Below, in pieces: positions 1 to 64,000 of a stretch of 64,000 nucleotides of DNA. The DNA comes from Planctomycetota bacterium. Its GTDB lineage: Bacteria; Planctomycetota; UBA1135; UBA2386. Position numbers and translations under genes: made by a program. How positions within the stretch are numbered: the first letter of the stretch is position 1; every line of letters starts with the position of its first letter. The notes under the pieces are model-generated. The model was given only the letters and a program-made list of their open reading frames with translations. It did not search any database and was not told the DNA's origin. The DNA is taken from NCBI GenBank assembly GCA_025459175.1, contig JALORC010000015.1, positions 124,001-188,000 of the forward strand. Direction: 5' to 3'.

Positions 1-1703
1 CCGGCGGACGTGAACACACCACCGACCACCAGATCGCCGTTCGGCAGGCCCAGCATCGTGTCCACGCTGGCCGTCTGGGTCGGGTTCTGGATGCCCTGCG
101 CGAGGCCCGACCACGACGTGCCGCTCCAGGTGGCGACGCGATTGACGACCACAGCACCCGACATGATGAAGAAGCCGCCCGCGACCAGGGTGCCGTTCGG
201 CAGCACCGTCAGCGACAGCACGGCGTTGTCGAAGCCGGGCCCCATCGGCAGCCACGTCGTGCCATTCCAGCGCGCGATGTAGTCACCCGGTCCGCCGCCG
301 GCGACCGTGAAGCTGCCGCCGGCGACGATGTCGCCGTTGGGCAACCGCGCCAGCGCCTGCACCGTGCCGCTGCTGGTCGTGTTGATGCCGCTGCCCAGGG
401 GGCTCCAGTTGGCGCCGTTCCAGCGCGCGATCTGGTTGACCGGCACGCCGCCGAGCGTGCGGAACGGACCGCCGGCGATCACGTCGCCGTTCGGCAGCGT
501 CAGCAGCGCGCGGATCTCGTTGTCGTTGCCGGGCGTCAACGGGGCCCAGCTGGTGCCGTTGAAGCGGGCCACGCGCCACATGGTCGGTGTGCCGGGAATG
601 GCCGGGCTGCTGCGGACGAACGCGCCGCCGGCGAACAGCTCGCCGGTGGCCAGCTTCGTCAGCGTGTTCACGCGCGAGTTGAGGCCGGGGATCGTCACCC
701 AGGCGCTGCCGTTCCAGCGCGCGATGCGACTGGCGGCAAGGCCGCCGGCCGTCGAGAACGTGCCGCCGACCACCAGGTCGCCGTTGTCGAGTTCCCCGAG
801 GCTGTAGACGTCGGTGTTGCAGCCAGTGCCGAGCGCCGACCAGCTGCTGCCGTTCCATCGCGCGACGATGTTGGCCGGGCTGCCGCCGGCGGCCGTGAAC
901 TCGCCGCCGGCGATCAGGTCGCCGCCGGCCAGCTGCCGCAGGCAGCGCACGCGATTGTTGATGCCGCTGCCGAGCGCCGCCCACGTGGTGCCGTTCCACC
1001 GCGCGATGGAGTTGGCGGCGGTGCCGCCGATCGAGGTGAAGGAGCCACCGGCGACCAGTTCGCCGTTGGCCAGCACGGTCAGTGCGAACACCGTGCTGTT
1101 GGCGCCGCCACCGAACGCGGACCACCCGCTGCCGTCCCACCGGGCCAGGTTGCTGGCGGCGATGCCCCCGGCGGTGGTGAACTGCCCGCCTACGACCAGG
1201 TCGCCGTTCGGCAGCGCGGCGAGCGCATTGACGGTGCCATTGACACCGGTGCCGAGCGCGGTCCAGGCGGTGCCGTTCCAGCGGGTGATGCGATTGACGG
1301 TCGCGCCGTCGGCGACCGTGAACGCCCCGCCGGCGATCAGGTCGCCATTGGCGCGCACCAGCAGCGCGTTGACGCGGCCGCCGACGCCGGTGCCGAGGGC
1401 GGACCAGGTGCCGGCCGTCGGGTCGTAGCGGGCGATCCGCGGGGTGATGACCTCGCCGGCGGTGGCGAAATCGCCGCCGAACACGAGGCAGGTCGGCAGT
1501 GGACCGGGGCCGTCCGGATCCCAGGCGGTGGAGCTGTAGACCTCCGCATCGGTGCCGGGCGGGTTGGCGCCGGGCAGCCACTGGGAGCACTGGGCAGTAA
1601 GTGCCGTCGACAGGGCCGCGATCGCCATCGCAGCTACCGGGCCAGCGGTCGCGGCCAGCCGGCGGAACAGTGGGGGGAGGAGCGGGTTGGCGGTGGAGTT
1701 CAC
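1..1703 (-). CDS. Secreted delta-60-like beta-propeller protein (C-terminus cut by window edge)
   Basis: The frame is open from a GTG at 1703 to the window edge, so the C-terminus is missing. The N-terminus has a signal peptide (two Arg, then an Ala/Leu-rich core ending near TALTA-Q), so the product is probably exported. About twelve units of 40-45 residues follow, with a core like LPNGDLVVGGxF, then xxARWNGTxW and ALGxG. This pattern forms propeller blades of the delta-60 kind. Planctomycetes carry many such surface proteins; no catalytic residues are visible. An ATG at 1628 is an alternative start but would cut the signal peptide short. The opening residues (WDPDGPGPLP) closely match the protein at 41285-43729, so the two are paralogues. 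The exact role is unknown; adhesion or surface display is a guess. Confidence 0.8.
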   Translation of the reverse strand, partial: MNSTANPLLPPLFRRLAATAGPVAAMAIAALSTALTAQCSQWLPGANPPGTDAEVYSSTAWDPDGPGPLPTCLVFGGDFATAGEVITPRIARYDPTAGTWSALGTGVGGRVNALLVRANGDLIAGGAFTVADGATVNRITRWNGTAWTALGTGVNGTVNALAALPNGDLVVGGQFTTAGGIAASNLARWDGSGWSAFGGGANSTVFALTVLANGELVAGGSFTSIGGTAANSIARWNGTTWAALGSGINNRVRCLRQLAGGDLIAGGEFTAAGGSPANIVARWNGSSWSALGTGCNTDVYSLGELDNGDLVVGGTFSTAGGLAASRIARWNGSAWVTIPGLNSRVNTLTKLATGELFAGGAFVRSSPAIPGTPTMWRVARFNGTSWAPLTPGNDNEIRALLTLPNGDVIAGGPFRTLGGVPVNQIARWNGANWSPLGSGINTTSSGTVQALARLPNGDIVAGGSFTVAGGGPGDYIARWNGTTWLPMGPGFDNAVLSLTVLPNGTLVAGGFFIMSGAVVVNRVATWSGTSWSGLAQGIQNPTQTASVDTMLGLPNGDLVVGGVFTSA

Positions 1704-1758
1704 GTCCGTGCAGTGCCGAAGCCCGCGTCGATTTGCCGAGAATCTGGGGGATCGGCAG

Positions 1759-1816
1759 CCCGGTGGATCAGCTCGGCCTGCGAGCCGGCTCGGCGGATAG
1801 CGCCACCAGCGACCGT
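1759..1816 (-). repeat. Remnant copy of the 3' end of the ECF sigma-factor gene
   Basis: These 58 bp match 4293-4350, the last codons, stop and just beyond of the ECF sigma-factor gene, in the same orientation with about eight mismatches. Read on the minus strand it ends RSLVALSAE...S-stop, as the sigma gene does. Nothing upstream of it looks like a sigma factor, so it is a leftover, not a gene. It lies in the intergenic stretch between the truncated propeller gene and the kelch gene, and suggests past duplication or insertion at this locus. Confidence 0.6.
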
Positions 1817-1905
1817 GCTGCGTGGCGGCCGTGGCGGGCCGCGCTCAGGCCGCAGTTTTCGCAGATCCCCAGCAAGAGGCGGCGGCCTTCTGCACTGCAC
1901 GGGTC

Positions 1906-4197
1906 ATGGCTAAGTCCTCCTTCTGGTCGAACCTGCTCTGGTTGGGTCTCGCGCCCCTCGCGCTTCCTTCTTTCGCCAGCGCACAGATCCGTGTGCTCGA
2001 GCGGGCGCGGCATGAGGGGCTCGATGACTCGGGATTCAGCAATCTATTGCTGGCCTACTACGATCGGGCTCGTGCCACGATCGTGAACCAGACTTTGCAA
2101 CCCGCCGGTCTCGCTTCGAACGCGCCGTATCTCAGGGAGTGGTCCGGGCGCGGCGAAGTCATGACAGCCCCGATCAGTGTGATTGATTACGAGCGGCCCA
2201 TTTGTCCGTTCCCTGGCCGGCCTGGAGTGGGTTTAGGCGTCAGTGCGTTTCTACAAAGCACTTACGCCTACGAGAATGGAGCATGGCAGCTACTTCTTGT
2301 AGCCAGCCCTACTTTGCCAGGTTTGGGGTTTATTACCATTTCGAGGGGCGTTGGCTTGGTCATGGATGAGGCTCGGCAGGTAGCTGTATGCGCCGCCAAG
2401 CAGGTCGCGACGCCCGCCGGACCATTGTTGATGGTAGGTTGGACACTCGAGTTCGATGGGCAGACCTGGACGTTGGCGTCGAGCACGCATCCGTGGAGCA
2501 GTAGTAATCTATTTGCAGAAGAGATCTACTTGGTCTACCACGGCACGCATCAACGCGTTGAATCCGTGACCCGCGAAGGCGAGATCCGTTCTTGGAACGG
2601 ATCGACTTGGACTCCGCGGGTGGCGCCCATGCCTGGATTCCTAGCAAGCGGCGCGTGCTTCGATACGCATCGTTCGCGCCTCGTCGTTCTCGGTCACTTC
2701 AACGGCAGTGGCTCCGTGCTCGAGTATGACACCAACTACGGTCTTACGCAGTTGTGGGCTGGCCCCGACTACCCAGCGACCATTGGCAACGCCGTGTACG
2801 ACGAAGGTCGTCGAAAAATCGTCTGCACGACCCAAGACACGCCAACCGGGCCATTGCGGACCCGAGCCTACGAAGGTCCCAGCGGGATCATCGCCACCTG
2901 GTCGGACCTCGGCGGATCCACGGTGCGCCCGACCCCGCGCAACGATGCGATGCTCGCGGTGGATGACAGCCGCGGGGCAATCCTGTTCGGCGGCCGCGAC
3001 AACAACAACGTGCCGAACAACGAAACCTGGCTCTGGGACAGTCGCGACTGGACCAATGTCAACCCGACGAACGCGCCTGCCCCACGCTCCGCGGCGGCGT
3101 TGGCAGGCAAAGCCGACCGGGTCGTGCTGTTCGGCGGCATGAACAGCAACAACCAGGCGATGGGGGACACCTGGGCCCTGGTCGGGTCGAGCTGGCAGCA
3201 GTTGGCGCCGCTCACGTCTCCTGCCGCCCGCTTCAACCACGCCATGGCGACCAACTACGTCAGCGGCGAGACCTACCTGTTCGGTGGCTCCGACGGCCAG
3301 AACTGGTTCGGCGATGTGTACAAGCTGGAGAACTTCCTGAGCCTCTGGAGTTGGAGCCAGATCCAAGTCGGCGGAACAGGCAACGTCGGCGTACGCGACC
3401 TCCACGCCATCGCCGTCGACGAGCGGCGCAACAAGCTCGTGCTGTTCGGCGGCCGCAACGAGTTCTTCCAGCAGCTCGGCGATACGTGGGAACTCGATCT
3501 GTCGCAGGCCAGTCCGTCCTGGACCCAGCGCTTCCCGGCGCAGTCACCCTCCGGCCGGGTCAACCACGGCATGACCTACGATAGCCAGCGCGAACGCACC
3601 GTGCTCGTCGGTGGCTACGACATGAACACGGGGGCGTTCCTGGACGACATCTGGGAGTGGGACGGTGTCAGCTGGGCGCAGCGCACGACCGTGATGCGCT
3701 CGATCACTCCGACCGAGAATCCGGCGATGGCCTACGACCACCGGACACAGCGAGTGGTCCTGTTCGGTGGGTGGACCGGTAGTGCGACGAGCGACAACAC
3801 CTACGAACTGGTGGAAACCGCCGGACCGTCGGCGCCCGGCCAGCAGGCCCCGGTGTCCTTGATCCTCAGCTCGGCACCGACGGTCAACGGCAGCAACACG
3901 ACGCCGCTCGGTGTCGACATCGCCAGCTCGGCGGGCCTGTCGGCGCTGTTCGTGGCGATCGGCGGGGCACCGCAGCCGCTCGCGTACCTGCCGACCCCGT
4001 TGTTCTGCAGCAGCCAGCCGTTCTATGTGCAACCCGTCGCCAGCTACGTCGGGGTCGGCAACAGGTTCAGCTACAGTGTGCCGATCCCACCGGCTGCCGC
4101 CGGGATCCTGCTGTCGGCCCAGGGCCTGTCGTTCCACGCCAACGGCTGCATCGACACCACCGACGCCCTGTTCGTGACCGTGCAAACCCTGCAGTGA
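1906..4197 (+). CDS. Secreted kelch-repeat protein
   Basis: The product has 763 residues. The start is the ATG at 1906 because it gives a good signal peptide (MAKSSFWSN, a Leu-rich core, then FASA-Q); an upstream GTG at 1822 would bury it. The C-terminal half (about residues 330-640) holds kelch blades with the VLFGG signature and WxWDGxxW ends (LFGGRDNNN, VLFGGMNS, YLFGGSDG, VLFGGRN, VLVGGYD, VLFGGWT). The last 110 residues are a separate beta-rich domain. The N-terminal third is clearly lower in GC (about 55% by eye at 2040-2340) and uses codons unlike its neighbours. The gene therefore looks like a mosaic of an acquired N-terminal domain and a native propeller. Likely a surface or periplasmic binding protein; no enzyme motif seen. 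Confidence 0.8.
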   Translation: MAKSSFWSNLLWLGLAPLALPSFASAQIRVLERARHEGLDDSGFSNLLLAYYDRARATIVNQTLQPAGLASNAPYLREWSGRGEVMTAPISVIDYERPICPFPGRPGVGLGVSAFLQSTYAYENGAWQLLLVASPTLPGLGFITISRGVGLVMDEARQVAVCAAKQVATPAGPLLMVGWTLEFDGQTWTLASSTHPWSSSNLFAEEIYLVYHGTHQRVESVTREGEIRSWNGSTWTPRVAPMPGFLASGACFDTHRSRLVVLGHFNGSGSVLEYDTNYGLTQLWAGPDYPATIGNAVYDEGRRKIVCTTQDTPTGPLRTRAYEGPSGIIATWSDLGGSTVRPTPRNDAMLAVDDSRGAILFGGRDNNNVPNNETWLWDSRDWTNVNPTNAPAPRSAAALAGKADRVVLFGGMNSNNQAMGDTWALVGSSWQQLAPLTSPAARFNHAMATNYVSGETYLFGGSDGQNWFGDVYKLENFLSLWSWSQIQVGGTGNVGVRDLHAIAVDERRNKLVLFGGRNEFFQQLGDTWELDLSQASPSWTQRFPAQSPSGRVNHGMTYDSQRERTVLVGGYDMNTGAFLDDIWEWDGVSWAQRTTVMRSITPTENPAMAYDHRTQRVVLFGGWTGSATSDNTYELVETAGPSAPGQQAPVSLILSSAPTVNGSNTTPLGVDIASSAGLSALFVAIGGAPQPLAYLPTPLFCSSQPFYVQPVASYVGVGNRFSYSVPIPPAAAGILLSAQGLSFHANGCIDTTDALFVTVQTLQ

Positions 4198-4210
4198 CCC
4201 CGGGCAGCAA

Positions 4211-4241
4211 ACCGCGGCGGCCTCCTCGAGCCGGCCGCGGT
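4211..4241. terminator. Hairpin between convergent kelch and ECF genes
   Basis: ACCGCGGCGG at 4211 can pair with CCGGCCGCGGT ending at 4241, with one bulge and a ten-base loop. It lies 14 bp after the kelch stop and 61 bp from the ECF stop, so it could end transcription from either side. There is no U-tract, so termination efficiency is uncertain. Confidence 0.45.
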
Positions 4242-4301
4242 TGCCGACCCGGAACCGATCCGCGCGATTCGGTCGCCCCAGCGCGCCGTCGTCCCGGTCG
4301 A

Positions 4302-4898
4302 TCAGCTCGCCCCGCGATCCAGTTCGGCGGACAGCGCCACCAGCGACCGGGACAGCAGCGTGCGCACGGCGTTCTCCGTCCGACCCATCACGCGAGCGAC
4401 CTCGGGGATCGGCAGGCCGGCGAGCCGCGCCAGAGCGATGACTTCCCGCTGATCGGGTTTGAGCCGCTCGAGGGCGACCTGCAGCGACGCGTTGGCCTCG
4501 TGGCCGATCGCCTCGCGGCTGGGGGAGTTCAACTGCGCCCGGCCGTCCACCAACTCGCTCGGGTCGACGCCGTCTTCGCGTTGGTGGTGGCGCTTCTGCG
4601 CCTTCTGGCTGCGCAGCCGCATGCGCACCTTGTTGAGGGCCGCCGTGAACAGCCAGCTGCGGAAGCGCGCCTCACCCTGCCACGTGAAGTCCGGGCCAGC
4701 CTGAAGCAGCTCGCGGCAGGTCGATTGCACGAGATCGGCGACCGACTCGTTCAGGCGCTGCTCGGCGGCGATCTGGGCGCGCAGGAACGCATGCAGCCGC
4801 GGGACGTACAGCGTCAGCATCCGCTCGATGCTGACGGGGTCCCCGCGCGAGGCGCGGCTCGCGAGGTCCCGACTCTCGTCGTCGCCGAGTTCGCTCAT
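4302..4898 (-). CDS. ECF-type RNA polymerase sigma factor
   Basis: The product has 198 residues if it starts at the ATG at 4898 (MSELGDDESRD). Region 2 is seen around RFRSWLFTAALNKVRMRL. Region 4 is the helix-turn-helix around LKPDQREVIALARLAGLPIPEVARVMGRTENAVRTLLSRSLVALS. It would direct RNA polymerase to alternative promoters. It is divergently arranged, 99 bp apart, with a membrane Ser/Thr kinase carrying WD40 repeats. In planctomycetes such pairs are common, and the kinase is thought to control the sigma factor or share its signal. No anti-sigma gene is present. A start at 4961 is possible, but the extra 21 residues are low in information. No clear Shine-Dalgarno site. Confidence 0.9.
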   Translation of the reverse strand: MSELGDDESRDLASRASRGDPVSIERMLTLYVPRLHAFLRAQIAAEQRLNESVADLVQSTCRELLQAGPDFTWQGEARFRSWLFTAALNKVRMRLRSQKAQKRHHQREDGVDPSELVDGRAQLNSPSREAIGHEANASLQVALERLKPDQREVIALARLAGLPIPEVARVMGRTENAVRTLLSRSLVALSAELDRGAS

Positions 4899-4997
4899 GG
4901 CAGGAAGGACGCCCAGCGCGAATCCACGGGGGACTTCGCAAGGATCTGGCTGGCGCGGCACTCTACCCTGTGGGCGCTGCCCCGCGCCTGCCCTCGC

Positions 4998-7900
4998 ATG
5001 GACTCGACCGACGACCTGCTCGCCGAACTGCTGGACCTACCGCCGGAACAATGGCGCGCCGGACTCGAGCGGGTTTGCACCGAACATCCGGCTTGCGCCA
5101 CCGAGCTGCGGCGCCGTTTCGCGCACCTGGAGCGCTGTGGCGTCACCGAACCGGTGGCGCTGAGCGCGCCGGTTCCGGGCCAGGTACCGCAGCGCTTCGG
5201 GTCCTACCGGCTGCTGCGTCGCCTTGGCGAAGGCGGCATGGGCACCGTGTGGCTGGCGCTGCACGAGGGCCTCGGCCGCGAAGTCGCGATCAAGATGTTG
5301 CGCCCCGAGCGCCTGTGGTTCGACAACGCGCGGGAGCGGTTCCAACGCGAGGTCGAGGCCGTGGCCCGACTGCGCCATCCCGGCTGCGTCGCCATCCAGG
5401 AAGTCGGCGAGACCGAGAACGTGCCGTTCTTCGCGATGGAATACGTCGCCGGCGCGAACTGCGAACAGATCCTGACCGCGCTGCGCGCACGGCGCCCGGC
5501 CGTGTCCCCGGCCAGCTCTTCCGGCCACGACCTGCTGACGGTGCTGCGGCAGGGCGGCACGCAGGTCGACAGCAGCGCGTCGGCCCTGTTCGCCGGCCCG
5601 TGGACCCGCACCGCCGTGCGCATCGTGCTGGCTGCCACCGAGGCGCTGGCGCACGCGCATGCCCGCGGCGTGGTGCACCGCGACCTGAAGCCCGGCAACC
5701 TGATGGTCACGCCGGAAGGCCGCGTCGTCGTCATCGACTTCGGCCTCGCGGTCGCGGCCGGCACGTCGGCGTTGACCCGCGAAGGCAGCCAGCTCGGTTC
5801 GGTGCCCTACATGGCACCCGAGCAGTTGCGCGGCTTTGCCGCGGCGATCGGCCCGCGCACCGATGTCTATGCGCTCGGGGTCTGCCTGTACGAGCTGCTC
5901 GCCATGGCCCCGGCGTTCGCAACCGGCGACGAACAGCAGCTGCGCACCGCGATCCTGGCCGGCGGCGTGCCGCCGTTGACCGAACGCAATCCGGCGGTGA
6001 GTCGCGATCTCGCCGTCGTCGTGGCACGGGCCATGCACGTCGATCCCGAACGGCGCTACGCCTCGGCGCTGGAGTTGGCGGCCGACCTGATGGCGGTGCT
6101 CGAGGATCGCTCGATCCAGGCGCGGCGGGATGCGCTGGGGGCGCGCCTGTCGCGGTGGGCGCGGCAGCGGCCGGCCCTGGCGACCGCCGCCGCGCTGCTG
6201 CTGCTCGGCACCCTGCTGGTGCCGACCGCGATCTCGCTGGCGATCGCCGGCCAGCGCGATCGGGCCCAGGTGGCCGAGCAGCAGGCGCGCCGCCGCGAGT
6301 ACGGCGCCAGCGTGTCGGCCGCCGCCACCGCCCTGCTCGCCGGCAACGGCAACGCGGCGCGGCTGCTGCTGGATGGCTGCGCGCCTGACCTGCGCGGCTT
6401 CGAGTGGCACCATCTGCAGCTGGCGGTCGACACCAGCTTCCTGGTGATGCCGACCGGCACCGCCGCGGTCACCGCCGTGGCCGTGACGCCGGCCGGCGAT
6501 CGCCTGATCGCGGGCACCGCGGACGGCCGCCTGCGGCTGTACGCGCTTGCTGCCGGGGAACTGCTCCGGGAGTTCAAGGCCGTCGGCAAGTCGGCACTGG
6601 CGACCATCGCGTTCGACGGCGATGGCGCGGAGCTGTTCGCGGTCGATGCCGAACAGGTCTTGCGCGTCTACGACGTGAGCACCGGCCAGCTGCTGCGGCA
6701 GCGGCCGGGGGCCGCGGCGAAGGAGCGCCTCGCCTTGCCGGACCAGGTCGACCGCGTGGTGGTCGCGCGCCCCGGCGGACGCCTCACGATCCTCGACGCG
6801 CGGTCGCTGGCGGTCCTTCGCGATGTCGATCTGGAACTGCGTGGCTGGCCCGACGACAACCCGTGCGTGGTGTCCGGCGAGGACGTGCTGGCCGGTGGCA
6901 CACGCGGCATCACGATCTGGGACTCACGCGATGGCAGTTGCCGCGCGCAGCTGCCGCACGCCGCTGGCACCAGCTTGCTCGGCGTCAGCGAAGGCGCGGC
7001 GATGGTCGCGAGTCTGCACGGCCCCGACCTGATGGCGTGGCACCTCGGCGAGCAGCGCGGGTCCTCGTTCAGCCTCGGTGGTCGCACGCCGATCAAGGTG
7101 CTGCTGCCCCGCGCCGGCCGCTTCGTCGTGGCTCCCTGCGACACCGGCGAGATCCTGGTGCGGGATCCGGGGACGCAACACGTGCGGACGCTGTGCGGCC
7201 ACCGGGGCGCCGTCACGTCCGCCGCGGTCGTGCCCCGCACCAACACCTTCGTGACCGGCGGTGCGGACGGCACGGTGCGGCTTTGGAGTGCTTCGGCCTC
7301 GCGCGATCGGGTCGAGCTGACCGGCGTCGGCTGGGGCCGTTCGCTGGCGATCGATGCGCAGCGGCGGCTGTTCACCGGCGGCGATGATGCGACCGTGCGG
7401 GCCGTCGATCCCGACACCGGGGCGGTGGCCTGGCAGGCCCTGCACCCACACTGGGTGAACGCGGTGGCCGTGGTCGAAGCCGAGCAGCTGTTGGTCGCTT
7501 CGGTGGGGACGCGGCTTTGGTTCTGGTCGACTGCCGATGGCACCTCGCGCGGCCACCTGGACCTGCCCGCCGACAGTTCGCGTGCGATGCGCATCGCGGT
7601 GGCGCCCGGCGGCAACCTGCTCGCCGTCGGTGGCCAGACCGGGCATGTGACGCTGGTCGACCCGGTGGCGCGCACCGTGTTGCAGAGCCGGGCCGTGCAC
7701 GTGGGGATGTTGACGGAGATCGTGTTCGACGGGCCGCGGCGGCTGCTGTCGGGTGGCACCGATGGCGCCGTGTTGGCGATGGATGCCGCCGGCGAGGCAC
7801 CGCCGCAGCTGCTGTGCCGCACCAGCGCCGCGTGCCGGTCCATCGCGATGGCCGGGGCAGTGCTCTTCACCAGCGAGCAGGCGCTCGCGGCGCCCAGCGG

Positions 7901-8786
7901 CGTGCTGGTCGAGCGCGACGCGCGCACGGGGGCAGCGCTGCGGTCGCAGGCGGTCAGCGATGCCGTGGTCGTGATACGGGTGCTCGACGACCAGCGGTTG
8001 GTGGTCGGTACGGAGAACGGGCACGTGGTGTTCTGGGATCGGGAACTGCTGACGCCGATCCTCGACCTGCAGCTGTTCACGGAGCGGGTGCGCAATCTGG
8101 TCGTCGATCCACGCGGCGAGTGGGTGGCCGCGATCGGCTCCGGCGGCGAACCGAAGATCCTGCGGGCGGTCGCCGGCATCGGCATCGGCATCGGCGACCC
8201 GCGGCGCGTGCACGAGCGTCTGCAGGTCGCCGACCTGCGCGATCGCATCCGCGCCGCGATGCTCAAGGTGGCGTGGCGGCCGCACGTGGAGCGGGTACTG
8301 GCCGCGGATCCCGACCTGACTCCTGCGGTACGGGAACTGGCCCGATCGTTGCTGCCACCGCTCAGCCCCTGGGAGATCGGCAACCTGGCGCTCGATCTGG
8401 GCACCGGTGCGGCGCCGTCCGCAACGGACCGGATCTGGATGCGGGAGTTGTTCGCCGCGCTGCAGGAGGCGCTGGTTGCTGGGTGCGACGAGCACGAACA
8501 GCTGGCCCGCATCGGCTGCGCCCTGCTCGCGGTACGGCTCGGGGAACCGCAGGCAGCGTTGCGTGCCTGCGGCGACCTGGCCGTCGCCGCGACCAAGCCG
8601 ACCGACAACGCCGGCCGCTACCTGCCGCTGCTGCACTTCGCGTGCGGCATGGCTCATGGCCAGCTCGGGGATCGGACTGCCGCGCAGCGGGAACGGACCG
8701 CGCTGGCAGCGCTGGTTGCCGGCGCGTTCGCTGCGGACTCGCTGGCCATCCGGTTGTTGCGCGAACTCGACGAGGCGCTGCGGTAG
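4998..8786 (+). CDS. Transmembrane Ser/Thr protein kinase with C-terminal WD40 propeller
   Basis: The product has 1262 residues from the ATG at 4998. The cytoplasmic kinase domain covers about residues 70-360: Gly-rich loop GEGGMGTVW near 76, Lys in VAIKML, catalytic loop HRDLKPGNLM near 227, DFGLA near 247, and APEQLRG. One membrane segment follows (AAALLLLGTLLVPTAISLAI, near 393-415). About 600 residues of WD40-like blades come next, which would lie outside the cytoplasm and sense a signal. The last 200 residues are helical. This PknB-WD40 architecture is typical of planctomycetes. The divergent ECF sigma gene is the natural functional partner. A short in-frame run of GGCATC units near 8176 encodes alternating Gly-Ile. 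The substrate is unknown. Confidence 0.9.
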   Translation: MDSTDDLLAELLDLPPEQWRAGLERVCTEHPACATELRRRFAHLERCGVTEPVALSAPVPGQVPQRFGSYRLLRRLGEGGMGTVWLALHEGLGREVAIKMLRPERLWFDNARERFQREVEAVARLRHPGCVAIQEVGETENVPFFAMEYVAGANCEQILTALRARRPAVSPASSSGHDLLTVLRQGGTQVDSSASALFAGPWTRTAVRIVLAATEALAHAHARGVVHRDLKPGNLMVTPEGRVVVIDFGLAVAAGTSALTREGSQLGSVPYMAPEQLRGFAAAIGPRTDVYALGVCLYELLAMAPAFATGDEQQLRTAILAGGVPPLTERNPAVSRDLAVVVARAMHVDPERRYASALELAADLMAVLEDRSIQARRDALGARLSRWARQRPALATAAALLLLGTLLVPTAISLAIAGQRDRAQVAEQQARRREYGASVSAAATALLAGNGNAARLLLDGCAPDLRGFEWHHLQLAVDTSFLVMPTGTAAVTAVAVTPAGDRLIAGTADGRLRLYALAAGELLREFKAVGKSALATIAFDGDGAELFAVDAEQVLRVYDVSTGQLLRQRPGAAAKERLALPDQVDRVVVARPGGRLTILDARSLAVLRDVDLELRGWPDDNPCVVSGEDVLAGGTRGITIWDSRDGSCRAQLPHAAGTSLLGVSEGAAMVASLHGPDLMAWHLGEQRGSSFSLGGRTPIKVLLPRAGRFVVAPCDTGEILVRDPGTQHVRTLCGHRGAVTSAAVVPRTNTFVTGGADGTVRLWSASASRDRVELTGVGWGRSLAIDAQRRLFTGGDDATVRAVDPDTGAVAWQALHPHWVNAVAVVEAEQLLVASVGTRLWFWSTADGTSRGHLDLPADSSRAMRIAVAPGGNLLAVGGQTGHVTLVDPVARTVLQSRAVHVGMLTEIVFDGPRRLLSGGTDGAVLAMDAAGEAPPQLLCRTSAACRSIAMAGAVLFTSEQALAAPSGVLVERDARTGAALRSQAVSDAVVVIRVLDDQRLVVGTENGHVVFWDRELLTPILDLQLFTERVRNLVVDPRGEWVAAIGSGGEPKILRAVAGIGIGIGDPRRVHERLQVADLRDRIRAAMLKVAWRPHVERVLAADPDLTPAVRELARSLLPPLSPWEIGNLALDLGTGAAPSATDRIWMRELFAALQEALVAGCDEHEQLARIGCALLAVRLGEPQAALRACGDLAVAATKPTDNAGRYLPLLHFACGMAHGQLGDRTAAQRERTALAALVAGAFAADSLAIRLLRELDEALR

Positions 8787-8811
8787 GCGACCGTGGGCGG
8801 CCCGGGTGCCG

Positions 8812-8825
8812 TTTGCACAATCCAC
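8812..8825. promoter_or_regulatory. Putative upstream activator site, TTTGCACAATCCAC
   Basis: This 14-mer shares 13 identical bases (TTGCACAATCCAC) with 17036-17048 and has a short dyad, TTG-CA-CAA. It lies about 100 bp before the sigma54-like site of the VIT gene, a usual distance for an enhancer-binding protein. The protein that binds it is not known from sequence; the EBP encoded at 32338-33396 is the obvious candidate. Confidence 0.4.
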
Positions 8826-8923
8826 ACGACGGCGTGCCTGCGTGCGGTGCGAATCGTGGCCCCCCGACGGCGCCGGAGCGCGGGTCCGCCGTCGTGCTGG
8901 CCGGTGGCCTGCGGCGTGGCAGC

Positions 8924-8937
8924 GGTGTGCTCGTTGC
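8924..8937 (+). promoter_or_regulatory. Sigma54-type -24/-12 site of the VIT gene
   Basis: GGTGTGCTCGTTGCA shows GG-N10-GC with a TTGCA -12 element. Transcription would start at about 8949, right at the ATG at 8950, so the mRNA would have almost no leader. See the related sites at 16972, 18963, 20899, 21325, 21574, 33648 and 55108. Confidence 0.5.
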
Positions 8938-8949
8938 AGGGCGCAACGC

Positions 8950-9690
8950 ATGCTCGAGACCCTCGCCGCAGTTCTGCCGGTCCGTCCGACGCCGGCCGAC
9001 CCGCATCACCCCGAGTTGCACCGCAGCCGTCGCGCCGGTTGGTTGCGCGCCGCCGTGCTCGGCGCCAATGACGGCATCGTGTCGACGGCGAGCCTCGTGC
9101 TCGGCGTCGCGGCCGCCGACGCCTCCCGCGGCGCGTTGCTCACCGCGGGCCTCGCCGGGCTCGTCGCGGGGGCGATGTCGATGGCCGCCGGCGAGTATGT
9201 CTCGGTGAGTTCGCAGACCGACACCGAGAACGCCGACCTGTTGCGCGAGCGCCGCGAGCTGACCAGCGACCCTTTGCACGAACTCGAGGAGCTGACGGCG
9301 ATCTACCAGCAGCGTGGTCTCGACCGCGGGCTCGCCGAACGAGTGGCCGTGCAGTTGACGGCCCGCGATGCCCTCGCCGCGCACGCCCTGGACGAACTGG
9401 GCATCGCCGACGCGACGCGCGCCCGCCCGGTGCAGGCAGCGTTGGCCTCGGCCGCCACCTTCGCGGTCGGCGCGGCGTTGCCGCTGCTGGTCGCGGTGAT
9501 GTCGCCGCCGACGGCCCTGCTCGCCACGGTGTCGGTGGCTTCGCTCGCCTGCCTCAGCGGGCTCGGTGCCGTGGCTGCGAAGGTCGGCGGGTCGCCGGTG
9601 CCGAGGGCGACCTTGCGCGTCACGTTCTGGGGGGCGCTCGCGATGGGCATCACCGCCGGGGTGGGGGCGTTGTTCGGCACGGCAGTGTGA
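8950..9690 (+). CDS. VIT1/CCC1-family Fe2+/Mn2+ transporter
   Basis: The 246-residue product starts at the ATG at 8950. The signature of the VIT/CCC1 family is clear: LRAAVLGANDGIVSTASLVLGVA in the first membrane helix, then AGAMSMAAGEYVSVSSQTDTE in the second. A charged cytoplasmic loop (residues 85-150) and three more helices at the C-terminus complete the fold. Family members export or sequester ferrous iron or manganese. It runs convergently to a P-type ATPase, 19 bp apart, and faces a region rich in stress genes. A sigma54-like promoter touches the start codon. A role in metal detoxification under stress is inferred. Confidence 0.9.
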   Translation: MLETLAAVLPVRPTPADPHHPELHRSRRAGWLRAAVLGANDGIVSTASLVLGVAAADASRGALLTAGLAGLVAGAMSMAAGEYVSVSSQTDTENADLLRERRELTSDPLHELEELTAIYQQRGLDRGLAERVAVQLTARDALAAHALDELGIADATRARPVQAALASAATFAVGAALPLLVAVMSPPTALLATVSVASLACLSGLGAVAAKVGGSPVPRATLRVTFWGALAMGITAGVGALFGTAV

Positions 9691-9709
9691 GGCAGACCCG
9701 GCCAGGCCA

Positions 9710-12554
9710 TCACGGCGCCGTGGTCGCGGCGCGGCTTTGCAACGGGCCATGGGCTGGCAAGCGGCTCGGTCGCGCGCACCGTCGCACCAGCTTGACCAGC
9801 TCGCGTCCCCACAACACGGTGCTGGCCATGCCCACGCACACGGCCCACTGCGCCGCCGACAGCGGTACCGTTCCGAACGCCGTGTTCAGCCCGCCTACAT
9901 GCACCACGGCCACCTGCAGCGCCGCCGACAGCGACACCGCGCCCCACAGCCAACGGTTGGCGAACATGCCGCGGAACGCACTGGCGTCGCCCGAGCGGGC
10001 GTTGAAGGCGTTGAACAACTGTGCCAGCACCAGCACCGTGAAGGCGGCGGTGCGGGCTTCGCCGAGGCTGGCGGTGCCGGCGATCAGACCACCGGGCAGG
10101 TAGAGGTCCAACGTCAGCAGCGTCGCCAGCGCCATCACCACACCGACGCCCACGATGCCGGCGGTCATGCGGGCGTCCACGATGCGCGCGCCGCGCCGGC
10201 CGGGTGGCCGGGTCATCGTGTCGGCCGCGACCGGGTCGACGCCCATGGCGAGCGCGGGGCCGGAGTCGGTGATCAGGTTGATCCACAGGATCTGCGTGGC
10301 CAACAGCGGCAGCACCATCGTGCCGGCCGGGGCGATGCCCGGCGTGTCGAGCCCGATCCAGCTCGCGCCGACCACACCACCGAACACCGTGAGCACTTCG
10401 CCCAGATTGGAGGACAGCAGGTAGCGCAGGAACTTGCGGATGTTGTCCAGCACCCCTCGGCCCTCGCGCACGGCCTGCACGATGGTGCGGAAGTTGTCGT
10501 CGGCCAGGATCATCCGGGCGGCCTCCTTGCTGACCTCGGTGCCGGTGATGCCCATCGCGATGCCGATGTCGGCGGCCTTCAGGGCCGGAGCGTCGTTGAC
10601 GCCGTCGCCGGTCATCGCCACCACTGCACCACCGGCCTGCAGCGCCTGCACCAGGCGCAGCTTGTGGTGGGGGGCCACGCGCGCGAACACCGTGACCGAC
10701 GGCAACCGGGTCGCGAGCGCCGTGTCGTCCAGTGCGTCGATCTCGACGCCGGTGAGCGCTGGCTGGCCCTCGGTCGCGAGGCCGAGGTCGATGCCGATGC
10801 GCAGTGCGGTGCGCGGGTGGTCGCCGGTGATCATCACCACGCGCAGGCCGGCGGCATGCGCCTCGCGGATGGCCGCTGCGACCTCGGGCCGCGGTGGGTC
10901 GACGATGCCGACGGCGCCGAGCCAGATCAGGTCGCGTTCCAGGTCCTCGTTCGGCAGCGCTGGCTCGCCCTCGGCCAGCGGCCGCCAAGCGACGGCCAGC
11001 GTGCGCAGCGCGGCATCGGCCAGCCCGGCGACCTCGGCGAGGATGCGCTGCCGCAGCGGGGCATCCAGCGGCACCTGGTCCGGGCCGAGCCGCGCTTGCG
11101 TGCAGCGAGCGAGCACGTCGCCCGGGGCGCCCTTCGTGAACAGCACCGGCGCGTCGCCACGTTCGCGGTCGGTGACCAGCACGGACATGCGCTTGCGCTC
11201 GGCGCTGAACGGAACTTCGCCGAGGCGCTGGTAGCGCTGCCGGCGGGCCGCGGTCGAGCCCAGCTTCTGTTCGGCCACCAGCAGGGCCCCTTCGGTGGGG
11301 TCGCCCTGGATGGTCCAGATGCCGCCCTCGGCCTGTTGCAGCACCGCGTTGCCGGCGATGCCACCACCGATCAGCACGGCGGCCACGGCGTCGAACAGCG
11401 GACCCGCGGTCAGCTCGGCCCCGTCGTGTTCGAGACGGCCCTCGGGTGGGTAGCCGACGCCGCTGAGGCGACTCTGGCCGGTCAGCGTGACCACGCGCTG
11501 CATGGTCATCTCGGCCTTGGTCAAGGTGCCGGTCTTGTCGGTCGCGATCACGGTGGCCGAGCCGAGCGTCTCCACCGACGCCGGTCGTTTGACGATGGCC
11601 TTCTGCTTCGCCATGCGCTGCACGCCCAGCGCCAGCACCACCGAGAGGATGGCCGGCAGCCCTTCGGGCACCGCGGCCACCGCCAGCGACACACCGAGCA
11701 GCAGAGCCCGCAGCACGTCGCCGGTGCTGCGGCTGGCGCCACCCAGCAGCAGCACGATCACCACGCCGACCGCGATCGCCGCTGCCGCCACCGCCAGCGT
11801 CCGGCCGAGGTGCACGATCTGCTTCTGCAACGGCGTGCACACTTCGGCGGTGGCGTCGAGCAGGGTGGCGATGTGGCCGAGTTCGGTCTGCATGCCGATC
11901 GCGGTGACCAACGCCGAGCCGCTGCCCTGTGCCACCGCGGTGCCCTTGAAGACCATGTTGACGCGGTCGCCGAGTGCGGCCGCACCCGGCAGCACCGCCG
12001 GGTCCTTCGCCACCGCCTCGCTCTCGCCGGTCAACGAAGCCTCGAGCAGCTGCAGCGAGGCCGCGCCGACGACGCGTGCATCGGCGCCCACGGCATCGCC
12101 CTCGCTCAGCAGCAGCAGGTCGCCGACCACCAGCTCGGCACTCGGGATCCGCTGCACCCGGTCGTCGCGCCGCACGCTGGAGCTGGCTTCGGTGAGCCTG
12201 GCCAGCGCCGCCACCGCCTGGTCGGCCCGCGCCTGCTGCCACCAACCGATGCCGGTGTTGAACAGCACGACGACCAGGATCACGCCAGTGTCGACAGGCC
12301 AGCCGTGACGACCCTCGACCAGCCAGGCCCCGAACGCGATCGCCGCGGCCGCCGTCAGCAGCACGACCAGCGGGTCGGCCAGCAGCGCGCGCAAGCGCCA
12401 CCAGGCCGACCGCACCGCGGCGGCACGCAGCACGTTCTTGCCATCGCGCGCCTGGCGCTGCGCGACCTCGGTGCTGCTCAGGCCACGGACCGGGTCCGCC
12501 CCGAGGGTGCCCACCAGTTGCTCGACGGTCCGAGTGACGGGGTCGATGGCCGTC

Positions 12555-12562
<8 letters not shown>
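9710..12562 (-). CDS. Ca2+-type (P2) cation-transporting P-type ATPase
   Basis: The 950-residue product has every hallmark of the P2 class: N-terminal cation-ATPase domain, actuator motif TGES near 176, membrane motif VPEGLPA in M4, phosphorylation motif DKTGTLT near 341, nucleotide-binding domain, [11 protein letters not shown] near 650, and six C-terminal helices. PEGLP in M4 points to Ca2+ (SERCA/PMR1-like) or Mn2+ transport rather than Cu or K. It is the last gene of a minus-strand operon with an ABC exporter, a general stress protein and a BON protein. Its ATG overlaps the ABC ATPase stop by 8 bp, so the two are probably translationally coupled. Confidence 0.93.
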
Positions 12563-13239
<677 letters not shown>

Positions 13240-13247
<8 letters not shown>

Positions 13248-14380
13248 GCATCGCCACCACGGGATCGAGGCGCGCGGCCCGGATCGCCGGGGTCGCCGCC
13301 GCCAGCACCCCGGTCAGCGTCGCCAGCACCGCCGTCGACAGGAACAGGCTCGGATCGAGCGGGATCACGAACATCGGCGTGCCGTCGGGGTTCTTCGCCA
13401 ACACCGTCCACACCTGCAGCAGGCCGGCCCCGAACAGCGAACCGGCGACCGAACCGAGCAGCCCGACCCACCGACACCACCAGCACGCTGGCGATGCCGG
13501 CCGCCACCGACAGCCCGACGAACAGGCGGATCAGGAGGCTGGAGAACTCCTGCGCCTTCAGGCTGGCGAAGAACTGGCTGTTGGCGGCGATCCACGAGAT
13601 CGCCTCCAGACCGGTCTGCGCCGTGATCGAACGCGCCACCTGTTCGGCCGCGTACGGATCGATCGCGGTGAGATCGATGCCGGAGACGCCGCCGGTGAGG
13701 TCGAGCAGGTTCTGCGCCGTGGTCAGCAGCACGTAGGCGGTGCGCTTGTTGGCACCGCGGCTGCCGAGATCGAACAGCCCGCACACGTTCAGCGTCAGCC
13801 GCGCGCCGGACAGGTTCGCCAGCCGCAGCTTGTCGCCGACCTCGACGCCCATCTCGGTGGCGAAGTCGGTGCCGACGAGCAGGTCGGTGTTGGTCATCTG
13901 CCAGCTGCCGGCGACCATCTTCTCGGGCAGCGGCACGATGCGCGCGTAGGGCTCGGGCTCGATGCCGATCAGCTGGATCGACTGGGTCGCGTCGCCGCGG
14001 ATCACGAACGCCGGCCCGCTGACGGTGGGCGACACCGCGGCGATGTCCTGGCGCCGCTGCAGCTGGTCGCGCACCTTCTGCCACTGGTCGATCGAGTTCA
14101 TCCGCTGCGACGGCAGCTGCACGGCCGCGATCACCAGCTCGCCGGCCGCCGGTCCGCGCTGCGGCGTCGCGCGCTGGCGCGGCCGATCGATCGTGATGTG
14201 CGGCTGCGAACTCATGATGCGATGGAACAGGTTGGCCTGCAGCCCACCGAGCAGCGCCGACATGAACACGATCACGCCGACGCCGATGGCGACGCCGCTG
14301 ACGATGAACACCGACTGCATGCGGCCCTCGCGCAGGAACCGCACCGCGGTCATCCACTCGAACGGCGTGCCGAGGCTCAC
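13240..14380 (-). pseudogene. FtsX/MacB-family ABC permease, disrupted by an internal deletion and frameshift
   Basis: The GTG at 14380 overlaps the stop of the adaptor gene (GTGA). One frame gives a normal N-terminal half: FLREGRMQSVFIVSGVAIGVGVIVFMSALL, a periplasmic domain, then the start of the second membrane helix, AGIASVLVVSV, at about 13475. There the frame breaks. The family's end, GLLGSVAGSLFGAGLLQVW through [13 protein letters not shown]-stop, continues in another frame to 13240. The segment normally between (the REIGILRAMG motif and loop, about 29 residues) is absent. A deletion of roughly 86-88 bp between short GGTGGTCGG-like repeats would explain both losses. It is a real mutation or an assembly collapse. 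Confidence 0.85.
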
Positions 14381-15645
14381 GGCTCCACCTGCGGCCGCAC
14401 GCGGTGACCGACGGCCGGGTCCGTGGGGCCGGCGAGCAGCACCACGTCGTCCGCCGCGAGCCCGGTCAGGATCTCGATCTGCGCCTCGCCGCGGGCGCCC
14501 AGCTGCACCGCGCGCCGCTGCACGCGGCCGCCCTCGACCAGCAGCACGTACGGCGCCTTGCCGCTGGCGTCGTGCAGCGCCGCCGGCGGCAGACCGAGCG
14601 CATCGGTGCGACGGTCGACCTCGATGTCGACCGACACCGTCATGTCCTGGCGCAGGATGTCGGGTGGGTCGATCACGTCGAGCTTGACCTCGACCGAGCC
14701 GCGGCTGGCATCGATGCCGGGGTTGACGAACACCAGGCGGGCGCCGAACCGCCGTTCGGGCCCGGCGTCGGCGGCGGCGAGCGCGAGCTGACCGATGGCC
14801 AGCCGGCGCAGGTTCTTCTCGTCGATCTGCACTACCAGCTGCAGCTTGCCCTTCGGCGACAGCTCCATCAGCACCTGACCGGGTTGCACGACGTCCCCGC
14901 GTTCGACGTTGCGCGCGATCAGGGTGCCGTCGGCCGGGGCCACGATCGCGGTGTGGTCGAGGCCGGCCTGCGCGAGGCGCAGGCTGGCGTTGGCCTGGCG
15001 CAGGTCGCTCTGCGCGATCGCGTGATCGGCGCCACCGGGCCGGGTCGCCTGCAGGCGCAGCCGCGCGGTCTCGTGGTCGCCGTTGGCGATGCTGAGCCCG
15101 CGGTCGGCGACCTCGAGGTCGGACTGGCTGACGAAGCCGTTCGTGCGCAGCTCCTGGGTCCGGGTCCACTGCTGCTGCACGTTGCTGCGGTTCGCCTCGG
15201 CCTCGACCAGCGCCTGTTCGGCGACCGGCAGCAGCAGCTCGCGCAGCTGGTCGACGCGCGCCTCGGCCTGCGCAACCGCCGCGCGCGCCTGCTCCAGTGC
15301 CGCACTCGCATCGGCGTCGTCGAGGCCGATCAGCAGCTGGCCCGCGACCACGATCTGACCTTCGATGACCGGCACCGCGGTCACCCGGCCGGTCAGCTGG
15401 CTGCCGATGCGGATGCGCGCCGGGCTCTCGACGCGGCCACTGGCGACCACGGTCTGCACGATCTCGTGACGTCGCACCAGCACGGCGCGCTGCTGCGGTC
15501 CGAGCACCGCCGGCACGGCCCACCACAGGACGGCGGCGGCGAACAGGACCACGCCGGCGGCCCACCACGCGCGCCGCCGCCACCGCGGCGGCGAGGGCGG
15601 CGCAGGCGCCGGCACAGCCGCCGGCGGATCGATGGAATCGCTCAT
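14377..15645 (-). CDS. Periplasmic adaptor (membrane fusion) protein of an ABC efflux system
   Basis: The 422-residue product has one N-terminal membrane anchor (AWWAAGVVLFAAAVLWWAV, about 26-45), a biotinyl-lipoyl-like half (GRVTAVPVIEGQIVVAGQLL), a helical hairpin (residues 110-200) with QSDLEVADR, the second lipoyl half (APADGTLIARNVERGDVV), and a beta-barrel domain. This is the MacA/HlyD plan. It is 20 bp downstream of the general stress gene and overlaps the permease start, so the adaptor, permease and ATPase form a MacAB-like export unit. Confidence 0.9.
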   Translation of the reverse strand: MSDSIDPPAAVPAPAPPSPPRWRRRAWWAAGVVLFAAAVLWWAVPAVLGPQQRAVLVRRHEIVQTVVASGRVESPARIRIGSQLTGRVTAVPVIEGQIVVAGQLLIGLDDADASAALEQARAAVAQAEARVDQLRELLLPVAEQALVEAEANRSNVQQQWTRTQELRTNGFVSQSDLEVADRGLSIANGDHETARLRLQATRPGGADHAIAQSDLRQANASLRLAQAGLDHTAIVAPADGTLIARNVERGDVVQPGQVLMELSPKGKLQLVVQIDEKNLRRLAIGQLALAAADAGPERRFGARLVFVNPGIDASRGSVEVKLDVIDPPDILRQDMTVSVDIEVDRRTDALGLPPAALHDASGKAPYVLLVEGGRVQRRAVQLGARGEAQIEILTGLAADDVVLLAGPTDPAVGHRVRPQVEP

Positions 15646-15664
15646 CGCAGGAGCCGCCGGGCGA

Positions 15665-16228
15665 TCAGGCGGAGATCACCGGGGTGCCGGCCACCGCCGC
15701 GCGAGCGTCGTCCGCGGACGCGCCGAGGATGCGCCGCGCCGCCGCCACGTCCGCCGCCGTGCCGTGCACGACGACCAGATACTGGTTCGAGCGCAGCGCC
15801 GTCTCGTACTGCAGCACGCTGTCCTTCGGGATGCCGAGCCCGTACAGAGCCGCCCCGATCGCGCCGAAGCCACCGGCGACCACCGCGCCCTCGAGGGCGC
15901 CGATGATCCAGCCGACCAGCGGCCCGAACACCATCAGCGGGCCGATGCCGGGCACGACGAACAGCGCCGAGCCGGTCAGCATGCCCCAGAAGCCGCCCCA
16001 GAAGGCGCCGAACTTGCCCCACACCTTCATGCGATCGCCGGTGTTGTAGTAACCGACGACGTGTTCCTCGGTGTGGTAGTCGGCGCCGACGATCGACAGC
16101 TTCGTCATGTCGAGGCCACCGCGCTGCAGCTGCTTGACCGAGGCTTCCGCCGCGTCGTGGGTGGCGTGGATCCAGACCACGGCGGCACCCGGCGTCGGCA
16201 GCACCAGCGGCGGCACGGCGGCGCTCAC
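15665..16228 (-). CDS. General stress protein of the DUF1269 type
   Basis: The 187-residue product starts at a GTG (16228) that overlaps the stop of the BON gene. After an Ala/Val-rich N-terminus it has the motif VGYYNTGDRMKVWGKFGAFWGG and a Gly/Ala-rich hydrophobic hairpin (GSALFVVPGIGPLMVFGPLVGW and EGAVVAGGFGAIGAALYGLG). It then has GIPKDSVLQYETALRSNQYLVVVHG. These are typical of DUF1269 proteins annotated as general stress proteins. The hairpin could insert in or associate with the membrane. The molecular role is unknown. It is the second gene of the BON operon. Confidence 0.82.
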   Translation of the reverse strand: MSAAVPPLVLPTPGAAVVWIHATHDAAEASVKQLQRGGLDMTKLSIVGADYHTEEHVVGYYNTGDRMKVWGKFGAFWGGFWGMLTGSALFVVPGIGPLMVFGPLVGWIIGALEGAVVAGGFGAIGAALYGLGIPKDSVLQYETALRSNQYLVVVHGTAADVAAARRILGASADDARAAVAGTPVISA

Positions 16229-16875
16229 GAACGCACCCGCAGGTCGTTCTGCACCGCGGTGACGCCCGGGGTGCTCCACGCCGCCGCGCGCGCTTCCTCG
16301 CGTTCGTCCCAGGTCCGCACGCTGCCGGCCAGGTTCACGCAGCTGCCCGCCGTGGTCACGCGGATGTCGCGCGCGTCGAGTTCGCCGTCGTGGGCGAGCG
16401 TCGCCTCGACCGAGGCCTGCACGCCGGCCGCGTCGACCGCGGTCCGGACGTCGATCCGGTCGGTGACGCCCTGCACGCCGTAGAGGCAGCGCACGGCGTC
16501 CGTCGCGGCCTGCCGCTGGAAGCCCCAGCGCACGTCGCCGCTCAAGGTGACCCAGCCGCTCTCGATCGTCGCCTGCACAGTGTCCGGCACCCAGACGTGC
16601 GCGGCGAGCGACGCGACCACCGCGGTGGCGATCTCGGCGTCGCTGCGCTGATGTTCGCCCGCTGCGCGCACCGTCATCGCCTCGACGATCGCGACCACGC
16701 CGACGACCCGCTGCGCCGCGCGCTCCGCGACCGTCTTCTCGGCGAAGAACGGCACCGAGCCGCTCAGGGTCACGACACCGTCGGCCACCGCCACCACGAT
16801 GTCGGTTTCGGTCAGGCTCGGGTCCCAGTGCAGCTGGGCGTTCACTTCACGGTGCAGTTGGAGGTCGGATTTCAT
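16225..16875 (-). CDS. Triple BON-domain protein
   Basis: The 216-residue product starts at the ATG at 16875 (MKSDLQLHREV). Three BON repeats lie at about 3-70, 78-147 and 150-215, each with a DxxIxxxV helix, a strand GxVTLSGxV, and a region ending in a Val-rich strand (GVVTLSGSV, GWVTLSGDV, SCVNLAGSV). BON domains bind phospholipid or glycan surfaces in the periplasm (OsmY group), but no signal peptide is visible, so location is uncertain. It leads the operon BON, general stress protein, adaptor, permease, ATPase, P-type ATPase. A sigma54-like site and a dyad lie upstream. Confidence 0.88.
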   Translation of the reverse strand: MKSDLQLHREVNAQLHWDPSLTETDIVVAVADGVVTLSGSVPFFAEKTVAERAAQRVVGVVAIVEAMTVRAAGEHQRSDAEIATAVVASLAAHVWVPDTVQATIESGWVTLSGDVRWGFQRQAATDAVRCLYGVQGVTDRIDVRTAVDAAGVQASVEATLAHDGELDARDIRVTTAGSCVNLAGSVRTWDEREEARAAAWSTPGVTAVQNDLRVRS

Positions 16876-16971
16876 GGTGGTCACGGCGGGTGGTGGGCGC
16901 TGGTCGTGGGCGCGCGGGCCGAACGCGGCGAAGTCCAGGGTGGAGTCCGGCGCGGTCGCCGGATCGCATGA

Positions 16972-16985
16972 GCAATCGCGATGCC
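16972..16985 (-). promoter_or_regulatory. Sigma54-type -24/-12 site of the BON operon
   Basis: On the minus strand GGCATCGCGATTGCT gives GG-N10-GC with TTGCT at -12. Transcription would start near 16960, leaving about 85 nt of leader before the ATG at 16875. The dyad at 17034-17048 is about 50 bp upstream. Confidence 0.45.
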
Positions 16986-17033
16986 GGACTGCGCCCGGTC
17001 GGTTGGGGTGCGCAGACCGCGCCGGCCGGGGGA

Positions 17034-17048
17034 GATTGCACAATCCAC
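17034..17048. promoter_or_regulatory. Putative upstream activator site with dyad GATTG-CA-CAATC
   Basis: GATTGCACAATCCAC has a five-base inverted repeat around CA and shares 13 bases with 8813-8825. It is upstream of the BON operon promoter, as the other copy is upstream of the VIT gene. Confidence 0.45.
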
Positions 17049-17073
17049 CGCTCGCCGTCGGTCGCCGCAGCGG

Positions 17074-18864
17074 TCAGGTGGTTTCGCGACGATCGAGGAT
17101 CGCGCGGCAGCGGCGCGCGTGCTCGCGCTGCCGCGGATCCAGCTTCGCACCGCGCAGATCGACCAGATACAGGTCGGTGTCGACCAGATTCGCGCCGCGC
17201 AGGTCGCAGCCACCGAGGTTCGCCTTGCGCACCAGCTCGGGCTGCTGGAAGTGCCGCTCGAGCGATTCATCGGTGTAGAAGCCGGTGCGCGTGCCTTCGC
17301 TGGCGAGCTCGCTGCCGACCAGGCCGCTGCGCGAGTTGCCGAGGTGAAAGGTGGCCCCGCTCAGGTCGGCGCCGCGCAGGTCGGCGCCCGACCAGTCGAC
17401 GTCGGCGAGGCGGGCGCCGCGGAACGATGCGCGCTGCAGCTTCGCGCGTGGCCAACGGGCGCCGGTCAGGTCGGCATCGCGCCATTGGCTGTCCTCGGCC
17501 TGCAGGGCAGGCCATTGCGTCTCGCTGGCGCAGGCGCGGTCGCAGAGGGCGTAGTCGAGGATCGCGCCGTCGAGACGCGTCGTGCGCAGGTCGGTGCCGA
17601 GCAACGAGGCCGAGGTGAGGTCGGCGCCGGTGAGGTCCGCGTCGTCGAGGCGGCCATGGTCGAACGCCGCCAGCATCAGCTTCGCTCCCTGCAGCTGGGC
17701 GCGCGCGAAGTTGGCGCCGCGGAAGTTCGCGGCCTCGGCGATGAGGTTCCCCGCGCGCAGTCCGGTCGCGATGCAGTCGAGCGCCTGGGCCTGCCGCAGC
17801 GATGCCGCGGACAGATCGGCGTCGGCGAGGTTGGCGTTCACGAGCAGGCAGTGGTCGAGCGTGGCGGCGCGCAGCACGGCGCCGAACAGGTGCGCGTGGC
17901 TCCAGTTGCCGGACAGTTCGCGGCCCTCGAGCACCGCGAACGACAGCATCGCATGCGAGCCGTCGACCAGCCGTTCGGCGGGCGGGCGGTAGCCCGGGGC
18001 GGCGATCGCCAGCAGCGACAGCGCGAGGCGGTCGTCGGCGTCGGTCGCGATACCGATCCGCGCGTGCAGTGCTTCGGCGCGGGCCGGATCCAGTTGCAGC
18101 AGCGTGATGACCGCGATCGCGAGATCGCGGCGCCAGACCAGGTGCTGCAGCGCGAACGGTTCGCGAACGGCGGCGAGCTGCAGCAGTTGCTCGGCGGCGA
18201 GCTGGGCGCGTGCGGTCGACGAACGGAACCACGGCGCGGTGTCGGCCGGCAGCGAGTGTTCCGCATGGCCGGGCTGCCGCAACCAGGTCGACAGGGCGTT
18301 GTGTTGCGCTGCCGCGCGCGCGTCGCCGAGGTTCGCGAGCATGATCTGGTGCAGCGCCTGCAGCGCATCGGCCGGCGCGGCCGCCGACGCGAGGTGATCG
18401 AGCACGCGCGTGCACAGGGCCGGGTGCTGGCGCAGGTCGTGTTCGGCATTGCCGGCGCGCCACGCGTTCCACGCCGCCGCGGTGCGGGTGGGATGTCGCG
18501 TGCACAGGTATTCGAGACAGTCGTCGTCGTTCCACGGCATCAGGTGGAAGACCCGTTCGCCGGGGCGCGCCGGTGGCCGGCTGAGCACGCCGCGCGGCGT
18601 CGCCGTCACCACGACCAGGAAGTCGCCGGTGGTCGTGGGCGCGCCATCGCGCAGGCCCAGCCGCACATCGCCGGCGAACACGAAGGCGATGTGGGCGAGT
18701 GCGGTGGTCTTGCCGGCGCCGCGACCGCCGAGCAGGTGCACGGTGGTCGGGCGGCCGGCGGCGAGCAGTTCGGCGATCTCTTCCTCGAGCAGGCGCGGCA
18801 CGCCACCCGCTTCGATGCGGATGCGCGGGCGCACGGCGGCGCGTTGCGGTTCGAGGCCTGGCAT
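17074..18864 (-). CDS. P-loop NTPase with C-terminal pentapeptide repeats
   Basis: The 596-residue product starts at the ATG at 18864. Walker A GGRGAGKTT is at 46-54 and a Walker B-like strand, DFLVVVTATPRG, near 90-100. Then comes a LMPWNDDDCLEYL segment and a helical region to about 290. From about 300 the chain is pentapeptide repeats, A(D/N)LxxA in rows (ANLADADLSAASL, GADLTSASLLGTDL, GADLRGADLSGA), which form a right-handed beta helix. The layout resembles STAND or NACHT-like sensors, with an NTPase switch and a repeat ligand arm, but no N-terminal effector domain is present. The function is unknown; signalling or defence is possible. It is divergent from the lipoprotein at 18988. Confidence 0.78.
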   Translation of the reverse strand: MPGLEPQRAAVRPRIRIEAGGVPRLLEEEIAELLAAGRPTTVHLLGGRGAGKTTALAHIAFVFAGDVRLGLRDGAPTTTGDFLVVVTATPRGVLSRPPARPGERVFHLMPWNDDDCLEYLCTRHPTRTAAAWNAWRAGNAEHDLRQHPALCTRVLDHLASAAAPADALQALHQIMLANLGDARAAAQHNALSTWLRQPGHAEHSLPADTAPWFRSSTARAQLAAEQLLQLAAVREPFALQHLVWRRDLAIAVITLLQLDPARAEALHARIGIATDADDRLALSLLAIAAPGYRPPAERLVDGSHAMLSFAVLEGRELSGNWSHAHLFGAVLRAATLDHCLLVNANLADADLSAASLRQAQALDCIATGLRAGNLIAEAANFRGANFARAQLQGAKLMLAAFDHGRLDDADLTGADLTSASLLGTDLRTTRLDGAILDYALCDRACASETQWPALQAEDSQWRDADLTGARWPRAKLQRASFRGARLADVDWSGADLRGADLSGATFHLGNSRSGLVGSELASEGTRTGFYTDESLERHFQQPELVRKANLGGCDLRGANLVDTDLYLVDLRGAKLDPRQREHARRCRAILDRRETT

Positions 18865-18962
18865 CCGGGCATGGTATCGAACGGCGCCACGGCGTGGGAC
18901 GACGGCGCGCAAGCCGCGCGCGACGGCCCGGTTGGGCCGGCGTTCGTGGATTCCTCGCCGGC

Positions 18963-18976
18963 GGTACGCACGTTGC
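18963..18976 (+). promoter_or_regulatory. Sigma54-type -24/-12 site of the lipoprotein gene
   Basis: GGTACGCACGTTGCC is a close match to the consensus GGYACR-N4-TTGC. The predicted transcription start falls at about 18988, the A of the ATG itself, which would make the message leaderless. Confidence 0.5.
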
Positions 18977-18987
18977 CAACAGCGGGC

Positions 18988-19623
18988 ATGCGTGCAATCC
19001 ACCGAGTCTCCTTCCTCCTTGCCCTGGCGCCGCTGCCCTTCGCTGGCTGCGTCAGCGATGCCGACGCGAGGCGCTCCATGCCGCCGGCCGAGGCCTCGGC
19101 GTCGACGCCGACGCGAACGCGCGCGGCCGAGGAACCCCGTCCTGTGCAGCAGGCCAGTCCTACCCACCATTCGAAGAGCGGCCCGCTCGAGTTCTCGCTC
19201 GGCGGTGCCGGCATCAGCAACGACCGCGTCGATGCCGGCAGCGGCCAGGCCACCGGCGCGATCGGCTACTACCTGAACGACTCCATCGAGGTGCTGTTCC
19301 GGCAGAACGGCGCGATGAGTGACCCCGGCGAAGGGTTCTCCGACGTGTGGACCGGCGCCAGCCGCGTCGCCATCGACTTCCACCTGCCGCTCGGCAACGT
19401 GGTGCCCTACGTCGGTGCCAACCTCGGCTACGTCTACGGCAACGGCGTGCGCGACTCGCTGATGGGCGGCCCCGAGGCCGGCGTCAAGTTCTACGTGAAG
19501 CCGGACGTGTTCGTGCTGCTGTCCGGTGAGTACCAGTTCTACTTCGATCGCAGCGACACGATCGACACCGCGTTCGACGACGGGCAGATCCTCTACGGCC
19601 TCAGTCTCGGCGTGCGCTTCTGA
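18988..19623 (+). CDS. Outer-membrane beta-barrel lipoprotein
   Basis: The 211-residue product has a lipoprotein signal peptide (MRAIHRVSFLLALAPLPFAGC, with the lipobox Cys at 21), a Pro/Ala/Thr-rich linker to about 65, then a small barrel. The barrel has amphipathic strands ending in aromatic residues: ATGAIGYYLNDSIEVLFRQ, SRVAIDFHLPL, VPYVGANLGYVYG, VFVLLSGEYQFYF and LYGLSLGVRF, with a C-terminal Phe as in many outer-membrane proteins. It resembles OmpW/OmpA-like barrels of the stress response; ligand unknown. Its end overlaps the opposite gene at 19601-19623 by 23 bp. Confidence 0.8.
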   Translation: MRAIHRVSFLLALAPLPFAGCVSDADARRSMPPAEASASTPTRTRAAEEPRPVQQASPTHHSKSGPLEFSLGGAGISNDRVDAGSGQATGAIGYYLNDSIEVLFRQNGAMSDPGEGFSDVWTGASRVAIDFHLPLGNVVPYVGANLGYVYGNGVRDSLMGGPEAGVKFYVKPDVFVLLSGEYQFYFDRSDTIDTAFDDGQILYGLSLGVRF

Positions 19624-19978
19624 CCGCGGCATCGGTGCTCGCGTCGCTCGGCGGCGGAGTCGCCGGTGGCGATCGCAGGCCGGATAGCCACAGCGCGCCG
19701 AACGTGCTGCCGAGCAGGCGGCGCACTCGATGGGCGAGCGCCGCCGACCAGCTGGCTGACGGCGCCGCAGCGACCTGCGTTCGCGGACCGCGGAGCGTGC
19801 GCACGAGCAGCATGCCGAGCAGCGCTCCGCCGCCGACCGCGAGCCGCGGATGGCGACGCACCAGCTCGCGCAGCTGCAATGGCGCCAGCGCGGCCTCGGC
19901 GACTCCGTTCGCCTCGGCGCGCAGGTCGGCCTTGGCCAGGCGCGCGCGTTCGGCGAGATAGCGTCGTTCAGGAGTCAT
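19601..19978 (-). CDS. Small membrane-associated protein, YqjK/DUF3618-like position
   Basis: The 125-residue product is basic. It opens MTPERRYLAERARLAKADLRA, then has a helix and a single hydrophobic segment (LAVGGGALLGMLLVRTL, about 46-62) and an Ala/Ser/Pro-rich tail. It starts 11 bp inside the end of the holin-like gene, so it is the third gene of a small operon after the YqjD-like and YqjE-like genes. In Enterobacteria yqjD-yqjE-yqjK has the same order, and the third gene is likewise short and basic. I do not recognise the family by sequence alone. Confidence 0.65.
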   Translation of the reverse strand: MTPERRYLAERARLAKADLRAEANGVAEAALAPLQLRELVRRHPRLAVGGGALLGMLLVRTLRGPRTQVAAAPSASWSAALAHRVRRLLGSTFGALWLSGLRSPPATPPPSDASTDAAVRSARRD

Positions 19979-20489
19979 CGTGGCTCCCGGTGCCGGCCGT
20001 CACCGGCGCCGCGGCCGGCGTCGCGGCTGGCTGGGGCTCGTGGCGGCGGCGCAAGCTGGCGAGGCGGTGTCGCGATCGCCAGCGCAGGCCGGACCACAGC
20101 GCCACGCCGGTGGTAGTGAGAGCGCCGATACCGACCAGCAGCGCGGCCAGCCACAGCCTGCCGGCGAGCAGTTCCGACAGGCCGCCGGTCACGCCCAGCA
20201 GCAGCAACGTCACCGCGATCGTCGTCACTGCCGCGGTGGTCAGCACCAGCAGCGAGCCGGCCATCAGCCGCAGCGATGCATCGGCCGCTACCAGTCGCAG
20301 GCGGTCGATCTGTATCGCGCCCAGGCGCCGGCAGTGCGCGTAGAGGCGCGGCAGACGGATGCCCAACGTGCGCCACGCGCGTGGTGCGGCATGCGTCGGC
20401 GCTGCACCGTTGCTGCCGTTGGTGCGCGCGGCCGGGCGGCGGCCGGGTTCGGGCCGGTGGCCCTGGCGAAGTCGGTTGCGGGCCACCAT
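19968..20489 (-). CDS. YqjE-like (holin superfamily) membrane protein
   Basis: The 173-residue product starts at the ATG at 20489. A basic N-terminus and an amphipathic stretch (ADASLRLMAGSLL) lead into two membrane helices, about 76-98 (LVLTTAAVTTIAVTLLLLGVTGG) and 103-128 (LLAGRLWLAALLVGIGALTTTGV), and a basic tail. This is the layout of the YqjE / phage-holin-like group of stress-induced inner-membrane proteins. It follows the YqjD-like gene by 40 bp and overlaps the next gene. Confidence 0.7.
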   Translation of the reverse strand: MVARNRLRQGHRPEPGRRPAARTNGSNGAAPTHAAPRAWRTLGIRLPRLYAHCRRLGAIQIDRLRLVAADASLRLMAGSLLVLTTAAVTTIAVTLLLLGVTGGLSELLAGRLWLAALLVGIGALTTTGVALWSGLRWRSRHRLASLRRRHEPQPAATPAAAPVTAGTGSHDDS

Positions 20490-20529
20490 GGTCAGGCCCT
20501 CCGCGCGGAACGGGAACAGGCCATCGCGA

Positions 20530-20805
20530 TCACCGGCGGCGCCACAGCATGCTCAGCAGAGCGCCGGTGCCGAGCGAGATCAGCAGCGCCTTGATCGGCG
20601 ACGAACGCACGGCGTTCAGCACACTCGCCTCGAGTTCGTGCAGCTTGTCCTTGCCGCCGGCGTAGCTCTCGGCGGCGCTCTCTTTCCAGTCGTGGAGCTT
20701 CTCCTTCACGGCGTCCTTGGCCAGGTGGCCGATGTCGGCCAGGTTGCCTCGGGTCTCGGCGGCTTTGTCGCGCAGGCGGTCCTGCAGGCTGGTGATGTCG
20801 GTCAT
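20530..20805 (-). CDS. ElaB/YqjD-like (DUF883) membrane-anchored stress protein
   Basis: The 91-residue product starts at the ATG at 20805, preceded by GAGGAA at a good distance. A long charged amphipathic helix (residues 1-60) is followed by one C-terminal membrane segment (SSPIKALLISLGTGALLSML) ending in Trp-Arg-Arg-Arg. This is the ElaB/YqjD/YgaM plan; in E. coli YqjD is a stationary-phase inner-membrane protein that binds ribosomes. Longer starts at 20820 and 20862 (GTG) are possible. The N-terminal part also resembles CsbD-like stress proteins. Confidence 0.78.
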   Translation of the reverse strand: MTDITSLQDRLRDKAAETRGNLADIGHLAKDAVKEKLHDWKESAAESYAGGKDKLHELEASVLNAVRSSPIKALLISLGTGALLSMLWRRR

Positions 20806-20898
20806 CTGGGGGTTCCTCATGGCCGGTGCGAGCCGGAGCCGGGGGGCGAGGGTCGCCGACACCTGCTCCGGCCTTCACGCGCCGGTGCACCGGACAGA

Positions 20899-20912
20899 GC
20901 AACTCACGGGCC
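20899..20912 (-). promoter_or_regulatory. Sigma54-type -24/-12 site of the YqjD-like operon
   Basis: On the minus strand GGCCCGTGAGTTGCT has GG-N10-GC with TTGCT. The start would be near 20887, 82 nt before the ATG at 20805. Confidence 0.42.
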
Positions 20913-20935
20913 GGCCGCGGCCGGATGCGGCGCCG

Positions 20936-21133
20936 CTACTTGATCGTCGGCAGCTGGATCGTGTCGCCGCGGCCGATCACCCCGAAGCCGTACAGCAGCC
21001 ACAGCACGACGGCCACGACGACGACGACGTTGAGGATCGATTTGATCTTGCCGTCCATCGGGATGTAGGTGTTGACCAACCAGAGCAGGAGACCGACCAC
21101 GACGAGCGTGATCACGACGTTGATGAGGGGCAT
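20936..21133 (-). CDS. Thivi_2564-family small membrane protein
   Basis: The 65-residue product has two hydrophobic helices (LINVVITLVVVGLLLWLVNTY and ILNVVVVVAVVLWLLYGFG) joined by IPMDGKIKS. This pattern, including NTYIPM and the second Val-rich helix with an Asn, is that of the Thivi_2564 family. Function unknown; such proteins sit among stress genes in many genomes. It is divergent from the small gene at 21385. Confidence 0.8.
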   Translation of the reverse strand: MPLINVVITLVVVGLLLWLVNTYIPMDGKIKSILNVVVVVAVVLWLLYGFGVIGRGDTIQLPTIK

Positions 21134-21265
21134 TCGATCGGGGCGGCGAACGGAGGTCCGCCGTGCGAGGCCAGAAGCACGAACTGCGCCGCGCCGGTGC
21201 GGATTCTGGTGGCCGCGGGAAGTGGGGCCGTCGGCCGGGCCGCGCGCCGATGGAACGGGATTCCT

Positions 21266-21275
21266 TTTGTAGAAA
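21266..21275. promoter_or_regulatory. Putative upstream activator site, TTTGTAGAAA
   Basis: This AT-rich 10-mer stands out in a GC-rich intergenic region, about 50 bp before the sigma54-like site at 21325. Its reverse complement is at 33563-33572, also upstream of a sigma54-like site. Both fit a wider pattern TTTGYASAAW with the elements at 8812 and 17035. Confidence 0.4.
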
Positions 21276-21324
21276 CCGGCCGCGGCGGGCTGTGGCGGCG
21301 GCGCCGGCGGGGCGGCGGGCGAGC

Positions 21325-21338
21325 GGCATGTTGTTTGC
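21325..21338 (+). promoter_or_regulatory. Sigma54-type -24/-12 site of the lmo0937-like gene
   Basis: GGCATGTTGTTTGCC gives GG-N10-GC with TTGC. The start would be near 21350, 35 nt before the ATG at 21385. Confidence 0.48.
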
Positions 21339-21384
21339 CGAACGCGAGCCCGACCGGCGGCCGTGCGGCCGCGGCCTGATCCTC

Positions 21385-21540
21385 ATGCTCTATCCAATCG
21401 TCGTCGTGCTGTTGCTGCTCTGGGCACTCGGCATGGTCTCGTCGTTCACGCTCGGTGGCTTGCTGCACCTGCTGCTGGTGGTGGTCGTGGTGCTGTTGGT
21501 AGTGCGCCTGCTGGCGGGGCGTGGCGCGGCAACGATGTGA
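21385..21540 (+). CDS. lmo0937-family small membrane protein
   Basis: The product has only 51 residues: MLYPIVVVLLLLWALGMVSS, then FTLGGLLHLLLVVVVVLLVV and a short RLLAGRG tail. Two hydrophobic helices separated by SFTLGG, with a His at the start of the second, are the hallmark of the lmo0937 family. The function is unknown; it is often stress-induced. The start is the ATG at 21385; no clear Shine-Dalgarno site. The SRPBCC gene follows after 62 bp with its own promoter-like site. Confidence 0.82.
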   Translation: MLYPIVVVLLLLWALGMVSSFTLGGLLHLLLVVVVVLLVVRLLAGRGAATM

Positions 21541-21573
21541 ACAAGGTCGATCGTCGGCTCGGCAACGGCGCCG

Positions 21574-21587
21574 GGCACGATGGTTGC
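21574..21587 (+). promoter_or_regulatory. Sigma54-type -24/-12 site of the SRPBCC gene
   Basis: GGCACGATGGTTGCG is nearly the consensus GGCACG-N4-TTGC. The start would be at about 21599, only 4 nt before the ATG at 21603. Confidence 0.6.
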
Positions 21588-21602
21588 GCTGCGCCTTGCA
21601 GC

Positions 21603-22112
21603 ATGGCCAACATCGAACGCAGCGTCGACGTCCTCGTCCCGGTCCGCACCGCCTACGACCAGTGGACCCAGTTCGAGCAGTTCCCGCGCTTCATGCGCCA
21701 CGTGAAGAGTGTGCGTCAGGTCGACGACCGCCGGCTGCTGTGGCGGGTCGAGCTCGGCGGCCAGGTGCGCGAGTTCGAGGCCGAGATCGTCGAGCAGATC
21801 CCCGACAAGCGGATCGCCTGGCGCACCACCGCCGGCCTCGTGCACCAGGGCGTCATCACGTTCCATCGCCTCGCCTCTGACCGGTGCCGGCTGATGCTGC
21901 AGATCGACTACGAGCCCGAGGGGCTGATCGAGCGGATCGGCACGTTGCTCGGCGTCCCGTACTTCGATGTTTTGCGCGACCTGCGGCGATTCGTCGCCTT
22001 CGTGGAGCAGGCGGCGGTCGCCACCGGTGGGTGGCGCGGCAAGATCCTGAACCGCGACGAGGAGCCCAGGCCGATCCCGGTGCCGGTGGCCGCCGCCCCG
22101 CCGTTGCGGTGA
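21603..22112 (+). CDS. SRPBCC-family (polyketide cyclase/dehydrase-like) protein
   Basis: The 169-residue product begins MANIERSVDVLVPVRTAYDQWTQFEQFPRFM, the classic start of the START-like SRPBCC fold found in coenzyme Q-binding and cyclase/dehydrase proteins. LVHQGVITFHRL and LMLQIDYEPEGLIERIG strands follow, then the C-terminal helix. The fold holds a hydrophobic ligand; the ligand here is unknown. Its stop overlaps the GTG of the kinase-like gene (GTGA), so the two are made together and a ligand-sensing partnership is possible. Confidence 0.85.
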   Translation: MANIERSVDVLVPVRTAYDQWTQFEQFPRFMRHVKSVRQVDDRRLLWRVELGGQVREFEAEIVEQIPDKRIAWRTTAGLVHQGVITFHRLASDRCRLMLQIDYEPEGLIERIGTLLGVPYFDVLRDLRRFVAFVEQAAVATGGWRGKILNRDEEPRPIPVPVAAAPPLR

Positions 22113-23017
22113 CCGTGCCGTCGCTGGTGGCCCCGATCGGGTTCGAGATCGAGCTGTGGCCGGCCGTCGCGCTGGGGGGCACGTTGGTCGCTGCCGGCGT
22201 TGGCTGGTGGTGGCTGTTGGGGCGCCGTCGCGCGCGCTTGCCTGCAGCACTGCCGGCAGCTCTGCCAGCGGCACTGGCGGTGGCGCAACGACGCATCCGC
22301 GACTTCGCCGCGGCGCAGGCGGGCTTCGTCTTCACGTTGACCGACGAACTGCGCGAGCCGCTGGCGACGGCGCTGGACCATGCCGAGCTGTTGGTCACCA
22401 ACAGCAGCGAGCCGGCCACCGTCGAGCGGTTCGCCGCTGGCTTGGTCGAGGACCTGCAGCATCTGTCCGGGCTGGTCGACAGCTATCTGCGACTGGCGCA
22501 GCCAGTGGTGCAGGCCGACCCGGGCCGGATGGTGCCGGTGCATGTGCACGACGTGCTGCTGGCGGCGGCGCAGCGCTGCCGCAATCTGGCGGCCACGCGC
22601 GGGGTGACGATCGTGCCGGTGCTGGCCGAGCTCCACGACGGCGCGCCGGTCGAGGTCCTCGGCGACTCGATCCTGCTCGAATCGATGCTCGAGAGCCTGG
22701 TGCGCAACGGCATCCTGGCCTCGCCGCGCGGGGCCGTGGTCGAGCTGCGCGTGCAGGTGGTCGGCGATCAGGTGCACGTCGCCGTGCACGACACCGGACC
22801 GCCGCTGCCGCCGGGAGCGGTCGAGGACGTGATGTTCGCCTTCTTCCCGCCGGTGCCGTCGCGGCGGCCGCTGGCGGCCGGCCTCAGCCTCGCGGTGGCG
22901 ATGCGGGTCGCGGAGCACCATCGTGGTTCGCTCTCGCTGGCGAACGGCCCCGACGGTGGCTGCAAGGTCGAGGTACAGCTGCCGCGTTGGGTCGCCGGCC
23001 CGTCGCCGTCGCGGTGA
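22109..23017 (+). CDS. Histidine-kinase-like protein lacking the phospho-acceptor His
   Basis: The 302-residue product starts at the GTG at 22109. One N-terminal membrane helix (about 17-37) is followed by a dimerisation helix and an ATPase domain. In the H-box the sequence is FVFTLTDELREPL: Asp79 stands where the His should be. The ATPase half keeps the N-box Asn (LESLVRNGI), G1 Asp (VAVHDTGPPLPP) and an EHHRGSL segment. It is a paralogue of the sensor at 39275-40321 (shared DHAELLV/NHAELLV, MLES and EHHRG segments), which has the His but lacks the Asn and Asp. It may phosphorylate that protein in trans, or act as a scaffold. No receiver gene is adjacent. Confidence 0.8.
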   Translation: MTVPSLVAPIGFEIELWPAVALGGTLVAAGVGWWWLLGRRRARLPAALPAALPAALAVAQRRIRDFAAAQAGFVFTLTDELREPLATALDHAELLVTNSSEPATVERFAAGLVEDLQHLSGLVDSYLRLAQPVVQADPGRMVPVHVHDVLLAAAQRCRNLAATRGVTIVPVLAELHDGAPVEVLGDSILLESMLESLVRNGILASPRGAVVELRVQVVGDQVHVAVHDTGPPLPPGAVEDVMFAFFPPVPSRRPLAAGLSLAVAMRVAEHHRGSLSLANGPDGGCKVEVQLPRWVAGPSPSR

Positions 23018-23077
23018 TCGCACCGGCGGCCGCGTGCCGTTCGGGAAAATGCGGTGCGGGCGGCGCCGGGCGTTGCT

Positions 23078-23093
23078 GCTGTCTGCCGACAGC
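23078..23093. terminator. Small hairpin after the kinase-like gene
   Basis: GCTGTC-TGCC-GACAGC forms a six-base stem with a four-base loop, 60 bp after the stop at 23017, in the gap between two convergent genes. There is no U-tract. Confidence 0.35.
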
Positions 23094-23156
23094 GATCACG
23101 GGTGGGTGGACTGCGGCGCCGCCTGCACTCACGCCTTCACCTCTACCCGCAGCGCC

Positions 23157-23181
23157 TGAAGACGAGCTGAAGCCGGCATGA
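23157..23181. promoter_or_regulatory. 11-bp-period response-regulator box in a convergent gap
   Basis: TGA occurs three times at exact 11-bp spacing (23157, 23168, 23179), as in the box at 41223-41247. No start codon of a recognised gene is close: the gap lies between the 3' ends of the kinase-like gene and the glucan-synthase gene. Confidence 0.4.
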
Positions 23182-23206
23182 GAAACGGCAGTCGGCGCCT
23201 GGCCTC

Positions 23207-26200
23207 TCAACCGATCTGCGCCTGGACCTGGTGCAGTTGGCCGTCGGCCAACACCGGGATCGCCGCGGGCTCAACCGCGAGCGTCGCGCCGTCGAGACTC
23301 AGTTGCGTGATGCCGGTGCACTTGCCGTCCGGATTGTCGACGACGATGCGATAGCGCGTGGTGTCGATGCGGTAGTCGATGCGGAACCGGCGCCAGCCGG
23401 ATGGCACGCAGGGTTCGAGCAGCAACACCGCACCGCGGCGGCGCAGACCGAGCAGCGACTCGATCGCGGCCCGATGCAGCCACGCAGCCGAGCCGGTGTA
23501 CCAGGTCCAGCCGCCGCGACCCTCGTGCGGGGCGACCGAGTAGATGTCGGCGCTGACCACGTACGGTTCGACCCGATAGCGCTGCACCTCGGCCGGGTGC
23601 AGGCTGTGGCGGATCGGGTTCAGCATCGAGAACAGTTCGCCGGCCCGATCGCCGTCACCGAGCCGCGCGAACGCCATCACCGCCCAGGCGGCGGCGTGGG
23701 TGTACTGGCCGCCGTTCTCGCGCAGTCCCGGCGGATAGGCCCGCACGTAGCCCGGATCGGCGCCATCGGTGTCGAACGGCGGCGTGAACAACAGCACCAG
23801 CTGGCGCGGCGCGCGCACCAGCTGCTCGTACATCGCCGTCATCGCCGGTCGCCGGCGCGCCGGATCGCCGGCGCCGCTCAGCACCGCCCACGACTGCGCC
23901 AGCGAATCGATGCGGCACGCCACCGAGGTGCTGCTGCCGAGCGGCGAACCGTCGTCGTAGTAGCCGCGCCGGTAGTAGGCGCCGTCCCAGCCGTGCTGGT
24001 CGATCGCCTGCGCCAGGGTTGCGGCCGCCGTCAACCACGCTGCGGCGCGCGCCGTCTCGCCGCGCGCGGCCGCCAGCGGCGCGAAGTCGGTCAGGTTGCG
24101 GTGCAGGAACCAGGCCAGCCAGACGCTCTCGCCGCGGCCCTGTTGGCCGACCCGGTTGAAGCCGTCGTTCCAGTCGCCGGTGCCGATGTGGGGCAGCCCG
24201 TGCGCACCGAACTGCAGGCTGCGGTCGAGCGCGCGCGCGCAGTGTTCGAACAGCGTCGCGGTGGTCGAGGTCGGGTCGCCGGGCAGGAACGCGTCGGTCG
24301 CGTCGGGGGCCAGTTCCGGACCGGTCACGAACGGCACCTGCTCGTCGAGCACGGCGGTCTCGCCGGTGCCGTCGAGGTAGTGCGCGGTCGCGAACACCAG
24401 CCACAGCGCGTCGTCGCTGATCCGGGTCCGCACGCCGCGACCGGACTGCGGCAACCACCAGTGCATCACGTCGCCGGCCTCGTACTGCACGGCGGCGGCA
24501 CGCAGCAGGTGCTGGCGGGCGAGGGCCGGTCGCACCAGCACCAGCGCCATGTGGTCCTGCAGCTGGTCGCGGAAGCCGAACGCACCACCGGCCTGGTAGA
24601 ACGCCGCGCGCGCCCACAGCCGGCAGGCGACCGTCTGGTAGAGCAGCCAGCGGTTGACCAGCAGGTCGAACGCGCGGTCCGGCGTCTCGACCTGGACCGT
24701 GCCGAGCAGCGCGTCCCAGTGGGCGATCACGGCCCGCAGCACGGCGGCCGCGGCAATGGTGCGATAGCGCAGCGCCAGCGCGATCGCGGCCGGGCGGTCG
24801 TTCGCCTCGCCGAGGCTGCACACGAACTCGATCGAGGCGCCGGGGGCGAGCTCGAGCTCGGTGCGCAGCACGGCGCACGGGTCGAGGCCGCCGCCGCAGC
24901 GGCTCAGCAGCGGTCGCCGGTCGTGCATGCCGGCGGCGCGATCCAGCGTACCGTTGCGGCCGAGGAACTCGGTGCGATCGCAGGTCCATTCGCCATCGCG
25001 CTGGCCGAGGTCGACGAACGCGACGCGGTGGCGGAACTCCTCGCGCCACGGATTGTGCGCCAGCAGCACACCGCTGTCGTGGTCGTGGTCGGTGACGATG
25101 TGGTGGGCGGCCTGCTCGCGGCGGCTGCCGAGCACCCATTCGACGTACAGCGAGAGCGACAGGCGCCGGGTCCGGTCGCTGCGGTTGTGCAGGCGCAGGT
25201 GGGACAGCTTGATCGGGTCCTCGAGCGGCACGAACTGCACCAGTTCGACGCGCAGCGCCGGGCTGTCCAGCACGAAGCGTGTGTAGCCCTGGCCGTGGTG
25301 CGCCGTGTAGTCGGCGCCGGCCAGGCGCACCGGGGCCGCGGTCGGACCGAACACCTCGCCGGTGTCGAGATCGCGCAGCAACATCGTCTCGCCGATCGGA
25401 TCGACGGTCGGGTCGTTGGACCACGCGGTCAGCTGGTTCTCGCGGCTGTTGCCGGACCACGTGTAGCCCGCCCCTTCGGCCGCGACCTGGAAGCCGAAGC
25501 TGCCGTTGGTGATCACGTTGATCCACGGTGCCGGCGTGCCGCGATCGGTCGGCAGCGCGATCGTGTACTCGCGGCCGCCGGCGGTGAAGCCGCCGAGGCC
25601 GTTCCAGAACTCGACCGCCGGCGGCGGTCGCCGCGGGCTCGTCGACGGTGCCGTGCGGGCGGCGAACGGCAGCCGGCGCGCGGTCGGCGGCAGCGGGGTC
25701 TCGGCGCGGCGGCGCACCTGTTCGGCGAGGCTGCCGCGATGGCCGAACAGCACCACGCGGGCCGCCGCCAACAGCGTGCTGCGGGTCGCCGGGGCGATGC
25801 GATCGACGCGCAGCACGAAGATGCGGCCGGTCTGGTCCGGCGGCGAGTTGCGGGTCCGTTGTTCACTGCTGCGCACCAGCGTCTCCATCGCCGTGTGCAG
25901 GTCCTGCACATAGGAGCTGGCGCGTTCGTTCAGCAGCACGAGGTCGACCGCGAGCCGCTTGCTGCGCCAGTACTCGTGCGCGCGCAGCAGCTGCCGCACG
26001 AGGCCGAGATCACCCTGGTCGTCGATGCGCACGACCACCAGCGGCAGGTCGCCGGAGATGCCCTGCGCCCACAGCGCCGACGGCCCGTGGCAACCGGCGC
26101 GCAGCAGCGCGTCGGGCGGCCGCAGGCTCGGGTCGGAATACAGCACACGGTTGGCCAGCCGCTGGAACAACAGCGCCTCGTCGGCGGCGATGCCGAGGTG

Positions 26201-29200
26201 CAGCAGCAGCGCCTGGGCCCGGGTCCACGCCATCGTCGCCGCGCGTTCGAACGCGTTCGGATCGCGGTGGATCGCCGCGAGTGCGAGCACCTCGGCCCGG
26301 CTCGATGCGACCAGCGTCCAGAACGCGATGCGTGCGGTCTTGCCGGGGGCGATGCGCACCCGCAGCCGCAGGCTGAAGATCGCGTCGAGCACGGTGCCGG
26401 AGCCGCCCGCCAACGGCCGCCCGTCCATCACCGCGCGCGGCGCCCGCACGCTGCCGCCGCGACCGAGGAAGCGTTCGCGATCGGTCTCGAACTGCAGGCT
26501 GCCGACCGGTTCGCCCTCGACCACGGCCTGGTGCGCGACCCAGACCTCGGCGTCGGTCGGGTCGCGGCGGCGGCGGGTCGCCAGCAGCAGGCCGAGTTCG
26601 GCCACGTACTCGGTCTGCACGAACATGCGCGCGAACACCGGATGCGCCGCGTCGGCGGCGGCCGGGCCGAGCACCAGCTCGGTGTACGAGGTCGCTTCCA
26701 GCTCGCGCGTCTGCAGCCCGAGATTGCTCAGCGACACCCGCCGGACCTCGGCATCGTGCTCGGGCGACACCACCACGTGCAGGCAGCTGGCGATCGAACC
26801 GTCGCGGCGCGCGATCTCGGCCCGGCCCTCGGGGAACGCCACTTCGTAGCTGGCGGCCTCGACGCCGGTCGGCAGGTGCGCGACCGACCACACCGCGCCG
26901 CTGCGCGCGTCGCGCAGGTAGATCCAGTTGCCGTGCAGGTCGGTGGTGGCGTCCTCGCGCCAGCGCCCGATCGCCTGTGCGCGCCAGCGCGAACCACCGC
27001 CGCCGGCCGCCGTGAGCACCACGGTGTAGTTGCCGTTCGACAGCAGGTTGGTGCGTGGGATCGGATCGTGCGGGCCGTGGAAGATCCGCATCGGGGCCGG
27101 CGCCGCGGGGTTGCTCGACCATGGGCGCACCGGGTGGGCGTCCGGGGTCAGCGTCAGCACCTGGCGCGGCGGCACCCGTTCCTGCAGCAAGAGTTCGGTG
27201 GCGCGCACCAGCGGCAGCGAATGGAACCGGTCGCGCAGGATGCCGGCATGCAGCACGTTGTCGATCGCGCACAGCGTCATGCCCTGGTGGTGGGCCATGA
27301 ACGCCTGCACGACCGCGACCGCGGTGCCGGGCGGACGGCGCGCCGCGGTGTAGTCGAGGGCCTCGTAGCAGCCGAACGCACCGTTGCCGCCCGCCGCGCC
27401 GATGCGCTGCAGATTGGCGACCGCGGCGCTCGGCATCACCATCGCCGCCAGCGCGGTCGCGTACGGGGCCACCACGGTGTCGGCGGCGAGCCCGCGCTTC
27501 TGACCGAGCCCCGGCACGCCGAAGCTCGAGTACTGGTAGGTGAGGTCGAGGTCGCGGGCGTTGTAGGCGGACTCCGAGATGCCCCACGGGATGCCGAGCC
27601 GTCGGCCGTGGCGGATCTGGCGGCGCAGCATCGAGTGGTTGCTCGCCGCCAGCAGACTGCCCTCGGGCTCGTGCAGCACCAGCTTCGGCATCAGGTACTC
27701 GAACATCGAGCCGGACCACGACACCAGCGCGGTGCCACCGGCCACCGCCACCGCGCCGCGCCCGAGCCGCGCCCAGTGCTTGCCCGGGATGTCGCCCTTG
27801 GCGATCGCGAGGAAACTGGCCAGCCGCGACTCCGAGGCGAGCAGGTCGTAGTGGCTGTCGTCGAGGGTGTCCTCGGCGACCCGATAGCCGATCGAGAACA
27901 GGCAGCGGTGCTGGTCGAACAGGAACCCGAACTGCATCGCCGCACTGTGCGCCTGCAGGCGCTGCTGCAGATCGAGCAGCCGCTGCTGCAGCTCCAGGCC
28001 GAGCGCCGCGGCGCGGTCGAGCGCGGCCACCAGTTCGGGCTCGGCCGCGGCCTCGCCGAGCAGCTGCCGGGCCCGTGCGCAGTAGCCGGGCAACTCGGCC
28101 AGCGTCGGCACCGGTGCGGCGGCGAAGGCCTCGGCGGCGGCATCGGCAGGCGGTTCCGCCGCGCTGTTGCGCGCCTGCCGCACGGCCAGCGGCAGCAGTT
28201 CGGTCATCGTCGCGAGCCGAGCGCGAATGGCGGTGCGGGCGGCGGCGACCCAGCGCGACAGTTCGCCCTCGGCCGCGGCCGGCCGCGGCAACAGAGCGCT
28301 GGCGGCGTCCGCCAACCAGCGCAGGTCCATCAGTTCCGCCGCGATCGCGGCGGGGGTCGCAGCGGTGCGCAGCAGCGCGGTCGCCATCGCCTGCAGCGTG
28401 CTGGTCAGCTGGACCACGCGCGGCGCCTCGGCCGCGGCGACGTCCGGTTCCGCGCGCAGCGTCGCCAGGGCCAGCTGCACCGCGTCGTCGATACCGGTCC
28501 GCCAGGCCGGGTGCAGCAGCGGCTGCTGCGGCCAGTCGCGCACCGCCGCGGCGGTCGCCAGCAGGTGGCCGGCGAGGTTGCCGCTGTCGACGGTCGACAC
28601 GTACTTCGGCGGCAACGGCTGCAGCGTGCGGGTGTCGTACCAGTTGAACAGATGGCCGCGATGGCGTTCGAGGCGGTCGACGGTCCGTAGCGTGGCGTCG
28701 AGGCGGTCGGCGCCGTCGGTCGTGGTCAGCCACGCGAAGTCGTGGGCCGCGGTCACCGACAGCAGGTACAGGCCGATGTTGGTCGGCGACGTGCGCTGCG
28801 CGGTCACCGGCTGCGGCGACAGCTGCAGGTTGTCGGGCGGCAGCGCGTGGTCCTCGTCGCCGACCATCTGCTCGAACCAGGCCCAGGTCCGGCGCGCGAG
28901 CTGGCGCAGCGCGGTGGCGCCGGCGGCATCGACGACGAGGCGACGGCGCCGGCGGCTGCCGCGTTCGGCGACCCACGGCGCGACACTCCACAGCAACAGC
29001 CACGGCCACAGCACCGGGGCGCCGCTGGCACCGATCGTCAGCAGCAGTGCGCCCGCGGCGACCGCGACGCTGGCCTGCATGCGGCCGTAGAAGCCGGCGA
29101 CCCCGAGTGTGCCGGCGCGTTCGGCGGCGGCGGACGTCAACCACTCGAGCAGACGGCGCCGTCGCACGAACAGGCGCACCAGCGTGGTCGCGATCGCATC

Positions 29201-31861
29201 GGCCATCAGCAGGGCCTGGTGGCCGAGCATGGTCGCGGTCCAGGCGCAGCGCAGCAGCCCGCCGCGGGTCGCCGCCAGCCACGCGAGCAGATGGTGGAAC
29301 GCGTCGCGTTCGCCGAGCCGCCGTCCGAACGGCCACAGGAACGCCAGCAGGAACGGCAGCGCCAGCGTCGCCAGCACGAAGCCGCTGCTGACCAGGGCGG
29401 CGCCGGTGCCGAGCCATGCACTCGACAGCAGCAGCGCCACGCTGCACGGCGCCACCAGCGAGCGCCGCAGGTTGTCGAGCATCTTCCAGCGGCCGGCGAG
29501 CGGGATGGTGGCGCGACCGGCGTGGCCCGAACCATCCCGGCCGCGGCCCAGGATCCACGGCAGCAGCTGCCAGTCGCCGCGGGCCCAGCGATGCTGGCGC
29601 GCCGCCGCGGCGTCGTAGCGGACCGGGAAGTCGTCGACCAGCTCGACCTCGGAGGCGAGCCCGGCGCGGGCGAAGATGCCCTCGAGCAGGTCGTGGCTCA
29701 GCACCGTGCTGTCGGGCACGCGGTCGGCCTGCGCCGCCGCGAACGCGTCGACGTCGTAGATGCCCTTGCCGGTGTACGAGCCCTCGCCGAGCAGGTCCTG
29801 GTAGACGTCGGAGACGGCGGCGGCATAGGCGTCGATGCCGGTCGGGCCCGAGAACAGGCGCTGGAACCACGACGAGCCTTGCTCGCTCGGCATCGCCGCG
29901 GCGATGCGCGGTTGCAGCACGCCGTGGCCTTCGTGTACCCGCCCGCTGTGCGCATCGAGGCTCGGCCGCTGCAGTGGGTGCGCCATCTTGCCGACCAGCG
30001 CGCGCGCCGCGCCGCGCGGCAGCCGCGTGTCGGCATCGAGGGTCAGCACGTAGCGCACCGCGGCCGGTGGGCGCGTGAGTTCCGGGGCATCGACCAGGAA
30101 CGTCGTGTCGGTGGCGCCGCGCAGCCAGCGGTTGAGTTCGTGCAGCTTGCCGCGTTTGCGTTCCCAGCCGATCCAGCGGTTCTCGCCGGCGTTCCAGATC
30201 CGCCGCCGGTGCAGCAACAGGAACCGCGCGCCGCTGGGGGCCGGGCCGTGGCGCTCGTTCAGCAGAGCGATCGCGGTGCGGGCGGTGGCCAGCAGTTCGG
30301 CGTCGTCGGCGCGGCTGGCTTCGAGCGCATCGGTCCAGTCGGTCAGCAGCGCCAGCACGAGGTCGTCGCCGGGGCTCGCCAGGTAGTGCACCTCGAGCCG
30401 CGCGACCTGGTCGCGGATGCCCGCGTGGCTGACCAGCATGGTCGGCACCGCGATCAGCGTGCGCAGCTCGGCCGGCACGCCGCCGGTCAGTTCGAGCCCG
30501 GGCAGGGTCACCGGGCCGAGCTGACGCGTGATGCAGCGGTGCACGACGGCGAGCGCGAGCTCGGCCGCCGGCGCGATGGCGAGCGCCGCCAGCCAGACGA
30601 TCAGCCACGGCGGCGCGTCGGCCAGCACCCAACCGGCGATCGGGATCGTGGTCAGCAACGCCACCAACGCGCCGACCAGGATCAGGTGGCCGTGGATGCC
30701 GGCGGTGATGCGCCAGCGCGGCAGCCGGCTGCGCAGTGGCGGGCGATAGCCGAGGGTGCGTTCGAACTCGCGGCGACCGGCGCCGAGCAGGTGGTGGCCG
30801 GGATCGCGGCGCCGCGCCAGCGCCGCCGCATCGTGGGTGCCGATCGGGGTCGCCGCCGCGATGCGCAGCGCGGCGCCAGCGACCTCGAGTTCGCTGCAGC
30901 GGCTGCCGCGGGCCAGGTCCTCGATCGCGTGTCGGTAGCGGTCGCGCGAGGCGAAGTCCATCGCCGCGAAGCCGCTGCCGACCCCGAGCGCCGCATCGAC
31001 CGCACTCTGCGACTCGACCACCTCGGCCCAGTCGACGGCCTCCATCCACCGCATGCTGGTGATGATGTTGCGCACCGTCACGTTGGTCGCACCCTGGTGC
31101 AGGTGCTCGTCGGCGACGATGCGGTCCGCGTCGGTGCCCGCGGCCGCGAGCCGTCGGTCGAGCCACGCCAGCGCCGGGGTCGATCGTGGGTCGTGGTCGC
31201 GCAGGCGCATCACCAGCTGCGCCGCAAACGCCATCGGCAGCGGCGCGTGGTCGCGATCGCGGTGCCGCAGCGCGCGGTCGGCGCCGCGGTCGTTGGCCAG
31301 CACCGCGGTGGCGAACCGGTCGGCGGCGGCGCGGTCGTCGCGGTGCCGCACGATGCCGGTGGCGGCGCGGCGCAGGTTCTCGATCAGCACCAGCCGCAGC
31401 GCGGTCGGCAGTGCCCACAGTTCGGCGATCGTCAGCGGTTGCTCGTGCTGGTAGGCGCGCAGGAACGTGTCGAGCGGCGCGGCCTCGAGACCGCTGTCGG
31501 CGCGGGCCAGTACCGCCCAGGCGATGGCGTGGATGCGCGGGTAGCCGGCCAGTGGCCCGGTCGACAGCGACGGCAGGCGGCGGAAGCACGGCCCGGGTCG
31601 GGTCGCCTCGATCGCGTCGAGCTGCGCCTGCACGACGTGGAAGTTGTCGACCAGCCACTCCGCCGCGGGCGTCACGGCGCGCTGTTCCAACAGCGCCTCG
31701 GTGACGAGGGCGTGGCAGCGCCGCAGCTGTCGCTCGTTCTGCCGGAGGCGCGTCACCAGCGCGTGGCTGCTGCCCGGGGTCGACCGGTCGCGATGGTCCG
31801 CCGCGAGCTCGCGGCCGGCGGTGGCCAGGGCCTCCGGCGGGCACGGGTTGGTCCGGATCAT
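23207..31861 (-). CDS. ndvB: Cyclic beta-1,2-glucan synthase (NdvB/ChvB type)
   Basis: The giant 2884-residue product fits the family length (about 2800-2900). An N-terminal helical cap leads to membrane helices near 395-455, and a GT84 glycosyltransferase follows with VLTLDADTRLPR near 607. More membrane helices lie at about 810-960. The C-terminal third is a GH94 glucan phosphorylase-like region (WNGLGGFTAGGREY, GTGDWNDGFN near 2560). The enzyme makes osmoregulated periplasmic cyclic glucans from UDP-glucose at the inner membrane; the GH94 part sets ring length. The ATG at 31861 (MIRTNPCPP) is the first usual start codon downstream of the preceding stop at 31948. It forms an operon with the 90-residue gene upstream. 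Confidence 0.93.
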   Translation of the reverse strand: MIRTNPCPPEALATAGRELAADHRDRSTPGSSHALVTRLRQNERQLRRCHALVTEALLEQRAVTPAAEWLVDNFHVVQAQLDAIEATRPGPCFRRLPSLSTGPLAGYPRIHAIAWAVLARADSGLEAAPLDTFLRAYQHEQPLTIAELWALPTALRLVLIENLRRAATGIVRHRDDRAAADRFATAVLANDRGADRALRHRDRDHAPLPMAFAAQLVMRLRDHDPRSTPALAWLDRRLAAAGTDADRIVADEHLHQGATNVTVRNIITSMRWMEAVDWAEVVESQSAVDAALGVGSGFAAMDFASRDRYRHAIEDLARGSRCSELEVAGAALRIAAATPIGTHDAAALARRRDPGHHLLGAGRREFERTLGYRPPLRSRLPRWRITAGIHGHLILVGALVALLTTIPIAGWVLADAPPWLIVWLAALAIAPAAELALAVVHRCITRQLGPVTLPGLELTGGVPAELRTLIAVPTMLVSHAGIRDQVARLEVHYLASPGDDLVLALLTDWTDALEASRADDAELLATARTAIALLNERHGPAPSGARFLLLHRRRIWNAGENRWIGWERKRGKLHELNRWLRGATDTTFLVDAPELTRPPAAVRYVLTLDADTRLPRGAARALVGKMAHPLQRPSLDAHSGRVHEGHGVLQPRIAAAMPSEQGSSWFQRLFSGPTGIDAYAAAVSDVYQDLLGEGSYTGKGIYDVDAFAAAQADRVPDSTVLSHDLLEGIFARAGLASEVELVDDFPVRYDAAAARQHRWARGDWQLLPWILGRGRDGSGHAGRATIPLAGRWKMLDNLRRSLVAPCSVALLLSSAWLGTGAALVSSGFVLATLALPFLLAFLWPFGRRLGERDAFHHLLAWLAATRGGLLRCAWTATMLGHQALLMADAIATTLVRLFVRRRRLLEWLTSAAAERAGTLGVAGFYGRMQASVAVAAGALLLTIGASGAPVLWPWLLLWSVAPWVAERGSRRRRRLVVDAAGATALRQLARRTWAWFEQMVGDEDHALPPDNLQLSPQPVTAQRTSPTNIGLYLLSVTAAHDFAWLTTTDGADRLDATLRTVDRLERHRGHLFNWYDTRTLQPLPPKYVSTVDSGNLAGHLLATAAAVRDWPQQPLLHPAWRTGIDDAVQLALATLRAEPDVAAAEAPRVVQLTSTLQAMATALLRTAATPAAIAAELMDLRWLADAASALLPRPAAAEGELSRWVAAARTAIRARLATMTELLPLAVRQARNSAAEPPADAAAEAFAAAPVPTLAELPGYCARARQLLGEAAAEPELVAALDRAAALGLELQQRLLDLQQRLQAHSAAMQFGFLFDQHRCLFSIGYRVAEDTLDDSHYDLLASESRLASFLAIAKGDIPGKHWARLGRGAVAVAGGTALVSWSGSMFEYLMPKLVLHEPEGSLLAASNHSMLRRQIRHGRRLGIPWGISESAYNARDLDLTYQYSSFGVPGLGQKRGLAADTVVAPYATALAAMVMPSAAVANLQRIGAAGGNGAFGCYEALDYTAARRPPGTAVAVVQAFMAHHQGMTLCAIDNVLHAGILRDRFHSLPLVRATELLLQERVPPRQVLTLTPDAHPVRPWSSNPAAPAPMRIFHGPHDPIPRTNLLSNGNYTVVLTAAGGGGSRWRAQAIGRWREDATTDLHGNWIYLRDARSGAVWSVAHLPTGVEAASYEVAFPEGRAEIARRDGSIASCLHVVVSPEHDAEVRRVSLSNLGLQTRELEATSYTELVLGPAAADAAHPVFARMFVQTEYVAELGLLLATRRRRDPTDAEVWVAHQAVVEGEPVGSLQFETDRERFLGRGGSVRAPRAVMDGRPLAGGSGTVLDAIFSLRLRVRIAPGKTARIAFWTLVASSRAEVLALAAIHRDPNAFERAATMAWTRAQALLLHLGIAADEALLFQRLANRVLYSDPSLRPPDALLRAGCHGPSALWAQGISGDLPLVVVRIDDQGDLGLVRQLLRAHEYWRSKRLAVDLVLLNERASSYVQDLHTAMETLVRSSEQRTRNSPPDQTGRIFVLRVDRIAPATRSTLLAAARVVLFGHRGSLAEQVRRRAETPLPPTARRLPFAARTAPSTSPRRPPPAVEFWNGLGGFTAGGREYTIALPTDRGTPAPWINVITNGSFGFQVAAEGAGYTWSGNSRENQLTAWSNDPTVDPIGETMLLRDLDTGEVFGPTAAPVRLAGADYTAHHGQGYTRFVLDSPALRVELVQFVPLEDPIKLSHLRLHNRSDRTRRLSLSLYVEWVLGSRREQAAHHIVTDHDHDSGVLLAHNPWREEFRHRVAFVDLGQRDGEWTCDRTEFLGRNGTLDRAAGMHDRRPLLSRCGGGLDPCAVLRTELELAPGASIEFVCSLGEANDRPAAIALALRYRTIAAAAVLRAVIAHWDALLGTVQVETPDRAFDLLVNRWLLYQTVACRLWARAAFYQAGGAFGFRDQLQDHMALVLVRPALARQHLLRAAAVQYEAGDVMHWWLPQSGRGVRTRISDDALWLVFATAHYLDGTGETAVLDEQVPFVTGPELAPDATDAFLPGDPTSTTATLFEHCARALDRSLQFGAHGLPHIGTGDWNDGFNRVGQQGRGESVWLAWFLHRNLTDFAPLAAARGETARAAAWLTAAATLAQAIDQHGWDGAYYRRGYYDDGSPLGSSTSVACRIDSLAQSWAVLSGAGDPARRRPAMTAMYEQLVRAPRQLVLLFTPPFDTDGADPGYVRAYPPGLRENGGQYTHAAAWAVMAFARLGDGDRAGELFSMLNPIRHSLHPAEVQRYRVEPYVVSADIYSVAPHEGRGGWTWYTGSAAWLHRAAIESLLGLRRRGAVLLLEPCVPSGWRRFRIDYRIDTTRYRIVVDNPDGKCTGITQLSLDGATLAVEPAAIPVLADGQLHQVQAQIG

Positions 31862-31947
31862 CGGCTCGTCGACGCGCGGCGACCGCCGCCACCAGCGCGG
31901 TGGCGCTGGCTGGCCCGGTCGCGGCGCCGACGGCGCGGCGTCGTGGT

Positions 31948-32220
31948 TCAGAGGTTCAAACCCAGCACGGTCTGCCACTGGCGACGGGCGAACCGCAGGT
32001 GCTCGAGCACCTGCTCGCGGCAGCGGCACGCTTCGTCGAGCAGGTTGTGTTCGATGTAGAAGCCGAACAAGCGGCTCTGCTCGTGCGCCAGGCGCCGGCT
32101 GCGGAAGGCGCAGCGCACGGCCTCCATGCGCACGTGGTGGGCCGGGGACCGCGGCGAAGGCGACGCGTTCATGGGGTCGCCGTTGGTCGCGGCAGGGTGA
32201 CGGTGGGCGAGCTCATGCAT
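31948..32220 (-). CDS. Small hypothetical protein upstream of the glucan synthase
   Basis: The 90-residue product starts at the ATG at 32220, which has GAGG eight bases upstream; an ATG at 32172 is the alternative. It is rich in Arg and His and mostly helical (RCAFRSRRLAHEQSRLFGFYIEHNLLDEACRCREQVLEHLRFARRQW). It has two Cys in ACRC and no signal or membrane segment. I do not recognise the family. It shares its strand and probably its transcript with the synthase 86 bp downstream. A response-regulator-type box lies 70-95 bp upstream. Confidence 0.65.
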   Translation of the reverse strand: MHELAHRHPAATNGDPMNASPSPRSPAHHVRMEAVRCAFRSRRLAHEQSRLFGFYIEHNLLDEACRCREQVLEHLRFARRQWQTVLGLNL

Positions 32221-32289
32221 GGAACCTCGTTGCAGCTGGCACCGTGTCGGTGTCGCACTCGAACATGCACCGCGGCCATGAGGCCGGGC

Positions 32290-32314
32290 TGAAGGGGTCG
32301 TGAAATCGGCGACA
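32290..32314. promoter_or_regulatory. 11-bp-period response-regulator box upstream of the glucan-synthase operon
   Basis: TGA at 32290 and 32301 are 11 bp apart; the third position (32312) is ACA. On the transcribed strand it reads TTTCACGACCCCTTCAGCCC. It ends 70 bp before the small gene at 32220. Confidence 0.45.
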
Positions 32315-32337
32315 GCGGCCGTGGTCGCCGCGCCGGG

Positions 32338-33396
32338 TCAGGCGCCGATCGCGGCCATCGCCGCGTAGAGGTTCAGCCGGCAGTAGAGCGTCTTCAGGCT
32401 GATGCCGAGCATCGTCGCGGCCCGGCTCTTGTTGCCCTCGCAGCGGATCATGGTCGCCTGGATCATGCGAGCCTCGGCGTCCGCCAGCGACGCGCCGATC
32501 GGGATCGTCACCGTGTCGGCATCGACATCGGGATCGGCGTCGGTGCCGCGCCGCGCCGCCGTCGGGGCGTCGATGTCGATCGCGTCGTCGTGCATCAGGT
32601 AGGCCTGTTCGACGCAGTGGCGGAGCTCGCGCACGTTGCCGGGCCACGCGTGGTCGAGCAGGTGCTGCTCGGCGTCGGCGCCGAACGCCTTGGTGGTGCC
32701 GTACTGCAGGTTCAACCGGTCGAGGAAGTGGCGCGCCAGCAGCAGGATGTCGTGGCCGCGCGCGCGCAGCGGCGGCAGGTGCAGCGCGACCACGGCCAGT
32801 CGGTAGTACAGGTCCTCGCGCAACCGGCCGTTGCGCACCTCGGTGAGCGGATCGCGATTGCACGCCGCCAGCACCCGCACGTCGCTGTGCAGCACGTCCT
32901 CGCCACCGAGGCGCTGGAAGGTGCCCGACTCCAGCACGCGCAGCAGTCGCACCTGCTGTTCGGCGCCCATCTCGGTGATCTCGTCGAGGAACAGCGTGCC
33001 GTGTTCGGCCTGCGCGAACACGCCGTCGTGGCGGCGATTGGCGCCGGTGAAGCTGCCCTTCTCGTGGCCGAACAGCTCGCTCTCGATCAACGTGTTCGGG
33101 ATCGCCCCGCAGTTGACCGCGACGAACGCGCCGGTCCGCGCCGGGTTGCCGTCGTGCAGCGCGCGGGCGACCAGTTCCTTGCCGGTGCCGGTCTCGCCGG
33201 TGATGACCACGGTGGCGACGCTGCTGGCCACGCGTTGCATACGGTGGTACAGCTGCTGCATCACCTCGCTGCGGCCGACCAGCGGCGGACAGGCGAGTTC
33301 GGTCGCCGCGGCAGTGGGCGGCAGCCAGCGGGCGGGGCGGACGAACGAGGGCGCCGGCCGGGCAGTGGCGGCGAGGTTCGGGTGGGTGGTCAGCAT
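32338..33396 (-). CDS. Sigma54-dependent enhancer-binding protein without a receiver domain
   Basis: The 352-residue product starts at the ATG at 33396 (GGAG six bases upstream). A 35-residue N-terminal tail replaces the usual sensor domain. The AAA+ domain has Walker A GETGTGKE at 67-74, sigma54-contact loop GSFTGA at 114-119 (usually GAFTGA), Walker B LFLDE near 138, arginine fingers in LREDLYYRL, and WPGNVRELRHCVEQA. The C-terminus is a Fis-type helix-turn-helix (EGNKSRAATMLGISLKTLYCRL). With no sensor domain it may be controlled by its amount, which fits the response-regulator box upstream. It is the natural activator for the sigma54-type sites in this window. Divergent from the rhodanese gene. 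Confidence 0.93.
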   Translation of the reverse strand: MLTTHPNLAATARPAPSFVRPARWLPPTAAATELACPPLVGRSEVMQQLYHRMQRVASSVATVVITGETGTGKELVARALHDGNPARTGAFVAVNCGAIPNTLIESELFGHEKGSFTGANRRHDGVFAQAEHGTLFLDEITEMGAEQQVRLLRVLESGTFQRLGGEDVLHSDVRVLAACNRDPLTEVRNGRLREDLYYRLAVVALHLPPLRARGHDILLLARHFLDRLNLQYGTTKAFGADAEQHLLDHAWPGNVRELRHCVEQAYLMHDDAIDIDAPTAARRGTDADPDVDADTVTIPIGASLADAEARMIQATMIRCEGNKSRAATMLGISLKTLYCRLNLYAAMAAIGA

Positions 33397-33495
33397 GGCT
33401 CCGTTCCTGGCGACGTGCTCGACCTCGGGGCGCTGCGGGGGTGCAGTGAGCCGAGGCGGGACCGGCCGCGAAGGGGAAGCTGTAGCGATCGCGGC

Positions 33496-33520
33496 TGAAG
33501 TCGGCGTGAGAGCGGGGTTA
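33496..33520. promoter_or_regulatory. 11-bp-period response-regulator box upstream of the EBP gene
   Basis: TGA, TGA and TTA occur at 33496, 33507 and 33518, exactly 11 bp apart, within CTGAAGTCGGCGTGAGAGCG. It ends 100 bp before the EBP start codon. Confidence 0.48.
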
Positions 33521-33562
33521 GACCGGCCGAGGTCGCGGCGATTCCCCGGCGATCGCCGGACC

Positions 33563-33572
33563 TTTCTACAAA
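33563..33572. promoter_or_regulatory. Putative upstream activator site, TTTCTACAAA
   Basis: This is the reverse complement of the element at 21266-21275. It sits about 76 bp before the sigma54-like site of the rhodanese gene, in the divergent region shared with the EBP gene. Confidence 0.38.
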
Positions 33573-33647
33573 CGAGCGAGGCTGCGGCGACGGCGGACGG
33601 GGGCTCGGCCGGCGGCGGCGGCCGTGGCGGTCGCGATTCCACGGCCG

Positions 33648-33663
33648 TGGCCAGCAACTTGCT
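33648..33663 (+). promoter_or_regulatory. Sigma54-type -24/-12 site of the rhodanese-ferritin operon
   Basis: TGGCCAGCAACTTGCT gives GG-N10-GC with TTGCT. The start would be near 33674, 4 nt before the ATG at 33678. Confidence 0.48.
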
Positions 33664-33677
33664 GCGCGGCGCTCGCA

Positions 33678-34226
33678 ATGACCAACAACAAGACCATCTC
33701 GACCAGCGAGCTCCAGCAGCTGAACCACGGCAAGACCGACTTCCTGCTGCTCGACGTGCTGCCCAAGGCGCAGTTCGACCAGGACCACATCGAGGGCGCG
33801 CGCAACGTGCCGTTCGATTCGACCGACTTCGTCGCCGCGGCCGGCCGCGCCGCCGGCAGCAAGACCCGCAAGGTCGTCGTCTACTGCAGCGGCACCGGCT
33901 GCAGCACCTCGGGCAAGGCTGCCGCGGCGCTGACCGCCGCGGGCCACAGCGACGTGCGCACCTATGAAGGTGGGCTCGAGGCGTGGCGCGCCGAGAAGAA
34001 GCAGGCCGCCGGCAAGGCGGACGACCACGGCGCCGCGCCCGCCGCTCCCCGCGCCGCCACCAAGGCGACCGAGAAGCCGACCGAGAAACCGCACGACAGT
34101 GCGACCGGCAAGCCGGCCGGCAAGCCATCCGACAAGCCCGCGACCGTGAACACTGGGGGCTCGGCGGGGGCCCATCCGGCACCGGCGCGCGAGGGCAAGG
34201 TGCACAAGGCCGGCGGCGCCAAGTGA
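33678..34226 (+). CDS. Rhodanese-domain protein with a Lys/Ala/Pro-rich tail
   Basis: The 182-residue product starts at the ATG at 33678. Residues 1-105 are a single rhodanese domain: LLLDVLPKAQFDQDHIEGARNVPF, then VVVYCSGTGCSTSGKAAAAL with the active-site Cys in YCSGTG. Residues 106-182 are a low-complexity tail of Lys, Ala, Pro, Thr and His (KPTEKPHDS, GKPAGKPSDKP), probably unfolded and basic like histone H1 tails. Such a tail could bind DNA or polyanions; this is unproven. The stop overlaps the GTG of the ferritin-like gene. Rhodanese domains move sulfane sulfur or sense redox. Confidence 0.85.
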   Translation: MTNNKTISTSELQQLNHGKTDFLLLDVLPKAQFDQDHIEGARNVPFDSTDFVAAAGRAAGSKTRKVVVYCSGTGCSTSGKAAAALTAAGHSDVRTYEGGLEAWRAEKKQAAGKADDHGAAPAAPRAATKATEKPTEKPHDSATGKPAGKPSDKPATVNTGGSAGAHPAPAREGKVHKAGGAK

Positions 34227-34822
34227 CCTCGATCCTGCCGAGTGCCACGCCGCCTGCGCTCGCGCCGGCGGCCCCGGCGGTGCGTTCGCCGCGGCCGGAG
34301 CTCGTGGCGCTGCGCGCGCGCGCGCGGGCCAACATGGGGGCGGGTGCCGTCACCGAGGGCTACGCCGCCGATCGGCACGCGGTGCTGCAACTGCTCGACA
34401 CCGCGCTGGCGACCGAGCTGGTCTGCGTGCTGCGCTACAAGCGCCACTACTTCATGGCCAAGGGGCGGGGCGCCGATGACATCGCCCAGGAGTTCTTCGA
34501 ACACGCGGCCGAGGAACAGGGCCACGCCGATCGCCTCGCCGATCGCATCGTGCAGCTCGGTGGAGAACCCGACTTCGCGCCCGAAGGGCTCGCCGGCCGC
34601 AGCCACGCCGAGTACCGGCCCGGCACCGATCTGGACTCGATGATCGAGGAGGACCTGATCGCCGAACGGATCGCGATCGAGAGCTATCGCGAGATGGTGC
34701 AGTTCCTCGGCAGCGGCGATCCGACCACGCGGCGCCTGATCGAGGAGATCCTCGCCACCGAGGAGACCCATGCGGCGGAGTTCGCCGGCCTGCTGCGCGA
34801 CCGCGGTTGCGCGCGCGGGTGA
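34223..34822 (+). CDS. Ferritin-like (bacterioferritin-type) protein
   Basis: The 199-residue product starts at a GTG overlapping the rhodanese stop (GTGA). A four-helix bundle carries the di-iron ligands: Glu in ATELVCVLRYKRHYF, the EExxH of AAEEQGHADRLADRI, then IEEDLIAERIAIESY and EILATEETHAAEF. The spacing matches bacterioferritin/DPS-like ferritins that oxidise and store iron. No signal peptide; cytoplasmic. With the VIT transporter and the P-type ATPase it adds to an iron/metal stress theme. It runs convergently towards the hybrid kinase gene, 13 bp away. Confidence 0.88.
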   Translation: MTSILPSATPPALAPAAPAVRSPRPELVALRARARANMGAGAVTEGYAADRHAVLQLLDTALATELVCVLRYKRHYFMAKGRGADDIAQEFFEHAAEEQGHADRLADRIVQLGGEPDFAPEGLAGRSHAEYRPGTDLDSMIEEDLIAERIAIESYREMVQFLGSGDPTTRRLIEEILATEETHAAEFAGLLRDRGCARG

Positions 34823-34835
34823 CCGAGCCCGGCGG

Positions 34836-37800
34836 TCAGGTCGCCTTGCTCGCGGCGGCATCCAGCAGGATGCGCTCCAGCCGGCCGAAGTCGGCCGGCT
34901 TGGTCAGGTGGTGATCGAAGCCCGCCTGCTTCGCCTGCAGCCGATCGGCTTCCTGCCCGTAACCGGTCAACGCGACCAGCACCGTGCCGCGCAGGCTCGG
35001 TTCGAGCCGGAGCTGCGCCGCGACCTCGTAGCCACTGAGCCCCGGCAGGCCGATGTCGAGCAGCACCACGTCGGGCCGGCGCGCGAGCGCGGTCTGCACG
35101 GCCATGGGCCCGTCGAACGCGGTGTCGACCTCGTGCCCGGCCGCCTGCAGCAGCATCGAGAAGCTGAGCACCGTGTCGACGTTGTCGTCGACGACCAGCA
35201 CCCGCAGCGGCCGCGGCACCGCCGGCGGGGCCGCCGCGGCCGGTGGTGACGGAACCTCCGTCGCCACGACCGGCAGACGCACGACGAACTCGCTGCCCTG
35301 GCCCACGGTGCTGTGCACCTCGACGGTGCCGCCGTGCAGCTCGGTCAGTCGCTGGACCAGCGCCAGCCCGATGCCGAGTCCACCTTGCGAACGGTCGAGC
35401 GAGCGCTCGCCCTGCGCGAACAGGTCGAACACGCGCGGCAGCAGCGCCGGCGCGATGCCGATCCCGTCGTCGCGCACCCGCAGCACGCAGCGATCCCCCT
35501 CGAGCTGCATCGACACCGCGAGGTGGCCGCCCGGATCGGTGAACTTGATGGCGTTGGTCAGCAGGTTGTTCAGCACCTGCTCGAGCCGCGCCACATCGGC
35601 GTCGAGCACGATCGGCTCGTTCGCCAACGACAGCACCAGCGCCTGCCGGCGCTGTTCGAGCAACGGCCGCACGGTCTCGACCGCGTGCTCGACCAGGTCG
35701 CGCGCGGCCACCCGTTCGCGGCGCAGCTGCAGCCGGCCGGTGGTGATGCGCGACACCTCGAGCAGGTCGTCGACCAGGTGCTGCAGCTGCGCCAGCTGGC
35801 GCACGATGATGCCGCGCGCCTGCTGCTGCAGCGGACTCTCGGCGCCGTGCTCGAGGCCGAGCAGGCGGACGGCGTTGGCGATCGGTGCCAGTGGACTGCG
35901 CAGCTCGTGGCTCAGCATCGCCAGGAACTCGTCCTTGCGCCGGTGCAGGTCCGACAGTTCGGCCGCCTGCCCGCGCATCAGCGCCTCCATCCGGCTGCGG
36001 TCGGCGATGTCGCGGATGTTGCACTGGATGACCCGGTGGCGGTCCTCCTCGTACATGTTGGCGACCATCTCGACCGGGTGCAGACGGCCGTCGCTGCCCT
36101 CGAGCGGCATGGTCTCGTAGCGCACCGAGCCCTGTTCGGTGATCTGCCGCATCGCCGCCTGGCTGGCCTGCTTGTCGCGCAGGAAGCCGATCTCCCACAG
36201 TTCCTTGCCGAGGAAGTGCGAGGGCGGGTAGCCGAGCAGCTGCGTCAGGAACGGATTGACGTGCGTGATCTGGTGGCTGTCGGCATCGAGGATCAGGATG
36301 CCGTCCTTCGAGGCCTCGAACAGCCGGCGGAAGCGCAGCTCCGACACCTGCAGCGCGGCCTGGGCCTGCTTGCGGTCGGTGACGTCCTCGATCGCGAGCA
36401 GGATCGACGGCGGTTCGCCGGCGGCCTGCACCAGCCGCCGCGCGTTGAGGCGCAGCACCCGCTTGCCGCGCGCCGCGGCGTCGTTGACCACTTCGTAGCC
36501 GCTGAACGGCTCGCCGTGTTCGAGCACGGCCGCGAGCAGCGGCCGCAGTCCCGGCAGGTCCCACTCGCGTTCGCCCAGTTCGTAGAGCACCTTGCCGAGC
36601 GTGCTCTCCGGCGCGGAACCGAACGTGGCGTGGAACGCCCGGCTCGCCGACCGCACGCGCAGCTCGCCGTCGAGCACCAGCAGCGGTTCGTGCACGGTGG
36701 CGACGATGCTCTCGGTGGTGATCTGGGAGCGCTTGAGGCTGTCGATGTCGACCAGCATCACGATCAGCCCGTCGACGGCCTTGTCGCGGGTGCGGTACGG
36801 GCGCACGCGCAGCGCGTGCCAGCGGCCGCGCCGGTCGCGGACCTCGAGCTCCTCGGCGCGCGCGGTGTCGCGCACCCGCACCAGCAGCGGCTCCAGGTCG
36901 GTCAGGCCGTCGAGCTCGAGCCGGCGGTCGACCAGGCGGCTGCCGACGTCGGTCGGCAACAGGTGGAACCAGTGCTCGGCCAGCGGCGTGAAGCGCCGCA
37001 CCCGCAGTTCGGGATCGAGCATCACCAGCACCATCTGCACGCTGGCGAACAGGTTCTCGAGGTCGTCGTTGCTGCGGTGCAGCTCGAGGTTGCGCTCGTT
37101 CAGCTCGCCGTTGACGGTCGCCAGCTCCTCGTTGCTCGACTCGATCTCCTCCTTGGACGTCTCCAGTTCCTCGTTGGTGCTCTGCAGTTCCTCGTTGGCC
37201 GACTGCACCTCCTCGTTCGCCGACTGCAGCTCCTCGTTGGCGGTCTCCTGCTGCTCGATGACCGACTGCAGGTAGTCGCGCGTCGCCGCCAGCTCCTGCT
37301 CCAGGCGCTCGTGGTCGAGCTCGCTCGCGGTTCGGGCCGCCGGCAGCGGAGCCGGCGCCGGGCCGCCAGCGGTTGCCACGGCCTCGAACAGCACCAGGTA
37401 ACCACCGTCCATCGCCTCGCCTTGACCGCGCAGCGGGATCACCTCGACGGCCGCTGCCTGGTAGCCGCGCGGGGTCTTCACGCGCAGGCCCGTCTCGCGC
37501 GCGGCCAGCTTGGTCTGTTCACTGCGTCGGATCGCCGCCTGCACGCCGGTCGGCAGGCCTTCGCGCAGCATCTTCATCAGGCTCAGGCTGGCCTTGCCCG
37601 CCGCCGGGGCGAGCCACGGGTCGGTGTCGCCGCGGTACTGCAGGATGTCCAGTTCGGCCGAGACCAGCACGCCCGGTGGGGCGAAGCGGTGCAGCAGCAC
37701 CCGATCCGCTTCGCGCGGCAGTTCGGTGGCGACGCGCGGGCGGGCGGCGGCGGCGAGGAACGGCGAGCGCAAGGCACCGCCGTGCTGCACCGGGAACAGG

Positions 37801-39275
37801 CCCGGTCCGGTGCCGGGCCGCCGGGTGAACAGCTTGCAGCGGCCGTCCGCGACCTCGAACAGGTTGCGCCAGTTGCCGATCGTCTCCGACGTGCCGAGCC
37901 ACAGGCAGCCGGCCGGACGCAGCGCGTAGTGCAGCATCGACAGGATGCGCTGTTGCAGCACCGGGTCCAGGTAGATCAGCAGGTTGCGGCAGCTGACCAG
38001 GTCCATGCGGGAGAACGGCGGATCGACCAGCACGTCGTGCCGGGAGAACACGCAGGCGTCGCGGATCGTCTTGCAGATCCGGTAGCCGCCGTCGACCTCG
38101 ACGAAGAACCGCTGCAGCCGCACCGGCGACACGTCGGCGGCGATGTCCTTGCCGTAGACGCCGGCTCGCGCGCGCTCGATGCTGGCGGCGTTGATGTCGG
38201 TGGCGAACACCTGCAGCGTGGCCGGGATGCCGGCCACCTCTGCCGCCTCGAAGAACGCGATCGCCAGCGAGTAGGCCTCCTGTCCGCTCGAGCAACCGAG
38301 CGTCCAGATGCGCACCGGATCGGTGCGGGAGCGGTTCTGCAGCAGGCGCGGGAACACCGTGCTCGCCAGCACCGCGAAGGCCCCCGGGTCGCGGAAGAAG
38401 CTGGTGACGCCGATCAGGATGTCCTGGTAGAGGGCGGCCAGTTCGTTCGGCGTGCGGCGCAGGTGCTCCACGTAGGTGCCGAGGTCGTTCCACTTCCCGA
38501 ACACCATGCGGCGGGTGATCCGGCGGAACACCGTGTTGGACTTGTAGTGGCGGAAGTCGACGCCGCTCGCCTGCAGCAGCAGCTCCAGCACCGCGCCGAA
38601 GCCGGGCTCCTCGCCGAGGTCGGTCGCGGCAGCGGTCTGCTCCACGTGCGGATGGCGGCCGATGCGGACCAGTTCGCGCGCGATCGCGTCGGGCGGCAGC
38701 ACGAAGTCGACGCAGCCCGAGTCGATGGCGCTGTGCGGCATGCTGCCTTGCTGGGCCGTCGCGTCCTGGGCGAAGGTGATGCCGCCCTCGGCCTTGATCG
38801 CCTCCAGCCCGAGCGTGCCGTCGGTCGCGGTCCCCGACAGCACCACACCGATCGCCCGGTGGCGCTGGTCCTGCGCCAGCGCGCGGAAGAACTGGTCGAT
38901 CGGATGGTGCAGCCCGTGCCCCTGGCGCGGCAGCAGCTGCAGCGCCCCGGCGGCGATCACCATGTTCTGGCCGGGCGGGATCACATAGACGTGATCGGGC
39001 TCGACCCGAACCGGCGCGATCACCTCGGCGACCGGCATCGCCGTGGCCCGCGACAGGATCTCGGCCAGCGCACTCGGGTGCGACGGGGCGAGGTGTTGCA
39101 CCAGCACGAAGGCCATGCCGGTGTCCGCCGGCAGCGCCAAGAGCAGCTGCGTGAAGGCCTCGAGCCCGCCGGCTGACGCGCCGATGCCGACGATCGGCAA
39201 CCCGGCCGCGCGATCGGCGAGGGACGGTGGTGAGGCCGGTGCGGTGGTCGGCGGGTCGAGGGGGTCGGTGGTCAT
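34836..39275 (-). CDS. CheB-CheR-PAS-histidine kinase-receiver hybrid protein
   Basis: The 1479-residue product starts at the ATG at 39275, overlapping the kinase gene stop (TGATG). In order: CheB methylesterase (GIGASAGGLEAF, VQHLAPSHPS, GTATDGTLGL; residues 28-205), CheR methyltransferase (YQDILIGVTSFFRDPGAF, CSSGQEAYSLA; 225-490), a coiled coil of ANEELQSx heptads (650-730), three PAS domains (about 748-845, 852-965, 975-1090), HisKA with FLAMLSHELRSPL near 1117, HATPase (LLTNAIKF, DDGIGI, GLGIGLAL), and a receiver with Asp in VVLLDIGLPGLSG. The motifs look intact. Such proteins couple methylation modules to two-component signalling. It is the last gene of the regulator-kinase-hybrid operon. 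Confidence 0.92.
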   Translation of the reverse strand: MTTDPLDPPTTAPASPPSLADRAAGLPIVGIGASAGGLEAFTQLLLALPADTGMAFVLVQHLAPSHPSALAEILSRATAMPVAEVIAPVRVEPDHVYVIPPGQNMVIAAGALQLLPRQGHGLHHPIDQFFRALAQDQRHRAIGVVLSGTATDGTLGLEAIKAEGGITFAQDATAQQGSMPHSAIDSGCVDFVLPPDAIARELVRIGRHPHVEQTAAATDLGEEPGFGAVLELLLQASGVDFRHYKSNTVFRRITRRMVFGKWNDLGTYVEHLRRTPNELAALYQDILIGVTSFFRDPGAFAVLASTVFPRLLQNRSRTDPVRIWTLGCSSGQEAYSLAIAFFEAAEVAGIPATLQVFATDINAASIERARAGVYGKDIAADVSPVRLQRFFVEVDGGYRICKTIRDACVFSRHDVLVDPPFSRMDLVSCRNLLIYLDPVLQQRILSMLHYALRPAGCLWLGTSETIGNWRNLFEVADGRCKLFTRRPGTGPGLFPVQHGGALRSPFLAAAARPRVATELPREADRVLLHRFAPPGVLVSAELDILQYRGDTDPWLAPAAGKASLSLMKMLREGLPTGVQAAIRRSEQTKLAARETGLRVKTPRGYQAAAVEVIPLRGQGEAMDGGYLVLFEAVATAGGPAPAPLPAARTASELDHERLEQELAATRDYLQSVIEQQETANEELQSANEEVQSANEELQSTNEELETSKEEIESSNEELATVNGELNERNLELHRSNDDLENLFASVQMVLVMLDPELRVRRFTPLAEHWFHLLPTDVGSRLVDRRLELDGLTDLEPLLVRVRDTARAEELEVRDRRGRWHALRVRPYRTRDKAVDGLIVMLVDIDSLKRSQITTESIVATVHEPLLVLDGELRVRSASRAFHATFGSAPESTLGKVLYELGEREWDLPGLRPLLAAVLEHGEPFSGYEVVNDAAARGKRVLRLNARRLVQAAGEPPSILLAIEDVTDRKQAQAALQVSELRFRRLFEASKDGILILDADSHQITHVNPFLTQLLGYPPSHFLGKELWEIGFLRDKQASQAAMRQITEQGSVRYETMPLEGSDGRLHPVEMVANMYEEDRHRVIQCNIRDIADRSRMEALMRGQAAELSDLHRRKDEFLAMLSHELRSPLAPIANAVRLLGLEHGAESPLQQQARGIIVRQLAQLQHLVDDLLEVSRITTGRLQLRRERVAARDLVEHAVETVRPLLEQRRQALVLSLANEPIVLDADVARLEQVLNNLLTNAIKFTDPGGHLAVSMQLEGDRCVLRVRDDGIGIAPALLPRVFDLFAQGERSLDRSQGGLGIGLALVQRLTELHGGTVEVHSTVGQGSEFVVRLPVVATEVPSPPAAAAPPAVPRPLRVLVVDDNVDTVLSFSMLLQAAGHEVDTAFDGPMAVQTALARRPDVVLLDIGLPGLSGYEVAAQLRLEPSLRGTVLVALTGYGQEADRLQAKQAGFDHHLTKPADFGRLERILLDAAASKAT

Positions 39276-40321
39276 CAGGGGCTCGTCGCGTGGTCGGTGG
39301 GGCTGGTTCGGTCGGGTCCGTGCGGCGACGGCGACGAGCGATCGGTGGGGTCGGCTGCGGGCCGCGGCGGCCCTGGACCGTGATACCGGGGCAGGGTCAC
39401 GACGAACTCGCCGCCGCCCTCGGCGTGGTTGTGCAGTTCGATCGTGCCGCGATGGTGTTCGACGATGCGCTTGGCGATGGCGAGGGCGCCGCCGGTGGCG
39501 GGCGTCGGCGTTCCGGCGGTGGTCGGTGTGCCGAACCAATCGAACACCGACGCCAGTTCCGAGCCGGCGATCGTCAGGCCGTGGTGCCGGACCCGGAACC
39601 GGACCGATGCGCCGACGGCGCCGACCTGCAGTTCGACCCGCGCGCCGCGCCACGAGGCGTTCACCGCGAAGCGCAGCACGCTCTCGAGCATCGCCTCCAG
39701 CAACGCCTGGGCGCCGGCGACCTCGAGCGGCTCCGGATCGAGGCCCGCGTCGGCGACGGTGAGCACCACGTGCACCCCGCGGCCGTCCGCGAACGACCGC
39801 GACCGGCGCACGGCTTCGACCATCAGGTCGTTGCAGTGCACGGGCACGTGGTGGCCGGCCGCCGCGATCGACGGTGCGTCGACGAGCCGCAGGAAGCCGT
39901 CGAGCAGCGCCGAGAAGTGCAGCGTGTAGTCGGCGAGGTGCCGCGCGTGGATCCGCACCGCCGCGGCATCGTCGCTGCAGCGCACCAGCAGCTCGGCGTG
40001 GTTGAGCACGACGGTGAGCGGGGTCCGGAGCTCGTGGGCGACGCCGTCGACGAAGCGCGTCTGCGCCGCCGCGAGCCGGGCCAGCCGCTCCGCCTGCTGC
40101 TCGACCTGCTGCTGCAGCGAGCTGCATTGCACCGCGGCCCGGTGCGACATCCGGGCCACCGCCACGGTCGCCGTCAGCAGTGCCGCTGCCAGCAGCCACG
40201 CCGACGTGGCCGAGGCACTGCCGGCGCCCAGCCACACGGCGAGCAGCGCCAGCAGGCCCGCCGCGGCGAGCAGCGCCCAGGGCGCGCGGGGTGGTGACGT
40301 CCGCCCGGTGGCGAGGCTCAA
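39275..40321 (-). CDS. Sensor histidine kinase with degenerate ATP-binding motifs
   Basis: The 348-residue product starts at a TTG (40321) that overlaps the regulator stop (TTGA). Two membrane helices (about 14-34 and 39-57) flank almost no periplasmic loop. The H-box is intact, RFVDGVAHELRTPL with His96. In the ATPase domain the N-box Asn is lost (LESVLRFAV) and the G1 Asp is replaced (RVRHHGLTI), while a Gly-rich segment (GGALAIAKRIVEHHRG) remains. Autophosphorylation by this protein alone is doubtful. Its paralogue at 22109-23017 has the opposite defect. The C-terminus is a Pro/Asp/Ser-rich tail. It should pass phosphate to the OmpR-family regulator made from the same mRNA. Confidence 0.85.
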   Translation of the reverse strand: MSLATGRTSPPRAPWALLAAAGLLALLAVWLGAGSASATSAWLLAAALLTATVAVARMSHRAAVQCSSLQQQVEQQAERLARLAAAQTRFVDGVAHELRTPLTVVLNHAELLVRCSDDAAAVRIHARHLADYTLHFSALLDGFLRLVDAPSIAAAGHHVPVHCNDLMVEAVRRSRSFADGRGVHVVLTVADAGLDPEPLEVAGAQALLEAMLESVLRFAVNASWRGARVELQVGAVGASVRFRVRHHGLTIAGSELASVFDWFGTPTTAGTPTPATGGALAIAKRIVEHHRGTIELHNHAEGGGEFVVTLPRYHGPGPPRPAADPTDRSSPSPHGPDRTSPTDHATSP

Positions 40322-41028
40322 CTCGGCCCGACAGGGCGACCGGCTTCGCTCGGTTCGGTGTGTTCGACGAATCGGTAGCCGCTGCCGATCACCGTCTCGA
40401 TGCGCGGCGGCTTGCGGTCGCGATCGACCTTGCGGCGCAGCGACGACACGTAGACGTCGATGACGTTGCTGCTCGACTCGTAGTTCATGTCCCAGACGCT
40501 CTCGCTGATCATCGTGCGGGTCAGCAGCTTGCGCGGGTTGCGCAGGAAGTATTCGAGCAGCGCGAACTCCTTCGCCGACAGCTTGACGGCGACCCCGCCC
40601 TGGCTGACCCGGTGCTCGTGCAGGTCCATGACCAGATCGCCGGAGCGCAGCACCGCGCCTTCGGTCGCCTGCGCGCGGCGCAGCAGGCTGCGCAGGCGCG
40701 CCAGCAGTTCGTCCATCTGGAACGGCTTCGTCAGGTAGTCGTCGGCGCCGGCATCGAGGCCCTTCACCTTGTCCTCGGTCGCGGTCAGGGCCGTCAGCAT
40801 CAGGATCGGCGTGGTCACCTTCTGCCGCCGCAGCTGCCGGCACAGTTCGATGCCGTCGCGATCGCCGAGCATCAGATCGAGCACGATCACGTCATGGCGG
40901 TGCACGACGGCGATCTCGTCGCCTTCGTCCGCGGTCGCGGCGACGTCGACCACGTAGCCCTGTTGTTCGAGGCCCGACTTGATCGACTGCGCCAGCCTGG
41001 CATTGTCCTCGATGAGCAGCGTGCGCAT
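40318..41028 (-). CDS. OmpR/PhoB-family response regulator
   Basis: The 236-residue product starts at the ATG at 41028, after AAGGGAATTC. The receiver has the acidic pair at 7-8 (IEDN), phospho-acceptor Asp51 (VIVLDLMLGDRDG), a Thr/Ala switch in LMLTALTA and Lys in YLTKPF. A winged helix follows (VKLSAKEFALLEYFLRNPRKLLTRTMI, YVSSLRRKVD). Members bind direct repeats at about 11-bp spacing; such repeats occur upstream of this gene and at three other places in the window. It heads the operon with two kinase genes. Confidence 0.95.
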   Translation of the reverse strand: MRTLLIEDNARLAQSIKSGLEQQGYVVDVAATADEGDEIAVVHRHDVIVLDLMLGDRDGIELCRQLRRQKVTTPILMLTALTATEDKVKGLDAGADDYLTKPFQMDELLARLRSLLRRAQATEGAVLRSGDLVMDLHEHRVSQGGVAVKLSAKEFALLEYFLRNPRKLLTRTMISESVWDMNYESSSNVIDVYVSSLRRKVDRDRKPPRIETVIGSGYRFVEHTEPSEAGRPVGPS

Positions 41029-41222
41029 GAATTCCCTTGGTGGCGAAGGGCACAGTAGTCGTCCCGATCCCTTCGCGGTCCTGGCAAAAGGGCGTAGCAG
41101 GGGAAATCAGGTCGGGGCGCGGTGGGTGGCCGCAGCGGCATCGATGGCGCTTGCCGCGGCGGGTCGGCCGGGGCACGAGCCCCGCACCAGGACCGCATGG
41201 TGACCATGGAACGAGGCGCAGC

Positions 41223-41247
41223 TGAGCCCGGCATGAAACCGGCGTGA
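41223..41247. promoter_or_regulatory. 11-bp-period response-regulator box upstream of the regulator operon
   Basis: TGA at 41223, 41234 and 41245, exactly 11 bp apart, with GGCATGAAACC and GGCGTGAAATC as adjacent near-identical repeats. On the operon strand this is TTTCACGCCGG, TTTCATGCCGG. It ends 195 bp before the regulator start, in a 256-bp gap. Confidence 0.55.
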
Positions 41248-41284
41248 AATCGGCTTCATGCGCTCGCCGGCCACCCTGCCTGGT

Positions 41285-43729
41285 TCACAGCGCGCCGAGC
41301 ACGAACTGCAGCGCGTTCGAACCGGTGATCGCCGTCACGTTGCCGAGCCCATCGAGCTCGAGGCCGAGCACCTGGTGCTCGAAACTCGCGCCGACCAGCG
41401 CCGGTGCGTTCGGGATCGCCAACACCGGCCGTGCGATCCCACCGCTGCTCGGCAGCAACTGCACCAGATCGCCGGTGGCCAGCAGCGAACAGCCCGGCAC
41501 CCCGGCGGGATGCAGCAGCGACAGCGGCAGCGACCACGACGCGAAGCCGTGCACCGACAACGCCAGCGACGGCGTGGGCAGGCCGCGCGCCTCGGTCGCC
41601 AGCGTCGAGGCGAGCCAGGCCGGCTCGCGCGCGACCAGCGTCACCGGGCCCGCACTGCCGACGCAGCCGCCGCCGCGGTCGAGCACGCTGGCCGGACAGC
41701 CCGGCACCAGTTGCGCGAAGTAGGCCTGCACCGCGCCGGCGGCCTGCACGAACTCGCCGTGCACCACCACGGTGCCGCTCGGCGACTTCACCACATCGGC
41801 GCGGCCTTGCGTCTCGGCCAGCAGCGTCCAGCCCGAACCGCTCCAGCGATGCACCGTGCTCTCGATGACGTTGCCCGGCTGGCGAATCGTCCCGGCCACC
41901 ACCACGCCGTTCGGCAGCACCGCCAGCGACGCCACCGGATACGGCAGCCCGGCGCCGAGCGGCTGCCACGCGGTGCCGTCCCAGCGCGCGATGTGGGCTG
42001 GTTGCGTGAACGAGCCGCCGGCGAGCACGTCGCCGTTCGGCAGCACGGCCAGGGCCCGGATCAGGCCGTTCAGCGGCGCGCCGAACGGCGTCAGCTGGGT
42101 GCCGTTCCAGCGCGCCAGCTCGACGTTGCTGCCGCCGATCTGGTGGGTGCCGGACAGCAGCACCTCGCCGCCGGGCAGGCCGGTGATCGCTTGTGGGAAC
42201 GAACCGGGCAGGCCAGTGAAATGGAGCGTGCTGCCGTCCCAGCGCGCGAAGCCACCCTGGGTCGGGAACAGCTCCTGGTACGACAGCAGCGCGTCGCCGT
42301 TCGCGGCGAGGCCGAGCTGTTGCACGAGGCGCGTGCCCCACAGGCCGGTGCCGATCGGCTGCAGCTGGCTGCCGTTCCACTCCATCACGAAGTCGAGGCC
42401 GCCGGTGGTCGCATTCGGGAACGTGCCGATCACGACCGCCGAGCCATCGGGGCGCGCGAGCATGCGGCGCGGGGCCGCGGTCGCCGACGAGGCGACCGGA
42501 ATCCAGGTGCTGCCCACCAGGCGCGCGAAGCGATTGCAGGGGGTGCCGTCGACCTGCGCCAGATTGCCACCGACCAGGTAGCCACCGTCGGCGAGTGCGG
42601 CGACCGCGGTGATCGGACCATCGGTGCCGCGGTTGGGCGGCGCCCACGCGGTGCCGTTCCAGCGCGCGACGTTGCGCGCGGGCACCAGCGCGGTCGGCGC
42701 GAACCGGCCCGTGGCCAGCACGTCGTTGCCGGCCCAGGCGTGGAACGTGAAGGCGCCGCCGGGCGCGGCCGTCGAGGCACTCCACGGCGCGAACTGCGTC
42801 CAGGTGCCGCTCGCGTTCGACCACGGCGCGCCGCCGCTCTGCACCAGCAGCGCCCCGCCCGGCAGTGGCGCCAGCACGGTCGGCGATGCCGGCAGACCCT
42901 GGCCGACGTCGATCCAGGTGCTGCCGTTCCAGCGCGCCAGGGTCGCGGTCCCGGTCGGGGTCGCGAACGAGCCGATGGCGACCAGGTTGCCGGCCGTGTC
43001 GGCGATCAGCCGGGACGCGTTCTGGACGCCCTGCCCGACCGGATGCCATTGGCTGCCGTCGAAGCGCGCGATGCGGTCGCAGTTGACGCCGCCGATCTGC
43101 AGGAACAGGCCGGCGGCGATCAGGTCGCCGTTCGGCAGGCGCTGCAGCCGTTCGACGCTGCCGAGCAGGAACGGCGTGGTGGGATTGCCCATTGCCAGCC
43201 ACGCGGTGCCGTTCCAGCGCGCGATGCCGTGGATCGGGGCGCCGCCGATACCTTGGAAGGTGCCGCCGGCGATCACCTCGCCGGTAGCGAGCAACGCCAC
43301 GGCGCTGACGCCGATGAAGAACGTGTTGCCGAGTTGTGGGCCGAGCTGCACCCAGCTGCTGCCGTTCCACTCGAACACCAGGCTGCCCAAGGTGGCGGCG
43401 ACCAGTCGGCCGGTGCCGTCGGCGGCGAGCGCCGTCAAATCGCCGGGCAGGCCGTTGCCGAGCGCCAACCAGGTGCCGGTGCTCGGCTCGTAGGCGGCGA
43501 CGTTGCTGCAGGCGAGGTTGCCGGCGGTGCGGAACTTGCCGCCGAGCACCAGCAGCTCCGGCAGCGGGCCCGTTCCATCCGGGTCCCAGGGCTGGCTCAG
43601 GTAGACGTCCCCATCGGCGCCCGCCAGGGCAGCCGCCGGCGCGAAGCTGCTGCTGCACGGTGGCTGGGCGGCGAGTGGGGCGGCGAGGGCGCAGCCCGCG
43701 GCGACCGGAATGAGCATGGCGGCGCGCAT
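41285..43729 (-). CDS. Secreted delta-60-like beta-propeller protein
   Basis: The 814-residue product starts at the ATG at 43729, which gives a short signal peptide (MRAAMLIPVAAGCALAAPLAA-Q). The mature part has about fifteen blades of 40-45 residues with LPNGDLIAAGxF, GGxxxxxIARWNGTxW and xLGxG cores, then a C-terminal beta domain of about 130 residues (VTLVAREPAWLAST, FVLGAL end). It is a paralogue of the truncated gene at 1-1703, sharing WDPDGTGPLPELLVLGGKF-like residues. A surface or periplasmic role is likely; no catalytic site seen. It is divergent from nrdR. Confidence 0.85.
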   Translation of the reverse strand: MRAAMLIPVAAGCALAAPLAAQPPCSSSFAPAAALAGADGDVYLSQPWDPDGTGPLPELLVLGGKFRTAGNLACSNVAAYEPSTGTWLALGNGLPGDLTALAADGTGRLVAATLGSLVFEWNGSSWVQLGPQLGNTFFIGVSAVALLATGEVIAGGTFQGIGGAPIHGIARWNGTAWLAMGNPTTPFLLGSVERLQRLPNGDLIAAGLFLQIGGVNCDRIARFDGSQWHPVGQGVQNASRLIADTAGNLVAIGSFATPTGTATLARWNGSTWIDVGQGLPASPTVLAPLPGGALLVQSGGAPWSNASGTWTQFAPWSASTAAPGGAFTFHAWAGNDVLATGRFAPTALVPARNVARWNGTAWAPPNRGTDGPITAVAALADGGYLVGGNLAQVDGTPCNRFARLVGSTWIPVASSATAAPRRMLARPDGSAVVIGTFPNATTGGLDFVMEWNGSQLQPIGTGLWGTRLVQQLGLAANGDALLSYQELFPTQGGFARWDGSTLHFTGLPGSFPQAITGLPGGEVLLSGTHQIGGSNVELARWNGTQLTPFGAPLNGLIRALAVLPNGDVLAGGSFTQPAHIARWDGTAWQPLGAGLPYPVASLAVLPNGVVVAGTIRQPGNVIESTVHRWSGSGWTLLAETQGRADVVKSPSGTVVVHGEFVQAAGAVQAYFAQLVPGCPASVLDRGGGCVGSAGPVTLVAREPAWLASTLATEARGLPTPSLALSVHGFASWSLPLSLLHPAGVPGCSLLATGDLVQLLPSSGGIARPVLAIPNAPALVGASFEHQVLGLELDGLGNVTAITGSNALQFVLGAL

Positions 43730-43828
43730 CGCGGCATTGTCGCCGCGGATCGGCGGTCCGCCAGACACCGTTCCCGTTCGCGTCGGCCAAGAGCTCGCCG
43801 CGATGCAGGATCTTCCATGCCTCTGTCT

Positions 43829-43858
43829 TTGACACACAACGGGTTGGGCCAGTATGGT
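43829..43858 (+). promoter_or_regulatory. Sigma70-type promoter of nrdR
   Basis: TTGACA at 43829-43834 and TATGGT at 43853-43858 are 18 bp apart. Transcription would start near 43865, about 100 nt before the nrdR ATG. It is the clearest housekeeping promoter in the window. Confidence 0.6.
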
Positions 43859-43967
43859 CCGACCGTCTGCAGGGCCAGATCGTCCAGGGTCAGCTGGAAG
43901 TTCTGTCCACCGAGTAACACCCTCGCGTCGCCGCTCGTGGCGTCCGGCGTGAGGGCAGCGAGCCGTC

Positions 43968-44462
43968 ATGCGCTGTCCGTACTGCAAGGCCGACAATGAT
44001 CGCGTCATCGATTCCCGCGCCAGCGCGGACGGTTTCGCAATTCGTCGTCGCCGCGTCTGCTCCGACTGTGGCCGCCGCTACACGACCTACGAACGGGTCG
44101 AGACGGCGCCGCTGCGAGTGGTCAAGAAGAACGGAGAGCGCACGGCGTTCGATCGCCAGAAGGTGCTCGGTGGCATGTTGCGGGCGTGCGAGAAGCGACC
44201 GGTGTCCCTCGATCAACTCGAGGTGATCGCCGACCGCATCGAACGCCAGTGCATGGAGGCCTTCGACAAGGAGGTGCCGAGCAAGGTGATCGGCAACCTC
44301 ATCATGCAGGAGCTTCGACAACTCGATCAGGTGGCGTATGTCCGCTTCGCGTCGGTCTACCGCGAATTCAAGGACGTCACGCAGTTCCTCGACGAGTTGA
44401 AGCCCATGCTGGAGAAGCGGCGGGAGGGTGGTCATGAAGAGGCGGACGGAGCATCTGGTTGA
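43968..44462 (+). CDS. nrdR: Transcriptional repressor NrdR
   Basis: The 164-residue product has the NrdR layout: a zinc ribbon with Cys3, Cys6, Cys31 and Cys34 (MRCPYCKADNDRVIDSR, RRRRVCSDCGRRYTTYE), then an ATP-cone (VVKKNGERTAFDRQKVLGGMLRACEKRPV and YVRFASVYREFKD). NrdR senses ATP/dATP and represses ribonucleotide reductase genes. No reductase gene is in the window. The tail of the gene overlaps the next gene by 29 bp. Confidence 0.96.
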   Translation: MRCPYCKADNDRVIDSRASADGFAIRRRRVCSDCGRRYTTYERVETAPLRVVKKNGERTAFDRQKVLGGMLRACEKRPVSLDQLEVIADRIERQCMEAFDKEVPSKVIGNLIMQELRQLDQVAYVRFASVYREFKDVTQFLDELKPMLEKRREGGHEEADGASG

Positions 44463-44874
44463 GAAGCGCTGCGGTCGGCGCGAGTTCCTGCGCGCCACCA
44501 AGCTGGCGCGATCGATCCATCTCGCCCTGCACAGCGTCGGCGTCGACGAGGACTGGCGCGCGCTGGAGCTGGCCAACGTCGTGCTGCAGGCCTTGCGGCA
44601 GAAGCGCGCCGCTGGTGATGGCGACGGCAGCGAGGTCGTGTTGACGACCACCGAGATCGCCGACGCGGTGCAGCACCTGCTGGTCGTGACCGGCCAGGCG
44701 CCGGCGGCCGTCGCGTACGGCGCCGTCGCGGCCGAACGCGGCCGCCGCCGCCAGAGTGTCGCGGTGCTCGGCCGGTTCGGCGGCCCGGCCCCGGTGGTGG
44801 CGCCGCTGCTGGCCAGCCTGCCCGAAACCGTGGCGGAGCCCGGGCTGCGGCCGCAACGCCGCTTCGGGGAGTGA
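44434..44874 (+). CDS. Stand-alone ATP-cone domain protein
   Basis: The 146-residue product starts at the ATG at 44434, with GGAGG eight bases upstream inside the end of nrdR. Residues 8-100 form an ATP-cone: VEKRCGRREFLRATKLARSIHLAL, a central helix, and TTTEIADAVQHLLVVTGQAPAAVAYGAV. The rest is a short Pro/Ala-rich tail. There is no zinc ribbon, so it is not a second NrdR. ATP-cones bind ATP or dATP and control oligomer state. Its position between nrdR and smc suggests a nucleotide-sensing partner of NrdR. I do not know a named family for it. Confidence 0.75.
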   Translation: MKRRTEHLVEKRCGRREFLRATKLARSIHLALHSVGVDEDWRALELANVVLQALRQKRAAGDGDGSEVVLTTTEIADAVQHLLVVTGQAPAAVAYGAVAAERGRRRQSVAVLGRFGGPAPVVAPLLASLPETVAEPGLRPQRRFGE

Positions 44875-44878
44875 GCGC

Positions 44879-47800
44879 ATGCGCCTCAAGCGACTGGTCG
44901 CCCGCGGCTTCAAATCGTTCGCCGATCGCACCGAGTTCGAGTTCGACTCGCGGCTGACCGGCATCATCGGGCCCAACGGCTGCGGCAAGTCGAACGTCGT
45001 CGACGCCATCAAGTGGGTGCTCGGCGACCAGCGCGCGAAGAGTCTGCGTGGCACCGAGATGACCGATGTCATCTTCAAGGGCGCCGAGGGTCGCGAGGCG
45101 ATGGGCATGGCGGAGGTGACGATCACCTTCGAGGACCCCGAAGGCCGCCTCGAGGGCCGCACCGAGATCGACATCTCGCGCCGGCTGACGCTCGATCGTG
45201 AGTCGACGTATCTGCTGAACGGGCAGGACGTGCGGCTCAAGGACGTGCGCGACGTGCTGCTCGACACCGGCCTCGGCACGGGTGGTTACTCGGTGATGGA
45301 GCAGGGCCGCATCGATGCGGTGCTGTCGGCCAACCCCGAGGCGCGGCGCGCGATCTTCGAGGAGGCCGCCGGCGTCGCGCGCTTCAAGATCCAGAAGAAG
45401 GAAGCGCTGCGCAAGCTCGAGCGCACCGACCAGAACCTCGCTCGCGTCACCGATCTGCTCGAGGAGCGTTCGCGCCGGATCCGCAGCCTGCGCATCCAGG
45501 CCGGCAAGGCGCGGCGCTGGCAGGAACTGCAGCAGGCGCTGTGCTCGCTGCGCGCGGCGCTGTCGGTGATCGACGGCATCGCGCTGCGGCAGGAACTCGG
45601 CGGGCACGAGACCCGGCTCGCCGATCTGCAGGTCGAACTGGCGACCGCCGAGGACGGCCGCGACGGCACCGCCGACCAGCTCGCGACCGCCGACGACGCG
45701 ATCACGAAGGCCGCGCAGCAGCTGGCGCAGGTGCAGGACGAACTGCGCGCCTGCCAGGGCGAACTGCTGACGCATCGCGAACGCGCCGAGTCGCACAAGC
45801 GCCGCGCCCAGGACCTGCTGGCCGAGCTCGAGCGCGGCCGGCAGCGGGCCCAGGGCCTGGTCGACCAGCGCGACGAACGGTCGGTGTCGCTGACCATCGC
45901 CCGCGACGACCTGGTGGCGAAGGAGAGCGAGCTGATCGAGCTGCACAAGGCGCTCGAGGAGCAGCGGCAGTGCAGCCAGCAGGCGCTGGCCGCGCTGCGC
46001 ACGATGCAGCAACAGCGCGAGACGATCCGCGAGCGGCAGCTCGAGCTGATCCATCGCCGCACGCGCCTGCGCAACGGTGCCGGTGACGCGCAGGCCAAGC
46101 TCGGTGCGGCGCGCGCGCGCGAGCAGCGGCTGCAGGAACGCGCCGGCGTGCTGCGGGCCGAGCAGGCGCGGCTCACCGACGAACTGCAGCGTTGGCGCGG
46201 CGAACTGCAGGACTACGGCACCCGCGAGCGACTGCTCGGCGAACGCGAGCGCACCGCACTCGGCGACCTCGAGGGCGCCGACGCGCAGGCGGCGGCGATG
46301 GCCGAACAGGAATCGGTGCTGCGTCGTGAGCTGACCGAGGTCGAAGGGCGCCGCCAGGCGCTGTCGGCGATGGAGGCCCACATGGAGGGCTTCGACCAGG
46401 GGCCGCGGCACGTGCTGAAGATGCAGCCCGTGGGGCTGCGCGGCCGCCTGCTCGACCTGATCGAGATCGACCTGCAGCACGGGGCCGCGCTCGAGGCGGC
46501 GCTCGGTCCGTACGTGCAGGCGCTGGTGGTCGACACCCGCGAGAACGCGGCGGCGATCGTGCGCCAGCTCGCCGAGCAGCGGCTCGGGCGCGTGCTGTTG
46601 CTGGTCGAGGAAGCGTTCGGCGAGGCGCCGCCGTGTGCGACGTCGTCGTCGCTGCTGAAGCCGCCGACCGGCGTCAGCTACCTGACCGATTTGATCCGCC
46701 ACGTCGTGCACGGCGGCGACGATGCCAGCAGCCGCAAGCTGCTCGGCTGGCTGTTGCGCGGCGTCGTGGTCGCCGACTTCGACATCGCCGACAGCGCCCG
46801 CGCCGACCTGTGCTTCGTGACCCCGGACGGCACCCTGGTGTGCGGTCCGCGCATGGAAGGTGGGGCCTCCGCCGAGGGCCAGTCGGGTCTGGTGGTGCGC
46901 CGGTCGCAGATCGCCGAGCTCGGCACCGCGGTGGCCGCCGTGCAGCAGCGCCTGCAGTCGCAGCAGCAGGGCAAGGACCAGGCCACCGGCCGCGTCGATC
47001 GGCTCAAGCGCGAGTTGAAGGCGATCGGCGATGCGCTGGCGACCGCGCGGCGCGCGATGCAGCAGGCGCACGGTCAGGAGCTGCGGCTCGCCGCGCGCAG
47101 CCAGGACGTCGAGCGCGAGCTCGGCGAACTGGAGCACGAGGCCGCCGAGCTGTCGCACGTGCGCTGCGGTGCGCTCGGCCGGCTCGGCCAGTCGCTGTTC
47201 AACCAGTTCCTGCTGACCCGGCACGAACAGGCGATCAGCGCCGACGAGCAGGGCTTCGGCGATCGCATCCGCGCGGCCGAGCAGGACGCGCAGGCGCAGC
47301 AGCGCGCCGAACAGGAGCTGCGCATCAAGCAGGTGCAGGCCGGCGAGGTGCGCGAGGGGCTGGTGCGTTCGATCCGCATGCACGAGGAGGCGGTGCGCGA
47401 TTTCGAGCGCGCGCTGCAGGAACTCGTCGACCGGCACCAGGATGCCGAGGACGATCGCACCAAGGCGCTGTCGGAACAGGAGCGCCTCGCCGAGCTGGCG
47501 ATGGTGCTCGAGGACCGGCTGGCCGAGCTCGAGGGCCACAAGACCGAGGCGCAGGCCGCGGTCGACCGGGCCCGCAGCGCGCGCGCCCGCGTGCAGCAGG
47601 AGGTGCAGCAGTGGGAGCAGCGGCGCAGCGCCGCCAACGAGGCGCTGACGCAGACGCGGTTGCACCGCGCCGACGTCGACCATCGCTTCCAGCGGCTCGA
47701 GGACCGGTTGCGCGAGGAGACCGGCATCGAGTTGCGGCGCTGTCTCGGCGAGATCGAAGGCATCGGCATCGAGGGCCATGACGCCTACCACGGACCGGTG

Positions 47801-48655
47801 GCGCGGCTCGGCATGGTCGAACAGCTGCTCGGCCCGCCGCTGCCGCCGGCCTACATCGCGGCCTGGTACGGCCTGCAGCGGCTGTGGGAGCAACCCGACT
47901 TCGACCAGGAGCAGGCGCGCAAGGAAGTGCAGGTGTTGCACTCCCAGAAGGAGCGCCTCGGCGCGGTCAACCTCGACGCGGTCAAGGAACTCGACGCCGA
48001 AGAAGGCCAGTTCACGACGCTCGAGCAGGAGGTGCAGGACCTCAAGGACGCGCGCAAGGCGCTGATGGACACGCTGAAGAAGCTCGAGGCGGAGTCGAAG
48101 ACGCTGTTCGAGCAGACCTTCCACGAGGCGCGGAAGAACTTCCAGGAGATCTTCCGCAAGCTGTTCCAGGGCGGCAAGGCCGACATGTTCCTCTCCAACA
48201 CCGAGGAGGACCTGCTCGAGGCCGGCATCGAGATCGTCGCGCAACCGCCCGGCAAGCAGCTGCAGTCGATCAACCTGTTGTCCGGTGGCGAACGGTCGCT
48301 GACCGCGGTCGCGATCCTGTTCGCGCTGTTCAAGGTGCGGCCGAGCCCGTTCTGCATCCTCGACGAGGTCGACGCCGCGCTCGACGAGACCAACGTCGAA
48401 CGCTTCCTGCGCGTGCTGCGCGACTTCACCGCGCAGACGCAGTTCTGCATCGTCACGCACCACAAGCGCACGATGGCGGACTGTCAGGTGCTCTACGGCA
48501 TCACGATGCAGCGGCGGGGCGTGAGCTCGCGCATCGCGGTGTCGCTGCAGGAAGTCGACAGCTTCACCGAGGGTGGGGCGGCGCCGGCGGCGGGCAAGCC
48601 CGATGCCGCGCAGAAGCAACGCATCGCCGGCGAAGAGGCGGTCGGTTTCGGCTGA
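44879..48655 (+). CDS. smc: Chromosome segregation protein SMC
   Basis: The 1258-residue product starts at the ATG at 44879, 4 bp after the previous stop. Walker A is GPNGCGKSN from 31, Q-loop in IKWVLGDQRAKSLRG, then LLDTGLGTGGYSVMEQGRID, a long coiled coil and a hinge at about 510-680 (QPVGLRGRLLDLIE, GVVVADF). The second coiled coil leads to the C-terminal head: LLSGGERSLTAVAILFALF signature and Walker B FCILDEVDAALDETNVERF. The length fits bacterial SMC (about 1170-1260). It works with ScpA/ScpB to compact and segregate chromosomes; those genes are not here. Confidence 0.96.
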   Translation: MRLKRLVARGFKSFADRTEFEFDSRLTGIIGPNGCGKSNVVDAIKWVLGDQRAKSLRGTEMTDVIFKGAEGREAMGMAEVTITFEDPEGRLEGRTEIDISRRLTLDRESTYLLNGQDVRLKDVRDVLLDTGLGTGGYSVMEQGRIDAVLSANPEARRAIFEEAAGVARFKIQKKEALRKLERTDQNLARVTDLLEERSRRIRSLRIQAGKARRWQELQQALCSLRAALSVIDGIALRQELGGHETRLADLQVELATAEDGRDGTADQLATADDAITKAAQQLAQVQDELRACQGELLTHRERAESHKRRAQDLLAELERGRQRAQGLVDQRDERSVSLTIARDDLVAKESELIELHKALEEQRQCSQQALAALRTMQQQRETIRERQLELIHRRTRLRNGAGDAQAKLGAARAREQRLQERAGVLRAEQARLTDELQRWRGELQDYGTRERLLGERERTALGDLEGADAQAAAMAEQESVLRRELTEVEGRRQALSAMEAHMEGFDQGPRHVLKMQPVGLRGRLLDLIEIDLQHGAALEAALGPYVQALVVDTRENAAAIVRQLAEQRLGRVLLLVEEAFGEAPPCATSSSLLKPPTGVSYLTDLIRHVVHGGDDASSRKLLGWLLRGVVVADFDIADSARADLCFVTPDGTLVCGPRMEGGASAEGQSGLVVRRSQIAELGTAVAAVQQRLQSQQQGKDQATGRVDRLKRELKAIGDALATARRAMQQAHGQELRLAARSQDVERELGELEHEAAELSHVRCGALGRLGQSLFNQFLLTRHEQAISADEQGFGDRIRAAEQDAQAQQRAEQELRIKQVQAGEVREGLVRSIRMHEEAVRDFERALQELVDRHQDAEDDRTKALSEQERLAELAMVLEDRLAELEGHKTEAQAAVDRARSARARVQQEVQQWEQRRSAANEALTQTRLHRADVDHRFQRLEDRLREETGIELRRCLGEIEGIGIEGHDAYHGPVARLGMVEQLLGPPLPPAYIAAWYGLQRLWEQPDFDQEQARKEVQVLHSQKERLGAVNLDAVKELDAEEGQFTTLEQEVQDLKDARKALMDTLKKLEAESKTLFEQTFHEARKNFQEIFRKLFQGGKADMFLSNTEEDLLEAGIEIVAQPPGKQLQSINLLSGGERSLTAVAILFALFKVRPSPFCILDEVDAALDETNVERFLRVLRDFTAQTQFCIVTHHKRTMADCQVLYGITMQRRGVSSRIAVSLQEVDSFTEGGAAPAAGKPDAAQKQRIAGEEAVGFG

Positions 48656-48724
48656 TCCCGTTCCGGGACCGACGGCCGCACCCTCGCTGTGGCCCCAGGC
48701 GGCGAGCGCCGATGCAGGCGACGC

Positions 48725-49468
48725 ATGGCGCCGTTGCTGTCGATCGGGGTCGTGGTCGCCACCAGCACGTGGTGGCTCGGTGGTGGCATGCAGGTGGCGC
48801 TGCTGGCGGTGGCTGCAACCGCCGGCAGCGTGTTCGTCATCGGTTGGCGCGCGGCGCGTGGTGCGCTGCCGAAGCCGCCGCTGGCGCAGGCGCTCGGCGA
48901 GCCGGCGCTCGCGGCGGCCGCGAGCCGGCGCGTGGCCGAGCTGCACGCGCTGGGCTTCGAACCGGTCGGGGAAGCGTTCACGGTCAACCAGGCGACGCCC
49001 GGCGTGGTGGTGCCGCTGGTGCATCGCCGCCGCGGGGTGCTGGCGGCGGTCTACGAGTTCCCGGGTGGGCGCAGCAACACCGATCTGGTGACGCCGTTCG
49101 CCGATGGCGGCATGTTGACGACCGCGGCGGTGCACGAAGCGGGGCTGCTGCCATTGCCGGAAGCGATCTGGATGCAGATCGCGGTCGCGGCGCCGGCCGC
49201 CGAACTGCTGCGCCTGCACGAGCAGGGCCTCGCATTCGCGCGCGGTCGCGGGCGCGTGCTCGCAGCGACCGCGACGCTCGATGCGCCCGGCTTCGTTGCG
49301 CTGGTGCTCGACACCCTGCGGCAGCAGCGGGCGCGGTTCGATCGGGCGCCGCTGCGGACCACCGCGGTGATGCTGTGGCGCCTGCTCACCGGCCGGTCCC
49401 CGTACCGGCGACCGGTGCAGGAGCAGCACGGTGGTGGGGCTGGCACGCTGGGGGCCGCCACGACCTGA
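48725..49468 (+). CDS. Hypothetical membrane-anchored protein
   Basis: The 247-residue product starts at the ATG at 48725. Two close hydrophobic helices (MAPLLSIGVVVATSTWWLGG and VALLAVAATAGSVFVIGW) anchor it. A soluble part of about 190 residues follows, with MLTTAAVHEAGLLPLPEAIWMQIAVAA, a central helical stretch, and an Arg-rich end. I do not recognise the family. It follows smc by 69 bp on the same strand and converges on the reverse transcriptase gene 9 bp away. An upstream GTG at 48689 is a possible longer start. Confidence 0.65.
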   Translation: MAPLLSIGVVVATSTWWLGGGMQVALLAVAATAGSVFVIGWRAARGALPKPPLAQALGEPALAAAASRRVAELHALGFEPVGEAFTVNQATPGVVVPLVHRRRGVLAAVYEFPGGRSNTDLVTPFADGGMLTTAAVHEAGLLPLPEAIWMQIAVAAPAAELLRLHEQGLAFARGRGRVLAATATLDAPGFVALVLDTLRQQRARFDRAPLRTTAVMLWRLLTGRSPYRRPVQEQHGGGAGTLGAATT

Positions 49469-49477
49469 TGGCGCCGG

Positions 49478-51106
49478 CTAAGCCGTCTCGTCGCGCCGCA
49501 GCTGCCGCCAGGCGGCGACGAGTGGCTCGGCCTGCTGCGGCGACACCATGCGCACCCACGCCAACATGCCGGCGACATGGTTGGCGAAGTCCGGGTGACC
49601 GTCGCGGTTCTGTGCCTCGAGGCCGGTCTTCGCGGCCTGGTGCAGGATCGCGCGCAATCGCCGTACGGTCTCGCGCGGGATGTGCGGCTGCGCGCCATTG
49701 ACGACGATGCCGGTCACCCGCTGGCAGCTGCTCGGCCGCAGCACCCGCGTCTTCTTCTCGTTGACCGTGAACCCCTCGTCCTGCGCGATGTGCCGGATTC
49801 GCGCCAGCAGGTAGCCGATGCGCGCGAGAGCTTCGGGCTCGGTGGTCGAGAACGACAGGTCGTCGGCGTAGCGCGTGTAGGTGAAGCCGAGCTTGTTGGC
49901 GATGCCCTGGCAACGCGCATCGAGGCGGCGCGCGATCAGGTTGCTCAGCGCGGGGCTCGTCGGCGCGCCTTGCGGCAGGCAACGTGGGCCGGTGGCGACG
50001 TGCAGCGGCCGCCCCGCATACTCGACCAGCCGCCGCGGCGCTTCCGTGCACAACAGCGCGAGGATGGTCGCGGCCGCCGGCGAGTAGCCGAGTTCTTCGA
50101 AACAACCGCGCACACGATGCACGTGGATCGTCGGGAAGAAGTCCTTCAGGTCGCAGTTGACGACCGCCAGCGCCTGCAGGTGCGGCACTGCGTTGCTGAC
50201 CGTGCTGCGGCCCGGCACGAAGCCGTGCGCGGCAGCGTGCGTCGGCACCTTGGCCAGCAGGTTGGCGAGGATCCAGTCCTGCGTCGCGCGCAGGCGCGGC
50301 ATCGGCGCCGCGAGGTCGCGCGTGCCGCCGGAGCGCTTCGGCACCGTGAAGCGCACGTAGTGTGGACGCGCGGTCGCCTCGGCATGGAACGCGAGCCAAC
50401 GCAACTGCGGGATCGGCAACTGCAGGGCCGCGGCGACATCGGCCGGCGTCGCCAGCACCGGCAGGCCGGCGCCGCCGAGTCGCGCGGCGTCGGCGGTGCG
50501 ATCGGCGAGACCCTTCGATACGCCGCGGCCGAGGAACACGATGTCGCCGGCGCGGCGGGCCGCGATCGCGGCGGCACGTTCGGCGCGGCGGCGCGCGGCC
50601 GCGTCCTTCTTCTGCTGTTTGCGCTGCGCTCGCTCGGCGCGATCGTCCTGCACCGCGGCTTCGGCCGCCGCCGCGCCCCCGTCGCGGCGGGGATCGAGCC
50701 GCAGCATCTCGTCGCCGACGCGGTGCATCGCCGCCAGTTCGTCGGCGGACGCGAGGCCGCGGCCGATCATGCCGCGATCGATCAGGTTGGTGCGTTCGTC
50801 GGTCGACGGCGGCACCAGGTCGCGGCGCCCCCACCACGACGCACCACCGAAGATGGACCAGACCGACAGACCGCGCTGGCGCAGCGAACGCTTCAGCTCA
50901 CTGCCGGCGAGCGGCGTCAGGTTGGGTGCCTGCAGGCGCGGACCGATGCCGGCGGCGCGTTCTGGCGCCGCGGGCGGCGTCATCGGCCGCGCGGGGGCCG
51001 CCGAACCGGACGCGATCGGCGCCGGGCGGCCGGGCCGCGCCGTCGGGCGCGGGCGTGGTTTGCCACCGAACAGCAGCTGCAGCAGGCGCTGGATCAGCGA
51101 GATCAA
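49478..51106 (-). CDS. Retron reverse transcriptase (type XIII-like)
   Basis: The 542-residue product starts at a TTG at 51106. The RT core covers about 255-525. Retron hallmarks are present: NAxxH (SNAVPH, near 305), NCDLKDFFPTI, LPQGAPTSPALSNLI, catalytic YADD at 413-416 in YTRYADDLSFS, and VTG in QRVTGIVVNG. The core is preceded by an unusually long N-terminal extension of about 240 residues: a Pro/Arg-rich start, a conserved-looking block (ELKRSLRQRGLSVWSIFGG), and a Lys/Arg/Ala-rich helix near 155-190. It reverse-transcribes the msr-msd RNA encoded 55 bp upstream. The operon with ARM and SWIM proteins matches my recollection of type XIII retrons, which act in phage defence. Confidence 0.92.
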   Translation of the reverse strand: MISLIQRLLQLLFGGKPRPRPTARPGRPAPIASGSAAPARPMTPPAAPERAAGIGPRLQAPNLTPLAGSELKRSLRQRGLSVWSIFGGASWWGRRDLVPPSTDERTNLIDRGMIGRGLASADELAAMHRVGDEMLRLDPRRDGGAAAAEAAVQDDRAERAQRKQQKKDAAARRRAERAAAIAARRAGDIVFLGRGVSKGLADRTADAARLGGAGLPVLATPADVAAALQLPIPQLRWLAFHAEATARPHYVRFTVPKRSGGTRDLAAPMPRLRATQDWILANLLAKVPTHAAAHGFVPGRSTVSNAVPHLQALAVVNCDLKDFFPTIHVHRVRGCFEELGYSPAAATILALLCTEAPRRLVEYAGRPLHVATGPRCLPQGAPTSPALSNLIARRLDARCQGIANKLGFTYTRYADDLSFSTTEPEALARIGYLLARIRHIAQDEGFTVNEKKTRVLRPSSCQRVTGIVVNGAQPHIPRETVRRLRAILHQAAKTGLEAQNRDGHPDFANHVAGMLAWVRMVSPQQAEPLVAAWRQLRRDETA

Positions 51107-51160
51107 GGGTGGGCGCGCAGTGGCGAGTAGGGAAAAGCGAGAGGAAGGCGACCCGAGAAG

Positions 51161-51367
51161 GCACAGCGCCTGACTTCAGACCATGGACCAAGGTCGTTCA
51201 CCCAAGCCGCTGTCGCACCTGTGTGCGGCAAAGGCCTCGGTCCTGCGCTCGGTAGCCGCACACAGGTGCGACAGCGGCAAACCGAACAACGACCTTGGGG
51301 ACGCGTGGGGAGTCAAACGGCATCCGCGGCGGAACGCCGCAGAGGAGTCTCAGACATGGTGCTGTGC
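51161..51367 (-). ncRNA. Retron msr-msd RNA
   Basis: A 207-nt element lies between the SWIM gene stop (51407) and the reverse transcriptase start (51106). Its ends pair: GCACAGC (a1, 51361-51367) with GCTGTGC (a2, 51161-51167). The msr part has a GCGGCG-TTC-CGCCGC hairpin at 51326-51340. The msd part has an outer 11-bp stem (51288-51298 with 51188-51198), then an inner perfect 24-bp stem (51255-51278 with 51206-51229) closing a 25-nt loop. This is the usual order a1-msr-msd-a2. The branching G is expected just after a1 but is not assigned. Position, a1/a2 and the long msd hairpin all fit a retron. Confidence 0.9.
51206..51278. repeat. Perfect 24-bp inverted repeat (msd stem)
   Basis: Arms 51206-51229 and 51255-51278 are exact reverse complements with a 25-nt spacer. 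The central part reads GCACCTGTGTGC. It forms the msd hairpin and would be the double-stranded part of the single-copy DNA (msDNA). Confidence 0.95.
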
Positions 51368-51406
51368 GGACGTACGGGCCTCCTTCCTCTCGTGGAATGT
51401 CATGGT

Positions 51407-53104
51407 TCAGCTCGGCAACCAGCGGGCGACCAGCTGCTGCCAGGGATCGGTGACGGCGCTCGCCGGCGACGTCGCGGTGGCGACCATACGCAGCGCGAGC
51501 AGATGGCGGCAAGGACCATTGCGCAGTCCCGCCCGGCGATGGTGCGAGCAGCCGCACTTGCCGCGCAGCAGCCGCTGGTCGGCGTCGAACAGCACTTCGC
51601 AAGCCTGCTTGCCGACGGTGCCGCTGGCGAACGTGCGATCGGTCGCCAGCACCTCGCGACGATCGACGCGCGCTTCGCCGCGTTCGACGGCGCCACAGGC
51701 CGCGAGCAGCTCGGGACTCGGACCGCCGACATCGGCCTCGCCGAGCGGCTGCGGCAGGATCGAGCGGAACCGGTAGACGCCGGCGGCGAGGTCGAACAGC
51801 ACCTGGCCGGTGCGCGCCAGGTGATCGAGCGCGGTCAACAACTCGGCCGCCGGCAAGCGCGACAACTCGAGCAGCTGGCGGCGGGTCAGGCTGCGGCGCT
51901 GCTGCAGCAGGCCGGCGGTGATCGCGATCGCATCGCGCCCGGCCACCGTCGGCGGCCGCAGCGTGTCGAGCGACGATCCGCGCGTCCAGTCGTTGCTGGT
52001 CCAGCCGGACAGGCCGAGCGTCAGCGTCATCTCGCCCATGCCGACGACCCAGAACGACGGCAGGCCGGTGCCGACCAGGTGCACGGTGATCGAATCGGCG
52101 AGCGGCAGCACGCGCGCCAACACCATCAGCCGGCGGCGGCCCCAGATGCGGATCGGCTCGAGGCTCGGGCCGTCGTGGCGACAGCCATGTGCGACCAGGC
52201 GTTCACCGAACGGTTCCAGCACCACCGCCGGCGGCTGGCCCTCGACCAGTTCGAAGCGCAGCGCGCGCGGCGAACTGCGTTCGCGGTGCCGGCGCAGGAA
52301 CGCGAGCAGCGAGTAGACCAGTTCGCGCGGCAGCCGGATCGTCGTCGCCGGCAGGCCGGCGGCGACCTGCACCTGCATCAGGCCGCGCAGCCAGCCGGCG
52401 GGCAGGTCGATCTTCTCCTCGCGGTAGTCGGCGTTGCCGGCGGTGCGCACCGTGAATCCGGCCGGATCGACCAGGAAACGCGTCTGCCGGTAGGTGCGCA
52501 GCTGCTGGAACTGTTCGTACAGCGCCGGCGAGTAGTCGACGTTGGTGGTGCCGAGCTGCACGCCGGCCGCCGGCGCGAAGCCGTCGTCGCGGCGCACCGA
52601 CAGACAGCCGTAGGCCGACTCGTCGACCGAGAAGCCCTCGAACAGGCAGGCGTCGTCGGCGACCGTGACGATCGGATCGCACGGCGTCAACATGCGCCAC
52701 AGCTCGGGGTCCTCGCGCATCAGCAACCGCGAATACTGGTCGCGTAGCTGCCAGTAGCGTTTGGTCGCCTTGCCGAACTCGCGGCGCAGCTCCGGTGTGA
52801 TGCCGACCGCGGCATCGCCCTGCTGCTGCGCCGCGGTGCGCGCGTCGCGGCGGATCTGCTGTTCGCGCGATTGCTGGCCGGCCCGCCACTGCCGCCACGC
52901 GGTGCGATCCGGTTTGGCCACGCGCAGGTCGCAGACCACGACGTCGTGCAGCGCCGAGATCGCTTCGCGGAAGCGCAGCGGCTGGCGCAACGCTGCATCG
53001 AAGGCAACCGGCTCACGACACAGGTTCGGCGCGAACGACAGCTGGGCGGCGTCGCCGTGCACCGCGAGGCCGGAGCGACCGAGGTAACCGAGCGAGAGGT
53101 TCAC
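51407..53104 (-). CDS. Retron-associated SWIM zinc-finger protein (WHSWIM type)
   Basis: The 565-residue product starts at the GTG at 53104, overlapping the ARM gene stop (GTGA). The C-terminus has a SWIM finger: CGC then, after about ten residues, GPCRHLLALRM (CxC...CxH, near 525-550). Before it are helix-rich segments with winged-helix-like pattern (RRQLLELSRLPAAELLTALDHLARTGQVLFD) and a beta-rich middle. SWIM domains bind nucleic acid or protein. In retron operons such a protein, together with an ARM-repeat protein, is thought to be the effector or its guard. It lies immediately upstream of msr-msd. Confidence 0.85.
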   Translation of the reverse strand: MNLSLGYLGRSGLAVHGDAAQLSFAPNLCREPVAFDAALRQPLRFREAISALHDVVVCDLRVAKPDRTAWRQWRAGQQSREQQIRRDARTAAQQQGDAAVGITPELRREFGKATKRYWQLRDQYSRLLMREDPELWRMLTPCDPIVTVADDACLFEGFSVDESAYGCLSVRRDDGFAPAAGVQLGTTNVDYSPALYEQFQQLRTYRQTRFLVDPAGFTVRTAGNADYREEKIDLPAGWLRGLMQVQVAAGLPATTIRLPRELVYSLLAFLRRHRERSSPRALRFELVEGQPPAVVLEPFGERLVAHGCRHDGPSLEPIRIWGRRRLMVLARVLPLADSITVHLVGTGLPSFWVVGMGEMTLTLGLSGWTSNDWTRGSSLDTLRPPTVAGRDAIAITAGLLQQRRSLTRRQLLELSRLPAAELLTALDHLARTGQVLFDLAAGVYRFRSILPQPLGEADVGGPSPELLAACGAVERGEARVDRREVLATDRTFASGTVGKQACEVLFDADQRLLRGKCGCSHHRRAGLRNGPCRHLLALRMVATATSPASAVTDPWQQLVARWLPS

Positions 53105-54855
53105 GACGTGGCTCCCGCGGACACGAACCGCAGTTCGGGGAACGCTGCCTGCACGGCCGGCTGCAGCGACGGCAGGCGATCGACTGCCTGCACCAGCGCC
53201 GCGAGGCCGATGCGCGCCTCCGCCGCACGCACCGAACGCACCGCGACCGCGAACACCGGCAGCAGCGCCGCGGCATCGGCCGGCTCGGCGGCGACGGCGC
53301 GCGCCAGCTGGTGCAGCGCCTGCACCTTGGCCCGACCACCGCGATGCACGTTCAGCAGCACGGCGGTCCACAGCGGCTGCAGGTCGCGGAGGTGCAGCGG
53401 TGGCGTGCCGGCGCGAGCATCGAGCGCGTGCACCAGCCGGGTGCGCACGTCGTCGAACGGCGATTCGAGCAGGCGCGACCACAGCCCGGCATCGGCGTGC
53501 GCGGTCGCATGGCCGGCGAGCCACGCGAACGCCGCCGCGCGCACCGCCGGCAGCGCCGCATCGAAGAACGGCATCACGCGGGCCAGCGTGTAGTGCGCGG
53601 CATCGCCGAGCACACCGAGCGCCCACGCGGTTGACGTCGCGGCGACGCTGGCACAACGCACGTCGGCGAGGCGGGGCAATGCGTCGGCATCGAGCACCTT
53701 CGCCGCGTGGGCCCGCACCAGCTCGACGCCGAGCTCCGCGACCGGCGTCGCTTCGCGGCAGGCCAGCAGCAGGCATTCCGCCAGCGACAACGTCTGCAGC
53801 GCCGCCGGGTGCAACCGCGCCGCCGCCACGATCGACGGCAACGCCAGCGCACTGCGGATCGACAGCAATCGCAACCAACCGGCGCCGTCGATGCTGCCGC
53901 TGTCGCTCGATTGCGCCAGGGTCGCCGCCGCGAACGCCTGCACCTCGTCGTCGTCGTGCTCGAACAGCGGCAGCAGGCGATCGACGCTCAGCAGCCGCAA
54001 CCGTTCGGCGTGCTGTTCGCGCAGCAACGCGATGGCCCACGTGCGCACGAGCCGCGCCCGGGCACGAGCCAGCAGGTCGAGCAATGCCCTGCACGCGGCA
54101 TCGCTGCGCCACGCGGTCGGGTGCAACGGCGCCGGGGTCAGGTCCGCCAGCGATCGGCCCTCGGCGAGAGCGGCGTGCGCGACGCCGAACTCGAGCGCCG
54201 CGTGGCCGTGGTAGGCGAGCTGCAGCAGACACCACGAGTCGAGGATCGCCAGACCCGAGTCGAGGTCGTCGTCGCGATAGCGCACCAGCGCCGTAACAGC
54301 CGCCAACACGTACGCATCGGCATCGCGGAAGCCCAGGTGCCGCAGCACGCGCAGCGCGCGGCGGCGGAGGTAGAGCCGCGTGCGCAGCGAGAACTGCCGG
54401 CCATCGCCGGGCCGCTTGCCGGCGAGCGCCGGCTTGCCGCCTGCGGTCGGCACCGCACCGCGCAGGCCACCGGTGGCGTGACCGATCTGCTCGACGCGTT
54501 CCGCGGTGCGCGTCGCCGCATCCCAGGTGTGTCGAGTCCGCAGCTTGCGCCGCACCATGCAGTCGAAGCGATGCAGGAAGGCGCCGACCATCGCGAAGTC
54601 GAGGCGGCGTTCGGCGGCCTTGTAAAGTCGCTTCACGACGACGTTGTGGCCCGGTGTGGCCCACGGTGACTCCAGGTAGCGCCACTGCATCGCCATCGCC
54701 CACGGTCGCGGATCGACCTTCCAGCGCTCCACCAGCCCTTGCAGCTTCGAGGCATCGTCGACCAGCAGCAACTCGTCGACGAAGCGGTCGTCGGCGCTCG
54801 CGAAGAACTCGTCGAGCAACACGTGCGAGCCGCGGCGCTTCTGGTTCGATGGCAT
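53101..54855 (-). CDS. Retron-associated ARM/HEAT-repeat protein
   Basis: The 584-residue product starts at the ATG at 54855. It is almost entirely helical. After an N-terminal region (WKVDPRPWAMAMQWRYLESP, then a basic RTRLYLRRRALRVLRHLG helix) come repeated two-helix units of 35-40 residues (LLDLLARARARLVRTWAIALLR, LLPLFEHDDDEVQAFAAATLAQ, VMPFFDAALPAVRAAAFAWLAGHA, LLESPFDDVRTRLVHALDA). That is an ARM/HEAT solenoid. It is the first gene of the retron operon. A poor sigma70-like promoter (TTGCCA, 17 bp, TAGCCT) is visible 25-55 bp upstream. The exact role in retron defence is not established here. Confidence 0.8.
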   Translation of the reverse strand: MPSNQKRRGSHVLLDEFFASADDRFVDELLLVDDASKLQGLVERWKVDPRPWAMAMQWRYLESPWATPGHNVVVKRLYKAAERRLDFAMVGAFLHRFDCMVRRKLRTRHTWDAATRTAERVEQIGHATGGLRGAVPTAGGKPALAGKRPGDGRQFSLRTRLYLRRRALRVLRHLGFRDADAYVLAAVTALVRYRDDDLDSGLAILDSWCLLQLAYHGHAALEFGVAHAALAEGRSLADLTPAPLHPTAWRSDAACRALLDLLARARARLVRTWAIALLREQHAERLRLLSVDRLLPLFEHDDDEVQAFAAATLAQSSDSGSIDGAGWLRLLSIRSALALPSIVAAARLHPAALQTLSLAECLLLACREATPVAELGVELVRAHAAKVLDADALPRLADVRCASVAATSTAWALGVLGDAAHYTLARVMPFFDAALPAVRAAAFAWLAGHATAHADAGLWSRLLESPFDDVRTRLVHALDARAGTPPLHLRDLQPLWTAVLLNVHRGGRAKVQALHQLARAVAAEPADAAALLPVFAVAVRSVRAAEARIGLAALVQAVDRLPSLQPAVQAAFPELRFVSAGATS

Positions 54856-55161
54856 GGTTCCGCGGCGCGCAGGCTAGGTGACCCTGCCGTGCATGGCAAC
54901 GGATCGTGGCCAAGGCGCCAGGCCACCCACGGCGCTGCAGGTCGAGCACCGCGAGTTCGGTGCTCGGCCACCGGACGGAATGGGGTGCCGGGTCGGGGTT
55001 GCCGGCGGCGACAGTGAGGGACCCGCCTCCGTCCGGATGTCGTCGATCCCGACGGGATTCGGACCGTTCCAGGCCCCAGGGGAAGTGCAATCCCCGGCGC
55101 CGATGGTGGCACGCGGCTTGCCTGCGCGGTGTTCGCCGCCATCCCGTTGCCACCAGAGAAC
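54856..55161. other. Divergent intergenic region of the retron operon and the ELWxxDGT gene
   Basis: These 306 bp hold the promoters for both sides. On the minus side TTGCCA and TAGCCT (17 bp apart) precede the ARM gene. On the plus side the sigma54-like site at 55108 precedes the ELWxxDGT gene. No further gene is supported. Confidence 0.5.
55108..55121 (+). promoter_or_regulatory. Sigma54-type -24/-12 site of the ELWxxDGT gene
   Basis: TGGCACGCGGCTTGCC is one of the best matches in the window (TGGCACG-N4-TTGC, GG-N10-GC). The start would be near 55133, about 30 nt before the GTG at 55162. Confidence 0.58.
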
Positions 55162-58065
55162 GTGACCATACCCACGCTTCATGCCTTCCCGCTCGCCGTC
55201 GTCGCCCTGCTGGCCGCGCCGATCGCTTCGCAACAGCCCCAACTGATCGCCGACCTCAACCCGGCGCCGCTGACGCAGCCGTTCGACTCCAACCCGCGGC
55301 CGCTAGCCCGACTCGGCGGCGAGGTGCTGCTGGCGGCGCAGACGCCGTTCACGGGCACCGAGCTGTATGCAATGGACCTCGCCACCCGCAATGTGCGGCT
55401 GGTCGCGGACATCTACCCTGGCACGCGCAGCAGCGGGCCTGTGGGCAGTGCGGTGTTTGGCGGCTCACTGTGGTTCGCAGCGACCGACGCATCGGGCCAA
55501 CAAGAGCTGTGGCGCAGCGATGGCACCCAGGCCGGCACTTCGCGCGTGCTCGACATCGGTGGCAGTACATCTTCTTCACCGCGCGAGATCCGGGTCGTCA
55601 ACGGCCGGCTGGTGTTCGTCGCCAACGGCGGCTCTGCGGTCGGTACCGAGTTGTTCGTCAGCGACGGCACCGCGGCCGGCACCCAGGTCGTCGACATCCA
55701 TCCAGGTGCTGCGAGCTCCTACCCGGAAGGGCTGTTCGTGGTCGGCGGTCACGTCTACTGCGCGGCGACCCGACCCGGCGAAGGCAGCGCGCTGTGGCGC
55801 AGCGATGGTACGGTCGCCGGCACCCAGCTGGTGATGGACCCGGCCCCGGGCTCGGCTTTCGATGGCCCGGTCTCGATCACCTCGTTCCAGAACCAGGTGC
55901 TGTTCGGCGGTGGTGGTCAGCTGTGGCTGAGCAACGGCACGGCGGCCGGCTCGGTCGCGATCCAAACGGCGTCGGTCGGCACCGTGGCCGCCACGGCGAC
56001 CACGATCTGCTATGTCGCCGGGCAGGGCCTGTTCGCCACCAATGGCGCGCCAGGGACTGCGCAGCAGATCGCGGCGCTGCCGGGCGCCTCGTGGCCGCCC
56101 GCGCCGATCCAGGCCTTCGGCCAGCGCTTCCTGCTGCCGTTCTTCAGCACGTTCGGATCGGCCCGGACCTACCTCACCGACGGCACGGCGGCCGGCACCG
56201 CCACGGTGGCGGTGAGCGCCGAGCTCGAGTTCGCCGTGCTCGGCAACCGCATCTACTTCGGCGGCAACGACTACTCCGGCGGTGGTCCGGTGCTGTGGTC
56301 GAGTGACGGCACGCCAGCCGGCACCGCGCCGGTCGGCGGCGGCTTCGATCCGGAGGCTCTGTTCGCGGTCCCCGGCACCGGCCAACTCCTGTTCAGCGCC
56401 TGGAGCGTCCAGGTCGGCCGCGAGCTGTGGGGCAGCGACGGCACTGCTGCCGGCACGGCGCTGATCGCCAACCTCGCCGACGAGAGTCTCTGGAGCCAGG
56501 GCAGCGACCCGGACGGCTTCGTCGATGCGGCGGGCACCTTGTTCTTCGTCGCCAAGATGGGCACGGCGTCCTCGCTCTGGCGCAGTGACGGTACCGCCGC
56601 CGGCACCATCGCGCTGGGTGCTGCCATTGCCGGCAACTCGGGCAGGCTGACAGCCGTCGGGACGCGGGTCTTCTACACCGGCTACGACGCCATGCACGGC
56701 GCCGAGCTGTGGGTCAGCGACGGCACCCCGGCCGGCACCCGCCTGGTGCACGATGCGTTCCCCGGACCCGGGAACGGTGGCGCGTCCTACCCGATCGCCG
56801 CGGACGACTGGCTCTACTACCAGACCTACAACGGCAGTTGGCCCGGACTCTGGCGCACCGACGGCACCGCCGCCGGCACCGTGCCGATCGTCGGCTGGGG
56901 CACGATCGCGCAGGCCGAACCACTCGGTCGCGGCCTCGTGTTCACGCTGTGGCAGTTCAGCGGCCCGAAGGGGCTCTACTACACCGATGGCACCCAGGCC
57001 GGGACGGTGCGGCTCGCCGACCTCTCGACCAGTGTGACCGGCGCGGAGTTCGACCTGCTCGAGCGCGTCGGCGATCGGGTCTTCGCCACCGGGTTCCTGC
57101 GCGACCGCCTGTTCGTGACCGATGGCACGGTTGCCGGCACCGTCGAACTGACGGCCGCCATGACCGCACCGCCGCAGAGCATCGACAAACTGATCGCCTT
57201 CCGGGGCCAGCTGGTGTTCCAGGCCTGGCGGCCCGGCCGCGGCGTGCGCTTCTGGATCAGCGACGGCTCGCCTTTCGGCACCCGGGAGTGGTTCGTGCCG
57301 ACCGGCGGTGGCAGCCTGTCCGGTCATAGCCACAAAGTCATGGGGGACCTGATCCTGTGGAACGGCAGCGACGGCATCCAAGCACCTCGCCTGTGGCGCA
57401 CCGACGGTACTGCCGCCGGCACCTTCCCGCTGCGGAATCAGGAGCCGCACTACATCGAAACGACCGGCGATCGCGCCGCGTGGTTCGGGTCGAACGGTCC
57501 GGCCGGCGCCGAGCTGTGGCGCACCGATGGCACCGTCGCCGGCACCGTGCAGGTCGCCGACCTCGTCCCCGGCGCGACCGGCTCGTTCCCCGCCTGGCAG
57601 ACCTTGTCCTCCGGCAAGCTGTTCTTCCGCGCCGCGCACCCGCAGTTCGGCAACGAGCCGTGGGTGATCGACGTCGGCACGAACCACCAGCAGGTCGGCT
57701 ACTCGTGCAGCGCGCGCGGCACCGCCGGTCCGGAGCTGTCCGGCAGCGATCCGGTGCTCGGCACGACGATGACGCTGACGGTCCGTGGTGGCCCCGATCC
57801 GGGCCTCAGCCTCGCGCTGATCGACAACCACACCACCGGCACCTCGCGGATCGGGGTCGGCTACTGCGCGCGCTTCCTCGATCCGGGCTCGCTCGGCTGG
57901 AGTCTCCAGATCTTCCAGAACGGCCTCGTGCAACACCTGCTGCCGATCCCCAACAACCCGGCGCTGGTCGGCCTGCTGTTCCGCAATCAGGCGTTGGTGC
58001 TGGGGGCCGGCGGCATCCCGGAGCTGGAGATGAGCAACGGGGTCGCGGCCGAGATCGGCAACTGA
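55162..58065 (+). CDS. Secreted ELWxxDGT-repeat protein
   Basis: The 967-residue product starts at the GTG at 55162, which follows AGAGAA and gives a signal peptide (VTIPTLHAFPLAVVALLAAPIAS-QQ). About fifteen repeats follow with GxELWxSDGTxAGT cores (ELWRSDGTQAGT, ELFVSDGTAAGT, ELWRTDGTVAGT), each followed by an (L/V)xDxxPG-type strand. The final 130 residues are a beta domain shared in style with the other propeller proteins (LSLALIDNHTTGTSRIG). ELWxxDGT repeats occur in large secreted proteins of marine planctomycetes and bacteroidetes and probably bind surface ligands. The stop is 4 bp from the opposite gene's stop. A sigma54-type site precedes it. Confidence 0.88.
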   Translation: MTIPTLHAFPLAVVALLAAPIASQQPQLIADLNPAPLTQPFDSNPRPLARLGGEVLLAAQTPFTGTELYAMDLATRNVRLVADIYPGTRSSGPVGSAVFGGSLWFAATDASGQQELWRSDGTQAGTSRVLDIGGSTSSSPREIRVVNGRLVFVANGGSAVGTELFVSDGTAAGTQVVDIHPGAASSYPEGLFVVGGHVYCAATRPGEGSALWRSDGTVAGTQLVMDPAPGSAFDGPVSITSFQNQVLFGGGGQLWLSNGTAAGSVAIQTASVGTVAATATTICYVAGQGLFATNGAPGTAQQIAALPGASWPPAPIQAFGQRFLLPFFSTFGSARTYLTDGTAAGTATVAVSAELEFAVLGNRIYFGGNDYSGGGPVLWSSDGTPAGTAPVGGGFDPEALFAVPGTGQLLFSAWSVQVGRELWGSDGTAAGTALIANLADESLWSQGSDPDGFVDAAGTLFFVAKMGTASSLWRSDGTAAGTIALGAAIAGNSGRLTAVGTRVFYTGYDAMHGAELWVSDGTPAGTRLVHDAFPGPGNGGASYPIAADDWLYYQTYNGSWPGLWRTDGTAAGTVPIVGWGTIAQAEPLGRGLVFTLWQFSGPKGLYYTDGTQAGTVRLADLSTSVTGAEFDLLERVGDRVFATGFLRDRLFVTDGTVAGTVELTAAMTAPPQSIDKLIAFRGQLVFQAWRPGRGVRFWISDGSPFGTREWFVPTGGGSLSGHSHKVMGDLILWNGSDGIQAPRLWRTDGTAAGTFPLRNQEPHYIETTGDRAAWFGSNGPAGAELWRTDGTVAGTVQVADLVPGATGSFPAWQTLSSGKLFFRAAHPQFGNEPWVIDVGTNHQQVGYSCSARGTAGPELSGSDPVLGTTMTLTVRGGPDPGLSLALIDNHTTGTSRIGVGYCARFLDPGSLGWSLQIFQNGLVQHLLPIPNNPALVGLLFRNQALVLGAGGIPELEMSNGVAAEIGN

Positions 58066-58069
58066 CCGC

Positions 58070-59221
58070 CTAGTTGCTCGGCGCCAGCAGCAGCCGTTCG
58101 CCGGGCATCTCGGCGCCGGTCGCGGCGACCACGAGCTCGTAGCCCCACTCCTCCTGCTGCGGGTCGCGCCACAGCCGCTCCGGCAGCTGCACGATCGATG
58201 GCGAGATGCTCAGGATCGGCACCGAACCGAGCTGCGAACTGTCCTGCCGGTGCACGCGCAGATTCTGTTCCGGCCGCAGCGTGCCGCGCACCGACTCCGG
58301 CACGTAGGCGAGGATCCGGCGCGGGGTCGGGTCGACGATCGTCAGCAGCGGCGTGCCGGCGATCGCCCACTCGCCCGGATGGCAGCTGATGGTGACGATG
58401 CGGCCGCGGATCGGCGCGCGCAGGTCGAGCTGTTGCGCGTCGTTGGTGATGCGCTCGAGCTGGGCCTCCTGTTCCTTGAGGCGCCAGCGCATCGGCGCCA
58501 GCGCCGCGTCGATCGCCGGCGAACTCGGCTGGCCGGGTGCGAAGTCCTGCAGCCGCTGCTGGGCGGCATCGATGCGGACACGCTGCTCGGCGAGCAGGTG
58601 CTCGAGTTCGCTGACCCGCTTGGCGAGCGCGCCGCGTTCGGTCTCGAGCCGCACGACCTCCGGCTGCCCGACCATGCCCTGCACCCCGAGCTGGCGCTGG
58701 CGTTCGGCCTCGACGGCGGCGCCCTGCAGGCGCACCCGCGCCTCCTCGAGCTGGGTGCGCGTCGACAGCGCCGCCAGCTGGAAGGTCTCGACCGCGCTGG
58801 CCAGCCGCCGCTGTTCGGCACCGGACTCGAGCACGTGCTCGGTGACACTGTCGCGCGCGTCCTGCTGGCGATCGAGTTCCTCGCGCGCCATGTCGGCGCG
58901 CAGCCGCTCGAGTTCGAAGTTGGCCTGGGCCAGCCGCAGGCGCACGTCGCGGTCGTCGAGCCGCGCCACCACGGCGCCGGCCTCGATGTCCTGGTGCAGG
59001 TTCACCAGCAGCGTGTGCAGGCGGCCGTCGACCGGCGGGCTGACGGTGCCGCTCCTGGCGTCGACGATGGCGCGGATCGAGTGCACCGGCGGCAGCGCGC
59101 GACCGAGGAAGAACAGCGCCGCCACCGCCAGCAGCCAGACCGCCAGCGGGGTGGCGGTGCGCAGCTGCGCGCGCAGGCGCTGCGACCAGGAGCTCGCCGG
59201 GCGGGTCGGTTGCCAGGTCAC
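58070..59221 (-). CDS. HlyD-like membrane adaptor protein
   Basis: The 383-residue product starts at the GTG at 59221, one base from the DUF4956 gene end. One membrane helix (TPLAVWLLAVAALFFLGRAL, about 24-43) leads to a lipoyl-like half, VDGRLHTLLVNLHQDIEAGAVVARL. A long coiled-coil hairpin covers about 90-240 (QLEEARVRLQGAAVEAERQRQ, LEHLLAEQRVRIDAAQQRL). The second lipoyl half (LRAPIRGRIVTISCHPGEWAIAG) and a barrel follow. This is the periplasmic adaptor plan. No ABC or RND partner is adjacent; instead it closes the CotH/VTC/DUF4956 cluster. Confidence 0.85.
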   Translation of the reverse strand: MTWQPTRPASSWSQRLRAQLRTATPLAVWLLAVAALFFLGRALPPVHSIRAIVDARSGTVSPPVDGRLHTLLVNLHQDIEAGAVVARLDDRDVRLRLAQANFELERLRADMAREELDRQQDARDSVTEHVLESGAEQRRLASAVETFQLAALSTRTQLEEARVRLQGAAVEAERQRQLGVQGMVGQPEVVRLETERGALAKRVSELEHLLAEQRVRIDAAQQRLQDFAPGQPSSPAIDAALAPMRWRLKEQEAQLERITNDAQQLDLRAPIRGRIVTISCHPGEWAIAGTPLLTIVDPTPRRILAYVPESVRGTLRPEQNLRVHRQDSSQLGSVPILSISPSIVQLPERLWRDPQQEEWGYELVVAATGAEMPGERLLLAPSN

Positions 59222-59222
59222 G

Positions 59223-59915
59223 TCAGATCTCCTCGTGCTGGCTCTGGACCAGCACGCTGACGTCGGCGGCGCCCGGCAGCGTGCGCACGTCGGCGACCAG
59301 GGCGGGGTGCGAGTTCGGCACCCGCAGCCGCAGCTGCCACGTGTAGTCGACGTTGCCGCGGTGCTGGTGCGACTCGGTCAGGCTGACCAGCGAGAACTCG
59401 CGGCAGTAGTGGCGCAGCATCGCCTGCAGGTCGGCGTCGTGCGGTCCGGGCTGTGGCAGCGAGACGCGCAGCACGCCGTCGTTGGCGATGCGTTCGCCGA
59501 AGCGCACGCCGAACAGATACGAGGCGCAGGCCAGCGTGACCCCGGTGCCGACCACCGCCAGGGTGGTGTTCTGCACGCCGGTGGTGATGCCGATCGCGAC
59601 GGCGAGGAACAGGAACACGGTGTCGCGGCTGTCCTTGATCGGGGTGCGGAAGCGGATCAGCGCCAGCGCGCCGAACAGGCCGAACGCGCGCGCCATGCTG
59701 TCGCCGACCGCCAGCATGATGATCGTGATGATCATCGGCAGCAGCACCAGCGACTGCACGAACGAGCGCGAGTAGCTGGTGCCCTGGTGGGTGCGCACGT
59801 AGACGAAGGCCAGCGGCTTGCCGAGCACGAAGGCGAGCAGCAGCGTGAACAGCAGGGTCGGCAGGCCGGGCAGCGTGATCGACCAGTCGCCGAGGCGTCG
59901 CAACAGTTCGGGCAT
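59223..59915 (-). CDS. DUF4956 membrane protein
   Basis: The 230-residue product has four membrane helices in the first 145 residues (LPTLLFTLLLAFVLGKPLAFV, SLVLLPMIITIIMLAVGDSMA, FLFLAVAIGITTGVQNTTL, VVGTGVTLACASYLFG). The DUF4956 signature FGLFGALALIRFRTPIKDSRDTVF lies between helices two and three. A small soluble C-terminal domain follows. DUF4956 proteins usually accompany VTC-type polyphosphate polymerase and CotH genes, as here; a role in polyphosphate handling or surface phosphorylation is a guess. Confidence 0.92.
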   Translation of the reverse strand: MPELLRRLGDWSITLPGLPTLLFTLLLAFVLGKPLAFVYVRTHQGTSYSRSFVQSLVLLPMIITIIMLAVGDSMARAFGLFGALALIRFRTPIKDSRDTVFLFLAVAIGITTGVQNTTLAVVGTGVTLACASYLFGVRFGERIANDGVLRVSLPQPGPHDADLQAMLRHYCREFSLVSLTESHQHRGNVDYTWQLRLRVPNSHPALVADVRTLPGAADVSVLVQSQHEEI

Positions 59916-59938
59916 CGCAGCGAGATGGGCAGAGCGGG

Positions 59939-60670
59939 TCAGGACGGAGCGGCGCGTGGGGTCGGGGACAGCGCCGCCATGCAGGTGGAGTACTTGGAGA
60001 ACGACCGTCGGCGCAAGTCCAGGCTGCGAATGATGTCGCCGAGCCAGCTCGGGCAGCGGTCGGTGAACTTCAGTTCGAGGATCACGCCCTGCATCGGCAC
60101 CGGCCGATAGCGCGGGTCGTCGATCTGCAGCACCGGGCCGTGCTCGGCGATCGCCGCCAGCTGGCGGTCGACGGTGACGCGGACCTCGGTGTCGCCGCGG
60201 CCCATGTAGGCCTGGCGTTCATAGCGGACCGTGCAGGCGGGTGTGGCCCGGCGCAGCGTCATGCGGCGCACGAATTCGTGCAGCGCGGTGAGCTCGGCCG
60301 GCCGCAGGCCCGGCAGGTCGTGCACCTGGCCGCGCAGCAGCGGGACCAGCAGCGCGCGCGGCAACGGGCAGCGCTGCTTGTGCACGATGCGGTCGGTGCG
60401 GCTCTTGATCTCGAGGAACACCGGCCGCTCCGGCTTGTCGTCGTAGCTGCGGATGCGCAGCTTGTAGCGTTCGGACCGGCCGTCGAGCGTCTCCTGCTGC
60501 AGGCCGCGGCCGACCGTGTCCAGGTAGAGGCTGGCGATCGGATAACAGTGCCCCGGCCGTTGCCGCGCGTTCGGATCGGGCTCGACGAACGCCGCGGCCC
60601 GCGCCAGCACGGCGCCGGCCACGGCTTCGGGCACGACGAACTTGCATTCGTGGCGGTTGTGGTAGGTCAC
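59939..60670 (-). CDS. VTC-domain (polyphosphate polymerase-like) protein
   Basis: The 243-residue product starts at a GTG at 60670 (VTYHNRHECKFVV). It has the tunnel-forming strands of the VTC domain with their basic and acidic residues: HECKFVVPE, YPIASLYLDT, RYKLRIRSYDD, VFLEIKSRTDR, CTVRYERQAYMG, ILELKFTDRCPSWL. The yeast Vtc4 relative makes polyphosphate from ATP; bacterial forms beside DUF4956 and CotH are not well defined. It is 22 bp after the CotH gene and 23 bp before DUF4956, so one operon. Confidence 0.9.
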   Translation of the reverse strand: MTYHNRHECKFVVPEAVAGAVLARAAAFVEPDPNARQRPGHCYPIASLYLDTVGRGLQQETLDGRSERYKLRIRSYDDKPERPVFLEIKSRTDRIVHKQRCPLPRALLVPLLRGQVHDLPGLRPAELTALHEFVRRMTLRRATPACTVRYERQAYMGRGDTEVRVTVDRQLAAIAEHGPVLQIDDPRYRPVPMQGVILELKFTDRCPSWLGDIIRSLDLRRRSFSKYSTCMAALSPTPRAAPS

Positions 60671-60692
60671 GGCCGGGGCGGCTGGGTCGGCG

Positions 60693-63110
60693 TCACGGGC
60701 AGATCGTGATCTCGATCGCGCGGCTGCTGTCCCAGCCGGCGGCGTCGAGTGCGAACACCTGCGCGTGCAGGCGCTGGCCGGCGATGCCGGGTCCGACCGG
60801 CACCGGGAACGCGAAGGCGCCGGCGCCGGCGCCGTCGAACAGCACCGTGAACGGCAGCGCCAGCGTCGCCGGCGACAGCAGCAGCACGTCGTCGCCGATG
60901 CCGAGCGGCGACAGGTCGAGGTGGTCGCCGGCGAGCGCGAACGCACTGATGCCGATACCACCGGCCGGGCCGCTGGTGGCCGCATAGCTGATGTTGGTGC
61001 CGACCTGCAGCGTGCCGGTCGCGGCGAGGTCGACGCCGTGCACGGCCGGGGTCACGGCGCCGTAGGTGCGCTGGCCGCAGGCCGCCGGTTCGTTGCGCGC
61101 CAGGTAGCTGGGCGCCGGGAACGTCACCCACGGGCCCGCGCCGTCGAGCAGCCGGCCGGTCGACACGTCGCTGGATTGCTGACCGAACGTGTAGCTCTCG
61201 TGCAGCGCGAGGCCGGTCGAGTCGTACAGCGCGACCACTTCCCCGGCGGCCGACAGCTTGAAGTTGGCGTGCAGCGGCCCCTGGGTGCCGTCCTCGTCGC
61301 ACCAGACCCGCAACACACCGTTCGGCGCGATCGTGGTGCCGGCCGGGAACTGGTACTTGAGCACCACCAGGCTGTCGCTGAGCCACTTGCCGCTGATGTC
61401 GACGGTCTGGTTGCCGGTGTTGTAGAGCTCGACCCAGTCCTCGTGCTGCGCGTTCTCGTCGACGGCGCCGTTGACGTTCTGGGCCAGGATCTCGTTGATG
61501 ACGATCGGCGAGGCCACGACCGGCCAGTCGATCTGCACCTTCGGGCAATAGCGCTCGGCCTCGGCGGTGTACGGCTGGTAGCTCTGGGCGCCGGTCGCGG
61601 TGCGCGCCTCGGCGTAGTAGTCGACCAGCGCGCCGGGCTGCTGCGCGGCGATGCTGACGCCCCAGATGCCGTCGGCGGCGGCGCCGTCGCCGTGCAGGCC
61701 GTCGTCGAACATCGCGACCTTCTGGAACGCACCGATGCGGCGCCAGTACAGGTTGACGCCGGTGGCCAGCGCACTCGCCTGCACCGTGAACGTGATCGCC
61801 TGGGTCGGGTTCGGGCTGGCCGGGCTGTGCGCGAGGTTGCTCAGCACCGCGCGCGGCGCGTTCACGTAGCTGTTGGTGTTCAGGAACGTGTAGCGCGACT
61901 GGATGAACGGCACGACGCCCGGGATCGTGATGTTGCCGAACAGGCCATTGGGGATCGTCACCGAGCTGTTCAGGTTGTTGGTGAACGCCGCGGTGGTGTA
62001 GATCTTCTTGGTGTCGGCGGCGACCAGCGGCGCCAGCAGCGCGTGGTACTGCTGCGCCAGCGGCGTCAGGTAGGTCGGATTGAAGGTCTGCTGGATCACC
62101 GCGTTCAGGTGCGCCTTGTAGCGCTGCGTCCAGTCGGCGAACTGCAGCGTCTTGGTGAACGCCGGCCGGGTGGTCACCGTGGTCTGGTAGTCCGGCGCCA
62201 GCGTCGCACTGCCGTACAAGCCCTCGTTGAGGTCGAACGGGAAGGTCGTGCCGTCGCCGTGCACCTCGTCGATGTACAGGAAGTGGTCCTTGCCGCTCTG
62301 CAGGTAGCTGTCGGTGGTGGTCGTGACGTTCATGACCGCCGCGTAGCGATAGAACGCGTCGACCGAGAACACGCTGGTCAGCGTGGTCTGCGGGGTCGCC
62401 GTCGTCATCGCATTGAGCACCTGACACATGTTCTGCAGATCGGTGCCGTCGCCCTGCTTGGCGTCATAGGCGGTCAGGTAGTTGGCGAGCGTGTTCGGGC
62501 TCAGCACCGTGTAGCAGCAGCGGCCGTTGCTGAAGCCGCCGGAGACCGGGAAGCAGCGGTAGCGGTTGCCGTCGTTGCTGCGGAACCACTCCTTCATCAT
62601 GTCCTTGTTCGGCTGCTGGACGTTGATGTAGACACCCCACGGCGTGCCGTTCAGGAACAGCCGCACCCAGTTGGCCTTCGGGGCGACGCCGTGCCGACGC
62701 ATCGTGTGGTAGGTCAGCACCTCGCGGATGAAGGTCGGGTCGTGGAAGCCGTTGTTGAGGTTGAGGCTGTCGTAGCCGTAGATGTCCTGGCCCGGCACCA
62801 GCCAGTCCATCTCGATGTTGAAGCTCTTCTTCTCCCAGCCCTGGTTCGGCTGCGTCGGCAGCTGCGTGTAGCTGGTGTTGCCGCGGAAGCGCACGCCGAC
62901 GTTGGGGTAGGTGATGCCGTCGACGGTCATCGACGCGGCGAGGTTGAGCTCGGGGCCGTAGTTGGCGGTCAGCTGCGCCCACCAGTTGGTCGGTGCGAAG
63001 GTCAGGTAGACGTCGCGTACGGTGGCCGGGTCGTAGAGGTCGGGCACCTGGGCCCGGGCATGGGAGACAACGGTCGCCAATACGGCGACGAGGACACCGC
63101 GGTTCGTCAT
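60693..63110 (-). CDS. Secreted CotH-kinase-family protein with lamin-tail domain
   Basis: The 805-residue product starts at the ATG at 63110 and has a signal peptide (MTNRGVLVAVLATVVSHARA-Q). The CotH domain is at about 25-400 (VGVRFRGNTSYT, KKSFNIEMDW, LNLNNGFHDPTFIREVL, LFLNGTPWGVYINVQQ), with the family's acidic catalytic segment at FPFDLNEGLYG. Then come an Ig-like part (TQAITFTVQASALATGVNLYW) and a lamin-tail domain (IVINEILAQNVNGAVDENA, WVELYNTGNQTVDISG). A beta C-terminal domain follows. CotH kinases phosphorylate surface proteins. It heads the CotH, VTC, DUF4956, HlyD operon. Confidence 0.9.
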   Translation of the reverse strand: MTNRGVLVAVLATVVSHARAQVPDLYDPATVRDVYLTFAPTNWWAQLTANYGPELNLAASMTVDGITYPNVGVRFRGNTSYTQLPTQPNQGWEKKSFNIEMDWLVPGQDIYGYDSLNLNNGFHDPTFIREVLTYHTMRRHGVAPKANWVRLFLNGTPWGVYINVQQPNKDMMKEWFRSNDGNRYRCFPVSGGFSNGRCCYTVLSPNTLANYLTAYDAKQGDGTDLQNMCQVLNAMTTATPQTTLTSVFSVDAFYRYAAVMNVTTTTDSYLQSGKDHFLYIDEVHGDGTTFPFDLNEGLYGSATLAPDYQTTVTTRPAFTKTLQFADWTQRYKAHLNAVIQQTFNPTYLTPLAQQYHALLAPLVAADTKKIYTTAAFTNNLNSSVTIPNGLFGNITIPGVVPFIQSRYTFLNTNSYVNAPRAVLSNLAHSPASPNPTQAITFTVQASALATGVNLYWRRIGAFQKVAMFDDGLHGDGAAADGIWGVSIAAQQPGALVDYYAEARTATGAQSYQPYTAEAERYCPKVQIDWPVVASPIVINEILAQNVNGAVDENAQHEDWVELYNTGNQTVDISGKWLSDSLVVLKYQFPAGTTIAPNGVLRVWCDEDGTQGPLHANFKLSAAGEVVALYDSTGLALHESYTFGQQSSDVSTGRLLDGAGPWVTFPAPSYLARNEPAACGQRTYGAVTPAVHGVDLAATGTLQVGTNISYAATSGPAGGIGISAFALAGDHLDLSPLGIGDDVLLLSPATLALPFTVLFDGAGAGAFAFPVPVGPGIAGQRLHAQVFALDAAGWDSSRAIEITICP

Positions 63111-63281
63111 GGGTGGGCTGTGGGGTTGCGGGCGGGAGGGCAGCACCGCCTCGGCAGCGGCCGCGGGGAACGGCGACCGGTGTCGAACCTTCACAGTAGC
63201 GACACATATTCTTTGCAGATAGCCGGTGGGCAACGGCGCGGTCTCTTTCCGGCGGCGCGCCGGGCCGGCAGACTGTCGGCG

Positions 63282-64000
63282 ATGTCGCGATCCGCCGTGT
63301 TCGGCGCCCTGGTGCTCGCCGCGTGCACCACCGTGCCACCCGCTGCCGCCGGGCCCGGGGCCACCGTCGCCACCGGCGAACTGGCGCCGGTCGCCGCCCT
63401 GCTGCCGGCCTATGCGCAGCGGCAGCTGCGCGAACTGGAGTTGCCCGGCCTCGCGATCGCCGTCGCGGTCGGGGATCCGGCTGGCCAGGTGCAGGTCTGG
63501 CAGCAGGCGTTCGGTCGGGCGGGGCCCGCGCCGGACGCCCCGCCGTTGGCCGCCGACGCCGTCTTCCGGGTGGCGTCGATCAGCAAGCTCGTCACCGCGA
63601 CCGCGGTGATGGTGCTGGTCGAACAGGGCCGGCTCGAACTCGATGCGCCGGTGACCCGCTACCTGCCCGAGTTCCGGCCAGCCAACCCGTTCGGTGGCGA
63701 GGTCACGCTGCGGCAGCTGCTCGGTCACCGGGCCGGGCTGGTGCGCGAGCCGCCGGTCGGTCACTACTTCGATCCGAGCGAGCCGGGGCTCGCGGCGACG
63801 GTCGCCAGCCTGAACGACACCGCGCTGGTGCACGCGCCCGGCAGCGTGTTCAAGTACAGCAACCCCGGCTTCGCGGTGCTCGGCGCGGTGGTCGAGCGGG
63901 TCACCGGCCGGCCGTTCGCGGACGCCGCGCACGAGCTGGTGCTGGCCCCGCTCGGCCTGCGCGACAGCGACTTCCGGCCGCGCCCCGAGCTGCTGGCGCG
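63282..64000 (+). CDS. Lipoprotein serine hydrolase, beta-lactamase class C fold (cut by window edge)
   Basis: The frame opens at the ATG at 63282 and runs off the window end. The N-terminus is a lipoprotein signal peptide (MSRSAVFGALVLAACTT, Cys at 15). The serine-hydrolase motifs follow: SxxK in FRVASISKLVTATAVMVLVEQG near 102, LRQLLGHRAGL, and the YxN motif in FKYSNPGFAVLG. This is the family of class C beta-lactamases, DD-peptidases and esterases (PF00144). The C-terminal HxG motif lies outside the window, so substrate class cannot be judged. It is divergent from the CotH gene, 171 bp apart. Confidence 0.88.
   Translation, partial: MSRSAVFGALVLAACTTVPPAAAGPGATVATGELAPVAALLPAYAQRQLRELELPGLAIAVAVGDPAGQVQVWQQAFGRAGPAPDAPPLAADAVFRVASISKLVTATAVMVLVEQGRLELDAPVTRYLPEFRPANPFGGEVTLRQLLGHRAGLVREPPVGHYFDPSEPGLAATVASLNDTALVHAPGSVFKYSNPGFAVLGAVVERVTGRPFADAAHELVLAPLGLRDSDFRPRPELLA

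What the first reader, a model, noticed from the sequence alone, without database searches (positions are those of the whole stretch)
49478..54855. Complete retron operon: ARM protein, SWIM protein, msr-msd, reverse transcriptase
Seen: four elements on the minus strand in order, with a GTGA overlap between the first two genes, an RNA gene with a1/a2 ends, and an RT carrying NAxxH, YADD and VTG motifs. Known: retrons are anti-phage systems, and from memory the ARM + WHSWIM + RT set defines type XIII. Inferred: this is a type XIII-like retron in a planctomycete. The effector mechanism of this type is, as far as I know, poorly described.
Basis: partly seen in the sequence, partly recalled or inferred. 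Interest (0 to 1): 0.9.

Follow-up and report, generated by a model that had tools for sequence, protein, structure and literature searches.

The report
Type XIII retron, predicted clamp-like effector
A planctomycete carries a complete, known kind of reverse-transcriptase defence operon (a type XIII retron), and the predicted shape of one of its unexplained proteins closely resembles the DNA sliding clamp of replication, which gives a first testable idea of how this type might work.

Summary
The minus-strand operon (HEAT/ARM gene 53101-54855; SWIM gene 51407-53104; msr-msd 51392-51138; RT 49478-51106) matches three PADLOC type XIII models (E 7.5e-158 to 8.7e-167). The ncRNA is real: 20 of 36 pairs show two-sided compensatory changes over 15 loci, 0 of 500 shuffles as high. 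The whole operon is 83.5% identical in one relative, and its first 2.3 kb 90.6% in another, beside unrelated flanks. As a system it is a new member of a known type.

New is a lead on the unexplained part. The AlphaFold2 model of the SWIM protein (mean pLDDT 66) resembles DNA sliding clamps: the 50 listed Foldseek rows in the PDB are all clamp entries (best E 1.8e-6), and VIA gives Z 13.9, 216 residues, 3.6 A. No sequence profile confirms this. A sister SWIM family, homologous over its length, stands beside DUF6493 genes without an RT hit, so the SWIM-plus-partner pair may be a captured module. Proposed: RT-msDNA restrains a HEAT/SWIM pair whose clamp-like subunit then engages DNA. msDNA, defence and clamp function are untested.

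The parts
54871..54899 (-). promoter-like site TTGCCA-17-TAGCCT at the 5' edge of the conserved module
   Evidence: Motif positions; CCGTTGCCAT and a TACCCT or TACCTT element with 16-17 nt spacing stand at the same border in L001 and L082, while sequence further upstream is unrelated. Sigma-70 reading is inference.
53101..54855 (-). HEAT/ARM alpha-solenoid protein (584 aa)
   Evidence: PADLOC HEAT-ARM_XIII 5.6e-165; AlphaFold2 model pLDDT 83.8, mostly helical; rows listed among solved structures are mainly solenoids (best Z 11.2)
51407..53104 (-). SWIM protein (565 aa): clamp-like region about 34-371, winged-helix-like region about 377-447, SWIM zinc motif CxC-x12-CxH at 517-534
   Evidence: PADLOC SWIM_XIII 8.7e-167; clamp-like fold; winged-helix weak profile hits; full CxC..CxH in the last 120 residues of 25 of 29 aligned homologues
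51375..51392 (-). outer part of a1 arm of the ncRNA
   Evidence: 18-nt inverted repeat with 51138-51155, 89% complementary; per-locus a1/a2 test
51347..51349 (-). GAC directly after the a1 helix; G51349 is the predicted branching guanosine
   Evidence: Position; read by eye, GAC stands there in 14 of the 15 sequences of A1 (GCC in L007). Which G branches is inference.
51323..51343 (-). msr stem-loop TCTGCGGCG-TTC-CGCCGCGGA
   Evidence: Helix 1: 99.3% of cells paired in 15 sequences; position
51188..51298 (-). msd with basal stem (51288-51298 with 51188-51198) and perfect 24-bp upper stem (51255-51278 with 51206-51229)
   Evidence: helices 2 and 3: 19 of 27 pairs with two-sided changes
51138..51155 (-). 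outer part of a2 arm of the ncRNA
   Evidence: the a1/a2 helix of the window scores above 100 of 100 shuffles
49478..51106 (-). retron reverse transcriptase (542 aa) with an N-terminal extension of about 200 residues
   Evidence: PADLOC RT_XIII 7.5e-158; RVT_1 4.2e-21; best solved relative Ec86 RT, 6.4e-43 over residues 207-491; motifs

Best explanation
This is a complete type XIII retron, a self-contained operon. The RT copies the msd part of the msr-msd RNA from a branching G (predicted G51349) into a hairpin msDNA that remains bound to the RT (inferred). The two upstream genes encode the effector pair: a helical HEAT/ARM solenoid and a SWIM protein whose core is predicted to have the sliding-clamp (PCNA/DnaN) fold, followed by a winged helix and a zinc motif. 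As in better-known retrons, the RT-msDNA complex is expected to hold the pair inactive. When a phage product alters or removes the msDNA, the pair is released, the clamp-like SWIM subunit engages DNA or the replication machinery, and replication stops (abortive infection). Shown here: gene set, order and families, ncRNA structure with covariation, conservation as a unit, predicted folds. Inferred: msDNA synthesis, restraint, trigger, DNA engagement, defence. My split: type XIII identity 0.95, clamp-like fold 0.7, effector acting through that fold 0.3.
For: Three PADLOC type XIII models. ncRNA fold and covariation: 90.9% of cells paired against 74.6% shuffled, 86 cells changed on both sides against 27, 0 of 500. 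Of 15 first-group loci with SWIM and RT, 12 have the order HEAT-SWIM-ncRNA-RT, two (L005, L009) have the ncRNA between HEAT and SWIM, and L008 is cut by its contig end and gave no hairpin. Whole module 83.5% identical to L001 and 90.6% to L082 over the 2.3 kb held, flanks unrelated. Clamp-like fold: Foldseek PDB 341 rows at E<=1e-3, the 50 listed all clamp entries, some with loaders, chain lengths fitting the clamp; VIA Z 13.9, 216 residues, 3.6 A; viral library row 1 is a PCNA. In 29 homologues R46, R203 and R325 are R in 29 of 29 and R240 is R or K in 27 of 29; by element order (inference, no coordinates) these lie on the four helices that would line a ring. A HEAT-ARM or WGR partner was recognised beside SWIM in 14 of the 15 first-group loci (not L008) and in 8 of 10 second-group loci (not L065, L068). 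Restraint by RT-msDNA and release by phage products is the general retron model in passages of PMC12548924; SSB as trigger in passages of PMC12887533.
Against: No sequence method supports the clamp: A4 and A5 profiles against the PDB at E<=10 list none, no Pfam clamp family is listed at E<=10 for 29 and 9 members, hhalign against 25 planctomycete DnaN gives probability under 1%. The SWIM model is of middling confidence (mean 66.3; 153 of 565 residues under 50) and needs an inserted helical stretch of about 80 residues in its first half. One of the four would-be inner helices is acidic (K/R 1.7, D/E 3.4). Four of 29 homologues lack the full zinc motif where searched. NCBIfam retron RT models match below their cut-offs. 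No catalytic effector motif was recognised. No msDNA, toxicity or phage data exist here.
Confidence: 0.5

Rival explanations
1. The SWIM protein's clamp-like fold is only a scaffold: it binds msDNA (as a rod-like duplex) and the HEAT protein, and the toxic act is done by the HEAT solenoid or by recruiting a host enzyme.
For: A HEAT-type partner is nearly always recognised beside SWIM (14 of 15 and 8 of 10 loci). In the 15 sequences of A1 the msd stems keep 21-27-nt arms with little shared sequence (mean 5'-arm identity 0.48, best of 13 shifts; 365 of 372 positions paired), as expected if only a duplex is read.
Against: The HEAT model gave mainly solenoids and no enzyme match that I recognised in the rows listed; it would need a hidden activity.
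Confidence: 0.3
2. The clamp resemblance is a modelling artefact; SWIM_XIII has another fold, and it is a plain winged-helix/zinc DNA-binding regulator or effector.
For: No sequence support for a clamp; low pLDDT parts; winged helix and SWIM are the only domains that profiles see with any recurrence.
Against: Z 13.9 with 216 of 244 residues aligned; the 50 rows listed are all clamps at Z 13.2 or more, and 536 of 999 chains reach Z 8 (not listed one by one), against a typical best of 7-8 for models without a clear match. By my reading the element order of a clamp domain occurs twice.
Confidence: 0.25
3. The locus is a degenerate or domesticated retron that no longer defends (for example regulating host DNA metabolism).
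For: The three flanking genes scanned show nothing of phage or defence: smc, an unnamed ORF and an ELWxxDGT repeat gene. RT starts with TTG.
Against: All reading frames and motifs intact, ncRNA pairing under selection, module beside unrelated flanks in relatives.
Confidence: 0.07

Closest known systems
Type XIII retrons (PADLOC RT_XIII, SWIM_XIII, HEAT-ARM_XIII; Mestre et al. 2020 recalled, paper not held)
   Same: SWIM and HEAT match their type models nearly end to end, RT over positions 39-426 of 469; ncRNA between SWIM and RT
   Different: Nothing defining. Relatives vary: ncRNA between HEAT and SWIM in L005 and L009; WGR or larger HEAT partner in L049-L054, L062 and L096
Ec86 (Eco1) retron RT
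   Same: Closest RT with a solved structure, 6.4e-43
   Different: Different effector genes (recalled); window RT has an extra N-terminal stretch of about 200 residues
PCNA / DnaN sliding clamps
   Same: Predicted two-domain clamp fold over residues 34-371
   Different: No detectable sequence similarity; inserted helical stretch; fused winged helix and SWIM motif; ring assembly unknown
SWIM + DUF6493 two-gene loci in genomes of the same phylum
   Same: SWIM protein homologous over its length (hhalign probability 100, E 7e-52) with a large partner; DUF6493-type ORF in 9 of 11 loci L071-L081
   Different: No hit to the window RT in the 6.5-15.5 kb held; partner not detectably related to HEAT_XIII (probability 2%) and its repeat nature not shown; SWIM gene first where I looked at order (L072, L075, L076, L077)

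Membership tests
Retron | RT of the retron class with NAxxH, YADD and VTG | tested here: met
   NCBIfam retron models match below cut-off
Retron | msr-msd RNA bounded by a1/a2 inverted repeats, with msd stem | tested here: met
   a1/a2 at most 1 of 100 shuffles in 14 of 19 loci (window 0), 2 and 5 of 100 in L060 and L056, not above chance in L006, L054, L058
Retron | Priming guanosine directly after a1 | tested here: inconclusive
   GAC after the a1 helix in 14 of 15 sequences by eye; branching itself needs an experiment
Retron | msDNA is made | not testable with these tools
   needs nucleic acid from cells
Retron | Accessory effector genes; anti-phage activity | tested here: inconclusive
   Accessory genes conserved next to RT; activity not testable
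Retron type XIII | RT_XIII + SWIM_XIII + HEAT-ARM_XIII together | tested here: met
DNA sliding clamp (PCNA/DnaN) | Two clamp domains in the fold | tested here: met
   On a predicted model only:
DNA sliding clamp (PCNA/DnaN) | Sequence-level membership of PCNA or DnaN families | tested here: not met
   I therefore call it clamp-like, not a clamp
DNA sliding clamp (PCNA/DnaN) | Closed ring around duplex DNA, loaded by a clamp loader | not testable with these tools
   no complex prediction available

The most novel reading that the evidence does not exclude
Type XIII retrons use a sliding-clamp-like protein as effector: a PCNA-fold subunit with a winged helix and SWIM zinc motif, paired with a HEAT solenoid, is kept off DNA by the RT-msDNA complex and on phage attack is placed on DNA, where it jams or diverts replication. 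A related pair without a reverse transcriptase (SWIM + DUF6493; its SWIM protein homologous but not modelled here) suggests that a stand-alone DNA-clamp module was captured by a retron.
Probability: 0.3. Interest if true: 0.85.

Novelty: new member of a known kind. Interest (0 to 1): 0.58.

Why it matters
Type XIII is a retron type for which my searches listed no effector mechanism. If its SWIM protein is a clamp-fold protein, that would be a kind of retron effector not among those named in the passages read (ATPases, nucleases, cold-shock, DNA-binding, protease, TIR and transmembrane proteins), would tie retrons to the replisome, and would make type XIII directly testable: mutate the inner-helix arginines, look for binding to DNA and to msDNA. 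The locus also gives a well-supported type XIII ncRNA structure with a predicted branching G and msd borders.

Tried and rejected
Sequence proof for the clamp: phmmer/hmmsearch of SWIM against the PDB, Pfam at E<=10, hhalign to DnaN (flawed because some DnaN rows were wrong-frame ORFs; redone with 25 checked rows): all negative. PCNA itself was not compared by profile, for want of sequences.

HEAT protein as an enzyme: the rows listed by Foldseek and VIA were mainly solenoids; a family not listed is not excluded.

Rfam: no family over threshold in the window. Viral contigs and phage records: no SWIM relative. Plasmids: three records with a SWIM match, one over 80% of the query, Methylobacterium bullatum, whose locus holds a WGR-type HEAT gene, the SWIM gene, a 15-bp hairpin and an RT.

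Empty-site test: the neighbouring gene 48689-49468 is found in only 2 of 31 genomes, own genome included, so no empty site could be read.

A covariance model of the whole ncRNA was not tried (too long by the tool's stated times).

Rows left out: A1 uses 15 of 19 hairpins found in 26 loci; 14 come from loci with HEAT and SWIM, one (L006) from a locus with neither. L049, L050, L054 and L062 were left out as a second group (L049 also holds a run of N). Seven loci (L003, L008, L011, L052, L053, L065, L068) gave no hairpin near the RT at that threshold. L005 has a second hairpin (19-nt arms, 7918-7989) at the RT start; I took the one between HEAT and SWIM because it carries the conserved motif. A4 and A5 use 28 and 9 of the 44 loci with SWIM hits, A4 plus the window; 7 were left out as fragments, broken or masked (L062, L069, L070, L074, L078, L080, L082). 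L008 was labelled with the HEAT-type group in the tree although its contig is too short to show a HEAT gene. The RT tree has long-branch retron references, flagged by the program. The a1/a2 shuffles keep single-base make-up only.

Papers: PMC12548924, PMC12887533, PMC13405049, PMC7159879, PMC8934634, PMC8867640 and PMC11953036 were seen as passages only; Mestre et al. 2020 is not held and is recalled. Statements about what is not in print rest, listings of one open-access library.
Full report
WHAT IS THERE. On the minus strand, 54.9 to 49.5 kb, lie a 584-aa ORF, a 565-aa ORF overlapping it by GTGA, a 300-nt gap and a 542-aa RT ORF. PADLOC gives HEAT-ARM_XIII, SWIM_XIII and RT_XIII at E 5.6e-165, 8.7e-167 and 7.5e-158. 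Pfam sees only RVT_1 in these three. The RT's nearest solved relative is the Ec86 retron RT (6.4e-43); NCBIfam retron models match below their cut-offs.

THE RNA. The gap folds far better than shuffles (z -7.1). It holds an a1/a2 pair (51375-51392 with 51138-51155), an msr stem-loop, an 11-bp basal msd stem and a perfect 24-bp upper stem. Of 26 loci examined, 19 have such a hairpin near the RT or between HEAT and SWIM; arms are 21-27 nt in 15 of them and 14-27 nt in the four of a second group. In the 15, 365 of 372 arm positions pair while 5' arms share only 48% (best of 13 shifts). On alignment A1 (these 15), RNAalifold and a pair count give 36 pairs, 20 with two-sided changes, 90.9% of cells paired, 0 of 500 shuffles as high on any measure, and slid controls at 36-49%. 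The a1/a2 helix has at most 1 of 100 shuffles as high in 14 of 19 loci, 2 and 5 of 100 in L060 and L056, and is not above chance in L006, L054 and L058. By eye, GAC follows the a1 helix in 14 of the 15, so G51349 is the predicted branching G and the msDNA would start opposite GAAG at 51174-51177; this is inference.

A MODULE. The DNA from 49493 to 54902 is 83.5% identical to L001 (same family) and, over the 2.3 kb held, 90.6% to L082 (same genus); L002 matches over 1.2 kb of the RT at 85.5%. L001 and L082 share the border at 54902, L001 and L002 that at 49493, and the 400-bp flanks show no similarity above shuffles (8 of 8 comparisons). The 5' border starts CCGTTGCCAT and looks like a promoter in the three sequences. 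So the operon appears to travel as a unit. Its neighbours here are smc, an unnamed ORF and a gene for ELWxxDGT repeats. It is single-copy in the genome held.

RELATIVES. SWIM_XIII matches occur in 32 of 392 genomes sampled across the phylum and 6 of 101 close relatives, own genome included in both, partial and sister matches included. Of 15 first-group loci with SWIM and RT, 12 have the order HEAT-SWIM-ncRNA-RT; L005 and L009 have the ncRNA between HEAT and SWIM; L008 is cut. A second group has WGR_XIII or much larger HEAT partners, recognised in 8 of 10. The RT tree of 51 rows puts group II intron RTs outside (100/100) and the 32 type XIII-like rows on one side of a branch (80/97, not starred); the first-group RTs are one side at 85/88, with six unlabelled rows among them. 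A full system is in Methylobacterium bullatum.

THE SWIM PROTEIN. AlphaFold2 on nine sequences (A2) gave mean pLDDT 66.3; my mean of the ten-residue blocks over residues 31-60 and 141-370 is about 72. Foldseek against the PDB: 341 chains at E<=1e-3; the 50 listed are all entries of PCNA or DnaN clamps, some with loaders, best 1.8e-6. VIA: Z 13.9, rmsd 3.6, 216 aligned of 244, model 34-367, 536 of 999 chains at Z>=8, the 50 listed all clamps; the tool notes that models without a clear match typically peak at 7-8. The viral library lists a PCNA first and many clamps below. The element order fits two clamp domains with an inserted helical stretch at about 60-140 (my reading). Against this: no sequence profile finds a clamp, and one of the four candidate inner helices is acidic. 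Known clamp families are themselves beyond easy sequence detection of one another (recalled), so this is weak evidence either way. C-terminally, weak profile hits support a winged helix, and the SWIM motif CxC..CxH is complete in 25 of 29.

THE PARTNER AND A SISTER PAIR. The HEAT model (pLDDT 83.8) is a solenoid and the matches listed are mainly solenoids. A shorter SWIM family, homologous over its length (E 7e-52) and with intact zinc motif in 9 of 9 aligned, stands beside DUF6493-type proteins in 9 of 11 loci L071-L081, none with a hit to the window RT. DUF6493 is not detectably related to HEAT_XIII, and only one of the proteins scanned gave weak arm-repeat matches. The shared theme, a SWIM protein plus a long partner, suggests a two-protein module that a retron captured; capture of self-sufficient systems by retrons is described in passages of PMC12548924.

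MECHANISM. The general model, effector held by RT-msDNA and released when phage products disturb the msDNA, is from passages of PMC12548924; SSB as a trigger is from passages of PMC12887533. For type XIII I propose that the released or re-shaped HEAT/SWIM pair engages DNA through its clamp-like core and stops replication. Every step after the ncRNA is inference. My searches listed no mechanism for type XIII, and the listings for retron with sliding clamp or PCNA show no paper on such a link by title and abstract.

VERDICT. The finding is real and correctly named: a new member of a known retron type. The added value is a covariation-supported RNA model, evidence for a mobile module, and the clamp-like prediction for SWIM_XIII, which is surprising and cheap to test.

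Noticed in passing
L071-L081: Pairs of a SWIM protein and a DUF6493/DUF7824/DUF7825 protein without an RT hit, a sister of the retron's SWIM/HEAT pair; 9 of 11 loci.
   Followed up: partly
G000:C235:1072-2088: A second RT in the window's genome, RT_XIII score 291 bits; a set of RTs scoring about 310-380 bits recurs in many planctomycete genomes, and the seven sampled lie away from the SWIM-linked RTs in the tree. Identity not worked out.
   Followed up: partly
L005:6057-6124 and L009:3393-3459: The msd hairpin with the conserved motif lies between HEAT and SWIM genes instead of before the RT; L005 has a further hairpin at the RT start.
   Followed up: partly
L058:6801-8480 and L060:6627-8309: SWIM proteins that have lost the zinc ligands (CxC and CxH changed) while the rest is conserved.
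   Followed up: no
L006:7540-9488: A type XIII-like ncRNA and RT with no SWIM or HEAT hit in the 7.5 kb held upstream.
   Followed up: no
G242:C301 (SWIM 13346-14767, RT 27167-28309): SWIM and RT genes about 12 kb apart on one contig; in two further genomes of the same family (G269, G281) they lie on different, partly short contigs, so linkage there is open.
   Followed up: no
control genome Methanosarcina acetivorans: The archaeal control matches SWIM_XIII, the only one of 14 controls to do so, and also RT_XIII (which E. coli and Bacteroides ihuae match too), so the type might occur in archaea.
   Followed up: no

Follow-up and report, generated by a model that had tools for sequence, protein, structure and literature searches.

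The perfect hairpin on the minus strand of the window (i.e. the whole 64-kb stretch of DNA analysed here) is supported as part of the msr-msd of a complete type XIII retron. This assignment, whose msr-msd part was already proposed in a preliminary description of the DNA, relies on the colinear and jointly conserved HEAT, SWIM, ncRNA and RT components, on the a1/a2 duplex followed by an A-G with an invariant priming G, on an msr hairpin and on a two-tier msd. As a whole, the best explanation that we can offer, with a probability of about 0.8, is a type XIII msr-msd giving rise to a branched msDNA, whose DNA hairpin would act as a latch and whose exchangeable stem would be read as a duplex. The type XIII system itself is already known, and whatever is new would sit in the findings on the msd, not in the protein content. 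The features are as follows.

53101..54855, minus strand: HEAT-ARM protein, 584 aa, alpha-solenoid (PADLOC HEAT-ARM_XIII, 548 bits)
51407..53098, minus strand: SWIM protein, ~563 aa, start codon approximate (PADLOC SWIM_XIII, 549 bits)
49478..51106, minus strand: retron RT (P0001), 542 aa, TTG start, N-terminal extension (PADLOC RT_XIII, 524 bits)
51138..51392, minus strand: complete msr-msd ncRNA, 255 nt, between SWIM stop and RT start
51350..51392, minus strand: a1, 5' arm of the a1/a2 duplex
51138..51173, minus strand: a2, 3' arm of the a1/a2 duplex, pairing with a1
51349, minus strand: predicted branching/priming guanosine, directly 3' of the last a1/a2 pair (A51350-U51173)
51323..51343, minus strand: msr hairpin (helix 2), 9 bp, UUC loop, G.U tolerated, 99.2% paired
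51288..51298, minus strand: outer msd stem, 5' arm (RNA sense), 11 bp, pairing with 51188-51198
51188..51198, minus strand: outer msd stem, 3' arm (RNA sense), 11 bp (helix 3, double changes at 9/11 pairs)
51255..51278, minus strand: inner msd stem, 5' arm (RNA sense), 24 bp, perfect, pairing with 51206-51229
51206..51229, minus strand: inner msd stem, 3' arm (RNA sense), 24 bp, perfect (helix 4, 98.5% paired)
51230..51254, minus strand: apical loop, 25 nt, between the inner arms
51175..51310, plus strand: predicted msDNA (cDNA), placed from the geometry of the branch G, with a 5' end predicted at 51175

HEAT-ARM_XIII comes first along the minus strand, followed by SWIM_XIII, the ncRNA and RT_XIII, and the PADLOC profile matches place all three proteins in type XIII, the next-best model for the RT being RT_other (355 bits versus 524). 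The RT carries an RVT_1 domain (4e-21), matches the solved Ec86 RT (E 6e-43) and possesses the YADD, NAVPH (NAxxH, region X) and VTG (region Y) motifs, which are hallmarks of retron RTs (PMC6868368). In the SWIM protein, the motif CxCx(n)CxH lies near the C-terminus, with C515, C517, C530 and H532 invariant. As expected of a retron, the predicted msr lies 5' of the msd, in line with the RT gene, and both are flanked by a1/a2. Type XIII retrons as present in PADLOC-DB, which reportedly follow Mestre et al. 2020, share the same three protein families with identical protein content, the same-strand order and an ncRNA beside the RT; this comparison rests on the proteins, and the present ncRNA matched no Rfam family at the gathering threshold, its sub-threshold matches (mir-H2, microRNA families) being mere hairpin resemblance. 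An anti-phage role of the window retron would follow from its type, and SWIM and HEAT are putative msDNA-binding or toxic effectors by analogy. On the opposite strand, a chromosomal SMC gene (44756-48655; TIGR02168, 878 bits) adjoins the RT, in a seemingly housekeeping context. The window genome (258 contigs) also holds one second, distant retron RT (contig C235, 1084-2088; 41% identity to P0001), whose different upstream structure, with 13-bp arms ~130 nt apart, resembles that of a locus from a related genome (L025).

The ncRNA starts ~15 nt past the SWIM stop codon and ends ~30 nt ahead of the RT start. The limits of 51161-51367 given in the preliminary description were too tight, the a1/a2 pairing running out to 51138 and 51392 through an 18-nt pair (51138-51155/51375-51392, 89% complementary). 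In the window the a1/a2 duplex amounts to -51.6 kcal/mol, and over 94 loci the cognate mean is -45.9 versus -26.8 kcal/mol for non-cognate partners, i.e. the duplex is specific for its cognate partner. The A-G following the duplex and the U pairing with its A were both invariant as sequence positions among the long matches (94/94 relatives each; A51350, G51349 and U51173 in the window), and distant loci carry TAGC or CAGC at the place of the priming G. By analogy with Ec86, the window cDNA would presumably begin opposite A51175. The RT would prime on G51349 and copy from ~51175, the 3' end of the msDNA being only approximate (about 51300-51320). The resulting branched msDNA, some 125-145 nt long, would carry an uninterrupted 24-bp DNA duplex above its 11-bp stem.

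Both tiers of the msd are as first described, i.e. a perfect 24-bp stem around a 25-nt loop and an outer 11-bp stem beyond an asymmetric 9/7-nt internal loop. The inner arms (24 nt each, 25 nt apart) and the outer stem are 100% complementary, and the internal loops comprise 7 nt (51199-51205) and 9 nt (51279-51287). Within a range of 400 nt, the inner hairpin was the sole long, perfect, non-overlapping inverted repeat in a scan of the 64-kb window, and lies far beyond chance, since roughly 1.6e-6 such stems would be expected per 64 kb at the local G+C. Folding of the minus strand, as had been proposed, returned a strong structure for the hairpin region (z -7.7) and for the full 255-nt ncRNA (z -9.7); when the predicted msDNA was folded as DNA, both stems formed (z -7.2). 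According to a review (PMC6868368), mismatched or wobble pairs are the rule in the msd stems of retrons, fully complementary ones also being known; the initial view of the perfect stem as unusual fits this with that reservation.

In order to collect relatives, a covariance model (R1) was built from 13 upstream regions; the ncRNA core of the window (51169-51354) scores 173.6 bits against this model, which includes the window sequence. A covariance-model search against retron ncRNA families had been suggested beforehand; the one with Rfam families was without result at the gathering threshold, and the one with this purpose-built model retrieved ~90 relatives, chiefly from Planctomycetota and mostly inside HEAT/SWIM/RT operons. 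Matches occurred in 12/392 genomes sampled across the phylum and in 68/398 genomes of the class of genome G407, and nearly all of 95 matches had identical anatomy. R1 also recovered two loci that had not been used in its building, L007 and L011 (E 3e-34 and 3e-31), where the ncRNA lies ~2 kb upstream of the RT with SWIM in between; a hairpin immediately upstream of the L007 RT was set aside, R1 placing the ncRNA 2 kb away. Gene order varied among relatives (HEAT-SWIM-nc-RT, HEAT-nc-SWIM-RT and HEAT-nc-nc-SWIM-nc-RT), with a constant gene set in most loci.

Named RT relatives came mostly from Planctomycetota assemblies. The ncRNA family is also carried by a locus of Sandaracinaceae (L009, Myxococcota). 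The myxococcal retrons Mx162 and Sa163 resemble the present system, as far as their description goes, in an N-terminally extended RT, a long processed transcript and an AG-containing priming motif (PMC6868368). Some ncRNAs were orphans, i.e. with no RT, SWIM or HEAT within ~6-7 kb: eight loci hold a single one (L101, L102, L104, L106, L115, L147, L149 and L156), and L099 holds three in tandem (7203-7874; none of these genes within ~7 kb). The tandem copies share an identical stretch of 60 nt before the stem, but their stems differ, each with at most one unpaired position in the outer 24 pairs. L099, L100, L101 and L102 belong to one genome, whose seven ncRNAs all have different stems. Among orphans, the a1/a2 pairing is mostly, not always, good.

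The compensatory changes that had been proposed as a check, and whose absence was to refute the reading, were clearly present in both the inner and the outer stems. Over 93 distinct relatives, 96.6% of cells were paired, against 31-44% in slid-alignment controls, and double-sided changes amounted to 1068 cells (323 in shuffles); in the inner stem, all 17 modelled pairs covary. Since this alignment was fitted to the structure, more weight is given to counts in which stem arms were numbered from the hairpin ends, a procedure adopted because MAFFT alignment of the arms misplaced gaps. In the outer 20 pairs of the inner stem, 86 distinct stems gave 1687 Watson-Crick pairs, 26 A.C, 2 G.U and 5 other. 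The outer msd stem deviated likewise (24 A.C : 3 G.U), whereas the msr helix deviated in the opposite direction (20 G.U : 1 A.C, from only 12 distinct helices). The contrast with the msr reached Fisher p ~3e-9 for the outer stem and ~2e-10 for the inner stem, the relatives not being independent; with kinship partly controlled, A.C exceeded G.U in the inner stem in 8/8 lineages where the counts differ.

As the cDNA complements the RNA, an A.C in RNA is a T.G in DNA and a G.U in RNA is a C.A in DNA. Symmetric mutation should yield A.C and G.U equally, and a strand-wide bias would shift msr and msd alike. From their opposite biases, conservation seems to act on the msr at the RNA level and on both msd tiers at the DNA level, and selection in the cDNA sense on both tiers would mark the msd as the portion that becomes DNA. 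The clean-hairpin DNA copy predicted at the outset is independently backed by this bias. Mirrored G.U and A.C counts may also offer a means, requiring nothing but sequences, of recognising the reverse-transcribed portion of a retron RNA. Near-perfect stem pairing is found family-wide, and the hairpin spans 67-76 nt in nearly all relatives (mode 71).

The stem does not keep its sequence. Three congeneric species (genomes G487, G622 and G470; loci L103, L105 and L107) share the same operon order with three ncRNAs. Between G487 and G622, 10-19% of 4-fold sites differ in the genes and 2-3 of ~112 bases in the flanks, while both sides have changed at 15/24 stem pairs in copy 1 and at 20/24 in copy 3, copy 2 being identical. 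Under site-by-site change at 0.19, the probabilities of these counts would be ~3e-6 (15/24) and ~2e-11 (20/24). Overall, congener flanks differ at 1-4 of ~112 bases while up to 20/24 pairs are exchanged on both sides. Tandem copies in a single genome (L111) have identical loops, flanks differing at 5/113 positions and stems differing at 13/24. These data support a wholesale replacement of the stem sequence, as a cassette, in some lineages, a case which rests mainly on the three congeneric species and the tandem copies. Hypervariability in the lineage of the window was considered and rejected: the window and L003 differ at 4-5/24 pairs for a 4-fold divergence of 0.26-0.39, which is the neutral expectation. 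In other lineages too, stem divergence is not above neutral, so replacement would be episodic or lineage-specific. Stems of constant shape and changing sequence provide natural matched variants (similar RT, near-same flanks, different stems) for direct testing. In the open literature searched, outside which the founding classification paper lies, we met with no description of selection in the DNA sense, of stem replacement or of orphan arrays, which is not proof that none exists.

Several rival explanations were weighed. That the hairpin is a terminator, a transposon end or a riboregulator outside any retron accords with its intergenic position and strong folding, but such an element would hardly account for the conserved branch site, a1/a2, the msr hairpin and the linkage to RT, SWIM and HEAT, and a cDNA-sense wobble bias is unexpected of an RNA-only element; we regard this possibility as extremely slight. 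The perfect arms could instead be mutational in origin, quasi-palindrome correction during replication copying one arm onto the other. A near-identical copy in L117 (flank 3/115) with one pair changed on both sides is what such correction would leave. It should nevertheless show no preference between A.C and G.U, yet the inner stem counts 26:2, and the outer stem, with its long gap between arms, has the same bias; moreover, it leaves unexplained both the replacement of 15-20/24 pairs at a 4-fold divergence of 0.10-0.19 and the conserved hairpin length, and we consider it improbable as the main cause. That the stem diversity stems only from ordinary homologous recombination among retron copies, through conserved flanks and with no role for the stem sequence, we consider less likely than not. 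This view agrees with nearly identical flanks around differing stems, with the multi-copy genomes and with the stems common to different species (copy 2 in L103/L105, copy 1 in L105/L107); still, 86/90 stems are unique in our sample, so that donors are rarely seen, and recombination explains the route of exchange, not the source of the diversity.

A further view is that each stem, through its particular sequence, baits a phage methyltransferase, nuclease or other DNA-binding protein, replacement and multiple copies amounting to a changing repertoire of sensors. Uninterrupted palindromes are the usual type II restriction/methylation sites; they were not enriched in the arms, 4-mer palindromes being depleted in the variable part (78 vs 99.8 expected), and a bait made of such sites was rejected on this ground. 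Interrupted dyads, for their part, were modestly enriched (4.27 vs 3.95, 0/100 shuffles). Counted along the arm 51255-51278 and its counterparts in relatives, stem position 9 avoids T (1/86, p 7e-7) and position 19 avoids A (1/86, p 2e-6), two dyad-symmetric constraints; the A.C deviations pile up at positions 9 and 19-20, a spacing of roughly one helical turn, which would suit a protein contacting a single face of the DNA duplex. The stem arms had no match in phage and plasmid collections, nor four tested arms in IMG/VR, nor any in their own genome beyond the hairpin itself; planctomycete phages are poorly sampled. The bait view is further favoured by the en bloc replacement of stems between congeners, by genomes holding several ncRNAs whose stems differ and by the precedent of Ec86, which is set free once a phage methyltransferase modifies its stem (PMC13158370). 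Taken together, we find it doubtful.

Returning to the type XIII msr-msd with a DNA-hairpin latch, Ec86, Ec83 and Eco8 offer a guide: in these retrons the msDNA stem-loop controls the effector, which is released by methylation, degradation or SSB binding (PMC13158370). The likeness, i.e. control of an effector by a DNA stem-loop, is here drawn by analogy, and these systems differ in having other effectors, no nuclease or NADase domain being recognised in the present proteins. To our knowledge, neither interchangeable nor multi-copy msd are known for them. On this model, the msDNA-RT complex would keep SWIM and HEAT inactive until a phage attacks the stem; by unwinding, cutting or modifying the DNA stem during infection, the phage would set SWIM and HEAT free and abortive infection would ensue, a scheme to which we give roughly even odds. 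As the stem keeps its length and near-perfect pairing, not its sequence, the resident effector might recognise it as an even duplex of constant length, which a clamp-like SWIM would perhaps hold. The stem sequence would thereby be free for exchange, possibly under pressure from sequence-specific phage factors.

Models of the partner proteins bear on this last step. For HEAT, the AF2 model (pLDDT 84) is a confident solenoid of mostly helical repeats, whose best Foldseek matches were karyopherin/beta-catenin-like, none at E<=0.001. The SWIM model reached a pLDDT of 66 from an alignment of 8 sequences, and the top 50 Foldseek matches of this low-confidence model in PDB were all PCNA or 9-1-1 clamps (E down to 4e-7); among viral proteins, the matches were chiefly PCNA, beta clamps and processivity factors. 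For the PDB clamp matches, the rmsd was mostly 7.5-11 A and the target TM-score mostly around 0.5-0.6; when PDB sequences were searched with a SWIM profile, no clamp came up. These matches are a lead that the SWIM fold may resemble sliding clamps (PCNA/9-1-1/beta). A protein of clamp type would depend on the evenness and set length of a duplex and be indifferent to its sequence, which matches what the stem offers; a clamp-like SWIM, if confirmed, would provide the first testable idea of how type XIII effectors act. Only tentatively do we extend this to an exchangeable msd cassette, in which the stem, a perfect or near-perfect inverted repeat of fixed length, is replaced as a unit and a single RT in some genomes serves several ncRNAs, partly orphan. 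Such a cell would possess DNA hairpins that can be renewed, sensing or decoying phage factors through the clamp-like SWIM.

Two observations concern more distant RTs. In another widespread clade of Planctomycete RTs resembling RT_XIII (~360-380 bits; L047, L051, L052, L053 and L055), perfect hairpins of 19-20 bp, with loops of 3 nt and diverged in sequence, lie upstream of the RT; this is possibly another group of perfect-stem retrons. Finally, an RT ~50% identical to that of the window is encoded at NZ_LR743510.1:344723-345763, where no feature is annotated, on a 2.8 Mb replicon of Methylobacterium bullatum listed as a plasmid.
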